64,000 bases of DNA from Paramacrobiotus metropolitanus. Taxonomy: Eukaryota > Tardigrada > Eutardigrada > Parachela > Macrobiotidae. The position numbers were made by a program, and so were the translations under genes. The stretch covers positions 124,001 through 188,000 of the forward strand of contig NW_026570225.1 of NCBI RefSeq assembly GCF_019649055.1, written 5' to 3'. Positions 1 through 64,000 of this stretch are shown one piece after another. Each line of letters opens with the position of its first letter. Position 1 is the first letter of the stretch. The notes beneath the pieces are model-generated. The model made no database searches and was not told the origin of the DNA. It saw only the letters and a list, made by a program, of their open reading frames with translations.

Positions 1-2877
1 CCCACTGGACGTTATTAACACCGGATACATCACTGTAGGGCGATGTTGTCAACAGATGCTGCAACGCCGTGCCAAACTGCAAGTTCAAAACGCGCAACGC
101 TCAGTACCGTTAACGAGAAAACTGGAAAACACCGCGTAAATAGAGTACCGTACCCTCTGAAACAAAGCCGACACATCGTCAAACGTTAACAATGATGAGA
201 TCTTTCCGCTAGGTGGCATGAAACTGAAAATCAGTGCTGCGAGTGGTCTTGCTTGGGCTGCGTCATTTCGATCTAAAAACGCACACACACCGTTGTGTGT
301 TTGCTATGCTAATATAAGTCACTGATCAGTATCTCCAGAAAAAACATTAACTATTGACAGTCATTAATTTTAAGTTTCTAACCTACTTTGCCCTAGCTCC
401 ACTTGAGGTGCAGTGTGTTTTTCATCTGGCCTCGCGTATGGGTCCAAATAAAATCCAGATATCGGTTGGCCTTCTTCGTTGTAAACTTGGTAGAACGAGA
501 CATCCTTGTGCCACACAGGAACTTTGTCAGATTTCTTGATAGAAATTCCATACAATTTCTGGCATAAACTGAACATTCCGTCGAGCACATGTGGGAGGGG
601 AAAATATGGTCGAATACGATCTTGTTTGACTCTGTAAAAACGAATTTCTATACGATTATGTTCCAATGAAATTATCAGGCCACTGTGAAAAAAACAAGTA
701 AAATATCCCAAGGTTTAATGGATGAAACAAATCATTAAAATAATTGATCAGAGGCAGAGAAAACAATTCACATAACAGAATTGGAAAACAAGCTGGCAAG
801 TTGAAGCTGCATTTAAGGTAGTTTCAACTGTTGAAGAAGCAATGAGAATCTTCAACGTTATCAAATTCTGGGAAAACTGATTCAAAAAAAATAAATTACC
901 CAAAATCACGGTCCGCCTGTCGCCGCCTCCAGTATGCCACATCCCACACTTGTAGCTCATGCCGGAATCCGTTTTCCCCAGCAAACTTCTGCAGAGCTTC
1001 CAGTTCACCCTGACATTTCACTTTACTGGGAACTGTCATTTCCGACACAACGTTCATCACATTGGCCATTGACCTGGCCATTTTCGTCTCCATGGATAGC
1101 GCGGCGTAATTATCGTATCCCAAAATCTTTGCTTCCCGCGATCTGCTCAGATAAACAATTATAATATCAAATTATACTGAAGCAAGAAGCATAACTTTAG
1201 AACGGACCGTAACTGGCGAATATCTTCGATGACCAAACTATTGTTGGTATCAGGATCTCGAAATCCGGCTCGACCAACTAAAGCCTGCCATGTCTGGAAG
1301 CGGACGGTCCTATCGCTGCAGTATTTCATAAAGGCATTGTATGAAGCGCTCCGCAAGGATAGTGCTGGTCGGGAAAGAGTCTGGTCTTTCGTACTATCTT
1401 CACTGTGAAAAGAAGATAATTTCTGTGTTCAACAGGCACCATATTAACCGAGAGACATTAACATACGTAAGCAATTTACGAAGGTAATAATTATGTAGAA
1501 AAAATAGCAACAACCGTCATAGTTTAACAGATCTGGCTTACAATTCCCATTTGACTCACCGCGGTCTGTAAAATAACTGCATGACTTCCGCTGGCGGCTC
1601 ATCTAGCATTCTGGCATCCGGAAGAAACGACGTAGACTGGCGGGCCGTGACAACCAAATTTCTCCTGCCATACAAAAAGTCACCGGAAAAACTCAGGAAA
1701 AGTATACAGCAAGTGGATTCTCTCGGACCATTCTGTATCAGCAATGACAAACCTGAACTCCTCTTGCTTCGTTCTCAAGGCGCGAATACAATCCTGATAA
1801 ACACGTAAATCTTTGGTATTCAGTTCCATTCCGCTTAGCCGACTTTCCAGCAGATATTTGTTGAGAACACCACGCTGAGCTTCGGACAGATTCGTCTGCT
1901 CCCGGTCAACTTCCTGCGAAAACAGTGAAAGAACAGTTTGCATCGGCGATGTACGAGTATTTATCAAGAAACAATTTATTCACACGTAAATTTATTTACA
2001 CGTTAGTGACACTGTCACCAATATTGGCAGAGGCATAACAAGCGTGTATTTTTTTAAACAAAAGCTACACAACCGTGTTAAAAGTACCTTGATTGATCTC
2101 AGAATGGTCGCACTGGTACTGGGAAGCGATAAACACCGCCAAACGGCAGCTTCACTCTGCAAACAATTTCAGCAGATTTTTAAAAAAAGAGGTAAAATTA
2201 ATTCTAAAGAAGTATAAAAATGGGAAAAGTTTTCCCTTCCACACACACAAAATGTGAGTATCATCGAAATCGTTTGCAACGTCCACGGTGGCAAAAATCA
2301 CAGGAGCAATATGACAATTAATTGCAGGTATTACAAAAAGCAAAAAGAAAGAAAAATAAAGTCAAAAGAAAAGGTAATATTTTTACACAACTGGCAGGAA
2401 ATGCACATATATCACCGCACCATTAAAAGAGCCTCCTCCACTTTAGGCGACCTCCTGACGCCGCTGAGTATACTGGCGCAACTAAACGTCCGCACCAGTT
2501 TGTGCTTCAGCCTGTCCAACGGATCAAAGACCGTGGCGAAGGTTCGCTGCTGTTTGGTTTCTGCAAAACCGCACCATGACGCACTGCATCACGACAATAT
2601 GGCTAGGTCGTCAACGCGTACTCTGAATTTCTTCTTCCACGCGGTAGAACTCCGATTCATAGTCAATGCTGATCTTCTTCAGACCGCTGACGAGATGGTC
2701 ATCAGTGATTTTGTCGAACTGCGGCAGTCCGCTCTCATTCAGCAGCGGATTCGTCTCCGCAGTGTCCGGAGGAATGGCCGGCAATCTGCAAAATACCACT
2801 GTAACATTCCCCGAGCATCCAGCACCGCAATATGGGAGAGCAAGGGGTATGGTCAACCTACACGATGTAGTACCCAT
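1..2877 (-). CDS. M3-family oligopeptidase A-like protein, catalytically dead; 3' end beyond window
   Basis: M3A metallopeptidases (oligopeptidase A, thimet oligopeptidase) cut short peptides using a zinc bound by HExxH plus a later Glu. The start used is the ATG at 2877 (MGTTSC), because an in-frame stop lies upstream. An intron of about 72 bases then joins it to the family N-terminus (NPLLNESGLPQFDKITDDHL). Later exons match the family: the WDTVxEPL-like segment near 2450-2570, LSEAQRGVLNKYLLESRLSG near 1830-1890, DARMLDEPP near 1600, LDGMFSLCQKLYGI and VWHKDVSFYQVY at 387-682, then 154-272 and 1-76. The active-site helix spans the 77-153 intron and reads LFQRFGTALQHLL instead of LFHEFGHALQ, so both His and the Glu are replaced. 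The GGAW segment before it is also missing. The reading frame is otherwise intact, so this looks like a pseudoenzyme rather than a pseudogene. The C-terminal part lies outside the window. Confidence 0.85.
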
Positions 2878-3857
2878 CGTCCCGCAGTGTTGACGATGAA
2901 GAAATCCCGCGGCGCTGCGGATTAGCGCAGTAACGCAGCTTTGAGTGTATTACATACAGCTTCCGGTGAAATTTCATCATCTTTCTATAAACTTCTATCA
3001 TAAGTAATCAGCAAGTATGCAGCATTGAAGGCGCACTGAATAAGCCGAATCCACATAATAATAAAAAAAACAAACAAGTTATTGAAAAAAATTACATATC
3101 ATTAAAACTTTGGCTACGGTCGCTTTTGCAGTTGCCAAAAATCTATGCGGCCACAGTGCTCATTCTCAGTTCTGCTCTGCAACCGCACAGCGCGTGGCAT
3201 GCAGAAGGGCCAGTAACTTTTGTTATTGCGACTGTAAATTCTGTGATTGATGCAGCAGCTTGAAGGCTTGGTAGTTCAAAGCTCTGATATCCTTTTTACC
3301 TGAATTTAGCGCCGCTAAATTCAGGTAAAATTCAGGTAAAAAGGATATCAGATCACAAATGGGCACTTTTAATTAAGTACCGTAAATTTGTTTCCGAAAA
3401 CTCTCATTTACTATCTGTCAGATTTATATGTTTGAGCGGTTTCCAGAAGAGAGTCTCCAGAAGGCAAGTACGTACATTTATTTTAACTGCCCTCAAAGCT
3501 TAAACATGAAACGAACACAAATTTCAAAACAATAAATACGAATTAAAAGACAAAATAAAGCCAAATGCAAGATAATCACAAATGCAAAAAATACATCAAG
3601 GTTACAACATCAACCCGGCGATATTACCAAACATAGGGACAGCAGCAGCGGCGTCCAGACCGGTCCGCCAACGATAGTAAATATTACACAATACATATTA
3701 TGAAGGAACGGAAAGGTTTTACCGATGTCAGAATGTACAAATGTACAATACTGATAACACGAACCGAAGAATACAGAAGCACCGACAAAGAGAAACGTGT
3801 ATGCGCTAGCTACACCAAGTAGGAGAAATAGAAAGAGGGGCGGGCGCTCTTTCTGTT
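2878..3857. other. Intergenic, M3 homologue to CRAMP1
   Basis: No coding exon could be supported. The stretch holds the inverted repeat at 3284-3351. A hydrophobic open frame at 3610-3861 (-) overlaps the CRAMP1 3' end and has no family match that I recognise. Confidence 0.6.
3284..3351. repeat. Inverted repeat, 28-bp arms, 1-nt loop, with an 11-bp duplication in one arm
   Basis: The left arm 3284-3311 ends gaatttagcg. After a single c the right arm is its exact reverse complement, except that ttcaggtaaaa is present twice. It would form an almost loopless hairpin with an 11-nt bulge. Confidence 0.93.
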
Positions 3858-6800
3858 TCATCGAGTGGGTCTCTTCAGCAGTTTCGATACCGAATTACTC
3901 TGCCGTGGAAGTGGAAGGCAGGGTTTTGGAGGACGCCCTCTTCTCGAATCCTAAACCATTACAGTCAGTTAAAACGACCTAACGAATTCTTTTAATACTA
4001 GTATCAAATTTGGCAGCTCCTTGTAACGTCGAAAACAGAAATCTGAACAAACCAAATTTCTTGGCCTTTCTTGGCCAGAAATACTCACAGCGGAGGATGC
4101 CGGGGCGGGTGCGATTACAGTAGATCCCATACCTTGCACAAACTGATTTCCAATAACGTATTGCTGTAAAGAGAGCGAAAGTCCGTTAAGAAAACCCAAG
4201 CGAAAACTAACACCAAACTGCCATTCAAACTGCTACAGGACTGTTCGTCCCGAAAACCCACAAAGACCGGATAACGTCTTTCTTTCCTGACCGTTAAGTT
4301 GCAAGCGAGCGCCTGCTATATACCTGTCCAAAGGGAGTTTGAACTTGCTGCAATAACAGCTGGGGCGAGCTAGCAGAATTCAACTGGATCAGATTAGTTG
4401 AGAATCCCATTCCCACATTAGAAAGGAACGGGAATGAACCGGTAGCGTTATTCAGCGGAACCATCATTATCCCTCCTTGTGGCTACACCAAAGGCCAAGG
4501 AAACAAATCATTTAATTAAGTAACTGACGATATTTAATTCCTGACGAATGAAAATGTTTCCGAAAAAAATGTATTTCATATTTACCGTGCTTTGTAGTTG
4601 AAATGTCACCTGGGACATGGGACTGCTGATGATCTGAAGGGGGACGGCAGACGGCAGCGCGCTTTGACTGAGCGACTGCGAAGGAACACTAGATACACAC
4701 TGAATATCCGCGCTGACCGATGATTGCACCGAATTATTGGGTACCAGGTACTCCGATAATGTATCCGTACTGGAGAACACAAACCCGGACTGCTGAGGAT
4801 TTTCCGGAACAGCCGCGCATACATTGGTGTTCTTATTCCCTGTGCAGTCAATCTGGCTGACGCCCACAGGCGAAATGTTAACGATATTGGCGGGAATATC
4901 CACCAAGACGGGCTGCAGAGGTTGGCGCGGCGGTTCGGGCTTCTAACACCCGATAAAATATGTCATGATACTGACAAGCGCATAAGTAAGGGCAGTAGAG
5001 AAGTAACGAATCCAGGAGCAATATCAAATTTTACCTTAATTTGCATGCGGTCATAAAAGAGATCGGACAGGCTGTTATGCAAGAGTAATTCCGCTGGCAG
5101 ATCGTGCACCACTTCTTCATCCGGAATAATCCACTCATAGTCCATGTGGATTTGTCCATTTTGGCCAATCTAAAAAATGGAATTATGTACTGTCCAATGA
5201 AGTCACATTTTCTCTGTCCGTGTTAGTGCTTGTAGCAAGAAGTGTTAACGTTCATTTTGTTACTACTCAAGTACTCACCCGTCGTCACAACCAGCTGCAA
5301 CTATAGACAATATATATTCTGATTTACTGTGATTGTGCATGCATCCATAAGTTCTACTTTCTGATTTACTCCTGAATAATCATTTTCATAAATTTTAAAA
5401 ATATCTTCGGCATCACTTACAATTAAGTACAATTCGGCAAACGTGGTCTGCAAGTGTTGTTTATTGGTGCTGACAAGCTTAAGCTGCTCTTTATCGAAGA
5501 ATTCACGAAATATTTCCCTGGATTCTGGCTTTTTCTTGGCATCTTTCACCACTATCCCATTGTCGGCATCATCGCTGTCATTGTCACCATCAAAACGTGC
5601 ATCATCATCATTAAATAAGCGCTCCTGATCAGAACATTTTCTGGATTCTCTCCGCTGTGCGGCTGTTTTTTCTTCGTATCCCTTGTACGCTGACCATGAA
5701 TACGGCCTGATACCGAAACAGGTGTCGAAATCCGGCATTAGGTCCGGGAAGTGTAACGGTGTTCCATTTGATCTGTACAAGATGAGACGATGTTCGTCAA
5801 AATTATAATACCGGTGCTCCTTCCGTTCAATGTGCCAATGCTGCAAGACAAAGTCTCGCAGGTCGGCCAGGGTGTGCGAGCGGTTCATGTGCAGTTGTGT
5901 TAGAGGACACCGTCTGCTGCGTTTGACATTGGACCAACTGAAGCCCGAGCGGGGCCGTAGGTGTAGCCTGATGGTGTGAGGGACTTTTTGGATTTCTATC
6001 AAAACATCACCAAATCTTATTAGAACGCAGCTTAGGCTGTGAAGAATGCTACTACGTAAGAAAACAACAGTTTTATCTCTTTTTCATAATTAATGCCGCC
6101 CATCACTTCAGCAGCATGGCTTGTAATGCAGTATGTATACGGAAGAGAACGACTGCAGAAAAAGGTTTAATTCACCTTCCTTTATATTACCAAAGCAAAC
6201 AGTTGAATTACCAAATTTTACTCTGTTCAACCTGTTTCACCAAATTCGAACCGTACCTTCATGGAGATGAAGCCTTTGAAGAGCAAAGCACTTTGGAGTA
6301 ACAACCCTATGATAAACAAGTTAAAAGGATAAATATCATGCTGTATACGTTCATTCATGGGATATTTTTTGACGTACTCGTTGACGGTGGAATTCTTCAC
6401 CTCCGATTTTCTAAACAAGATGCTCATTTAAAATGCATAAGCCACAGCATCATAAATACTAGCTTGGAAGAGGAAACACCCATGAGCGACAACTCACCCG
6501 CTGTTGAAAAGATTTCTGAACACATGCGCGTCTTCTACCGCGTTCTTTTGTAATTTCCGACATCCTTCTTCTACAGTAACCGAAGAGCGAATCAAAACTT
6601 AAGGATAGGAAATATACCCTTCTTCAGTAGCTTCTCACCCCCGAAATATCTGTTCCATATTCCGAAGTTGATCAGGGCGTAGGTCTGGAAGGCGCGATCG
6701 GTAACGTCGGCTGAGCGATCAACTGAAAACCAAGCAAATAGTACGAACTAACAGTCAACTAACAATAAAAGCAGCTAAAACAGATTACCAAACAGACTGT

Positions 6801-7693
6801 CAGAAAAGCGTCGAGCAGTATCGAATGTCTGAGAACTGTACTACGCTTCGTAATTTTTTTTTTGTAAAAGTTCCCATTTTTATTAAGGAAATATGTAAGC
6901 TCATACAGCAACGTCACCAGCCGCAAGGCAAAAAAATTTACATCGAAAAATAAAATCCATAATACCTAGTTTCCCTTTCGCGACTTACCAATTCTACCCA
7001 CAATTAGAAAGATTTCCTGGCAGAATTCGCGGATGCTGTCCGCTGACTTTGTGCGCACCCTGTCCGCATATTTGGCTTGTAACGTTGCGCACATTCGCTC
7101 CGCAATCGCATCACAATCCACACCATGCTGTGAGAAATCCAGAAATTCAAAAACACATTTCATCCACAGTTAAATATTAAATATGTACTACGTACTTCAT
7201 GAACGGCAGAAAAAAACTCCGATCGCTGCGCCGCCGACCATTTTCTCTGGTGATCAACCAACAGTTTCGGAGTTTCACGCACAGTCTTCAAACTGGCTCC
7301 TGATGAGTTGCGCACATCCACCACTTTCACTCTTTTATTCGGGATAATCCTAACCGCAGTCCGCGGCGTTCTGGGTACGGGTTTTGTATCGAAAACTGCA
7401 GCACAGAAAAATAGTAAAATAGCGGGAACAAGTAGAAATTTTAATTTTTTAATGTCGAAGGCTGACTCGTAACCAATTTGCTACGTACGGCGCCGTTTGC
7501 AGCTGTTTCCAAGACCCTTGGCATCCTTGGAAACGGCTATCTGCACCTCCTGTACAGAGGCTTCCACGTCCAGAATGGCCGATTCGTTGGCGTTAAAGAG
7601 TTGATGCTGCTTCTGTGAAGTGAGTCGATCAAATTTTGGCGTGGATGTTTGCTGACTGGATTCAGCGTGAGGAAAGTACTGAAAGGCATCCAT
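3858..7693 (-). CDS. CRAMP1: Cramped-like chromatin protein (SANT domain)
   Basis: Cramped is a nuclear chromatin regulator linked to Polycomb silencing and histone-gene expression. The start is ATG 7693 (MDAFQYFPHAESS). A basic exon follows, then the SANT-like stretch split over two exons: QRKWSAAQRSEFFSAVHE (near 7200-7250) and HGVDCDAIAERM...EFCQEIFLIVGRIG (near 6990-7135). These correspond to the W..xDxxxFFEAL.EHGKDFE...YYRTWHKI pattern of the family. TYALINFGIWNRYFGG (near 6650-6690) matches the LYALINYGELRKKIGG segment. The exon at 5301-6002 carries IRLHLRPRSGFSW, the acidic linker and FAELYLIVSDAEDIFKIY. MDYEWIIPDEEVV, then Ser/Gln-rich exons (4600-4930, 4330-4475, 4090-4165), follow. 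The last exon (3858-3950) encodes DSRRGRPPKPC, an AT-hook-like motif, before TGA. Some joins around 6330-6550 are unresolved. Confidence 0.8.
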
Positions 7694-8774
7694 GGTACCA
7701 TGGACAACAGATCAACCATCACATGCGTTGCAGATGGTAAGCGGATCGTATTCACTGGGACAGAGTGAAACTGAAATACCATGCAAAGCATCCGACTCTG
7801 CAGATCACAGGCTCGCGCAGAGATATGGAATCAAATAAATGATAAGCGCTGGCGTTCATTTAAGATCGCGCAATGACTATAAATCATTATGCAAGTGCCA
7901 TCCAGCGACAGTAGACTCCGTATTGGGGAGAAATCAAGAACCACACTATTCACTGAAAGTCTGAAATAGGGAAGTACTAACGGTAGTTTGTTATGATTGC
8001 AGTGAGTGCACCACCGTTATATTCATTAGCAGTAACCTTTTAACTTTTCATACAACAAAAAGTCACTAAACTGCATCACTTGTAACTTTTTAAGAATTCA
8101 AACTTTGAACTGAGTTGGAGGGTAGTAACGAATGCAAGAATATTTCAATGTCAACCCTTTTGTCCTTTTGTGAAACCAGGAGTAAAGTCAGTCTGTGTTT
8201 CTGGTCTACCGTTTTGCCCATTCAAAGCGCGGCACCAAATTAGGAAGGTGATGCCAATAAACCAGCAACCAATTCCAGTACCCGTCAAATTTCCAATGGG
8301 ATTTGTGGAGGACAGATACGGTATTTTCTAAATTTCTGGATTTTATTGGTTCTCATTGCATTTCAGTTACTTATTCTCAAATGCTACAATATTTGCTACC
8401 GTAATTGCATATTTCTGGAATAGCGAAATGTGATGTCTACAAAAAATGCTGTCGAACAGCAAATACAATTCGTGGCAAGAGTCTAGGGAAACCAAATAAA
8501 TTAGTCGTAGTAATGGGTAGACTTAGAGTTGTGAAGGGATGTACTCCCGAGTAGTTTACACTTTACAGCGATAGTTTGAAGCGGCTTTGACGCAAACGTA
8601 TCTCTGCTTTTCTCAATTTTAATTTTATTGCAACCGAAATGCGAGATTGATCACACAACCCGCAAAATGCACAATGTGCACCTGAGAGTGACAAAAACAC
8701 AAATCTGGCTGGGATGAGCAGAACAGGAAAACGGTCCGAAGAAAACCTTACACTTCCGCTGATCTTCAAAATTA
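7694..8774. other. Intergenic, CRAMP1 5' side to DDX52 3' side
   Basis: About 1.1 kb upstream of CRAMP1. It should contain the CRAMP1 promoter and the DDX52 3' UTR. No further exon, repeat or RNA gene was seen. Confidence 0.5.
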
Positions 8775-11700
8775 TTAAGAACTCTTCGTCGGCATTTTCT
8801 GCGGTCGCTTTCGCTTCCTGAAAATAACGGGAGCGAAGGAACAATTTTGACAAATTAGTCAAAAAATTAATTCGAATGAAAATCAATCAGCAAAAAGCAG
8901 TTCTTAGCATACCCGGTGTGCGTTTTGCGCCGATTCCAGCGGAACTGCAAGCGCTCTTTTTCTGACCTAATCCATGCGCACCGATTACAATCAGCATAAA
9001 AGTCGGCAAACCACCAAAAACTCATTAAACAATTTAAACCGTACTTCGTAGCTTTTGGAAGTTGCAGCATGAAATCAGGAATTTCTCCACCCGATCGTTT
9101 GATCACTTTGGCAACACTGTTAAAAATACAGAGATGTGCGTACATATCAGTGTAACAGTAACGTACTGCACTTATGATGACCATATGAGAAAGATATCCA
9201 CTTATCCAGTAAAAGTACCTTCGAAGAAGAACGTAATCTTTTTCTGTGTAAAGTGTAATGGCTTTGCCTTTGGTTCCAGCGCGGCCGGCACGCCCAATCC
9301 GGTGTATGTAGCTTATGGACGTTCTGGGAAAATCATAATTAATAACGAGATTAACTCCTTTGAAATCCACACCTCGGCCAAGCACGTCGGTGGCGATAAG
9401 GGTCCAGAGTTTTCCGGAACGGAAACTGTCAACCACTCGGTCCCGCTGCAAATATGTGAGGTTAGAAAATCATTTTTACCAGGCTACTATAAAATTCCGA
9501 CTGCAACAGTGTCCTACGGCGCATAAGCATCTAGTGAATCACGAAGATGAACCAAAATCCATCTTACAAAGCAAAAAAAGCAATAGTAAGAAAAATGAAC
9601 GAAATAAATGAATGCACGAAACCGACATAATCACCAATCTGGTTTCGGTCTGAGCGTTTAGTTATGTTTTGGCCTAACAAAAACCAAGTTTCTCGTTCCA
9701 CCACAGAAGTTCTCTATCACTCAGTGACGCTGAATTATCAAACCCGTACTTACTTCCTGTTGATCGCGATCCGAATGTATGACGTCGGCATGAAAACCTT
9801 CATGACCTATCTCGCGGTACAACTCTTTGGCAGCTTGTTTAGTTTGTACGAAGATCAGAATTGGTGGAGTAAAGTTCTGCAAAGTAAAACTGTTCCTCGA
9901 AAATACTTTAAGAAAAACTAAAAATAATTATGCGTTTTTCGGATTATTTCCGATCGCGCTTTTGTACAATACCTCTTTCAGCAACTGACGTAGCGCTGTT
10001 ACTTTAGCACCAGTGCTGCCGACAAACAGCAACTTCTGCTCAACAGCTTCCGTTGCAGCGTTTCGCGCTCCAATAGAAAGCATGATCACATTATTTAGAT
10101 TTAGTTTACACCATTCCTCCACTTCTACAGCAAATGTAGCACTAAACAAGGTCCGGCAAATGCGAGGACTGCTGCACGCCTTGTAGATAACCCCAAGCTG
10201 TAACAAAGCAAGCAATCAGACTGAAATTTTCGTCCACCTTCAACACACCACAAGTTCTAAAATAACAATGGCTGTAGTATTTCAATGAAAAAAATTATTC
10301 CATTCAAATGTTTCTCACACCGTTCGCAAAATCAGCAATAAACGGCGAAACCTACCATACATCATTCAACCACACAGTTGAGTACTATACTATCTGTTAC
10401 CAACCTGATCGCGAAATCCACCTTCTTTTTCCGCTTCGAACAATTTGTCCGATTCATCAATCACCAGCCATTCTACATTCTCCAGGCTGATAACAGGAGA
10501 TTTTCCTTCCGTGTCTTGTAGTAAATGCACTAGTTTATTAGGAGTGGTAATGAGAATGTCCATTTTTTTTGCTATACTTGGTTTCTTTCTGAGTAATTTC
10601 TCCAGCTTTATCGTGTTACTGATGAACTGAATGTGGTAGCCCATACCGGCTCCGAGTCTTTGAAATTCAAAGAAAGTCTGTAATACAAAAATATAAGAAC
10701 AATTCACGGAAAACACGGCCTCAGCGACACAAAGAGAAGCGGAAATGAGAATATCATGATCAAAATTCCAAACACTTTTAGGTATCTGTGTACGTTCCCA
10801 GGTGTCACGGAAAACGATTTAAATCAAGCAAATTAAAATCCAAATTAAAAATTGCGATAAATGCCTTAGCTTTATTCCGATGGACAAAGCCATGTCTCAC
10901 CACGAACCTGTTTTGCAAGCTCTCTTGTTGGAGAAACAACAACCGCTCGGTAGCCGACGGTTTTATGCTTTCCCAGGGCGTGTAGAATCGGAATTGCGAA
11001 AGCTGCAGTTTTGCCCGAACCGGTGGGCGCAGAAGCTAAAACTTCTCTTCTCTGCCGAAAAATTAATAAGCACATGAAATTTATCGGAGTATACTTAAAG
11101 GCTCTCAAGTCTGTACCTCGAGTAAAATAGGGACAGCTTGCATTTGCACCGGTGTAGGAACGGCATAGCCAACATTCGCGATATTCTCCAGCAGCTGATC
11201 GGTGATGTTGTAGCGCAATTTCAGCTCAGCGAACGACGCTATGGGTTCGCAAACATCCGCACCGAGAACATGGATGTTGTTTTGCTTTCGCTTTCTATTA
11301 ATCTACAAAGACAGATTTCAATGCATAAAATAGATGCTTTAACGCTACGCCAGCGAGCAGTGGCAAAATGCCGCACGACAATACAATAATTGCAGTATAC
11401 TACAATTATACATATTACAAAACGCGGTACTGAATTTTATTATTTCGCTTTTGATAAACTGGTAATAATATTTGATACGGCGAAATATGTAATAATGGGC
11501 TCGAACCTCTTCCTGTCGGATTTGTTCAACGCGAGCGCCCGATTTTCGCAGTAATTTATTTCGTCGTTTGCGATGGGGAGCTCCTTTTTCATGTACATCA
11601 GCGCCGGAATAAACACGAAGGCCCGGTTCCTCTTCTTCACTACTTGACGCATCCATGCCATTTCCACTCGGTGTGGTGTCGTCTTGATCATCTTCGCTAT

Positions 11701-12139
11701 CCGACTCTGCTTCTCGTTTCGCGCGATCTGTCAAAGTTTCTGCAAAATAACATTAACATTTTCAAAAGTCTATAAAACCTCTCGTACTGGTACATTCCAT
11801 GAAAGCGTCCAAGAAACAATTAACACCCAGTAAATTGTAAGCCGATGCGTCTAAACTCATATTTTCTGCGTCAGCTGTTGGAGAATTCTGTCTCACCGTC
11901 AAGCGACTTTTGCTGATGCGTTCTCTTTTTCGCTCCCGTGCTGACCGGTCTGCTTTTCTGCAGTTAACAATTCAGTTGAACATCGTGCTGGCACAAAATG
12001 CCATTTTGCAGGCAGAAATAAATCATATTCTCCACCAGCTTACTTGTGCAGCTTCCGCGGAAGATGTCGTCGAGATTGCAGTCTTTCTGGAAGTATGGGC
12101 TCCGACCGTCAGCGCTCGAAAGTACTTGTTGGAATTCAT
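8775..12139 (-). CDS. DDX52: DEAD-box RNA helicase DDX52 (yeast Rok1 homologue)
   Basis: DDX52/Rok1 is a nucleolar ATP-dependent helicase needed for 18S rRNA maturation. The start chosen is ATG 12139 ([15 protein letters not shown]), which resembles the family N-terminus. Its exon (12044-12139) ends in a strong GTAAG donor and joins in frame to [20 protein letters not shown] (from 11887). An acidic then basic linker (near 11550-11740) follows. Motif I is APTGSGKT (near 11020-11050). Motif II is IDESDKLFE (near 10430-10460): DESD is the usual Rok1-type variant of DEAD. Motif III SAT is in [13 protein letters not shown]. The C-terminal RecA half has [46 protein letters not shown] and [12 protein letters not shown]. 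The tail is lysine/arginine-rich ([20 protein letters not shown]) and stops at 8775-8777. All key helicase residues seen are intact. Confidence 0.92.
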
Positions 12140-12792
12140 GGCGCATCAGTACTGCAATAGCAATTATCGGATCAGAGACAAAGTGTTCCCTTACATTAAC
12201 GACAAGAAATCGGCGATGTATATAACTGGGTTATAACCGAAACCTCGCCAGCAGGCAGCACTTAAACAAAATCCAAAAATGCAAGTCCATACCAAAAAAA
12301 CAACAGCGGAGAAAACAGTGTACTGGTACTAATAGAGGCATCTGTGTACGTAATGTTTCTTTCCTGCGGTAACCATGGGCGGTCTCCCAATGCGTCAGTT
12401 AGCTCTACTTCGCGTTTTGCGAGTTGGGACCGTTTCCATAAGATTTACGTACTTTAAAGTTGGGACCGCTTCCATAAGATTTACTTTAAAGGGATTACAG
12501 TACTCGTATACATGCTTAAACAATTCACGTCTGGTCAGTAATCTCATATGATAGCATTCAATTTTTGCTGATATTTCATATTCCGGGATGTTCCTAAATC
12601 TAATGCGAAATTTCAGTGATTTATGGCTGCTCATAGCAATAACAATCTAAAAAAAATATAACAATCTCAGAATCATACAAAATCGAAGGCAAAGGAGCAC
12701 AAAAATTAAAAAATTCATCGCTCGATAAAGTCCATACGATCATTATTCGTTCCCCATACATGTATGTTCAAAAGCTAATGCAATACAAATAA
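12140..12792. other. Intergenic, DDX52 5' side to HADH 3' side
   Basis: Contains a two-copy direct repeat of about 27-30 bases at 12423-12485 (gttgggaccgyttccataag followed by attta), which inflates a short minus-strand open frame. No gene was recognised. Confidence 0.5.
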
Positions 12793-14608
12793 TCACTTGG
12801 CTTTGATCTTCTGTTTTTCTTGAGCAGCTTTTTCAGATGACTCCGTATAGTCATAAAATCCTTTTCCACTTTTTCTTCCCAGTCGACCCTCCTTAACCAT
12901 TTGCGTAATCAAAGGTATCGTCTTAAAAACAGGGTTGTGCCCGTGATCCTTGGCCCATGCTGAAAAGATTATTCAAATTTAGAACAATATAAGGTAAGCT
13001 GTACAAAAATTTCTCAAGAACGCAAAGTAAAAATGTGTTCGCAAAGAGCAGTTGCGGGTCTGCAGCCGATCAGCACCTTTTATTCATACCCTCTTCTTAC
13101 CATCCATTATCATGTTGGCTAAGTCAACTCCCGTAAAATCCATCAATTCAAGCGGTCCCATCTTATAACCAGCACCCAACTTCATCGCGGTGTCGATGTC
13201 TTGTGCTGTAGCATCCCCTCGTTCCACCATGCGAACCGCTTCCAGAGAGTAAGGAATTAACAAACGATTCACGATGAATCCAGGTGTATCCTACGCAAAC
13301 ATTGAATCAATCCATTACCGATGTCAAAAACCTTCAGAACATTTACCTTATAAACCATTTTACCTTGCATGCAACAGGTACTTTGTCGATTTTCTTAGCG
13401 AAATCCATTAAGGAATCGAACGTTGCATCGCTTGTGGTTTCCAAACGCACAACCTGCATATAGTTTTGCAATTTACAAACCTTTCTGCATTTGCCCGAGT
13501 TGACTGAACGGATTTTAAAAATGTTCACTAGCCTCCACAAGTTTCATCATGGGCACCTGAAAAACAAGAATTTAGGAGTTAAACCAACAGAACTCTGGAC
13601 CATCTAAATAACTTTGCAAAATCTTGATACCATACGTACAACGTGATTCTATAAACTGCTAAGGTGCGTTGCCAAGACAGATGTTCACATGCAAGTTACA
13701 GCTGGCAAAATACCGTACAGCCGCTTACCGGGCTGAAGAAATGCAAACCTCCGAAGCGATCTCTCCGTTCCGTCACACTCGCCATCGCAGTTATCGATAA
13801 CGACGAGGTGTTCGATGCAAAAATTGTATGGCTAGACGCAAAAACAACAAAGCCAAATTATACTTACAGAAAAAGTTAACACTTGAGAAATAAAAAGTTT
13901 CCACTTAAAAAATCGCAAGTATTACACCTTACGGTAACCATACTTAGCTGCCGTTTTGTCCAATCTCTTAAAAAGCTCCTTCTTCAGTTCCAGATTTTCA
14001 ACTACGGCTTCGATGATCAAATCCGCTTGTCCGGCTGGTTGGCAGGGATCACGGGCTGTTCGGATTCGAGACAGCGTGCCTTCCACCAGTGTTTTCGCTT
14101 TCTGTTCACAAAAATCTTCTTTCACAAATTATCGCCATTAACTGCACATAATGTGGTTGCTAACTGCCGATACTGCTAAACACCAAGACAGTAGCTACCT
14201 GTACGCTGCTTTCAATCTCTTCAACTACAAAACGAAGGTACGGATATCAAACTTACTACTTTATCGTGTGGATACTGCTTCGCAACAATCTTGCTGTAGC
14301 TTTTGTCTATATGTTCCAGAGCGCGGTCCAGAATGTCGTCGGAGTGGTCGACCAGTGTCACATTCATTCCCGCTGCAGCCGCCACCTGCAATTAGGCTGT
14401 TCACATTGCTTTAGTGAAAGATGGCTTGCAACAAATCACCAGGCTCTAGACGATGCCATAAGACTGATAAGAGCTTCCTAGTTCCTACCTGAGCAATTCC
14501 CGAGCCCATGAGGCCGGAGCCAACAACAGTCACATCTTTGATGACGGATTTGGTACTGTAGTACCTCTCCAACCCTCTTGCAGATCTCTGGAAAAACATT
14601 CCGAACAT
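12793..14608 (-). CDS. HADH: 3-hydroxyacyl-CoA dehydrogenase, mitochondrial
   Basis: HADH oxidises L-3-hydroxyacyl-CoA to 3-ketoacyl-CoA with NAD in mitochondrial fatty-acid beta-oxidation. The start at 14608 gives a basic, Ser/Arg-rich leader ([20 protein letters not shown]) typical of a mitochondrial transit peptide. The Rossmann fold follows: [32 protein letters not shown] (NAD-binding Gly motif and acidic residue). [31 protein letters not shown] and [17 protein letters not shown] carry the catalytic Ser/His region. The C-terminal domain has [19 protein letters not shown] and [18 protein letters not shown]. It ends [11 protein letters not shown]...KIKAK and stops at 12793-12795. The gene is split into several small exons with short introns. 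Nothing is missing from the catalytic set. Confidence 0.95.
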
Positions 14609-16165
14609 CGATACAAACTAAACTGAAATATAAATAATATTAAAAAAATTTAAATGTGATTAAACGTTGGATGTTAGTACGCACTGCGCACAAATTTTTT
14701 GTGCTGATCAATGATCATGTGAACCCAGCATTGAAGCGGAGAAGAGTGGGTAAATTTTACAGGACGTATTAACCACCTTTGTAGTTTGTACTAACATAAT
14801 ATTAATGCTGGCTCACGCCGGTAGCCCGGCCGTAGGGCATTTTATTATTAAACAAGTATCTTTTAGCACTATTGTTTTTAACATACACATTTAACATTGC
14901 AGTGTTTTCCCTTTTTGTACATATTATTATTATTATTGATAATTAATTACATAGAAAAAAGTAGACGTGGGAAAGAATATTTGTACAATATCTGTAATTC
15001 TATGTGCACGGAATGCCAATAGCACGGAATGCCACGGATTAACTAAAGAATACTACTGTATCTGTATAACAGCATAAGTAAGTTAAAATAACTGATGTGC
15101 TTGTCCACTTGTCCAGTGCATGTCTGTTAAACTTCTTCAGTTTTTTTCGAGAAACGTTAAAATTAATCCTCAGCAACTTACAGGAGCAAGAACTTAAAAC
15201 ACTTTGAGAAACCTAATAAATTTCTAAATAACAGAAGGCGCAGCAAATTTTAAATGTAAAAGTGAAACCAAAGACTTTATACCACGGGCGCGTTTGCGAA
15301 ATGTGGTTTCATATTCCGTAAAATCTTGTTAAGTATACAAATAATATGCAGGAAGGTAAAATAATTATCTATATACAATACGTTCTTTATTGTTGTTACA
15401 TCTGTTAGGTGACTTAGGTCTCACAAACGCTTTCATGTGCAAAGGTCAATATGAACGCAATCTCGTACTGCATGGCAGCTGTCCCATACTCCCATACTCC
15501 CATACTTCGTATACGAAGTATGGGAGTATGGGACAGCCAGTACGAAGTTCAAAAGTTCGTATGAAGTTATGAACTATGAAGTATGAAATGTCCGTATTAT
15601 TTCATTAAAGTACTGTAATAAAATAATTAAACTTAAATTTCGACTACTGTACGCATCAGTTGTGACTTGTGAGACTTGTGACGTAATTGGCCTGCGGTTT
15701 GTTCTGGATTTACGATCGCAGCAACAATGACTGTGCACCGGCAAAAGACTGCAGTGCATTACTGTTGCGAGCCTGCGAGGCCTGATCGCCGACTATTGTG
15801 CAGGTGTTTTTGAGCCTTTCCATCGTTTCCGATCGCGAATTCTGTGGACAAATGACATCACAGCGTGTTTGTTAATTGCATGCTGCATTGCTGACTGACA
15901 TACACCGGTAACGACGGGTTTGAGCCAAAGCAGCGCAGTCGGAGTAATGTAAACCGCGGACAAGTTGACAACAAGCGCACTGCAGTTCGATTTGCTGATG
16001 CGAAGAATTTATTTTGGATAGCGACCAATTGCTAATAACTAAGTCCTTATTATTAGTTTCGTGATCAACCGTACAGGAAAGGAAGCGATTTTTTTATATG
16101 AATAGTGACTTATCTCTTTCGATTATCGCTGATCTTCAATCTACACCCGCTGGAGAACCGGGAAA
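14609..16165. other. Intergenic, divergent HADH and VOPP1-like genes
   Basis: AT-rich. It holds the inverted repeat at 15478-15537 and a short direct repeat (gcacggaatgcca, twice, near 15006-15034). Both flanking promoters are expected here; no exon was found. Confidence 0.5.
15478..15537. repeat. Inverted repeat around an 8-bp tandem unit
   Basis: The left arm carries three copies of cccatact and the right arm two copies of agtatggg, meeting at acttcgtatacgaagt, a perfect palindrome with no loop. Arms extend to gctgtccc/gggacagc at the outer ends. Confidence 0.93.
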
Positions 16166-18565
16166 ATGGACGCGCTGGAAGGATCAAAATGCCTGTTTGC
16201 TCTCACCCGTTTAAAGGCGGTGTTTGTGGTTGCTTTTGCGACACTACCGAATGTAAGTGTGCTCGTAGATCTGGATCGGTTTTCGTTATGTGTGAATTCG
16301 TTTGCTGATAACGTAACACCCCTGAAAGTCCGAAGTGATTTATGCAAAAATGTTCACCGATGAGATTATAGTTTGGTATGCTTTGGAAGTGTTTTTCACT
16401 CTGAAATGATATTGTCAGCGCCGGTAATTGTGGAAATTGTTTGGATTTGCATTTGTGCATATCGGCACTATATCTTTGATTTCCAATCGATAGAAATACG
16501 AACGATTCACAAAAAGCGCAAAACGATGCTGTAGATAAGTAATTAAATTCCTCCGAAAGTTTTTGCGGTTGCATGCAGCCGTGCAGAATCTGAGGCAGAG
16601 TCACACAGAATGACACCATGGTTGAACCCCTGTTTTATTTACTGAGCTCCATTTATTTCCAGGCTTTGGCGGATCTTACCTGCGAATATTCTTATTATAC
16701 TATGACTGGTCAGAAAGCTACGGATAAATTTGAGTAAGTGACTCTATTAGAAAAATTATTCGGGAACTCTTTTTATCTGGCATTGGATGATTTTAGTTTT
16801 GATTAATGTGTGCACGCCGCACGCCGCACGCATATTCGCGGGTTAATACGAAATTAGCTAATTTGTATCTTCCGTAAATTTTTAATGTATCGGGGAAAAC
16901 TGACAGGGAAAATGCCGCTCGCTTGAACGGTGAACCCAGTTCTTTGCCAGACAGAATGTTTTCTTTCGTTGATCCGTTGATGTGAATGTTTCATTGATTT
17001 TTCACACTTTAAAATTATGCAAACTTTATGTGAACTTTACAGGTGCCGAGACTGGGATTATTGTTGTGGTCAAGCATGTTGCCGTTCTTCCGATCATTTC
17101 TTTCGGCTGTGGTACTTTTGGTATGTTGACAGATATTAATAATTATTATTGTTAATACTGTGGCTGGGTGTTGCGTGCTGTTGTTGTTTTTTGAATTTCG
17201 AATAAAACGTTTGATGACTTTCGGGTGATAATACATCGATGTCGGAGAGTTGGAATTGCAGAAGTGCAAATGTTTTTATGAAAACGTTACTGCGTAAGCT
17301 GGCTAACTGAATTACTGGAAAGTTGCAAGAAGCTTGTATGTTTACGATTTTATGTACCTGACGGCGATAAATCTAGGCGTTCAAGTTATATTCCGCATTT
17401 GTTGTGTTAACTTTCAAGTGGGCATTCATTATTACGTGTTTGTTGTACACTGATTACAGCCACACATTTGTGGCATTGAAAATCATAAAGTTTGTAATGG
17501 GTTTGTCCACGTTTTTAGGCTAGTCATTGTGTTGGTTTTACTGATGTGCATTGCCAGTGGATATTATTGCCGCCGGCGGATGCTGATTAACCGAGCACGA
17601 TCCACCATTGTCGTTGACCGCCCTCCGGATGTTGTGGCTTATCATGGTCAGTATTACAAAAAATCTGTAATAAATAAGAAATAAAATAAATAAGAAATAG
17701 ATACCCGAGCTATTCGTGTTTTTCTGTTGTTAACTGCTTCGAAAGACTGAAGTCAGTTTTTTTTTATCAGTTTCGAGCCTTGTAAGGTTTTGGAGACAAT
17801 GTCAGGCTGATAATGGAGACATTATTATGCAATTACCATAGTATTACCAAGGAAAAAATGTTAAATATTGATTTTAATCTGAGGGTAGTCACGTCAGTAA
17901 TTTCAGTAAGATACTTGCACGACTTTTATAGCTAACCATAAGTGCGCACTGGACAGTGGACATCATACGCTAATGTTGACCAATGGGAACAACCAAGTGT
18001 ACAGTCCGGTGTGATGTTAAATTGTACCTTTATCATCTTCGTAAGACGTGAGATTATTGCTGTAGTCTGTACCCAATTGTTACCGTGGCAAACGAACGAA
18101 CTACGGCAGATTAATTTTACATTTACCGTTCTGCGTGCTTGAAACGGTACGAGTATTTTTACTTCAGAGTGTGTTTTGTGTGAGCGAAGTTTTTTATGTA
18201 CCTATCGTTCAGCCGTTGTACCTTGCTCATCGAAAATTAAGCGCACTTACAGTACAGTGAAATGCTGATGGATGCACATTCACGAGAGTACTGTACTCTG
18301 TATATATATGAAGGATTTTCAGCAGTAAGAAAAACAGCTGCTCAATAATGCTTTTTTTCGCCTTATAGTGGGTGACGCCCATCCGAGTTTTTATCCTCGG
18401 GCTGATGTACAGCCAACAGCCGTTTATCCCACATACACCGGTCCTGGAACAGGCGGCGTGACCTTTATAACGTTACCCGCCGGCGGAAAGCAGTGGTCGG
18501 CTGCCGGAGTACCCACCGGGCCGCATCCTGCTCCACCGCCCAGTTACAGCGATTTGTACAAATAG
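16166..18565 (+). CDS. VOPP1/WBP1-like small single-pass membrane protein
   Basis: The start at 16166 gives a hydrophobic N-terminus (LKAVFVVAFATLPN) that can act as a signal peptide. Exon 2 (about 16662-16733) encodes ALADLTCEYSYYTMTGQKAT. Exon 3 has the Cys-rich core CRDWDYCCGQACCRSSDHFF, then RLWYFW. Exon 4 supplies the membrane span LVIVLVLLMCIASGYYC followed by RRRM. The last exon is Pro-rich and ends PPPSYSDLYK, a PPxY motif of the kind that binds WW domains. This order (signal, C-rich ectodomain with CCG.xCC, one TM, Pro-rich tail with PPxY) is that of the VOPP1/WBP1 family, whose members recruit NEDD4-type ligases or WWOX in endolysosomal membranes. The exact orthologue (VOPP1, WBP1 or WBP1L) cannot be decided by eye. 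An AATAAA lies at 18817. Confidence 0.8.
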
Positions 18566-19998
18566 TCGCTTATTTTTGTGATGCGTTTAAAGTTTAACTT
18601 GCACGGCCAGGTCGTTGAGTTTGATCTGTCTTATTGGTGGTTTTCTTTTATTTTGCAAACCATCCGTATGGGGTGGGGTGGCTTTGTAAGTTATTTACTT
18701 ATTTACAGTGGAGGAGTATTATTAAATGATGTGGTATTACATGCTGCTCAGCAGAAAAATTGTCATGAAATAAGGAACTATTTTTCTGTACTGTGAAATG
18801 ATAATGAAGATAGCGGAATAAACAATTTTTGATCAAGTGGAAAGAAGTTTCAAGAGCTAGCTAGAATGTCGAAAATATCGTTGCACTGGCATTTGGCATT
18901 ATGTAGTTTAGCTGGGTTTCGGATACCAGTTCGAAACCTTTGACCAGTGACAGAATATCGAAATTTAAAAAAAAAACATTACATTACATTTCCACTTATT
19001 AATCTAGTTTCGAAGCAATTCTGGACGCAAATATACTGTACTTCTAGTCTAGTAATAATTCCACGCCACTGTATTAATATAGCTGAAACAGCGGAAAGGT
19101 CACAAAAGCGTACAGTGATGGCATACATCGGAAGCAAACAGCAATCAGTTTATGCGTATTATGATTTTATGATTCAAAATATGGCGTAATATGAGTTCCG
19201 GTCACTGGCGCATGGCAGAGAATATGTGAAAGAAATGGCTGCGTCGTAAAACGTTTGGAGCAGTATCTGCAAGAAGATGTTCTGCAAATTGTGCTTATCT
19301 TGCAAAACTTTCCAGCAAGGTTTAGTTTTGCACGTGATTTCTTAGCTGTTACAGGAACATAAATTTTGCATTTTTTATTACCATTAATTGTCAACAAAAT
19401 CTTTAGCTAACAATCTTAACATACATGTGCCAAATTTGGTAATATTCATGAGCGATAGCTTCACTATCTCGAGAGTGGAAAAGGAAAATCAACGGCATTA
19501 TGTATGCGTGAAATGCATAACGCGCATGCTTACCATAACTTAAAATAATAAGTCTTAAAAGAACCTGGTCCAAGATGCATGCGTAGTTATTATAATTCTT
19601 ACGGTTGAGCCACAGAAAACGAAGATTGCGCTGTAATTTATCACTGCATACCAAACTACTCACTCGGTTCAATATATTCTTCTGGTGATGATATGTTTTG
19701 GAAAATCATTACTTCTACGGGTTTGAAGTGAAAAGGTTTAAGTAAAGTAATTAAGAGAATAATAATGCAGAGCTGGCTGTATTAATAATAGTTATTACTT
19801 ATTACCATATCCTGTCTGGTGGCATATACAATAATTATATTAAGTATTATATGAGCAAGCAAATTTATGTTAAGTAAAGTAATGCAGTGATAAATTTATT
19901 TGCTGGAATCAAATCTCATGAATTACGTTATACGCGAGAATATTAAAACTATCCGTATCAGCTTGCGTAATAAAAGATGCCGGAATAAACCCGGGGAT
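18566..19998. other. Intergenic, convergent 3' ends
   Basis: Holds the VOPP1-like 3' UTR (AATAAA at 18817) and the downstream region of the neuropeptide gene (minus-strand AATAAA at 19895-19900). No exon was recognised. Confidence 0.5.
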
Positions 19999-20569
19999 TT
20001 ACACTTTGGCGTCCTTGTTCTTGGCGGCGCTTGATGGAACCAACGACATTCGGGTCTGTATGGCCGATCCGGACGCTAGAAGCGGTGTGCCGGGTTGAGC
20101 TGCAGTGATCACCCAAGGTCTCGTAAAGAAAAACCGCTGCGGATCAAAACGACCATCGATATTGCAAACCGCACGTTTAATTTACAGAACTATAGGGTAC
20201 TGCAATTTATTGACGACTGGTTACAGCGCAGTGACTTACTTTTACCGGTGCCTCCACCGGCTGCGTGATGGTCTGAACCGGCTCCGTGGAGAACGTGGCC
20301 ACTTCCGGATACAGGAAGTTTCCATTGTCCTCCATGACATAATCGGCATCGGCGTTGCGAATGGCCGCATCGGGTTGGCGGACACTCAGCAGGCGCATTC
20401 CGCCGGCCAATCCGGAGAAAGGTGACCAGGAGGTGAAGTATGGGTTGGAGTAGTCGAAGGCCCGTTTGCCCGGATGCCACAGCCGGCTGAACTGGAACTG
20501 CTGGGCGTTGACCATCGAGCATAGAATGGACAGAGCGATGAGGGCGCTGACTGGTGAGAATGCAGCCAT
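19999..20569 (-). CDS. Corazonin/GnRH-superfamily neuropeptide precursor
   Basis: The start ATG at 20569 opens a 22-residue signal peptide (hydrophobic core ALIALSILCSM, ending VNA). Directly after it comes QQFQFSRLWHPGKR: an N-terminal Gln able to cyclise, a Gly amide donor and a KR processing site. That layout (signal, peptide, GKR, long associated region) is standard for the GnRH/AKH/corazonin/ACP superfamily. The 11-mer aligns without gaps to arthropod corazonin (QTFQYSRGWTN) with six identities, while its end WHPG is like molluscan GnRH. Exon 1 is 20240-20569. A 103-base intron (20137-20239) joins it in phase to exon 2 (19999-20136), which ends AAKNKDAKV-stop. The junction creates a second KR before FFFTRPW. 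Expected action is on a rhodopsin-type corazonin/GnRH receptor, and expression is expected in neurosecretory cells. It converges with the VOPP1-like gene. Confidence 0.88.
20462..20503 (-). other. Mature corazonin/GnRH-like peptide with amidation and cleavage signal
   Basis: The segment encodes QQFQFSRLWHP, then Gly, Lys, Arg. If the signal peptide is cut after VNA, the product would be an 11-residue peptide with pyroglutamate at the front and a Pro-amide at the end. A cut one residue later would leave a 10-mer that still begins with Gln. This is inferred from family processing rules; no cleavage software was run. Confidence 0.8.
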
Positions 20570-22035
20570 CTTGTGTAATCGGCAATGTGTGCACTTAGAA
20601 ACGCGGGACAGTGACAACGATTAGAGTACGGTTAAATTACCGGCAAAAAGTGAAAAATAGTGGACGTAAATACTACCCTAGTGCGGGTATGGGGAGAAGG
20701 TCAAGAGATACACAGCCCGAAGTTTCAAGTGAATGCATTTTCAGCTGGGTTTATATGGGGGAATCGGCGCTCCTGCATCCTGCAATCGAAGTTGATACTC
20801 ATGTACGTATGCAAATCCCCCCCAGTGGGATTAGTGAAATTCAAAGCAGATACGGCCGTATATTCCACGCTGGCGCGCTGCCCCGAGTCATTGTGACCTA
20901 ATGGGTTCATAGGAGCGTCCAGTAATTAAGAAACTGTCGTAATTACTGTAATTGCATGCATTTGACCTGAAAAACAGTCTACCAAAGACGATGATAACCA
21001 CGTGTATTGTTTGATTAGTTCTCCGGTAGCAGGACCTTAACTATTTCCACAATGGAAAAGTACACCGGTGCACAAAAACACCGGCGTCCAGACAAAACGT
21101 CACTTTCAAGGTATAATTGGCACAGCGACGTAGGATGTGTTTTCGGTGTCTTTTTCTATATGCGCAAAAATTGAAAATATTTTCTTGGCAAGCATTTAAA
21201 GGGCATAATTAAGCCGGTGATTACTGCAGTGCTTGCTAAGTGGCTAACGTCACAATATCACGCGAGTACTGCAGCCATACACCTACAGTCAAATGTACAA
21301 GAATCGGGCTTGCAGTGTAATCCAAGATTAAACAGGTTATCGGTAACACACATACATTACATTCAAACCTGAAAGATATTTTTGTAATTTAAGATTTTTA
21401 CTTTAATGTACTGTTTAGTAGCGTCACTAGCGAGGTAGTATTTTTACAGTTCATATCGTAAACAAACTCGTCTTGATTTGCCGACCCTTACAAATGACGT
21501 GCTGATTCATACTGCACTGCCTTCAGAGTGTTCGACTGCTAACGTTTTTGCCTGTTAATTAATTAACTTTCCAGCTTGCACTGTAGATACTCAGTAATAA
21601 TTTCTTCGTTCTTGTAGGATTCGGAAGCTGTTTATTATTTCGATAGTATGTGTAACTACGGCCGTGATTGATGAGTGAATTTAACACCTTACGCACGAAA
21701 TTTAACACCTTACGTCCGGATTGGAAATTTTTAATGCCAAAAGAATGCTTTGCCGGCTCAACATCCCTTCTGCCGCCCTGTGCCCAACAAAACCATTTCG
21801 GGCAAATCTATGACGCATTCAAGAAGTACCAAAATTCTCGTGAGGCATTCACCTGAATTCCAAACCACATATTTTTCTTAATCTGTCACACAAAAAGAAT
21901 GATCCGCGGTTTAAAACTTCAAATATACACGCCGGCCCGTCATAATACACTATCAATCCAACGCTAATATATACGAATGCTATGAAAGACAGAGGTTTTT
22001 CAAGACGTTCAGAACTTCAGGCTATCATTTATCAG
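20570..22035. other. Intergenic, upstream of the neuropeptide gene
   Basis: Expected promoter of the corazonin-like gene and 3' flank of BET1. A two-copy direct repeat (aatttaacaccttacg) lies at 21678-21714. Nothing else was recognised. Confidence 0.5.
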
Positions 22036-24780
22036 CTATTTCCGGAATTTAAACAGTACATATACGAGGAGGCAAAACAGAAAGATAAACGCCAAGAGTT
22101 TCCATACGATTGAACCGTATCCTGCTCGCTGAATCTTTTTCAATCTGCTCATTGCTCCGCCTAAAAATCCACCGGCCGATTCGAAATCGGAGTCCTGCAA
22201 ACAGATGTCATACGTTATTCTTAAACATCACCCAGTAAACACAAAACAGATTTAAAGCAGAAAAATTTTTAATATAATATAGCGATAGTTCAGCAGATTA
22301 CCGCTCTCTGGAAAAAGCCGCAGTTCAGAAAATAATGCAATTCAAACTATCCTAATTCAGATCTATATTGCCACGAATGGGATACACCAGAGCCGGCAAA
22401 CCAGAAAAGACTGACCAAAACCATTATTATATTCTGAAAGCCAGTAGTCGAAAACCCGGCCAGACAGTATTCATTTCTTTCAAAACCTCAACCACTTCGA
22501 ACGCCAAAGCGGAAGAGTTTGGAATACCTTCACCAAGTGCAACTTAATTATTGAAATAATATTTATCATCGTGGTATTTTTCACCAGGCAATGTTGCCAC
22601 GTAAACCAACTAAAATAATATAGCTAAACCAATAAATGCGTAAACCAACTAAAACACAGTTATTTCTACTATTTAGATTAAATAGTAGAAATAACTTTCA
22701 TTTTTAAATGAATTTAATTAGCAGACCGTTATTACGACAAGAACGACTACATATGTAACGTCGTCATTGAGTGCCCGCCGACCAAATGGCCGAGCAGCCG
22801 GTACTGTCAAGCGTAAAAAGCACGTTAAGCAAACGAGCTACCCATAGCGGGTGAACAGCCCGTTAGGCGAGCGAGTGAGCAAGCTGCCGTAACTGTCCAG
22901 TACACGGGACCGTTTGGTGAGCGGGTGACCGAGCTACCGGCACTGTGCAGGGTACGGGGCCCGTTCGGTAAACGGGTGACCGAGCTACCGGTACTGTGCA
23001 GTGTACGGGGACCGTTAGGCGAGCGGGTGACCGAGCTACCGGTACTGTGCAGTGTACGTGGCCCGTTCGGTAAACGGGTGACCGAGCTACCGGCACTGTG
23101 CAGGGTACGGGGCCCGTTCGGTAAACGGGTGACCGAGCTACCGGTACTGTGCAGTTTACGGGCCCCGTTAGGCGAGCGGGTGACCGAGCTACCGGTACTG
23201 TGCAGTGTACGTGGCCCGTTCGGTAAACGGGTGACCGAGCTACCGGTACTGTGCAGTGTACGGGGACCGTTAGGCGAACGAGTGAGCAAGCTGCCGTTAC
23301 TGCCCAGTGTACGGGACTGCTAGGTGAACGGGTGACCAGGCTGCCGGTACTGTATAGTGCACAGAGCCCGGTAGGCGAGCTAGTGACCAAGCTTCCGGCC
23401 CCGTTAGGCGAGCGGTTGACCAAGCTACCGGTACTGTCCAGGGTACGGGACTGCTAGGTGAGCGGGTGACCAGTACTATCCAGTGTACGGGCCCATTAGG
23501 CAAACGAATGACCAAGCAACCGGTACTGTCCAGTGTGCGGGACCCGTTAGGTGAGCGGGTGACCGAGCAACCGGTATTGTCCAGCGCATATAGCCCGTTA
23601 TGCAAACGAGCTAGCAGGTGACTGAGCTACCGCTACTGTCCAGGGCACAGATCTAGCCAGGTGAAGGAGTGACCGAACTGCCGGTACTGTCTACTGTGCC
23701 GAGACGGTTAGGTGAACGGGGGACCAAACTGGCACTACTGTCCAGTGCACAGATCCCGCCAAATGAACGAGTGACCGAGCTCCCACTGCCCAGATTCATC
23801 AGGTTGAGGTCCACAGAATCATGAACTGAGTTGTGAGAATTTATAGTGATTTGAGAGAATCATGAACTGATAAAAAAAATTATATAAAAAAATTTCGTGT
23901 TTTTATATAAAATCCGTTTTTTTGCGCTAATACGATGTACCGATTATGTTTCTACGAAATGTGTTATTCTAATAAATATTCATTATAACTAAATAAAGTA
24001 GCCGTTGACCGCAAGAAACGCGGAGGCGAAGCCGAGGCTGTTTCTTGTATACATATAACGCAACAAACACTACCAAACAGGAATCGTAGAATAAGGTTTC
24101 TACGGAAGCAAGTTTTATTTGAATATGATATTTTTTAATCATTTTATTTTGCTATTTTGAGTTTCTATTCTGTAATTGTAGTTTAACTCTTGGCAAAACT
24201 GATTATCTATGGTCACTACGAAAAACAGAAAAGGAAATTAAACGCTGATCGGAACTGTAAAGAGGGAAAACCGCACCATTTCGTTCAGCATTCTATTCTG
24301 GCTCCGTATTTCGCTGCCAATATCGATGGCCACCTGCAAAAGAAAGTTCCCTGCACTAACTCAAGTCATCACTTCCAACGTGTCAACGCTACATCTGCAA
24401 GATCACTTGGAGCGAAAACACGTAACACAGTACGGAGAATTGATAAGATACCCATTATTCCAAGGGAAATATGGTCTACGGAAGCCCAATTATTTCCGAA
24501 ATGAATTGACTTGTTTTTCCATGTCATAAATGATAAATCCACTAAAAATAATGCACATTAACATACCGATTTTAAAGCGCTAATATGACCGCTGAGTTTC
24601 TCCGTCATTCGTTCATTTTCGTCTTCCAACATACTTCTACTCCTCACTCCATTCTGCGAGCTAGCCTCAGAACTAGGAACGCTAGAGTAATCTGTTGAAA
24701 CAGAGAGACATTAATGCGCATACAGTAGTAAAAACATATTTTAAATCAAAATACGTACTGTTTCTCGTCGAGCGCTGCAT
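22036..24780 (-). CDS. BET1: BET1 Golgi SNARE
   Basis: BET1 is a tail-anchored Qc-SNARE for ER-to-Golgi vesicle fusion. Four exons were assembled by splice phase. 24759-24780 encodes MQRSTRN. 24567-24691 encodes NYSSVPSSEASS...SMLEDENERMTEKLSGHISALKS. 24277-24333 encodes VAIDIGSEIRSQNRMLNEM. 22036-22194 encodes DSDFESAGGFLGGAMSRLKK, then the C-terminal hydrophobic anchor (LLAFIFLFCLLVYVLF) and a short basic end before TAG. The total is 120 residues; vertebrate BET1 is close to 118. The SNARE heptads (LSxHIxALKSxAIDIGxEIRxQNxML) are clear, including the central Gln of IRSQN. The third intron (22195-24276) is about 2.1 kb, unusually long for this window, and holds the minisatellite. The gene is divergent from EFTUD2 with about 440 bases between starts. 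Confidence 0.93.
22658..22696. repeat. Perfect inverted repeat, 18-bp arms, 3-nt loop
   Basis: Left arm 22658-22675 (agttatttctactattta) is followed by gat and its exact reverse complement at 22679-22696. It lies in BET1 intron 3, about 150 bases from the minisatellite. Confidence 0.95.
22845..23800. repeat. GC-rich minisatellite, unit about 51 bp, in BET1 intron 3
   Basis: About 18 copies of a 51-bp unit (core gtgaccgagctaccggtact) run head to tail. Copies between about 22920 and 23300 are nearly identical and fall into three types that differ at a few fixed positions. They are ordered A-B-C-A-B'-C-B, so there is a partial 153-bp higher-order period. Copies become more diverged toward both ends. 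The unit length is divisible by three, so long open frames of 130-190 codons run through it on both strands; these are an artefact. The block is GC-rich in an AT-rich setting. Confidence 0.93.
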
Positions 24781-25219
24781 AGTCCTAATGTATGCTAGTC
24801 AGTGATAATCACACCATCAGACGAATAATAAATCCAAATACCAAATCCACTGATAGTATTACACGAAGACGCAATGCAATACGACAAAGATATCGAATAA
24901 GTAGCCATTAAATACTTATTAATTTCAAGCCATCTTGGAAAACAAATTTTCTGAGGAGTGAAGACGAAGTAATTTGTAAACAAAAAAAAATTGTAGATTA
25001 CGGAAATTGTTACGGAAATTCGCCAACACGCTATAAAGTGCCAACATCGCACATCTAGGTTGACATGGCTCTCGCCCACACAGGCAACTACCTGATAAAC
25101 ATGACGCAGACATATCGCGGTCTAAATTCTAAAAAGATTGTTTGCAATTTTGGATTTTCAGTAAAGTACTTACTTATATTAAATTTTTCGGTTTTCAGTA
25201 CTTTGCTGCCGTGTTAATC
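24781..25219. promoter_or_regulatory. Shared head-to-head promoter region, BET1 and EFTUD2
   Basis: The start codons of BET1 (-) and EFTUD2 (+) are 439 bases apart and point away from each other, so both promoters and 5' UTRs must fit here or in leader introns. I saw no clear TATA box. Assignment as a bidirectional promoter rests only on gene arrangement. Confidence 0.5.
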
Positions 25220-28200
25220 ATGGATCTGGATCTATATGATGAATTTGGGAATTACATTGGCCCGGAATTGGCAGATGACGATGAAGAACCAGAAAGGGAA
25301 GAAGTTCCGGAGGACGATTTCGACGAGGAGCCCGCTGAGAATGGAATTCGTGGTAGCGAGCTTGCCAGGGTGCGTGTGCACTTTGTACCGTATCTCCTGG
25401 GTGTTTTTACGTTCAACATTTCTGATAAATATGCTCCGTAGGCCATGGATATCGATGATGATGAAGCGATACCGCGAAATCAGATCGTCCTTCACGAAGA
25501 TAAAAAATATTATCCTTCTGCGGAAGAAATTTATGGACCTGACGTTGAGGTACGCTGCAAAATGTTACGCATTTTATGGTTTGGCGTCCGTTGGAGAATT
25601 ATCGCTTATCAGCAGCTGCGGCTTTTGACTGTATTTTTCGTATGGGTCAGCTGTTTGATTTGGCATAGCGAAACATGTTTTATTTGGGATTTTTAAAATC
25701 GTATTAGCTAGAATATTGCAACAATAATTTATTTAATTTGTGTTTTTGATCTTTTTTTCTAATTCAGTGCGCTTTACGTTAAGTTGTTCTTTCTTGCAAC
25801 TGTAGACCATTGTCCACGAAGAGGATGCTCAACCCCTCACTGTTCCTATTATTGAGCCCGTCAAGCATAAGAAGTTCTCCATGTTGGAGAAGGAAATCCC
25901 CGAAACCACCTACAAACTCGACTTTATGCTGGATCTCATGGAGAACCCGGAATTGATCCGCAATATTGCCATTGCGGGCCACCTGCATCACGGGAAGACT
26001 AATCTCCTCGATTGTTTAATTGAACAAACACACCCCACCCTGATCAAGAAAGACGAGCGCGATGTGAGTATTTTTATACTGACAACGTGTTGTTTGTGCA
26101 TCCTAGTTCTAGCCTGTTGTTCAGAATATTGATTTTTAAGTAAATATTGCAGAATCTATCGAGAACAGTAGTAGCGAAAGTTCTGTAACCGTCTCTAGGT
26201 TTTGAGTTGTGTAATAGTCTTACACTCTTCTTACGAACGCCAGTTGCGGCGATTGCGGCCATAAATTATAGTCGTAGAACAACGGCACATGTGATGGAGA
26301 GTGCAGTAGAACTCGGAGATAAACGTTGGTCAGAGCTGTGATGTCTATCTTCACTTTGAGCTGATACCGACCATTTATTGGTGCTATTGATGATTTAGCG
26401 ACCTGAGCTCTGACAACGTCGCAATTTTTTTTGATTTATATTTTATGTACGGAAAAGTGGATATGTATTAAGAATTTGATATTGTAAATATTAAACGTAT
26501 CCTTTAAGTATCCGTTTTCCTTTACGCTTTCAGATTCGGTATACGGACACACTGATAACCGAGATCGAACGCGGGGTGACCATTAAGAGCAAGCCAGTGA
26601 CGCTAGTGTTGAATGACAGCCGTGGAAAGTCCTGGGTGATGAATATCATGGACACACCGGGACATGTCAACTTCGCCGACGAAGTCTGCGCCGCATTCCG
26701 TATTTGCGACGGGGTATTGCTGGTTGTTGATGCCCACGAAGGAGTTTTACTGAACACGGAGCGCATTGTAAAACTGGCCTTACAAGAACGATTGCCGATT
26801 GTTTTGTGCATCAACAAAATTGATCGCTTAATTCTCGAACTAAAACTCCCCCCAACAGATGCATATTTCAAAATTCGCCACATCATAGACGAAGTGAATT
26901 CCCTCATTCAGACGTACTCTGAAGATCCTGATCAGCAGCTACTATCACCTGTGTACGGGAACGTGTGTTTTGCCAGTCCACAGTACAGTCTGTGCTTCAC
27001 GTTGAAATCATTTTCCAAGATTTACCTGGATTTGTTCGGCGAGGGTTTTGATCATGAGGAATTTGGGAAGCGTTTGTGGGGTGATGTCTATTTCAATGCG
27101 AAGACGCGCCGCTTCCAAAAAAAGCCGTTGCAAACGGGGCAGTCGCGGAGTTTTATCGAATTTGTCTTGGAACCTGTGTATAAGATCATTGCGCAAGTGG
27201 TTGGGGATGTGGATGTGGCGCTGGATGGGTTGATGGATCATTTGGGAATAAGTTTAACGAAGGAAGAACAGAAAACCAATATCCGGCCTCTGCTGCGAAT
27301 TGTTTTCCAAAAATTCATTGGTGAATTTTCAGGTAATTCGTCGACGATTTATTTTAATATAAACTTAGCAGATCGTATAATGACGCTTGCAAGAAATTGT
27401 GTACCCAGTATGCTAGTATTTTACTGATCTTGTGTTTCTGTTATTGGAATTGTTGTTTACGTAATTTGTATATTTTATGCGTTGTTTTCAAATTGTAATG
27501 TTTATGTAGTTTTTGTTCTAGTACTTGTGTTGTTCATTACTAACAATAAGTAACGCATTTTCTCCGGTTTTGAAGGTTTTGTGGACATGTGTATCAAGCA
27601 CATTCAGTCGCCGCTACAAAATGCTCGGAATAAAATCGGACAGACATATTCCGGCCCTTTAGATTCTTATGTCGTGAAGTCCATGGTGCGCTGCGATCCT
27701 GGCGGGCCGTTAATGGTACACACCGTGAAGAATTATTCCACCCAGGACGCTTCGAGTTTTCACATCCTGGGCCGCGTTTTCAGTGGTACACTGATGGAAA
27801 ATCAGCAGATTAAAATCTTAGGAGAACATTATTCCTCTCATGATGAAGAGGATTCACGTGTGCTAACTGCGGGGAAACTGTGGATCCATGAATCGAGGTA
27901 AACGGGGCCGTGTGGTCATGACCGTTGAAAGTTGACCGCTCTGTGCTGAACAGGTATAAAATCCAAGTGGAGAAGGCCACGCCAGGTTGCTGGGTTCTGA
28001 TTGAAGGTATTGATGAGCCCATTGTAAAAACTTCCACCATTACCGACCCATTTCAGGACGATGACGAAGAGGTATTTACGACGATTGAACGTTTTTCCTG
28101 ACGGTAGTGTAATTATACTACTGTTTATAGTTCAGATTAGCTCTTTTTACGTGTACATGATTACCGTTGTGGCTGGAATTGTTTAACCATCCAGGAACAT

Positions 28201-30589
28201 TAAAAAGTCGTGACTACAATAATAAATAACGTTGATCAGCCGAATTCAAAATTTGTGTGGTTTGGATTCTGTACCGGCAAACAGTGTCCTGACTCAGGTG
28301 TGGTTCGACGTTGCTTTTTAGTTGATTATTCGAAATTGCGGTTAGGCGTTCGGTACAGCGCATAGTTAATGACCATATTATCGTTACCTACCTCTTCTAG
28401 CTTGGTTTTAGTGTTTTATTTTCCGTCCGTTGAGATTCAACGCAGCGTCCATTATAAAGATTGCATGTGAACCGGTAAATCCTTCGGAACTTCCGAAGAT
28501 GTTGGATGGTTTGCGGAAAGTGAATAAGAGCTATCCGCTTCTCAGCACGAAAGTAGAGGAAAGCGGCGAACATGTCGTCCTGGGCACCGGCGAGCTGTAT
28601 CTGGACTGCGTCATGCACGATCTCAGAAAAATGTATTCCGAAATTGGTGAGGCGTTTCCATATATTTCTGGCGATGTGACTGTTGAATGGGATTTTTTTT
28701 TACAGATATTAAAGTTGCAGACCCCGTCGTGACATTTTGTGAAACTGTTGTGGAGACGTCGTCGTTGAAGTGTTTTGCGGAAACTCCCAATAAGCGTAAT
28801 AAAATCACTATGGTTGCCGAGCCACTGGACAAAGGACTAGCGGATGATATCGAGACACAAGTGGTGTCCATTGGTTGGCCGGCGTGAGTGTAACGTTTAT
28901 GTTTGTGCACACTAGGCGTAAAAGGAAGAAGTATTAAATAGTGTCTATGTTTTTTCGTCTTGTAAGTTTTGTACAATGGTACAGCGATTTTTTCGGTTTT
29001 TACAGTTGTTGTTTAATTTTATCTGTTATTCAATCGTTTGTCCGTTGAAAGCGTTATGGATATGGTTTTCATGTATGGTTGCACGCTGGGGTAAATGGCA
29101 TATAATGCGTAAATTTTCTAGGAAACGACTGGGGGAATTTTTCCAGACCAAATACAACTGGGATCTTCTGGCTGCACGCAGTATTTGGGCTTTCGGTCCC
29201 GAAAATAATGGGCCGAATATTTTAGTGGATGACACTTTACCTTCCGAAGTGGACAAGACCATGCTCAGTGAAATCCGAGAAAGTGTAAAACAGGGCTTCC
29301 AGTGGGCTGCTCGAGAAGGGCCGCTGTGCGAAGAGCCGATTCGGAATGTCAAATTCAAAATTCTGGACGCAGTGGTGGCCCAGGAACCGATTGCGCGCGG
29401 TGGTGGGCAGATTATTCCTACCGCGCGGCGGGTGGCCTACTCGGCATTCCTTATGGCAACGCCGCGCTTAATGGAACCATATCTATATGTTGAAGCCATC
29501 GCTCCCGCCGACTGTGTATCTCCTTTATATACCGTTTTAGGACGAAGACGGTGAGCTGTTAATGTGTTGAGAATGTTAAAATGTATCCATAGAGCTTAAC
29601 CAGTTAGCTTTATAACAGAACAGTTAGTTGAAGTACTTACCATTACCGAAAAAATTGTGATAAAGTTCTATATGAAATCCATTCCATCTAAACGATAGCG
29701 GTCAAATGCAGTGTTCATGAATGGAAGATTCTGGTTTAGCTGGTAGTATGAAATGGCAGAGTTATTCTGAATGGAGAAAATTACAATTCAATTCAGAAAA
29801 CTAATTTAAATGGCCTTTAATTTTTGGAGTAGTGATCTTGACCACGGTACTGTTACATTTTGGTTCTTTGTCAGTGAAGTACTGTAGTTGAGGACTGTGG
29901 CAGCATTCTCCAGCACAAATTGCGCAATCAACGGTCGAATACGTTATCGTCTTTCTTTATCCCCTAGCGCAGTGTCTGTTTTGGCGCGTAATGAGATGTC
30001 CCATGTGGTCTAGTGGTTAGATGTGTCACTGCACACTGACTGTGATTCCGCGCTCTCACCGCGGCGGCCGGGGTTCGATTCCCCGCATGGGAAGTTTTTT
30101 TGCTTTTTTCCTCATTCTCTTATATCATGTGATGGGATTGTGAGATTTGGAAAGTTTTTATTAAACTCGCTCGTCCACATATATTGTATTCTCAATCAGC
30201 TTCTACGTTGGGTTAAGTCTGCAATTTGTAGAGGTCACGTGACATCCGATGCTCCACTGCCGGGTTCCCCGTTGTATACAATCAAGGCATTTATCCCGGC
30301 TATTGATTCCTTTGGCTTTGAAACGGATCTGAGAACCCACACCCAGGGCCAAGCGTTCTGTCAAAGTGTATTTCACCACTGGCAGATTGTTCCGGGTGAT
30401 CCCATGGACAAGAGTATCATCATCAAGCCCCTCGAACCACAACCGGCGCCGCATTTGGCACGGGAATTCATGCTAAAGACCCGTCGACGCAAGGGCCTGA
30501 GTGAGGATGTTAGTATCAATAAATTTTTCGATGATCCTATGTTACTGGAACTGGCCAAACAAGACTACGGTCTGAGTTATGCGCTATAA
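25220..30589 (+). CDS. EFTUD2: U5 snRNP GTPase EFTUD2 (Snu114)
   Basis: Snu114 is the EF-2-like GTPase of the U5 snRNP that controls Brr2 unwinding during spliceosome activation and disassembly. The start at 25220 gives the typical [17 protein letters not shown] and acidic N-terminal region. Next come [16 protein letters not shown] and [11 protein letters not shown]. The G domain follows: GHLHHGKT (P-loop, near 25980), RGVTIKS, DTPGH (near 26650) and NKID (near 26815). Domains II-V continue through [88 protein letters not shown] and the C-terminus DYGLSYAL. There are at least nine exons. The final intron, 29551-30231, contains the tRNA-Glu gene on the same strand. All GTPase motifs are intact. 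Confidence 0.96.
29999..30093 (+). tRNA. tRNA-Glu (CUC) with 23-nt insertion in the D arm
   Basis: Acceptor strands tcccatg/catggga, a T arm cggggttcgattccccg and an anticodon arm ccgcg-ctctcac-cgcgg (anticodon CTC) are all perfect. The A box (tggtctagtgg) and B box (ggttcgattcc) are intact, and a T7 run at 30095-30101 can end Pol III transcription. Removing 30021-30043 leaves a standard 72-nt animal tRNA-Glu with D arm gtct-agtggtta-ggat. With those bases the 3' strand of the D stem is split. Eukaryotic tRNA introns normally sit after position 37, not here. It may be a working gene with an unusual intron, or a damaged copy; the intact promoter, stems and terminator argue against old decay. 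It lies within the last EFTUD2 intron. Confidence 0.85.
30094..30101 (+). terminator. Pol III oligo-T terminator of tRNA-Glu
   Basis: A run of seven T residues begins one base after the tRNA 3' end, the standard Pol III stop signal. Confidence 0.8.
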
Positions 30590-31215
30590 CGCCGCTTTTT
30601 TATATGTTGTTTATCCTGCTGATTTGTTGTTGGTAGGTTGTATCCATCCGTGCACTTGTGCTCTGGTTCATTGGGTTTATTTTATTTCTGTTTTATGCAG
30701 TGGTGTTTTAACGAATAGAAAATTGAGTTACCTTGTTTCTGGCTGCTTGCGCTGTTCGAGAGCAGTTGCGTCTGTATTAAATCGGTTCGTGCTTTTGTCA
30801 TATGTTCGACCAACATGGGTTTAAACACTGATTTTGTAGCGTCAGTGCAACGAGTCTCGATATACGTTTCACATGTGTGGAAGTGCTTCACTCTTCTTGG
30901 TACGCATACAACGAAGCAGTTTAATAGGCGACTGTTTTTTCGCGAACCGTTTTGGAAAATTTTTGTTAGGAATTGCGAATTCGTACGATACACCTATGGA
31001 ACAAGACCAAATAATCGCAGATAAAATACTCAACACAAAACATCCGAAACAGTGAGTGAACTCACTTTCAGTATCAATGATTTTACTTGACAGTAGGCAC
31101 GCTATTAAACTGGAAAATTTCTACAATGTAATTACATGAGCAGTTCGTTATCATCTTCCAAATCTTTTATTGCGCTGTGCTTATGCAGAACACACAGTGC
31201 AGCATTAATTTTCGT
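30590..31215. other. Intergenic, EFTUD2 3' flank
   Basis: EFTUD2 3' UTR and spacer; no exon, repeat or RNA gene was seen. Confidence 0.5.
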
Positions 31216-31509
31216 TTAACGCCGTCCATAAAGCGTATAACTGTTTCCAAAGAGTCCACCATATCCATAACTACCGTATCCGCCTATGCCGCCATATCCG
31301 TAATTCCCGTAGCCGTAACTGGGGTAGTAACTGTAACTGGTGTAACTAGGGTATCCATATGAGTATCCGCCATACGGATAGTATCCACCGTATGTTGACC
31401 CGTAACCACCGTATCCCGATCCGTAATATGACGGGTAATAACTGCCGTAACCGTAGCTGCCAAACCAGGCTGAAGCTAACCCCAAAAGTAGCACAAAGGT
31501 CACCGCAAC
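31216..31509 (-). CDS. Gly/Tyr-rich secreted peptide (main exon)
   Basis: After an acceptor site (ending gaacag, 31510-31515) the frame reads VAVTFVLLLGLASA, a signal-peptide core. About 75 residues built almost wholly of Gly, Tyr and Ser follow (repeats such as YGYGSYYPSYYGSGYGG). It ends GNSYTLYGRR-stop. The 5' coding exon with the ATG was not identified; the frame upstream of the acceptor offers only a GTG. Such peptides occur as cuticle or shell matrix proteins and as Gly/Tyr-rich antimicrobial peptides of ecdysozoans. Composition alone cannot decide, so no function is claimed. Low complexity and strong Tyr codon bias (TAC/TAT) make it unlike its neighbours. Confidence 0.7.
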   Translation of the reverse strand, partial: VAVTFVLLLGLASAWFGSYGYGSYYPSYYGSGYGGYGSTYGGYYPYGGYSYGYPSYTSYSYYPSYGYGNYGYGGIGGYGSYGYGGLFGNSYTLYGRR

Positions 31510-33557
31510 CTGTTCAGATAACAGCACTTGAGATGTAAACCGGTCAACGATTAATTAAGGATATGTTATTTATTGGCAATAGCCTTTCACATAATACAAA
31601 TTGAAGCATCCACGAGAATACTAGCTACGTGGTAAAGCTTCTGAAATACTATATTTTCGTACGTTACTAACTGCAAACTCAGTTATACTAATTTTTGTTT
31701 TGGTTCAAATTGATGCTCGATCGAGCTGTTAGGATTCGGGCAACGCATATCTGTATCTGTATAAGGGGTAAAAGCGGTATTAGAGTAAGTAAGATAAATA
31801 TACACATCAGTATGCGGTATTAAAATGAGATACACGCTTTATGATAAAGCAAAACTTTATCATCTTACCGCGAGATGGTAGGAGAGAATATTGCGAGCCA
31901 TCGTCAATGTAGAAACGACAAAATTAATATCACTGGATGCGATGCTGCACAGCAAACGGATTACTGTATGTGAAGATATATAACATGTAACCGCGTAGTT
32001 GTTTGTTTGAACTCAATTTATCATTCTGTATACCAAATCATACTTTCATCCTTGCTTTTATTTTGCGCAGGACCGCTGCTGTTATTTGTTTACAAACCGT
32101 ACACATGCACTGCACTGTATGGATCCTACTTGTAATGAACGCTACCGCAGGCCTCGAATCTGGTTATTAATCGACAGTTTTCATTCCACTAAAATTCCGG
32201 TTCTTTGGAGTCATAGAAAATTTGCTAAAGAGCATGATGCCATAAATCGACATGGTTTACGCCGAAGCGTCCTTGTGCGCGCGCTTTCATCCATGAAGAA
32301 TATTATAATTATTATTACTTGGATAAATTACATAACGAGCGTACGCGGTGTACATCGCCCAAGAAAACGACAGCTTTAATTTACACGCATCGTTATATGT
32401 AGAAAACTGTATGTCCTGACAATTGTGAAATGTTGCTGGAAGTTGAATATTTCATTATTATAACCTATGGTACCTGGCCAAAGTAGGCTTAATTAATTTT
32501 TTAAATACCAGTTAACGTTTTCGTTTGCTCATTGTTATCTCTAGCCAGGTGTCTTGTTTGTATATTAACCGTAAGCGGTTCAGATTTCCTGCTGTCCACA
32601 TTTTTTGGCCGGACGTACACTAAAGCACTTGTGTACTCGTCTGAGAAGTTATTCCATATTGTACGTAGTTAAAATGCAAAAAGCGAAAGTTTGATCTAGC
32701 AGGAATTTATATCAGAATTGCGCAGAATGCACCCATGCAGTAAGTACAAGTAGATGTACAGCAGCGAGCAACAAGTGACGACAGTTGCTTGGACCCTTGT
32801 CTAAACTACAAATATTCTCAGAATACGCGCTAAACTTGATTGATGTGTGCAACCGTAAAGGCAAATCTAGTTAGCCTTTGTTCTGGTTGGGGAAGTTTTA
32901 ACATAATATAATCCCAGTTTAAAGTGCAGCTGATTTAGTGACTCATTATCAAAACGTGGAAAATATGAAAACAAATACTAAACAACGCAGAATGTAAAAA
33001 TCAACCACGCCCTTCTTATCACACTCTGGTGTTAATGCAGAAGGCGTTTTAAAAAACGCATCATAACGACGTATTCAAATATAATTGCTACGTCTGCTGA
33101 TTTGAAAAAAACTGCTGGCTTGGTCAATAAAGTTCCGAAAAATGGAACACGGAACATACACTTTAAACACTTGTTCAAAGACTTCGCGGCAACTACCGCC
33201 ACTTTGACCGTATGACTGGTAGTGAAGACTTACCTTCTCTTGTTAAAAAATGCGAGCATAAATATGGATCAAAGCGGATTCCTGACAACAAGGCTTGTCA
33301 GTTCTCTGCACATAAGCGCATTATTTCGCCGCATTAGAAAAGCGTTTCCACGTGCACCTACAGATACATACGCCAATGCCTCAAGAAGAATGCATACATT
33401 ATCAGGCGAATATTACTTTATCCATAAGTGAAACATCGTATCGATCGGCTAGAGAGTGTGCATCAAGATCTGTATTAAGTAGTTTTTCATATGTGTGTTA
33501 ATGTGTATATCTCAGGGTTGTTTTATTAATAAGTCCACTGCAGCACTTCTCTACAGA
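31510..33557. other. Intergenic, between Gly/Tyr peptide and MNNL gene
   Basis: Must contain the missing first exon of the Gly/Tyr-rich peptide gene and the MNNL gene promoter, but I could not place either. No repeat stands out. Confidence 0.45.
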
Positions 33558-35550
33558 ATGTTTTTCTCCTATTGCATATTTATTACTATCTTCACTGCTA
33601 CGGTAAATATCTTGGTTCGTAAAGTCTCGTTCAGAAAATTTAAATAAGTCTGATTTGCTTTATTTACGCATATTATTTACGTTAAACACATCACAGCGGT
33701 AGAAGTAGTTTTAACCATGAAAGTATTACAATACACTCCTATTATGTACAGTACATGTTTTAGAACAGGAAATTTTTTTAAATGTTGATTTTTTTACATG
33801 ATGTTCTGTACATTACATACAAGTTATGTACAATTGCAAGAGCACAATTTAGTTGTTCATCTTCCATTCCATAAAATACTCCTTGTATATAGGTGTTTTC
33901 ACAAGAGGTGCCATCATATTATTTCGGCAACCGCGGTACCGCATCGGATAGCCAATCGCGATATGTGTACACCTCGTCCGACCGCCGACGACCACAGCCG
34001 GATGATTATTACTCACCCGGCCGCAATTCCCGAAACAACGATCAGTTTAACAGCGACTCCAGTGACGGCAGTCAATTTCCTGATTATTTTCGCATCGAGG
34101 TAGAAGTGCAGAATCTGGACAATCCCAGCGGACTCTTGGCTAACGGACAAAATTGCGATACACTGAACGCATGTGATCCGCGGGTTTCGGTTTATATGGA
34201 CATGTAAGTCATAATAACAGAAATCATTATCATTAAATTTAGGTTTTCAGTATCGTGGTCATTGCGTTTAGTCAATTATAGACCAAAACATTAAAATTAT
34301 TCGCATGTATCAGTTATCATCAAAACTTTGCTGTTAAATTTGCTACTAGTACTAGTAAGTTAAATAGCACACATAGTGTTTGCTAACTGGACGGTTTTTT
34401 TATGGATATACGTAATTCGTCACGCTTTATTATTACTAACTTATCTAAGGATTAAGCAGCCGTTCACAATATTATGTACTCGTTTCGTGACTATGTGCGA
34501 TGTGCCATACTCAAATTAATTTAGATTGTGTAATTTAACAGTAGTCAGCCCAGATCACCATGGCCGGGACCGGTGCCCATTTCCAAATGGAAAACCATCT
34601 TCGATGGTACCAACAGGAATTCAGCCAATATAGGGAAAGTCGTTATTCGAGATGTCTGTGGCGGCGGGTTAGGTGGAATTAATTTAAGTAAGCGTCGGTC
34701 AAAATCAAAAATAAAAACGATTTCGTAAATTCGCCTAATGGTGCATTTCCTTCGCGCTGAATTATGTGCATGCACTGAAATATTCGCTGGCTTTATTTCC
34801 ACATTTCCACCGGCGGTCGTATGTCTCGTCCAACGCGAAAATGGAACAATTCACACATAGTTACATTCCAGTAGCGCAGATTTCTTCTATCGATTGCAAT
34901 GCATACACATTATAATTCAGGCCTACTGCAAACCGTAAACGTTATTTACTGAGTGTGGAAAACGTATTGCACCTGTTGATTTTAGGAGCTAAAATTGTGG
35001 ATGCCGATGATACCAGTGGGGATGATATTATCGGGCAATTTGAATGTGCATATGACAACTTAACGCCGGATGATGTAGCGCCGACGCTCATGTCGGCATC
35101 TTGGTCACGGTCAACACAGTGTTTTTCTGTTTCCAAAAATCAACCCAGTAGTATTAGGTAAGATTTATGAATCCCATTATACGTGCGAGCAAAAATTAAT
35201 TTAAAAACGATATAATATTCACTTTATGCTCAAAAATCGGTTCGGGAGTTCTGCTCTACGGTAACCAGTTACTTACAGATGCAGTGCAGTTCCTGTACAT
35301 GTAGCAACTGACCATCATGTTAAAATACAGTAACTGGCACTTAACATTTTTATTTTCAGCTGTTAAATTTCAAGAATTAGCACTTTATAGATAAAATTCT
35401 ATCTCCGTTCATGCATATTTTTTTATAATTTTTTATAATAAAATCCATTTTATAATTTTAAAATTGGTGTTTATACTTTTCAGACTGACAACACGTATGC
35501 GAATGTACACCATTCCACGCAGCAGTTGTCGAGCAGATGCACCGCGATAA
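33558..35550 (+). CDS. Secreted MNNL-domain (Notch-ligand N-terminal-like) protein
   Basis: Five exons join in phase. 33558 onward encodes a signal peptide (MFFSYCIFITIFTAT). The next, ending 34204, encodes an Arg/Ser/Asp-rich linker and FRIEVEVQNLDNPSGLLANG, then CDTLNACDPRVSVYMD. The exon near 34541-34690 reads PISKWKTIFDGTN...KVVIRDVCGG. The exon near 34986-35158 reads AKIVDADDTSGDDIIGQFEC. The last, near 35484-35550, ends SSCRADAPR-stop. The first half matches the MNNL (C2-fold) pattern of Delta/Jagged (FxLxVxxxxNxxGxLxNGxxCD...CDxxVxVxLD). The second half matches its closing strands (YTLxVExWDxSN...DxIIGxxxxxxxL). In Notch ligands a DSL domain and EGF repeats follow; here the frame stops about 45 residues later with no DSL cysteine array and no membrane span. 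A soluble MNNL-only product is therefore predicted. The MNNL assignment is by pattern and is moderately sure. Confidence 0.6.
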
Positions 35551-36246
35551 AAATTTCGTCCCGATTTGGTTGTTAAATGATTCCTATAACTTGCAGTACC
35601 AACCAATACGTTGTTCCATAGAGCCTAGTAACCGACTTCCATAACTACCTGGGCATGGCGTTCTTAAGGGTCACAAGAAATTTGTAATTTATTGCTACAT
35701 TGGTGCCGCAAATTTTCTGCTAGAAGCGGGTGTTCATTAATGGCATGCTTGGGCAAGGTCACGGTGGCAAATGGGTCTGCAACGACTCTGAATTTGAATA
35801 AAGTGGAACAAAAATGCCTTTTGATGTTATTTTGCTTCGAACTTTCGGACCCCGGTCAGCGCTGAACGAGCCGCAGTCAAACACAGTATAATCAAACGAC
35901 GACATACTTCATACAATAAATCTACTTCATACACTTCGCACTTCCAGTTAAGGGATTTGACCCGGTAAAAAAGAAGTTTTATAAAAATTGGAGATTTTTA
36001 GGTTTTCGTCATATTATATGGTTTAAACTTAATCACATGAACATCTCTTTAAAATCGGTCACACTTTACTTTATTTATATCGATGATGTGCGCGAACACT
36101 TAATTATAACAATTAAGTCAATAAAATCGTACGAATAAAAGCGATGAGGAAGAACAAAAATAAACCTCGTTATAACACTTCTTGTTCTGCATGACACACG
36201 ATTTGAAACCTCAACTCCATCACACGTGTGCAAAATTTCCCGTCGA
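35551..36246. other. Intergenic, convergent 3' ends
   Basis: Downstream of the MNNL gene and of the C16orf89 homologue. AT-rich, no exon seen. Confidence 0.5.
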
Positions 36247-39200
36247 TTATATGCTTCCGGATGCGAATAACACCAGAAACTTGATGTAGGCGCCAAGCGC
36301 GGCCGCGGCCACAGCCGTGCGATGTGCCGAACAGTTATCTGGAAGAGAAAGAAAAATCAAAAATCGACCATAGGTTCATTCACCAATGTGCTAGCCGCAC
36401 AATGTGACGCAAATTGCTTTTGGCACGAAACACTTTTGTAACCTGATATACAAATAAATTGACAAACCGAAACTGACAAGCATGAAACACACACACTTCA
36501 CATATTGATCCTGCTTGGAAGCTTTTAGCACAGGGACCTAAGTAGTGTATGCCTAATGCCAGTACGTATGTATGCGTGCCTTGCATCCGCTTTTCCTGAC
36601 GTTTCAAGCGCAGTCCATGTTGCGTCCATTTGCTGCTCGGCGGCAGTGCGTCGGCGCTGCTGGAACTAATTGACTTTTTTACCGGTTCACCCATTCCATA
36701 ACATCCTTCGGCTTGTTGCCATTTTAAAATGTGATCTAGCCAGGCGCTTTTGAAGAAGTTTCCATAGCCGAGGATGCCGCACAGTGCAACTGCAAATTGC
36801 AGAATTAACCATTCTGCTACTAGGCGTCAAAGTCTCCTGAGATCGCTTAAAATAAGGACAAGCCAAATAAAGGTCACGTGCACGCTTATCTATACTTTGT
36901 TCTAGCGTGACAGAAACAATAAGTTTCATTATTCATCAGCAATAATTCAACAAATATGTAATATTTAGTATTAGTTCTGCAATGAGGCATGATTTGCTTA
37001 CAGAAGTGAAAATTCAAATCGCACTGCCTTCGAAGTACTGCAGCGCTTTCTCGCACAGTTGAAAAGAAGAATAAATTAAATATCGTCGTACATCACTGCG
37101 GAAAGTTGTCGACACCGTATTAAGCAAAGCGATACCACTAAAAAAGATCGACCGAATTGAGTAAAAGCAAGATCGAATAAGATAAACGACTGAAATGTGA
37201 ACAGCATTTCATATCATAGAAATATCAAAATAACAAAAAGCTCTTTCGTATCGGTATGGTTAGTGTACAAAGTAGCGCTGTTTATATTACTGCTAACATT
37301 TCTGGTAATACAAAACACGTGCACAAAACTGGATAGGAAGGGATTTTATTCCAAATTTCACTTACTTTGTTCGATGAAAATGTCGTGTTTTGAGAGAGGA
37401 TAACCGTTTGCTGCGATTTCTTTTGCTTGTCCGTAAACATTGGCACAGATGCGGTTCGCAATATCGGTTAGAGTTTCGCCAGATGCGGCAGCCCGGCGGC
37501 GAAGCTCGTTCCCACAACCAGCCTGTGATGGGAACATGATCGCATGTTTATGCTGCGCAATGGGGATTACATTCTTGTTATAGCTAACAATTCGTTCGAG
37601 AAATCTTTAACTTTTCAGCGTCCATAAGCTTTCAAAAAATCAAACAAAACCGCAGTAAACAATATATCGCATCTTTTATATTATATCAAACCATTGATGC
37701 TGAAATTTTTTATCGACATATAACGATATGTATGTTGTGCTCTAGTATGATGAGTTAATTAGCACTGATGTTACTGCGAGGGACACGACCACACTTGCCT
37801 GGAGCACTGCAGTGCATTCAATTTAATTAAGCTACTTTGTTATGTATCTCGTAGACACTCTTAACAAGCTCCATAATCAATACCTTCTTATAATTATTTG
37901 CTTTCTTCCGCATAAAAACACGGGCGGACGAGACGGTATTGATTATCTACTCGCTTATTGTGCACACTGTACACTGTTCCCGGGCTTTACGACCGGAAAT
38001 AACGCTCTGCTAGCTATGCGCCGGAATCGTTAACGCCTGCAGCGGCTAAACGGGAAGCCGCGGCCGGGTAACATTAAGACGGGCAATTACGAAACAAATT
38101 TTAAGACGGGATTTATGCGCGGGCGATAAGTCACCTTGATGTATCCTTAATTGTACTGTTTAACTGTTTATATATTATTCGATATTAGAGCACATCATTC
38201 ATCATTCAATGCGACGGGTTAGATTTCCAATGGCACTTTTCTCGTTTCTACTGAAATGCATCCACGATCGACCAGCATAAATTGTGCCGGCACAGATTGA
38301 CGGGAGTAATTGTAAGGCTCTCTTGAGTGCAATCATGTCAGATTGTTTGTAAAGTCATTTGCCTCAACTAAAAGGGTTATTTGTAAAAGTTTGCAGGGTT
38401 TATTGGTAAAGAAAACAATTAATCCTCAGGCTAGTATGCCTGCACTGCAATAAAGTTTAATTATATGGTCAATTTGCTAGGATCAGAGCTGTACTTTCAG
38501 TTAATACAAATTTGTAGGCCAAAAACTATGATCACTTTGAAAAAATGCATATTTACCTTTGCCGATATTTCCAGCAGAAACATTTGATGTGTCAGTGAGT
38601 AGCCATATAACCCCGGCATCGTCATGATATTCCAGCAATTTGAAGGAATCGTGCAACCGCCATTTCTAATGAGTAACCATAACTTCATTTAGCAATCTAT
38701 CGTAAACGGCTGTACGTGTATTTTTTAAGTATGAACGATTCCCGTCATAGTTGTATATAAATTTATTCTGATTTCCGGTGTGATAACACAATATTTCTGG
38801 CCCTTTCGTGTGTGTGTGTGTGTGCAGAACGTAAATTAATCGTACTCGTATAATATGGTAATGTATAATAAATATACATAAAGTTAAATGCAGTTTCACA
38901 TATACCTTACGACTTACTGTGTGCTACCCAAAATCTGATTTATGCAGTCATCCGACTGGGATTCTTTGAGTTTCTCCGTCTCTTGGACATGAATAATTAG
39001 GCTTTTATTAAGCGTTTTTAACGCCGCATAGTCGATTTCCCAAAGCCCCTTGCGAAGTACGCCGCCGATTCCTGCCGAATTCAACGGACGTAACGTACAT
39101 TTAGCGTCCACACAGATAGTATTGTATTATTGACTGATCTATTCATGCCGCATTTTTATTGGCGTTTATGCCGTGGTGTTCGTATGATTGATCGTCAATG

Positions 39201-39908
39201 TACACGTACTGTAATGCGGAAAATTGAATCCGATGCCGGGGCTCGAATTGACTTACGCTGAAAGTAATCTGGCTCATTCTTCTCCACAATCTCGGTGCCT
39301 CTGTTCGTAATGAAATCCAGCCGCTCTCGAAGGATGCGCAGTCGATGATGCAAGTCTTCCGATAAGGGAATATCCACGCTTTTCTTATCTTCATCAATAC
39401 GCTTCAACAGACTGGCGAGTTGACCTTATATGTACAATATTCGAAATTAGCAAACATACAGAGAAAGGATACGTAACGATATTAAATTTATTATAAACGT
39501 ATTTATGACATGTAAAGTATAATTTGCTCACATTGTTATAAAGTTATAATTGTCAAATTCATCGCTACTTATAAACCCTTGGAAATTTGTAGTACGTATA
39601 TAATAAGCTAACCTAAACTATAGCTAACCTATGCTAACATAAACAACCCTAAGTTGTAGAACAGTAAACCAACCTTCGGCAATACGTGTTCCAATAAAAA
39701 GATCCAAGTTTCCCTGCTCGTAATGATGTTCCAGAAACCACGCCAACCTGTCTAATGCTGTAATAGAACGGATCAAATACTGCTTCGCCTCCACAAATTC
39801 CTTCTCGCTTTTAACTTTTCCCCATATCGCAGTCAGCCGTCCAAACATGCACAATACAAACAAGCTTAAGGTACACAAACCGGAAACGCCGGATAATGAT
39901 GGGCGCAT
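36247..39908 (-). CDS. C16orf89 homologue, secreted
   Basis: The start ATG at 39908 opens a signal peptide (LCTLSLFVLCMFGRLTA). Exons then read LIRSITALDRLAWFLEHHYEQGNLDLFIGTRIAEG; QLASLLKRIDEDKKSVDIPL (39240-39410); LNSAGIGGVLRKGLWEIDYA (near 39000); NGGCTIPSNCWNIMTMPGLY then GYSLTHQMFLLEISAK (near 38560-38670); CGNELRRRAAASGETLTDIA then NRICANVYGQAKEIAANGYP (37390-37515); VALCGILGYGNFFKSAWLDHI then LKWQQAEGCYG (36690-36790); and DNCSAHRTAVAAAALGAYIK (36250-36340). This is the order of the C16orf89 family (SLxxAVxFLExHxxxLNLDG..., C..M...G..GY.LSHQ, HVxxLCxxMxxEAxxIAxxGYP, FCGxLGYxxFxxxxWLxxILxWQxxxGCY, GCSxHxTAVAxxALGxYLRYL). The function of the family is unknown; human C16orf89 is thyroid-enriched and secreted. 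Confidence 0.8.
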
Positions 39909-42900
39909 GTCGTACACCGTCTAATTTGTTACTGTCGATGCGGAAATTCGGTAGAATGAAGATTTTATATGTACGGGATAACGATGTCGAGATAAATATA
40001 CATTTATATGCTAAACGGATTCAACAGATTCCCAAATAACAGGGAATAGTTGCCAGTGCATGATCAAATACTGCGCAGAATGCATCACAAACGTCCACCG
40101 ACGTCCACGACAACGTCCGCCGGATGACAGTCAAAGCGCAGCTAAATGGATTTAAACGCCGCAAGGTTAATTCCGGCGTGATCGCCTGCGCCACTCATCA
40201 ATGTATGCAAAAGCAATTTGCCTTGTTGCTCTTTTGTTCAGGAGTGGGTAGAGCCGGAGAATAGGGAGTAAACGTTACAGAGGATTTTAATCTGTCCGAC
40301 GAATATCCCGTGGGTATCGTATGGCCGCACCGCTTGTTGGGCATTATTATCCAATATCGTCGGAACTGCTTTAATCGGCTATTGGGAATCGTTACTAAGA
40401 TGTCAAACGCGCGACCAAATAATACGCCGGATTTCTTCCCAACCGTGATGCACTCGCGATTTAATGGCGCCGGCACCAGCAGCGCGGTATGCCGTCCCCT
40501 GTTCGCGCGCCGTGTGTGTGCCGGTTGGTTATGTATGTGTGCGGCTTCCGGTTGGGTAGCCGCGTGCAGTTGCATTAAGTGGGACCACATATATGTGCAA
40601 CTGTACGCGAATGCGGTTTATGACACTGGTAATGTTTTTACCATCACCATCCGAGAATCCAGTAACCGCCCAAATTAAAAAGGTTTTATCGCCCAATGAC
40701 CTTGATCAGGCAGATAGAGCTTTCTGATCGGTATTTAGCTATCGATATCCTGTGCTGGTTTACAGTTCTGTTGAATGATAACTTTTGGAACCAACTTTTG
40801 GTCGTTCGGTTTCCAATATGTTGCATAATTTACGAGTATTAAAGACCTTACCATGATCAGTTGCGATTCCCTTTATCCCCGCTGACTGTGTAACATTTCT
40901 GCGATGCAGTTTATAATCATGCTTGATACAAACAAGGCCGGACGGAACCTACTTACAAGCTATGATTAGTGATATGCATGGGCAATTGTATGCTCCTTAC
41001 AAAACTTCGAAAAACGACCTTCGGGTAACGCGCGTCAAAGCGGCTATATATGAAAAAATCCGTATTAAAGGGTTTGCAGAATTCTGTATTAAATGCATAT
41101 TACACGAAATATATAGCGATATAGATATTCACGATATGCCCTTATTGCTTACTCTATTGAACTCTTTGCAGGATCGGAGGCGCTTGCCAAGACTAATTGT
41201 TAAATAGAACAAATTACGAGTTTTTTGTTTTTATTGATACTAAATTGCTGGCCGCAACGACTTAAACGGTAGATAAAGGTAATAAAATGAATAAAGTTGA
41301 CACAAAACAGCTTTTATATATAGGACTCCAAGCTCTGCAGCGTAAAGTAGAATTATACGGTAGTTTGACAAAAAAGAAAACATATTTGGGAGTGTGACGA
41401 TCGATAAGCCAAACATTGAATTGCGGCATCAACGACATACCACACAAGGAAAACAAAGAAATCGAATGCCGTAATTACCGCCAAATTTCTTAATATACTT
41501 GTAGTCAAAATAATTAATCTACAAGCTCGGTATGTGGGCACTGGGCAGTGCATCGCTGGATACATATATTTGTGTAGTCGTGCATTGTGCACTGGCTTGT
41601 GGTGACCTTTAATTTTACGTACGTTGCTATTTCACGGGTAAGGTAAAGATACCACAAATCCTCTGTATTTTACCGCCGCGAACAGTCGTTAATTGAATAT
41701 AATTTATAAATTAATAATAAAACATTTTCATTAATTGTTTTATAAACATTCAGGCGATTTCTTATTGTATTTTCTTTCTCGAGTCCGTAAGCAAGCTAGC
41801 GGCTTCTGATCGATGTACTCTGTAGCTCCTAGATTTGCGGCGAATGTCTACGATGACTACTCTAGTGTTGTGGAACTAAACGCACAGCTACCTATTTCTG
41901 TGCATGTTACATACTTCGACATTACAGCGTCCATAATCTGTGCACTTCTATGCATTAAAGGTTAACCAGTTTTTTTGCTATCTACTCGTAGTATTCTTCG
42001 GCAGTCCGATATTTGGGCAAACCTCCTACAAAAAGTGCAAACAACAGAAAATAGAACAAACATGATAATCTCTTTTTGTTTATAGACAAGAACACAAGGA
42101 TTCACCGAGGTTTGCGAATTCGCCAACAAACGATGGCTTCGGGCTGATACAATTGCGTGTGTACGACAACTTTAAAACAATTCGGCACCCTAGTGGAATG
42201 TATTTCCCGCATGTGTTTTCCACTAATACCTTCTCAATAATTAACTAGTCGCTCATTTGACACGTATATGTATGGGGAAAATGTTTTTCGTCAGTCAAAA
42301 CATCAAAACAAAGCAATTTAGTGAACACGTGCCGGAATCACTTTAGTCCAAAAGCGGGCGTTCCGGGTTCACTTGCACTTAACGACATCTTACTATGACC
42401 AATCCAAGGTGACGGCCATAATTTAGTACAAATGTACAATGATAATTAATTCTCCTACGGGGAAATTTCAAAATTCCATTCCACTGGTGTGATTGCCGAC
42501 CACGCGTTGTCACGTTTTCCGGGAAAACACAATTAGCGGTGGCTAAAAGAACCGCCTGTTTCCACACGGATGAACTTGAAACTTGCATATTTTAATGAGT
42601 ATATATACCAACTGGAATTTTCATTCAAAAATAATGGCATTTACGTAGACAAGTGTTGTTGTCGCTTTTGAATGAACACCAACATAAACAGTTGATCAAC
42701 ATAAATTTGGTAAAATTTGTGTCATTAATTAAGAGCAAATTGCATCAATATATGGACGAAAAAGTCGATTATAACTTATCGTTGACTCTAAACAGCAACT
42801 GCTGACAAATTTCATAGCAGAAGTGCCGTTTATTACAATAACTAATAGAACTACATACTGCGAGACTCAAATCTTAGCAAACCACATATTACTACTCATC

Positions 42901-44484
42901 AGAAGTGGGAACGTAATTAGAATAATTATCACATCATTAGTGTATTAATTAGCGAAAATGTTTGGGTTTAACTGATAAACTGATTGACAAAACTAATGCC
43001 ATGAGTGCTTCGATTTTCATGGAAGTTTAAGGATATAATATTACGTTAAAAGGATTTTTTATTAATAAACCGGTAAAGCCAGCGGCAACATCACTTCATT
43101 GGTTACACAAGCCTTCTGACACATGAAAAGCAACAACACTTGTACGAAAAGCAAATAATTTTTCCGTGACGTAGTGGGTGTTAAATGTACTGTAAATGCC
43201 GGGCAGAAAACTTAGCGGTAAACAATGCGCACAGTTAATGACACGCTGAAGCAGGTGCAATAATTGCCTGTGGTGACTAAGACGCCAGCTATTTACCTCG
43301 TCATTTTTATTCCGTACCGCTGATTGATCATGCAAAATTGTTTTTTCGAATAAAAGCGCGGAGTGGGTCTGGAGTTTGCAATTTTTTCGTGATGTAGTCG
43401 GGAGTCTGATTGCGAAATATTTCGCCAATTAATTCGCTGTTCTGCAGAGGGAAGTTTAATTGTGGTGTTACCGTGAGAACGTTAAAGTATTATACCGGCA
43501 TTCTTGAGCCAGTCATTACTATGGGATACTTCCATTTCGGCAAAAAATACAGTAAGCGTCCAACAATAAACACCATAATCGATGTGATAGTCTGTTTCAG
43601 TTTGCAAATGATTAACAATTCGTCGGCTTTGTGTGCGCGTTCTCGTTTTCGCAAGTGAATGCTGTTCTGTGTCAGATACGCGGTAGCACTGTATTTGCAA
43701 AGTGATGCGCACACAAATGTGAAGCAGCACATTAACGCGCATAATGTAGTAGTGTTTTTTGCTAATCGCCTTTTCAGAATTAAGATCTGTTGTGCACTTA
43801 CTTTTACTTATTTACATCTTAGTAAGATTATTTATAGAATAAGACAGACTGTTACAAATTGAATTTATGTATATTTGGCTTCTTCATTTGAAAAGTAATC
43901 GTTCACAGCATTTGCATTTAAAAGTTGCTCTAGAAATTTTGAAACTTGACTTCTTTCGTATTCTGCTTAAGGATATATTACATATACAATATGAATGACC
44001 GGTGCACAATGCAGTCATTTGTCGATTGCTAACGCCTGTCAATCACTTTCTTGCCATGAACATCTTTTATGCCATGCTTATTATTTATACAAGTGCTCTC
44101 TTATGAAGTTTATTCTTTTCTCCTTTTTTCGATTCACAAGAAACATATTTATCGGTTTTGGCATGAATTACTGAACATGCGCGGGTGGTGCTCTAGTGTG
44201 CATAACAAATGCTTAATAGTACAACGTATGTCTTTTCGCTAAACGATTACCGTAAATAGGAAATGAATAAGTATGCAATTTGTACATGCAAAGTTACCCG
44301 GAGAAGTAGAAGGAATGATATCGATAGAACAGCTTCTTAGCTTGTAACATATTTGAATTTTGCAGATACAGTATGTGAAATCGTTCCGGCATAGTAATTT
44401 TCACCTGCGCTGCAGTTCTCACAAATTTTCCTGGAAGAAAACTTTCTGCTTCTTTTTTTGTTATTTTCAACAATCAGCACTACC
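39909..44484. other. Long intergenic region upstream of two divergent genes
   Basis: About 4.6 kb between the divergent C16orf89 and haem peroxidase starts, the largest gene-free stretch here. I found no exon with splice-phase support and no repeat family. It is the natural place for regulatory elements of both secreted-protein genes. Confidence 0.5.
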
Positions 44485-47400
44485 ATGGATTTGCTCAGGT
44501 AAAAGCTGATTAATTTGTCGCAGCGATTTTCCGAAGAATCAGTTAATTTACCAATACCCTGTCCTCAGCAGCGACATCATTACTTTCACAGACTGGGTTT
44601 GTTATTATGCACATACGCATTTCTCAATCTCCTTGCATTTACCCTCAGCCAGGATGATTTCGTCCTGGATGATGCCAAAGCCAATATTCCCTTTTTTCGG
44701 AATCTTTTTGAGCGCATAAAAGCCGCTAAAGAGGAGAAGCAGCGCAAAATGGCCGCCGGTCAGTTCACGCCGCGCCAGCAGTTCAACGGCGGCCAACGCG
44801 CACCCAAGGCCATCGACAACGCAGCCGCCTCGGAGATAGTCGAAGTAGTGGCGCCGTCGTCAGCGCAATCGCGGGATTTCTTCACGGATGACGGCAGTCA
44901 GGATAATCAGGCGAGCGACAGTAATCAGCCGCAGAATAACGATGTCTCGCGTGCCACCGCCCTGGTACGGCTGCAGCCTGTAGATGCCGACAAACCGCCG
45001 ATGACGGCCACTTTGTCGCATCCGTTCTCAGCGCTGACGAACGACGCCGTGGACGAACTGGCACAAAAAGCCACGGCCTTCTCCGCACTTACGGCGGGAC
45101 CGAGCAGACGTCAACGGAAAAAGAAGAAGAAAACTACCACCACCACGACAACGACGACGACAACGACAACCGCAGCCGCTGATTACGATGATATTGGTAA
45201 GTGCCACTGTGCATCCCACCCTTATAGGCTGCCAGTAACGCCCAATTACCAGCGAAACAGGGAAAACCGATTCTCTTTGTGTTGGATAAAACCTTCCCAA
45301 AAAATTTTTTTCGTTGCGATAATTTGTAAGACATGCAACATTTGAACATGAACGCTTTGTGAACGCTAACTGCAAAACTTGCCCAGTTACAGCACAGAAC
45401 GAACTGAAATTGTAGGATTGTGGAGTACAGAAATTAAAATATATTAAGATGGAATTGAGAAATAAATCATTAACTTACTTCACAAAAAATAATATTAGTA
45501 CCTAGCTTTAATTATTTTATAATCGCACTTTTTTTCAAAGTCAGAATTCACAGTTGACGAGGTAGTATACAAATTGCTGTTAGTAACTGCGAACATAAAG
45601 CGCATTGCTCTACTGTCTACATCAGCAAATTCGAACACGCAGTAACTAGCAAAATTATTGGTTTATTACTCGCCAGTAACGTCATCTGTGCATCTAATAC
45701 GTATCCATTTACATTAATTAATTGCGCATCTGATTGTTGATCTGAATGTTATGGCCGCGGACCGTAGTGGTCATAAACTGAACATTTTGTATTCTTGTGC
45801 AACACTCATGACCGTAAACATGTATGCGCTGTATAGGGTCAAGAGCACGAATAATGTCGTGTATGGTAGGCTTTTTCTTCGGTTCATTTGCTTTTTCATC
45901 AGTAAAGTGTAAACTGAGGAATTCACTAGTGAAATAATGCATATACATACACCTAATATTATCATATCCATTTTTTTAAGCGTGCGAGTGATTAATGTAA
46001 ACGCGGAAGTTAATAGCGTATTTGCTACAGTGTACACTGCTGAAGATATTGCTGACAGACATTAATATAATCGCCGGTGTAATTTATTAATTACGCTATG
46101 CCAAAACAACAGAATGATGCATTATTTAATTTACGCCATACATGCAAAATCAGGCCTGCATTTGAAACTTACTGCGTTATAACAAGAATGGAAAATACAT
46201 AATTACTACTATGCGTTCAATTCATACAAATTTGTATGCTTATGTTGCTTATTTCCGTGGCAGGGCATATTGCATGCCTTACACATTAATGCACATACGT
46301 GTTGATATGTAAGTACATCGTTTTTTTGCAGACACTACCGAAGAGACAACCACACTTTCCCTTACAAAGCCGCCGACGCCGCGCCGTTCCGCTGGTCAGT
46401 TGTCGGCACTGGAGAATCTTGGCGAGCAAAAGTCCGTTGTTGTCGGCAATCAAGCGAATGCGCTGGAACATCTGACACGAAAATTAGTCGACAAGTAATT
46501 AGTCTCCAATGATTTTCCTTTTCTTAATCAAATAATCTATTAACCACCGGCCAAATCCATTCAATGCGGAATGTGTACAAGTTCCTTGTTGTGTTACCAT
46601 TATAGATTTGGAATCACGTCCGACCAAATAAGGAACGTCTTGCCGTTAATTCCTGTGTCGCAGACGATCAAACAAGACTGCTTAACCGAAGCCGAAGGGT
46701 AATTTATAAAGCACGTATGATAGAATGAATTGGTTACTAATCGCACGAATAACGGTAATGTGATTTATGTTTTATTTGTCTTTTTTCTGTTGTCATGCAT
46801 GATGTCACGACAAGAATTATGCACATTTCATCGGTATTTTGTTCGGAATATCTAGATCACCGAAAGTTCCTCTGGACGATCCGTTTTCGGGGAATCTGCC
46901 GGATTGTGCCAGGACCAAGTACCGCTCTTTTGACGGCACCTGCAATAATATTGCCTTTCCCAACCGCGGAAGTGGGACGTCCATTTTCCTTCGGATGATC
47001 GAGCCGGATTATGCTGACTGTAAGATAATAAAGACACCGAACCAAACATTTTAATAACTGATCTTGTGAATTTTCGCTTTGATTAGATTGGTACTTAATT
47101 AAAACTGGCATATTTCATATGGAATCTATACTGACATATAAAGCAGAGACACTGACATATTGAAGACTGATCATATTATTTTTCTACCTGATAAGTGTGC
47201 AATCGCGAGATTTTTGTCTGATGGAATATTTATCAAAACCGCTGCGTCAAAAGACTCCGGCAAAATGTGGTGATTTATGCAGTGGGGTGTTATTATACAT
47301 TTTAAATTTCAGCTATCGGAGCACCACGCAAATCGAAACGAGGTCTAACACTGCCAAGCGCAAGGTTAATTAGCAAACAAGTCGCCGGGAATTCCGATGT

Positions 47401-50400
47401 CCCTGCCAGCGACGCATCAGTCATGGTAGGTGCTTTTTCTCCAAAAGCATGTATGTTTTATGTTTTGGAATTTCCAAGAATTTGCTGCTTGACAATATTA
47501 TAATATATTTCCTTTGCAGTTAATGCAATTTGGACAGTTTATTGTAAGTGTTCTCAAATTAAAGTAAGAGGCAAATCTATGCCGCTTGCTGCATTGGTTG
47601 CTTGCCGCTGATTTCATTCATATGAATGGTCCAATTCTTAAATCGCCTCTAACGGAATTCTTTCTTTTATGTGGTTTGTTACGCAAGGACCATGATGTGA
47701 CGGTGAGTGAAAGTGGCAGCTGCTGGGAAATTTTCATGGTCATCCAAAAATGATAGCGAAAACATTTGCCTACCAGCGTAGATTAAGCTAATTGGATTAT
47801 ACAATGACCGCGGTGTGGTTGATCATTTTATGCAGAATACACCGAAATCGCGTGGTGTCGATAAACTTCCGCCGCAGTGCTGTTTTGATAATGATCCCAA
47901 ACATGTCCTGGATCCGGCGTGCTTTCCAATTCTTATCCCAGCGGATGACAAATTTATGGCACCGTAAGTACAGATGTTTTGCACACACATTTATTAATAG
48001 TAATAACATTTACCTGTGAAAACTGACCAGCTACGAAACAGTACAGGTAACAAAAAAGAAGTGGTAAATCTAAAAAGCAAAAAGAAGTAGTAAACAAAAG
48101 TAGTAAACGTTTCGGCCAATTTCGGCCATATATCGATTGTGATTAATTCAGCAAGTTGAGCGTTTAACCACAAAACTTCAAAACTATTTTATTTTGTTGT
48201 ATAAGATGTTTTATTATATATAAATATGTGATAGATTTTTTTTAAAAATTTGATGTTTAATTTTAAACCAAAGTTCGATTTGAAAGCGCTTTATCAGCTT
48301 GTACCACAATAATTATCCAGAAATATGCATCGTAAAGGAGAGAATGCAATAAAAAAGCCTACTCGTAGTAAAGAAAGACATTTATTGGCGATATTTGCCG
48401 AATCGACTATAAACTTTCTTCTGCGGTCATGTCAGGCGAACAAAAACTAGACAACACCGTTTTAGATGAAACGAAGTTTGATTGCTATATTGTTTAAAAT
48501 TATTGTTTATTGTTTAAAATTATTGTTTGTTGTCAATAATATTTCGTCTTCGCATTGCATGAAAACACCATGTAAACTGTCTACCTTGAAGAAAAGAAAA
48601 CCTGAAGCTGGAATACTGAAAATTTAAAAACACGAAAGCAGTATCAATTTATTTTATGATAACACTTTGTACAATCATTACAGATTAAACCAAACTTGTA
48701 TGGAGTTTGTACGAAGCCTTCCCGGCACCCGCCCAGGATGCACATTGGGACCGCGGGAGCAGGTCAATCAAAACACGGCATTTATCGACGGAAGTGCTAG
48801 TAAGCCAACATTTAATTAATGTTTAACATTAATGTGTCAGTATGCTAACACACCCGATGATCAAACAAAGTATTTTTTAGGTTTTTAATCAGAAATCTAA
48901 TAGTTTTCAACGTAATTTAAAGTGGATTGTTTTCTATCTGCACGTACAAATATTATAGATGCTGTATCAATGGCGCTTTGCTAGCTTTTTGGTATCGATG
49001 AACAATATATTTTTTTGTGATAATAATTGTACATGTTTGATATGCGCCGAAGATCCGGTTGTGCTGTTTAGGTTGGATAGTTACGCATTTTTAATAACTC
49101 TAACATTCTTTTCTGCTCGTTCGACAGTTTACGGTGGCTCGCAAGACAAAGCCGATTTCCTCCGTACAATGAGCGATGGTGCGTGCAGACGCGTGTTTAA
49201 TGCGCCAGTTTTGTCGGGCATCTATCTCCGTGTTAAAGCAGACGCGGTAACCTTTGCTGACATATTGCAGGTTTGATGAAGACGTTCGCACCAAAGAACG
49301 ATCCTCATTACGATCTCTTACCACAGAACGCCAAAAATTCCGAATGTATTGACCCGAGTGACACTAAAATGTGCTTCAGAGCCGGTAAGTGGTTGTTGCG
49401 TTTCTCAATTATGTAACAAATGATATCAAACACCCATTTTTCTTTGACCATGAAATAATATAATTATATTTTGTAGGCGATGTCCGAGTGAATGTCCACG
49501 TACGTGCAACAACGATTTTCGTTTACAGTGTGCAATTTATGCAGCTGACTGGGCATTATTGTGGTTGTGTGGTTGCAGTTGGGAATTGCAGAAATCCAGA
49601 CTTTATGGGTACGACAACATAATTTGGTTGCCAGTAATCTGAAGGAAATCAATGCCCATTGGGATGATGACAAATTGTTCCAAGAAACTCGACACATTGT
49701 GGTCGCGCAACTACAACACATCACGTACAATGTATGTTTGTCGGCATACATCACAGTTAGGCAAGAGTACAGAGTGCTCTGTACATTACTTGTTACAATC
49801 GTTGGAAAATTAGTCTTATTCTTTTTAACATGCGCTAACCGAAGTCATATCGCTACTGCGCGTTTGGGGATAATCCTGTGTATCCAATAGTTGAATATTC
49901 TATTACATCGAATAAAATAAATCTAAACAAAAACTGCTTGTGCTTTCACCGTTATTTATATCTTACAGGAATACCTACCGGTTCTGTTAGGCGGACAGAT
50001 TCTGGATAAATGGAAATTGAGGGTTTTGGACAATGGACGCTCCAGTGGATACGATATCACTGTTCATCCCGGTAAGAACAATACTACCTTGATTACGACT
50101 GTACGAATAGGTACGATTCCGCCTTAATTTTCGCATGACACTTTCGCTAAACACATCTCGAAATAAGTAAGTGCCTTTTGCGCAAGCAACAAAATCATCG
50201 AATGTAAAAAAGAAATAACGAACTGCACGGATCGGCGCTGTTACACGCAGCTATAGTTTGGGTCCCTTGGGAAAATGCAAGCATACCCTCAATTTCGCAA
50301 ATACTCGGCACTTGCATTGTCACATGTTTCCAACGACATTCTTGTAAATTCAGGAATTCTGAACGAATTCGCCACGGCAGCCTATCGTTTCGGACACACG

Positions 50401-51419
50401 ATGGTGCCCAATGAGTTCCGGCGCGCTTCGGCCAAATACCAGTTCCGCGGTAATGAGCGGCTCAAATCCACATTCTTCCATCCGTTCGCCCTGTACGACA
50501 AGGACGCCTTCGACGAGATCATCTTGGGCATGGTGTCGTCGCCCGCCCAGGAGGTGGATTCTAATTTTGTCGACGACCTGACAAACCATTTATTCGAGAT
50601 CCCCGGCGACGCTTTTGGACTGGATCTTACGGCGCTGAATATCCAACGCGGTCGTGATCACGGCCTCGCCGGGTGGATGCGCTGGCGACAGTTGTGCGGA
50701 CTTCCCACAGCCAGCACTTTCGATGAGCTGAAAGCCATGCAGATTATGGATGCGGCGTTTGTTGACCGGATGTCCGATGCTTATGAGTATGAGAGACCTT
50801 ACAAGAATTTGCTTTCTAATGTATGTTTGCAAGTAGTTTATAAGGATTTTTATGGCAGTGACCTGGCGGATGTTGATTTGTATCTAGCCGGTTCCGCGGA
50901 AAATCATGTACCCGGAGGAAAAGTGGGACCGACATTTGCCTGTATAATTGCTGATCAATTCAGGCGATTGAAGTTTGGTGATCGATTTTGGTATGAGAAT
51001 GACCTTCCACTTTCCTCATCATTATCAGACCGTAAGTGCAATTATTTTCGTAAAATTATTATAACATCATTAAAAACGGCGTAACAAACCAGAATTCGAT
51101 AAAGTAGAAAATAAATAACGAGGTAAGCATTTTTCAGGCCAAGTGCAAGCAATACGCGGCATCACAATGTCCCGCATTTTGTGCGACAACACGCCTCTTA
51201 TGGAAGCTATACAGCCCAAACCGTTATTGCTAGCCTCTGCGTAAGAACAATTAACCTATAATGTTTCGAAACGAGATAAACAATTTTGATTAATTATAAT
51301 ATTTTTTGTTATTATTTCCATAATTGTATGTACGTATTTGCAGGAGTAATCCCGTCACATCTTGCGACTCCATACCGCAGTTTGATTATAAACCTTGGAA
51401 AGTGCGGAGAAAAGGATAA
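44485..51419 (+). CDS. Secreted animal haem peroxidase (peroxinectin/peroxidasin-like)
   Basis: Animal haem peroxidases use H2O2 to oxidise halides, tyrosines or matrix proteins. The start is ATG 44485 (MDLLR). An intron to 44599 joins it in phase to LGLLLCTYAFLNLLAFTLSQ, completing a signal peptide. A long non-catalytic region follows with a KKKKK then poly-Thr tract (45118-45175). The catalytic domain starts near 46860 (FSGNLPDCARTKYRSFDGTC). It contains SIGAPRKSKRGLTLPSARLI, LMQFGQFI-DHDVT (distal His), NQNTAFIDGSAIYGG, LGIAEIQTLWVRQHN (catalytic Arg region), EYLPVLLGG, EFATAAYRFGHTMVPNEF (proximal His, near 50370), GLDLTALNIQRGRDHGL and GPTFACIIADQFRRLKFGDR, ending KVRRKG. No Ig, LRR or membrane segments are seen. 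AATAAA lies at 51604. All key residues are present. Confidence 0.93.
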
Positions 51420-51854
51420 AATCCTTATTTATGAGATTCCTGAAGTTGTTGTTTTGTTATAGCGGCGTTTCTTTGTTAGATATTTAATATAGCACACAGA
51501 TTGTTCTCAGTCACGGATTAGCTACCTCCAATTCCTTTCAAAATACTTTGTTCATGTACCAAAGCAAATACACCCTGTATACATAAAATACAGTAACTGA
51601 CCAAATAAAGGTTCAAACTTAAATGCCAGCGTCGGTATCCTAAATCCTTTGACTTACTACTGGTTAAAAAAGCCAAACCGAAAAATATACACTACATTAA
51701 AAAGTTAAAATGGCATGAAAAAAAGCCAACAATTCCCAGTCAATCGCAATGCAACAAAAATACAGAAAAACAAACGCCTTTTCATTCAGCAAACAAAAGC
51801 GTGAGTCATCATAGGGGAAAAGAGAATCAAGGAATAGAATGCAGTGTTGCGAGG

Positions 51855-54704
51855 CTACTGCGCGAAATTGCGCAGCGCTTTGGCGATCATTCCCAAGTAA
51901 CCCTTCCAGGCGCTCTTATTTTCCGCATTCTGGTTAAAATCCTCTTCCGGCAGTTTCGATCCGAGAAGATTAAAAATCACTCCTTTTATGATCTACACCG
52001 ACAAAAGAAATAAAAATCTTCCGCATTACAAACTGTTGAACACACACAACTCCTCAGGAACAAAAACTTTCAAATTAAAAATACCGTTGTTCACCTTATA
52101 AATGTCGCGAGAGGAGTTATCCGGGTTGCCAGCATCTTGTGCAACGGGAGTCTAAACGTGAAGAGAAGCGCGTACATTTATTTATATAAAAAGAAATAAC
52201 TTTCGACATTAATCTTATGCACGTCATACGACAAAATTTCAAAACAATCGGCTAATATTGTAGTGCGCCGACTTCTGGCGCACTACAATATAAACTTTTT
52301 GTTAGTTTTAATTCACCAAAAACGCCAGCAACCGGATGTTGCACGCATAAGCGGTTTTCAGGCTAATATATATGTAGACAAATCAGCTGCAGGATGGCAT
52401 AAAACGATCCAAAACGCGTTCAGGAGTGTGCGAAACTGCGAAAGATTAAGCGGACTGCGGATATACTGGTATACGAAATCGGTACCTTGTACCGGGCATT
52501 TTCTTTAAACTCACCTTCATGAAGAATGATAAAAGCTTCCCTGCAATCAAGGACAAAATAATTCACATAAAAGTCCCTTACGAAATAAGTCAGCAACCAA
52601 GCATACCAGGATCATGTAAGCCTTGCGCCAGAGCCGCCATGCCTCCCAGACTTCCAATCAACCTAAAAAATTATTATTACTGTACGCGATGCATTTGGTC
52701 ATTATTCTGACGAATGCAGTTACTAGTCCTGTATATTTGGGTGCTTGTCTTACTTACTGCATAATATTTCCCCCACCGCCACCGCCACCGGAGCCTCCCC
52801 CAAATTGTCGCGCCAGACTCCCCAATCCACCAAGTGTGTCCATTAGACTGCCCCCGCCTCCTCCAGACCGTGGCGTGTCGGTGCTGTTTCCTTCCGAATT
52901 GGCTGGTCGTTCTTCTCCCAACTGAGATCGCCCACCGCCCAAAAACTGTCCGGCCAAACCACCGAGCTGTCCCATAAGGTCTCCACCACCTCCTCCACCC
53001 GAGCCTCCTACGTGTATCGAGAGAAGATGTTAGTTAACCTGCACGTTCAAAGTAATGAAAATATTAATCTGCATTGTGGTAACATTTTTATTTTTTTATT
53101 TCCAGGCATTCGCTCAAGTAAAATTTGCCTCTCACAAAATCTTAAACCATGGTTGAATTTTTAAAACACAAAACCATGCGTCCACAAACAATGTTCTTGT
53201 TTAAATACACTAAGAACATCTGTCGTGAGTCACATACGTGTCATGATCAGCCAGAGTTAAGTAAGTTGGGCAATAAGTACTGTACGAAGAAAGAAAGTGA
53301 AAGAAACAGGAAAAGGCTTGAAGCCTTAAACAACCAATAAACACAATAAACCAATGTAAAAACTGTTCTCAAGCCAGCCGGCTATCGCAGATCACACCTC
53401 TCGCTGGTCTCATTTGAGCAGAGGTGCTGAAGACATGTTCGCTGCTGTCGTTAAATGAAATGTTGTTGTTGTTAAATGAAACGATAAATAATATCGCTGT
53501 CGTTGTTTTTTATGTGAAATGATCGTTGTTAAACTCGAGAAGCTCAAGTTCAACAACAATCATTTCACATAAAAAATAAACGTGAGCTGGATGACAAATA
53601 TTTTAAAATTTAAAAAAACAATAAAAAAATGCGTATTGAAAACTAAAAAAAAATCACTGCAATCCAAATTATTTGAGAAATGCGACAACAGCTAATGCGC
53701 TGATAACATGCTGCAGTGCACTGACAACCCAGTGTGCCAAATGAAGATTTGCAGTGATCGCGCATCGCTCTTATACAAAAACAAAAATTTTGAAAAAGCC
53801 GCCAAATTTCTATTTTTGCAAGGTTGAGCCCTAACACAAAATTTAACAAAATTTCGGGCAAACCAAATTGTGACTTGGAATTTACTTTGAAATCTACGTA
53901 TCACCATGAACTCTAATTAGGTAATTAGTAACAGGTAATTAAGCAACTGCAGTATCATAGACATATTTTAGGTGCTAGCTGATGTTTACTGCATGTCGAA
54001 ACAATCAGTAGTTACCCACCTGATTATTTCTGCATAGCGGTATTGTACATTTTATACCAAAACCATATGCAAAGCCAGCATTAAATTATTTTTACAAACC
54101 TCCATCACGTCGAGTACCCAGAAATTGTCCAGCCAATCCACCAAGCTGATAGAACAAATCATTATTTCCACCTTCCGCGCCGCGTCCAGTTGACTCGCCG
54201 CCACCTGCGTGCGCCTGATCGTCTCCTGGTATTCACTCACTGACAGGTAACTCGACGTAGTCCTCACTGTGTAAGTTTGTCAGTATGAGCACTCCTTCGA
54301 ACATCAAACATCAAACCGCATTCTTGTATCTGTATGTGTAAAACGGTGAGACGGTATGAAAGAAATTCCTTGAGAAAATGCATCAACACACATTACTCCT
54401 ACGACAATTTACCTGCGGCTGCGGGTGGTGCAGACGGTTCAGCGCTGCCACCTTCTCCACCAAGCTGGGTTTTAACCAAGCTAACGCACATAAACGCACA
54501 TAAATTATGATATTACCAGTGTAGGAAAAACCCCAATTTGCATACATCGGATGGCCTTGCCAAATCCGCCGCTCACCTTTTAACCAAATCCACAGCCAAA
54601 TTCTGCACGCTCCCCTCGGCGCCCAATAACTGTGCCCATGTGGAGCGCACAATGTCTTCATGCTGCGGAGGAAGCTGCTTGATCGGATCGGGCTGGTCTG
54701 ACAT
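51855..54704 (-). CDS. Globin-like protein with Gly-rich central insert, no apparent haem ligands
   Basis: Exons joined by phase: 54704 down (MSDQPDPIKQLPPQHEDIVR, STWAQLL); near 54415-54490 (SLVKTQLGG, Pro/Ala-rich); near 54104-54205; near 52745-53009; near 52605-52665; a 27-base exon near 52520-52550 (GKLLSFFMK); near 52095-52150; and the last exon to the stop at 51855. The N-terminus resembles globin helix A (LxxxxxxIVRxTWxxL). The C-terminal part, MAALAQGLHDPGKLLSFFMK then DIYKIIKGVIFNLLGSKL and NKSAWKGYLGMIAKALRNF, resembles the E-F turn and helices G-H (AWxxYLxMI). Where helices B-E should be there is a Gly-rich block with near-repeats LGGLAGQFLG (twice), LGGLGSLARQFGGG and LGGMAALAQ. 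The only His residues are in QHEDIV and GLHDP; no F8-like proximal His is seen. The frame is open upstream of 54704, so a further 5' exon is possible. Coding is well supported by phases; the globin link is an inference. Confidence 0.65.
52255..52291. repeat. Perfect inverted repeat, 15-bp arms, 7-nt loop
   Basis: Arms atattgtagtgcgcc (52255-52269) and its exact reverse complement (52277-52291) flank gacttct. It lies in an intron of the globin-like gene. Confidence 0.95.
53506..53576. repeat. Inverted repeat, 34-bp arms, 3-nt loop, three mismatches
   Basis: Arms 53506-53539 and 53543-53576 pair over 34 positions with three mismatches. In RNA copied from the minus strand (the sense of the surrounding globin-like gene) each mismatch is a G-U pair, so the intronic hairpin would be fully paired. 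Confidence 0.93.
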
Positions 54705-55623
54705 TCTGGCAAATTTACTTTTGATCTGCTTGGGTTTACTTAGGCGCTGTAAACAAACACAACGAGATTTCCCACTACAATCAATTTAAAAGTCGCTCAC
54801 AGTAGTGTAAGACACACTCAAAACTCAGTATACTGTATTGTATCGAAATTTGAAACGGAAGCATTAAATCTCGGAGACAGATGAACGTATACAGTTTACA
54901 CGTTTCCCCCAATGCAATGCACGGAATCTGTGGAAAGTTGGAAACCAGCAGAGATAAAAACGCTTATCGATCGAAAAATAAGCCTATTACCGATCCGATC
55001 CCGCCAATCGCCTGTGCTTGAGATAGCTTAAACAGCACGCAGTACACAATTTACCCGGCTTGATCTTGAAAGTTGCCGAACAAGTTTTTCGGATGTGAGA
55101 CCACACGGAATATTGTAATTTAGCTTAAGAAAGAAACCACTGCTTTTGTATGGATCTTAGATCCATATCGATCGCACTCAAGGCGCAATGCAAGCTCAGT
55201 AATTTTAACGAATCAGAATAATGTTTGAAAGAACAACGCTGGGTCTGCAAAGTGCGGAGATAAGCAACCGTGAGAAATCGCCGGTACACTGGCACTGGAT
55301 GCCGATTGCCGCTGCATAATTTCACGCTTTGATTAGATCGCTAGTGCGGTATGTACGAGTATGTAAGACTTGTTCAGCAGTTGTACTATTTCTCGTAAGT
55401 ACTTCTAAGTATCTATAATCTGATATGACTAAATAGGAAATTAATTACTTTTAAAAAAAGCACTACAAAACATAACAACAACACACAACTCGGTTTTCAC
55501 CTGAAATATGGGTAAGCAACGAAGAGCAACGAAAACCAGTAAAACAACAAGGCACTACCACTGTTAAACTTAGAAAATCAGATATGCATAGCGCACTTAC
55601 GTGCTCGGTGCTGCATTATTTCC
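54705..55623. other. Intergenic, upstream of the globin-like gene
   Basis: May hold an upstream coding exon of the globin-like gene, since the frame stays open to an acceptor-like site near 54747, but no exon could be assigned. No repeat was seen. Confidence 0.4.
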
Positions 55624-56544
55624 TCAGAGAGATTTTCCAATTAATTCAGAAAACTTCTGCAGGAAGTCTTCGGAATCAGTCATTTTAGCGCTGCATCGGT
55701 GCGCTAATTCATTCAATCCAGGCTTCGACAATAACGGCGCGCCGGTAAAAAGCCCTTTCCGCCAAAAAGCCGGTCGAAAAATATCACGACAAACTCGTGC
55801 TAAATTATTGTTTTCGATTTGATTCGTGCATATTCCACTCTGGATATCACATTTTCCCTGGCAATCAAACATGGCACAGTCTCCATCAACAGAACATTTC
55901 CGCCCGGCTAACTGCTCTGCCAGTAAATTGCGGAAAAACACTAAATCCAAGTCAATCACTTTCACACGGCCGACAACGGGATCCCAGCCGAAATTTCCCA
56001 ACTGGACATCGCACAGTTCAACAGAAGCTGTGTCTAACTGATGTACTAACTGCAAAAAACCATAAACGACGCTGACAGTTTCTTCCCAGGATTTTTCCAG
56101 AATAAAGTTCTCGTCGATAATTTCGGGAATTTTTTCCACTACGAAGCCGTCACTGCAAGTGCCGAGTAATCCAGGAAAATAGAGGTTGATGGTCTTTAAG
56201 TAGGGAAGTATTTTTAACAACAGAAATTCATCTTGATGGATAAACTCCCACAACCGTAACAGTTCGGAATAATCCAGATTCTGTAAACCAGAGAAAAAAT
56301 TCTCCGGAATAAAATCCGCATAATTAGCAAGGAGATAGTCGCGCATTTGGCGGTATATGGGAACGCCCTCTACCGGCTCACAGGATGTCGCAACTGATCG
56401 TTTATAAACGGCAGGAAGCATAATGGAAGAGTTTTCTAAATAGACCGAGATGACTGTGTCTTTTCCAGCGTGCTTTGGGAATAAAGCAAATTTGTTATTC
56501 CAGTCTGTAACACGAAAATGCAGAAAATGTTTCGGAAGTAACAT
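55624..56544 (-). CDS. DIPK1/FAM69-family protein kinase-like protein
   Basis: FAM69/DIPK1 proteins are secretory-pathway kinases of uncertain substrate. One uninterrupted frame runs from ATG 56544 to the stop at 55624. It is also open upstream to an acceptor-like site (ttattag, near 56589), so a 5' exon with the usual signal anchor may exist that I could not find. Visible parts: an N-lobe remnant; WEFIHQDEFLLLKILPYLKT; VELCDVQLGNFGWDP, the catalytic-loop equivalent (Asp and Asn kept); VKVIDLDLVFF, the metal-binding DFG equivalent; then the family's cysteine cluster CSVDGDCAMFDCQGKCDIQS and ENNNLARVCRDIF. The cysteine block after the DLD motif is diagnostic of FAM69. Which paralogue it is cannot be told. 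Confidence 0.85.
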   Translation of the reverse strand: MLLPKHFLHFRVTDWNNKFALFPKHAGKDTVISVYLENSSIMLPAVYKRSVATSCEPVEGVPIYRQMRDYLLANYADFIPENFFSGLQNLDYSELLRLWEFIHQDEFLLLKILPYLKTINLYFPGLLGTCSDGFVVEKIPEIIDENFILEKSWEETVSVVYGFLQLVHQLDTASVELCDVQLGNFGWDPVVGRVKVIDLDLVFFRNLLAEQLAGRKCSVDGDCAMFDCQGKCDIQSGICTNQIENNNLARVCRDIFRPAFWRKGLFTGAPLLSKPGLNELAHRCSAKMTDSEDFLQKFSELIGKSL

Positions 56545-57538
56545 TTGCTCATTTTGCCCTGCTAACAATTCGCAGGAGTTGGATGCCTAATAGCTGCTTG
56601 TTGATAATTTTTGCTGTTTACGGTATTAGCCTAATACCGTAAACAGCAAAAAATATAAACAAGCACGATTCCAAAAGAAGAGTAAGACTATGTACTCGTA
56701 GAGTCGTAGTGGAAATTTGAATGAAAAATCAAAGCGGAAAGATGGGCGGAACCGCCAGAACGAACCGAATTTTGGGCAAACAAAGATTCTGGAGCACAAA
56801 TCAGGAGAAGTTTTGCTTTCTGGCAGACCGTTCCAAGCGTACCAGTTGTAGCACTACGAAACAGAATTGAGCCAAGGAAATTTAAGGTAGCAAAAGAACA
56901 TTATAACAGAAACGTTTCAGCTAACGAAGAAGCAAAAACCCAAAGTGATGAGTACCTAACTACTTATCACGTAACAGTATATCTATACATCTAGATAGAT
57001 ATTATGTTATATGTACGTATGACATTTTGTACATGCGCATATCTATACGTATTTTTTTATCTAATCATTCTAATGCGTCGTCACGCCACAATTAGCGCCG
57101 CACTAACCGTGGATCTATGGCTCGTAAATCTCAACAGCCCAACGGTACACATCAAAATCAAGAGCAGTGCTAAAAATATGCATTTCTGATACAAATGCAT
57201 AATATAAATATGTGGAGGGTACTCGAAAAATAATGGAAAATGAAAATATAGATATTTGCGAAAATATTTGGTCTGTCAGTATGTCATCTGCTTGAAAAAA
57301 CACAAACATTTTGGCCCATAAGCTGTTCCCCAGGATTCTGGTTGGCTACAGTGGGCGCAATGCACCATCGGAGAGTGCGCACGGTGCATCCAATTTTGAC
57401 ACCATGCACAATGCGCACATGAAATCTTGCTGGCCGGTTCGTGATTTCCTGCACATTTGGAGAACTTCAGCGGAACCAGCTGAAAACCTATCTTGTCATC
57501 GGAATTGATTGTCTCAAAATTTATTGTAGTTCTTCAAA
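56545..57538. other. Region upstream of DIPK1-like gene and RPL17
   Basis: Holds the inverted repeat at 56596-56664 and the promoters of two divergent genes. Any 5' exon of the DIPK1-like gene would lie here; none was recognised. Confidence 0.45.
56596..56664. repeat. Inverted repeat, 34-bp arms, 1-nt loop, two mismatches
   Basis: Arms 56596-56629 and 56631-56664 meet around a single c (gtattag-c-ctaatac) and differ at two positions. The inner 22 bp are perfect. Confidence 0.93.
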
Positions 57539-58513
57539 ATGGGAAGATATAGCAGGGATGCGGAAAATCCGTCTCAGAGCTGCAAAGCTCGTGGCTCTGA
57601 CATGCGATGCCACTTCAAGAACACCCGAGAAACCGCTCATGCCATCAAGGGAATGACTCTGCGTCGTGCCACAGCGTACCTGAAGAATGTTATCGCGAAG
57701 AAGGAAATTATTCCTTATCGTCGATTCACGGGACATGTGGGACGAAAAGGCCAGGTAAAGGATCGGTTTTTCTTACTTTGATTATTTGCGGGTTCTGAAA
57801 GTTGAAGTTCTTGTTCTTCTTTGATTAATCGTTAATTGAATCCTTAATTGTGGCGAGCTACCCCACATCCTGTACCGATTGCAGTAGGTCGTAAAAATGT
57901 GCTACAGGTTTATTAGAGCATGTGGTTAAACGTGGATTCGTAGCACTTGATTTGCTGTAAAAAGTAATTACGGCGTGATCGCATGACATTGCGGATCATT
58001 GTTTGCTGTTTGGCAGTGTGTGCACCATAAACAAATGGAAACCATGCCAGATCTTTTGCAAACCTTATTCTTTAGGCTAAACAATTCGGAGCGACCCAGG
58101 GACGTTGGCCAAAGAAGTCTGCCGAGTTCCTTCTCAGTTTGCTGCGGAATGCCGAGAGCAACGGCGAATACAAGAGCTTAAATGTGGAAAATCTTGTTAT
58201 TGATCACATTCAAATTAATCGTGCGCCCAAAATGAGAAGAAGGACGTATCGCGCTCACGGTCGCATTAATCGTAAGTATTTATCTTTTCTCTACGGCAGT
58301 TTGCGCAATTGTTTTCGACGCATGTAAGTTGAATGTGGAGACTAATGCTGATATTTTTCCGTAGCTTTTCTGAGCTCCCCATCCCACATGGAAGTGATCC
58401 TGGTCGAGAAGGAAGGTATCGTCCCGAAGCCATCTGCCGTCGCTGAGCCCAAGGCCAAGAAGAAGGAGTCTAAGAAGAAGCAGGCCAGAATGAAGGCTCG
58501 CGAACGAGAGTGA
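57539..58513 (+). CDS. RPL17: 60S ribosomal protein L17 (uL22)
   Basis: uL22 lines the ribosome exit tunnel. The three exons are 57539 to about 57753 ([40 protein letters not shown], ending GHVGRKGQ), [20 protein letters not shown] to HGRIN (about 58079-58273), and [20 protein letters not shown] to a Lys/Arg-rich tail ending RERE (to 58513). The junctions restore perfect family sequence (GQ|AKQFG; RIN|PFLSSP). A polyadenylation signal is at 58600. The upstream sequence is the expected promoter, but no clear pyrimidine-tract start was identified. Confidence 0.97.
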
Positions 58514-58599
58514 TCATTTTTTAAATAGCTGGCCTGTTTAGTTTAGGCCGATGTTCTTCGAGATGGATTTGTGAGTTCATGCGCTATTCTAAAAGCTCC

Positions 58600-58605
58600 A
58601 ATAAA
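58600..58605 (+). promoter_or_regulatory. RPL17 polyadenylation signal
   Basis: AATAAA lies about 87 bases after the RPL17 stop codon, the expected distance for a compact animal 3' UTR. Confidence 0.7.
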
Positions 58606-59678
58606 AATGTTTAGTAAAATGCGTGGATATTGTCTGGTCGTGCATGTACTGTGGTTATTAGTTATTACTAAGGAAATGATCGCTCACAACTTCGATAATT
58701 TTTAGTCACCTGATAAGGCTGATACAGTACTAGAAATTAGGATTGGCCTAAAAATTACTCCACAAAAAACAATTCTTTTTGTTAAATTGAAGTACTTGCG
58801 GACAGAGACATTTTTTCCTGTATTAACGGGGTTTTAAATTCTCCACTGAAAAACACGTCTCAAAATGTTTATTAATAAAGCGTAATACTGCAATACATAT
58901 GGGTCGGACCATTCCGCAGACGAAGCAGGTCACAGCTGCTCTAACATCGTTCGGAATTTCGGTTTCAGTATTTCGGTTTTTTCTCGACTCTAATGCGCAA
59001 CACAAGAATTTTCTTTCAACAGAATCACAGAAATTGACAAAATTGTAAAGTATTTTTAGTCTGTTTTAAGCAATATTATAATGATTATAATGATTGTTAT
59101 TGTACATAGTAAGTAACACCAGGTTGATCAAAGGTGACCGTAGCTTAACATTGTAAATTTGTAGTGAAAGTTTGAAACCACCAAAAGTTTCACATGTCAT
59201 TTTCGTTCTGCAACCTAATACTAGTAAATTATTTTAAAATACAACGTAGTTTTGTGCGTATCAGGTGAAATGAATTTTTTCATGAAACAATTAACAACTC
59301 ACAAGCACAACAAAATCATGTTTATTAACACGGTTAGGTATTGTACAAAGTAAGTAGTTTAAAACAGACGTTTTTTTGCGTCAAACAGACTCAAACTGTA
59401 GAGATCACTGCGGCTTCGATAAAAATACAGTACCTATGTATGCATGGTACTACTTACCGCACATTTTAAAACTGAACCTTTTGATACTTAAATTTTATTT
59501 CAAATCGTTTCCGAATTATCTTAAACTAATCTTGAATAAATTTTTACATAAATTACTGGTATTAGGTAAGTACTTACAAATATGATGTGCGGTGTTGTGC
59601 GAAGTAGTACGTAACCACCGGCAGTGGCAGTCACATGCGAGTTTTTTCGTGATTGCGGCAATCATCCAGGCTCAGCTG

Positions 59679-59713
59679 AAACTTTCTACTTTCAACTTGA
59701 AAGTAGAAAGTTT
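59679..59713. repeat. Perfect inverted repeat, 17-bp arms, 1-nt loop
   Basis: Arms aaactttctactttcaa and its exact reverse complement are separated by one c. It lies about 120 bases before the UTP21 start codon, so it could be in its promoter or 5' UTR. Confidence 0.95.
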
Positions 59714-59836
59714 AAAGTTTTACAGGTTTTATTACTTTTATAATTTATTTACTGAGAAGTGTGGAATTAGATTTTTGTGATCAAGCCGATTTTCGGATTT
59801 TGCATGTCTCAGAATCACTAGCGCAACGTCGATGGG

Positions 59837-62800
59837 ATGGAATCTCGATTATTTCGGAGCCAGCATTTGCTGGGACAAGTGTGCAATGCGCTGCCTCTTC
59901 AGATCAGACACATCAAGAAGCACCAGGATACTTTCATCATAACTTCTGTCGGCAGGAAGTTCCATACGTACTCGGTAAGCGCGCTGAATGAGAGTATTAT
60001 GTGTTAAGAGTCCCATGTGTGGTCGGCGTGCGGGAATTTGTCAATCTATCTAGGCGGCCAAACTGCATTTGTACAGCACCAGCGAAATCCATCCATCGGA
60101 GATCACTTGCCTCATCGCGGACCCGCGCTATGTCTACACAGCGTGCCAAGATGGGATTCGCGTTTTTAAACGCGGAATTCATCCGGAATCCTTCCATCCA
60201 GTGGCGGACGTTCGGCTTCTGATGCCATTTGGAGAGCTAATCGTTGCTGTAGCGCGAAATAGTTTGATTGTATTGGAAAGGGATTCCGGTAGTAAGCGTG
60301 CATAATATTAATTGCTGTAAACTTGCACTTCCCCAGGATTAAAATGCTGGATAGTTTATCACCTTCAACAGTTTATAAGCTGCTTATTTTGATCGATAAT
60401 TATTATTATAATATTATTCAAAATTTTACGCATTATTTAAATTTTTGAATTCAAGGGGTTAGTTTGTGTATTTTTTGATTTCAAATTTAAACAAACGCTG
60501 GCTCATTTTTGACGCAGTTTTTCGTAACTTTGTTTTCTGTTAATTATGTTTTATAGCATGTGCATTCTTCAGAGTTGAAAAAGTCTTGTCACCATACTTG
60601 AATTTTTCCTTACGTCAAAAGTCACACCGAAATTTGCTTGTTAAAATTTGAGTTGATCCGAGCATTAAATTTGATTAACTTTTAGATGTGTATCTGGAGC
60701 TTCCTTTTGCGAGTACGTTTAAAATCTCCTGTCTATGCCATCCGGCGACATACATCAACAAGATTGTCCTGGGCAGTGAACAGGGCAGCCTGCAGTTGTG
60801 GAACGTTCACTCGGCGACCAATTTGTTCCAGTTTGCCGGATGGGGACAGCCGGTGACTTGTATTGAGCAGTCGCCGGCGTTGGACGTGTTGGCCTGTGGA
60901 TTGGCCAATGGACAGATCGTCTTGCACAATATCAAGACAGACACCACCATCATGAAGTTCCGACAGGAGTGGGGCAGTGTGTCGTCCATTACATTCCGCA
61001 CCGGTAATAATTTGTGTTCTTTAAGGAATTAAATGTGAGATGTCAGTTAAGTTATATGTTTTGTTTGCTAGTTTCGTTCTTATTCTGGTTTTTATTAGTT
61101 TGTTTTCATCGCGTGGTATACTGTTCTTGCAGTAGAACAGATGTCAAATGCTGGTATAGAGAGGAGGTGAATAATTCACTAATTTACCGCTTTGTTGGTA
61201 AATATGTTGGGTGAATTTGGTTTTATGTATTCATAGTTTAGTAGTTTTTTAATGATATAATTTAGTATTCATGTCGCAATTTTCTTGCAGATGGCCCGCC
61301 TCTAATGATAACCGGAAGTGACGAGGGTCACCTGGTCGTTTGGAATCTGGAGACGCAGCGTTTGGCCTCTCAGAAAGAAAAAGCCCACAGCGGTCCTGTG
61401 ACCGGCCTGAAATGCTTCCCATCCGAGCCCCTCCTAATCACCTCCTCTCCTGACAATTCCATTCGTCTTTGGATAATGGATGATGAGATGTCCGGGGTGC
61501 GACTGCACAAGTTCAAAGAGGGCCACGCGGCGCCACCAAATCGCATAGCGTTTTACGGCGACAGTGGCACAACGATATTGAGCGCTGGAAAGGATTCCTG
61601 TTTGCGTGCTTTTTCCTTGGAAGCCGAGTTTTTGGGTTTCAGTTTGGGAAAGGCTTTGTTTAATCGCAAGCAGGCGAAGAAGAGTACGAAAACCGAAAGA
61701 CGGATTATGCCGGAAATCGTGGATTTCTACGCGCAGCCCACGCGAGAAGGAGAATGGGATAACATTGTGGCGGTGCATAGTGATTTACGAGAAGTTTCCA
61801 CGTGGAGCTATCATCGACGAACTAAGGGAGCACACTTGCTGTTGCATGAAAGATTCCAAAAGAATCTGAAAGTTTTGCCGACTGTACGTATGTGTCGCCA
61901 AAGATGATTCTGCGGTCTTAAAAATCGAAAAAAAATTTTTCGTTGTTATTATCGTTATTATTGTTCATCTTTATTGTTTTTTTTTCTGTAGGCTGCTGTG
62001 ATAAGCGCATGTGGGAATTTTTGTTCGATTGGTTATTCAACAGGACACGTGGACCGGTATAATATACAATCGGGAATTCATCGTCTATCGTATGGTCAAC
62101 CAACTGGTTAGTAGTTATAGAATGGGTTCGATAAATTTAAAATAAAAGCAGTTAATAACAATCTGACTACTGCTTTTGTCATTTTCTTTGCAGCATACTA
62201 TTTTCTTTGCGTTTGCAATAATGGTTTCCGTATAATATGGCGTTGATAATTCCCTGGCACCGTTCTTTGTCATTGAAGAATAGATTCACGCACACACGTT
62301 ACATATTACACTTAGTCATTTGAATTGACGATTAATTCGTTTTATAGCTCACGTTGGCGCAGTTTCCTCCATCGCTCCGGATTCGATGAACTTATTACTT
62401 ATTACATGTGGGGATACAACGGTTAAATTTTGGAATTTCAAATCTGGAGCGTTGCTGGATGTATATGATTGCGGAATTCAGCCTAAATTAATGCGAACGT
62501 ACCGCGAAAAGTACGTTTATTAAAATCAGCAAAAGTATTGAACTGCTTCTGGATCGCTGAAATTTTAAACTGCATTGCTCTGATATTCACAGCGCGTTCC
62601 TTGCCGTTGCTTTGACTAACTTTGCAATCGTGTTGATGGACATCGAAATTCGAAGAGTCATTCGCACATTTGTTGGTCATAAAGGCGGCGTAACTGATAT
62701 GACATTCAGTCCGAATTCTCGTTGGCTGGTCAGTGCAGCACGGGATTGTTCCATCCGGGTGTGGGATCTCAGCACGGCCAGGTGAACGTCTCAGGGAACA

Positions 62801-63921
62801 ATTTTCCGTATTAGATGGATTTTTAAGTTTTATGGTTTGCAGTATGGTGGACTCCTTTCGCGTGCCGGTTGTATGCGTCAGTTTGACGTTTTCTCCAACC
62901 GGCGAATATCTGGCCACGGCCCATCAGGATGATGTGGCGATTTCGTTGTGGACCAATAAATCCGTTTATGCGCCGGTGTTGTTGGCTAGTATGGACCCCC
63001 ATGCCGAGCCGGAGTTGTTGCAGCTGCCTGAGACTTCCCTGGCATCTCGTAAGTGTAAAATCATTTTCACAGATCGTTTGTTATTTTCATTCGCGTGCTG
63101 TACTGTATAGTTCTGGTTCATCAGTTTCTTTCTTTATTTTTAAGTGTTACTGTTGCCGCACTGGAGCCAAGAGAAATTACCTTGGTTGGGTAACCATGTT
63201 AAAATTTTGATGTCGATTATTTGTTGTAGCTTCCGCAGATATACCGGTTGAAGACGAACCGATGCCAGCACAGTTTTCGTCACCTGCACAACTTGTTGAC
63301 CATTTTATCACCCTTTCTCTCCTGCCGGAACATCGATGGAAAAATCTGTCGAAACAAGATATTATACGGGAAAGGAATAAGCCAAAAGAAGCTTTAAAAC
63401 TGCCGGAAAAAGCCCCCTTTTTCCTTCCAACTATTCCCGGTCTAGAAACGACTTTTGCAATCACTTCCACTGAGCAGCAAGCAGATAAAGACGCCGGTGC
63501 GAAGTCTCTGCGGATGTTTGCAGCGTTGTCTCCCTTTGCCGAATCTTTGGAAACGGATGAACAAACGAAAGAGAATGCTCAGAGACCTTTCGATATTCTG
63601 GCCCAGCTGCCGATATCGCAGGTAGAAACGGAAATCAGGAGGTTGTCACCCGAAAACGGCGGGTCTCCGAAAATGATGTTGCGATTTCTGCGATGCTTGG
63701 CGGCAGGCGTAGAAGATGGAAAAAAACAGGAATTGCTGCAGTCGTATTTGGAGTTGTTTATAAAACTCCACAGTTTAGAGTTGAGCGACGGCGTTCATCA
63801 GGAGACCCTCGCCACGGTATCGGAATTGAAGAGAAAGCTTTCTGAATGTGTCGAACGAATAGAAAACCTTGTCGATCAGTCATTAAGTGTTGTTTCCTTT
63901 TTAAAACATGTCGCTCTTTGA
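59837..63921 (+). CDS. WDR36: U3 snoRNP protein UTP21 (WDR36)
   Basis: UTP21 is a tandem WD40 scaffold of the small-subunit processome, needed for pre-18S rRNA cleavage. The start ATG 59837 follows an in-frame TAG at 59819. It opens MESRLFRSQHLLGQVCNALP, then ITSVGRKFHTYS, matching the family N-terminus, and joins at the 60052 acceptor to AAKLHLYSTSEIHPSEITCL. WD repeats follow in about eight exons: NKIVLGSEQGSLQLWNVHSA; MITGSDEGHLVVWNLETQRL; LITSSPDNSIRLWIMDDEMS; CGNFCSIGYSTGHVDRYNIQ; LLITCGDTTVKFWNFKSGAL; GHKGGVTDMTFSPNSRWLVS then RDCSIRVWDLSTAR; and SLTFSPTGEYLATAHQDDVA. The last exon is the alpha-helical Utp21 domain (LPEKAPFFLPTIPGLETTFA then LSPENGGSPKMMLRFLRCLA). Complete by inspection. 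Confidence 0.95.
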
Positions 63922-64000
63922 GGTTGACTGCGATTTACGTAGAGCACTTTCGATGTTATTTTATTAAATGACCGACACAATACCACAACCGTTTGGTCGG

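Follow-up and report, generated by a model that had tools for sequence, protein, structure and literature searches.

A small gene in the tardigrade Paramacrobiotus metropolitanus, lying within the 64,000-nucleotide stretch of DNA analysed here (the window), encodes a peptide with a corazonin-like body and a GnRH-like end. Is this peptide an intermediate between the two kinds, as the first-pass annotation proposed, or a member of one of them? We read the window gene as a corazonin-type neuropeptide precursor, one of at least three tardigrade paralogs, with a probability of roughly 0.85. The most probable origin of the gene is a duplication followed by divergence, and not a position as missing link to GnRH.

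Direct translation of the minus strand places the ATG at 20569, and the gene is laid out as follows.

20504-20569, minus strand: putative signal peptide, MAAFSPVSALIALSILCSMVNA, from translation, hydropathy and V and A at positions -3 and -1
20471-20503, minus strand: peptide QQFQFSRLWHP, from translation; predicted mature form pQQFQFSRLWHP-amide, as suggested by the GKR site
20462-20470, minus strand: GKR, the amide donor Gly plus a dibasic cleavage site, from translation
20240-20461, minus strand: remainder of coding exon 1, the precursor tail, from the open frame and a donor scan
19999-20136, minus strand: predicted exon 2, phase 0, RFFFTRPWVIT...KDAKV-stop, from splice prediction

The open frame, the peptide and its processing sites are observed, and the earlier placement of QQFQFSRLWHP-GKR right behind a signal peptide proved exact in its coordinates, on the minus strand, with the signal judged by hydropathy. 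The signal-like stretch has 22 residues, ends in V-N-A and reaches a mean Kyte-Doolittle value of 2.66 over its most hydrophobic 10 residues. Coding exon 1 is closed by a GTAAGT donor at 20239 (donor scan). Exon 2 is one among several splice solutions, picked for the GTAAGT donor and the intact phase, and together the two exons give a predicted precursor of 155 residues.

The window gene has the layout of a corazonin-type precursor: one N-terminal peptide after a signal-like stretch, Gln-1, an amidation Gly and a dibasic site. Length and core agree as well, QQFQFSRLWHP having 11 residues (11-12 expected) and the core F-x-[FY]-S-x-x-W. With arthropod corazonin (pQTFQYSRGWTN-amide; available text of PMC5592718) it has in common Gln-1, the 11 residues, F-Q-[FY]-S-R-x-W, the adjacent signal and the amidation site, whereas it differs in Gln-2, Phe-5, Leu-8 and a His-Pro end that replaces Thr-Asn. 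The residues Q, F, Q, S, R and W, listed in the first-pass annotation as common with corazonin, were confirmed, 6 of 11 positions being identical to QTFQYSRGWTN.

The same count of 6/11 was obtained against octopus GnRH and against leech GnRH, and five other molluscan or annelid "GnRH" peptides gave 4 or 5 of 11. According to the parts of PMC5592718 at hand, these peptides (octopus pQNYHFSNGWHPG-amide, leech pQSIHFSRSWQP-amide) resemble the window peptide in having 11-12 residues and an aromatic-S-x-x-W core; unlike it, they carry His-4, and their position 7 is mostly Asn, with His in Capitella and Arg in leech. Octopus GnRH ends in Gly-amide, the window peptide, as predicted, in Pro-amide. 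The first-pass annotation likened the WHPG ending to that of molluscan GnRHs. In the sequences given in those parts of PMC5592718, W-x-P occurs in octopus, oyster and scallop, and also in Capitella and leech, but it is absent from sea hare (WYA) and limpet (WKS), and the ending recurs in the tardigrade paralogs described next.

The whole genome (169.8 Mb, 533 contigs) was searched with degenerate DNA patterns, reversed patterns serving as controls, and genes were accepted when a signal stretch, the motif and a dibasic site occurred together. Two further precursors of the same build as the window gene were found by pattern searches and translation, on contigs labelled C25 and C227.

C25:422556, minus strand: corazonin-type precursor (L026), ...SASA-QQFQFSRQWRP-GKR
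C227:26078-26350, plus strand: corazonin-type precursor (L043), MDAGMWL...CVPA-QKFQYSRGWMPG-GKR-...MHDE-stop

All three precursors have a Q-x start, an adjacent signal-like stretch and then GKR or GGKR, and all three share the WxPG ending. Three is a minimum for the corazonin-type genes, as the patterns may miss diverged or split copies. The window peptide is identical to the C25 peptide at 9 of 11 positions and to the C227 peptide at 7 of 11. The first-pass annotation had placed the window gene in the corazonin/GnRH superfamily of neuropeptide precursors, a placement that is supported; the signal-Q...W..GKR layout and the two like-built paralogs favour the corazonin-type reading.

Many of the raw pattern hits are noise, because the reversed controls yielded 15 places against 30, 6 against 10, 9 against 17 and 3 against 6. 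The pattern FQ[FY][ST]xxWxxG gave the 10 places against 6; SRxWxPG was present in only three of the 10, and because these three share the Q-x start, the signal-like stretch and GKR/GGKR, the window motif is beyond chance. From the same pattern, L044 (FQFSRVWQWG) was rejected for want of Gln-1 and of a nearby start, and L045 and L046 were fetched and rejected as precursors. Another pattern gave the 30 places, the window gene among them. Among the 17 of these that were examined, two were neuropeptide precursors (L026 and L029, the latter AKH-type); the other 15 had, by eye, no signal stretch directly ahead of the motif. The 17 places of a third pattern comprised three precursors already known, four places with an in-frame stop, and two (L049, L050) that were fetched and rejected; eight of the 17 resemble one repeat family, Q[CS][FY]xFSFLW. 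The pattern that found the RPCH-like genes gave the remaining six places, two of which are those genes (L041, L042).

The C227 gene bears most directly on the question. A separate canonical corazonin gene in the same genome had been named, jointly with a receptor tree that puts the window peptide elsewhere, as what would speak against an intermediate, and for the first of these two the genome does contain a more canonical corazonin-type gene: QKFQYSRGWMPG is identical to arthropod corazonin at 8 of 11 positions and to scallop GnRH at 7 of 11. If the window peptide were evolutionarily intermediate between corazonin and GnRH, it would inform the split of both systems, and its WHP(G) end, like that of octopus GnRH, and its equal 6/11 with octopus GnRH and arthropod corazonin would fit; however, the genome holds both this more canonical gene, nearer to arthropod corazonin, and, on C25, a paralog close to the window gene, and the duplication that separated GnRH from corazonin is placed before the protostome-deuterostome split in the accessible text of PMC4923880, far before tardigrades. 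An intermediate is unsupported because WxPG is common to the three paralogs and because W-x-P "GnRHs" have themselves been proposed as corazonin-type, and we regard it as highly improbable.

The corazonin-type reading can also account for the likeness to molluscan "GnRH", as a likeness within the corazonin kind. In the portions available to us, PMC10730642 notes that the octopus-type peptide has been proposed as a corazonin and refers to corazonin-like sequences, untagged or hypothetical, in Tardigrada, PMC8557429 describes the annotation of trochozoan GnRH/corazonin precursors as once confused and later clarified, and PMC5592718 reports that a sea-hare GnRH receptor clusters with several corazonin receptors of insects as well as with that for octopus GnRH. 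Retention of an old W-x-P ending, whose age we infer, is a better reading than "intermediate". Assignment of such peptides is described as hard to decide in the available part of PMC5024129, and the accessible text of PMC4923880 states that neither the peptides nor their precursors offer a trait by which, in Bilateria as a whole, corazonin-type can be told from GnRH/AKH-type.

Comparison of the window precursor with the C25 precursor bears on whether the window gene is a decaying or unexpressed duplicate. The tail behind GKR has no Pfam match, as such a duplicate might show, but start, signal stretch, peptide and GKR are all intact, and the C25 gene retains this peptide core although, outside it, the two precursors seem unrelated (by eye, no alignment). 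A core kept amid an unrelated remainder suggests selection on the peptide, and we consider a decaying or unexpressed duplicate very unlikely.

Profile scores leave more room for an AKH/ACP-type (GnRH-clade) peptide that converged on corazonin. The window gene scored 14.7 bits with the AKH model (PF06377, cut-off 22.9) and 13.2 with the corazonin model (PF17308, cut-off 25); the C25 gene scored 16.0 and 12.6, so that two of the three corazonin-type precursors score slightly better with the AKH model. The C227 gene had a single Pfam match, pro-corazonin (19.3 bits, E 0.0016, cut-off 25). None of the three corazonin-type precursors passes a Pfam cut-off, the curated cut-offs being detection thresholds and not defining traits. 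A genome search with PF17308 matched the C227 gene alone, below cut-off at 17.5 bits, and missed the window gene.

Against this small lead of the AKH model stand the peptide itself and the plainly corazonin-like C227 paralog. The hallmarks of AKH given in the available part of PMC5024129 are 8-10 residues, FS, FT or YS at positions 4-5 and W at 8; QQFQFSRLWHP is longer, with 11 residues, and has QF in the 4-5 slot and its W one place later, at 9. The genome also contains three AKH/RPCH-type genes separate from the corazonin-type set, one with QLSFSTGWGH and two with QFNFSPNW.

C227:28941-28624, minus strand: AKH-type gene (L029), QLSFSTGWGH-GKR, from the pattern search
L041 and L042: RPCH-like genes, QFNFSPNW-GKR, from the pattern search

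Their peptides belong to the same superfamily and follow the same precursor plan as the window gene, but unlike the window peptide they have 8-10 residues, FS at 4-5 and W at 8. In a scan that covered L029 and L042, both passed the AKH cut-off of 22.9 (24.8 and 29.1 bits). The corazonin-type L043 and the AKH-type L029 lie tail-to-tail on C227, about 2.3 kb apart. Conserved synteny of GnRH/AKH and corazonin regions is discussed in PMC10321317, in the part available.

Receptor genes were sought with the human GnRH receptor as the query, which gave 60 matches in the genome; sequence was read at the 20 best loci (L001-L020). By BLAST, seven of these best 20 loci (L001-L006, L009) are nearest the Drosophila corazonin receptor, nine the Drosophila AKH receptor and four (L008, L017, L018, L020) a vertebrate GnRH receptor, both Drosophila references being unverified sequences. 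That nine loci are nearest the AKH receptor, and thus outnumber the three AKH/RPCH-type ligands, makes a further ligand possible; given the peptide features above, we nonetheless consider it very improbable that the window peptide is of AKH/ACP type.

A first receptor tree had weak deep forks (65/40). A second tree dropped five of the 20 loci: L009, L010, L013 and L016, which are long-branched or doubtful, and L020, which is short. In this tree the Drosophila reference for the corazonin receptor was joined by L001-L006 (support 79/82); forcing these six together with the AKH receptor reference was rejected (p-AU 0.0005). Among the other loci, L011 alone joined the AKH receptor at a well-supported node (95/95), and the remaining AKH-receptor-like loci were not united with it in the second tree. 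The receptor labels depend on two unverified Drosophila sequences that were supplied once the tardigrade receptors had been seen, and the group received its name in view of the first tree; when these two reference rows are left out, L001-L006 still group (84/84), and the group is then nameless. Their grouping is therefore no more than supporting evidence for the corazonin-type reading.

In L001-L005 the second extracellular loop contains the motif CVT-x-GAY. Literature searches with the receptor motifs returned no match. Receptors outnumber ligands, with six or seven corazonin-receptor-like loci and nine nearest the AKH receptor among the best 20. On C25 the corazonin-type gene L026 lies about 13 kb from the corazonin-receptor-like gene L003 (C25:435896-437013), and in the 10 kb of the interval that was read (L052) there are several open frames of unrelated kind.

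For the window peptide we infer processing, release, choice of receptor and function along the following lines. The precursor would enter the secretory pathway, where the signal peptide would be cut before Gln-1 and Gln-1 would cyclise to pyroglutamate. A prohormone convertase would cut at GKR, the basic residues would be trimmed, and the Gly would amidate Pro-11. The resulting 11-mer would be released from neurons and may act on at least one rhodopsin-type receptor from the corazonin receptor group, whose members in this genome seem to number about six.

A broader scenario, possible but doubtful, is that an ancestral protostome W-x-P(G)-amide ending was kept in tardigrades while arthropods changed it to W-T-N-amide, that the tardigrade system expanded to three or more ligands and some six receptors dividing its functions among them, and that the corazonin-AKH linkage is possibly a trace of the old tandem duplication behind the two systems. 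Several corazonin-type ligands together with candidate receptors, all from one non-arthropod panarthropod genome, bear on the form of the ancestral protostome corazonin. What is of interest here, to a modest degree, is the W-x-P ending, the enlarged set of receptors and the close linkage of a corazonin-type with an AKH-type gene; the accepted view of the GnRH/corazonin split is not overturned.

Duplicated tardigrade precursors, corazonin and GnRH among them, were reportedly described by Koziol in 2018. The corazonin paralogs of that study come from the same phylum, and orthologs of the window gene may well be among them. Searches of the literature within reach found no match to the peptide strings, and novelty of the peptide is hence not claimed.

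Other features were seen along the way. CAHS proteins are a family of tardigrade heat-soluble proteins, and a tardigrade CAHS query gave 20 matches in the genome, including L047 and L048, the top one having E 1.8e-74 and 68% identity across 188 residues. These matches agree with a tardigrade, probably eutardigrade, origin; a COX1 search gave no match, and a lipocalin search gave three uninformative ones, among them an ordinary fatty-acid-binding protein. In the window, positions 22858-23584 hold a 51-base tandem repeat, with 10.6 copies (82% matches) followed by 3.8 more (69% matches); several of its frames are open. A heme peroxidase exon, lacto/myeloperoxidase-like, occupies 50257-51084. A tRNA gene at 29999-30093 lies at the start of the open frame 30014-30589, which further on resembles the end of what we take to be EFTUD2.
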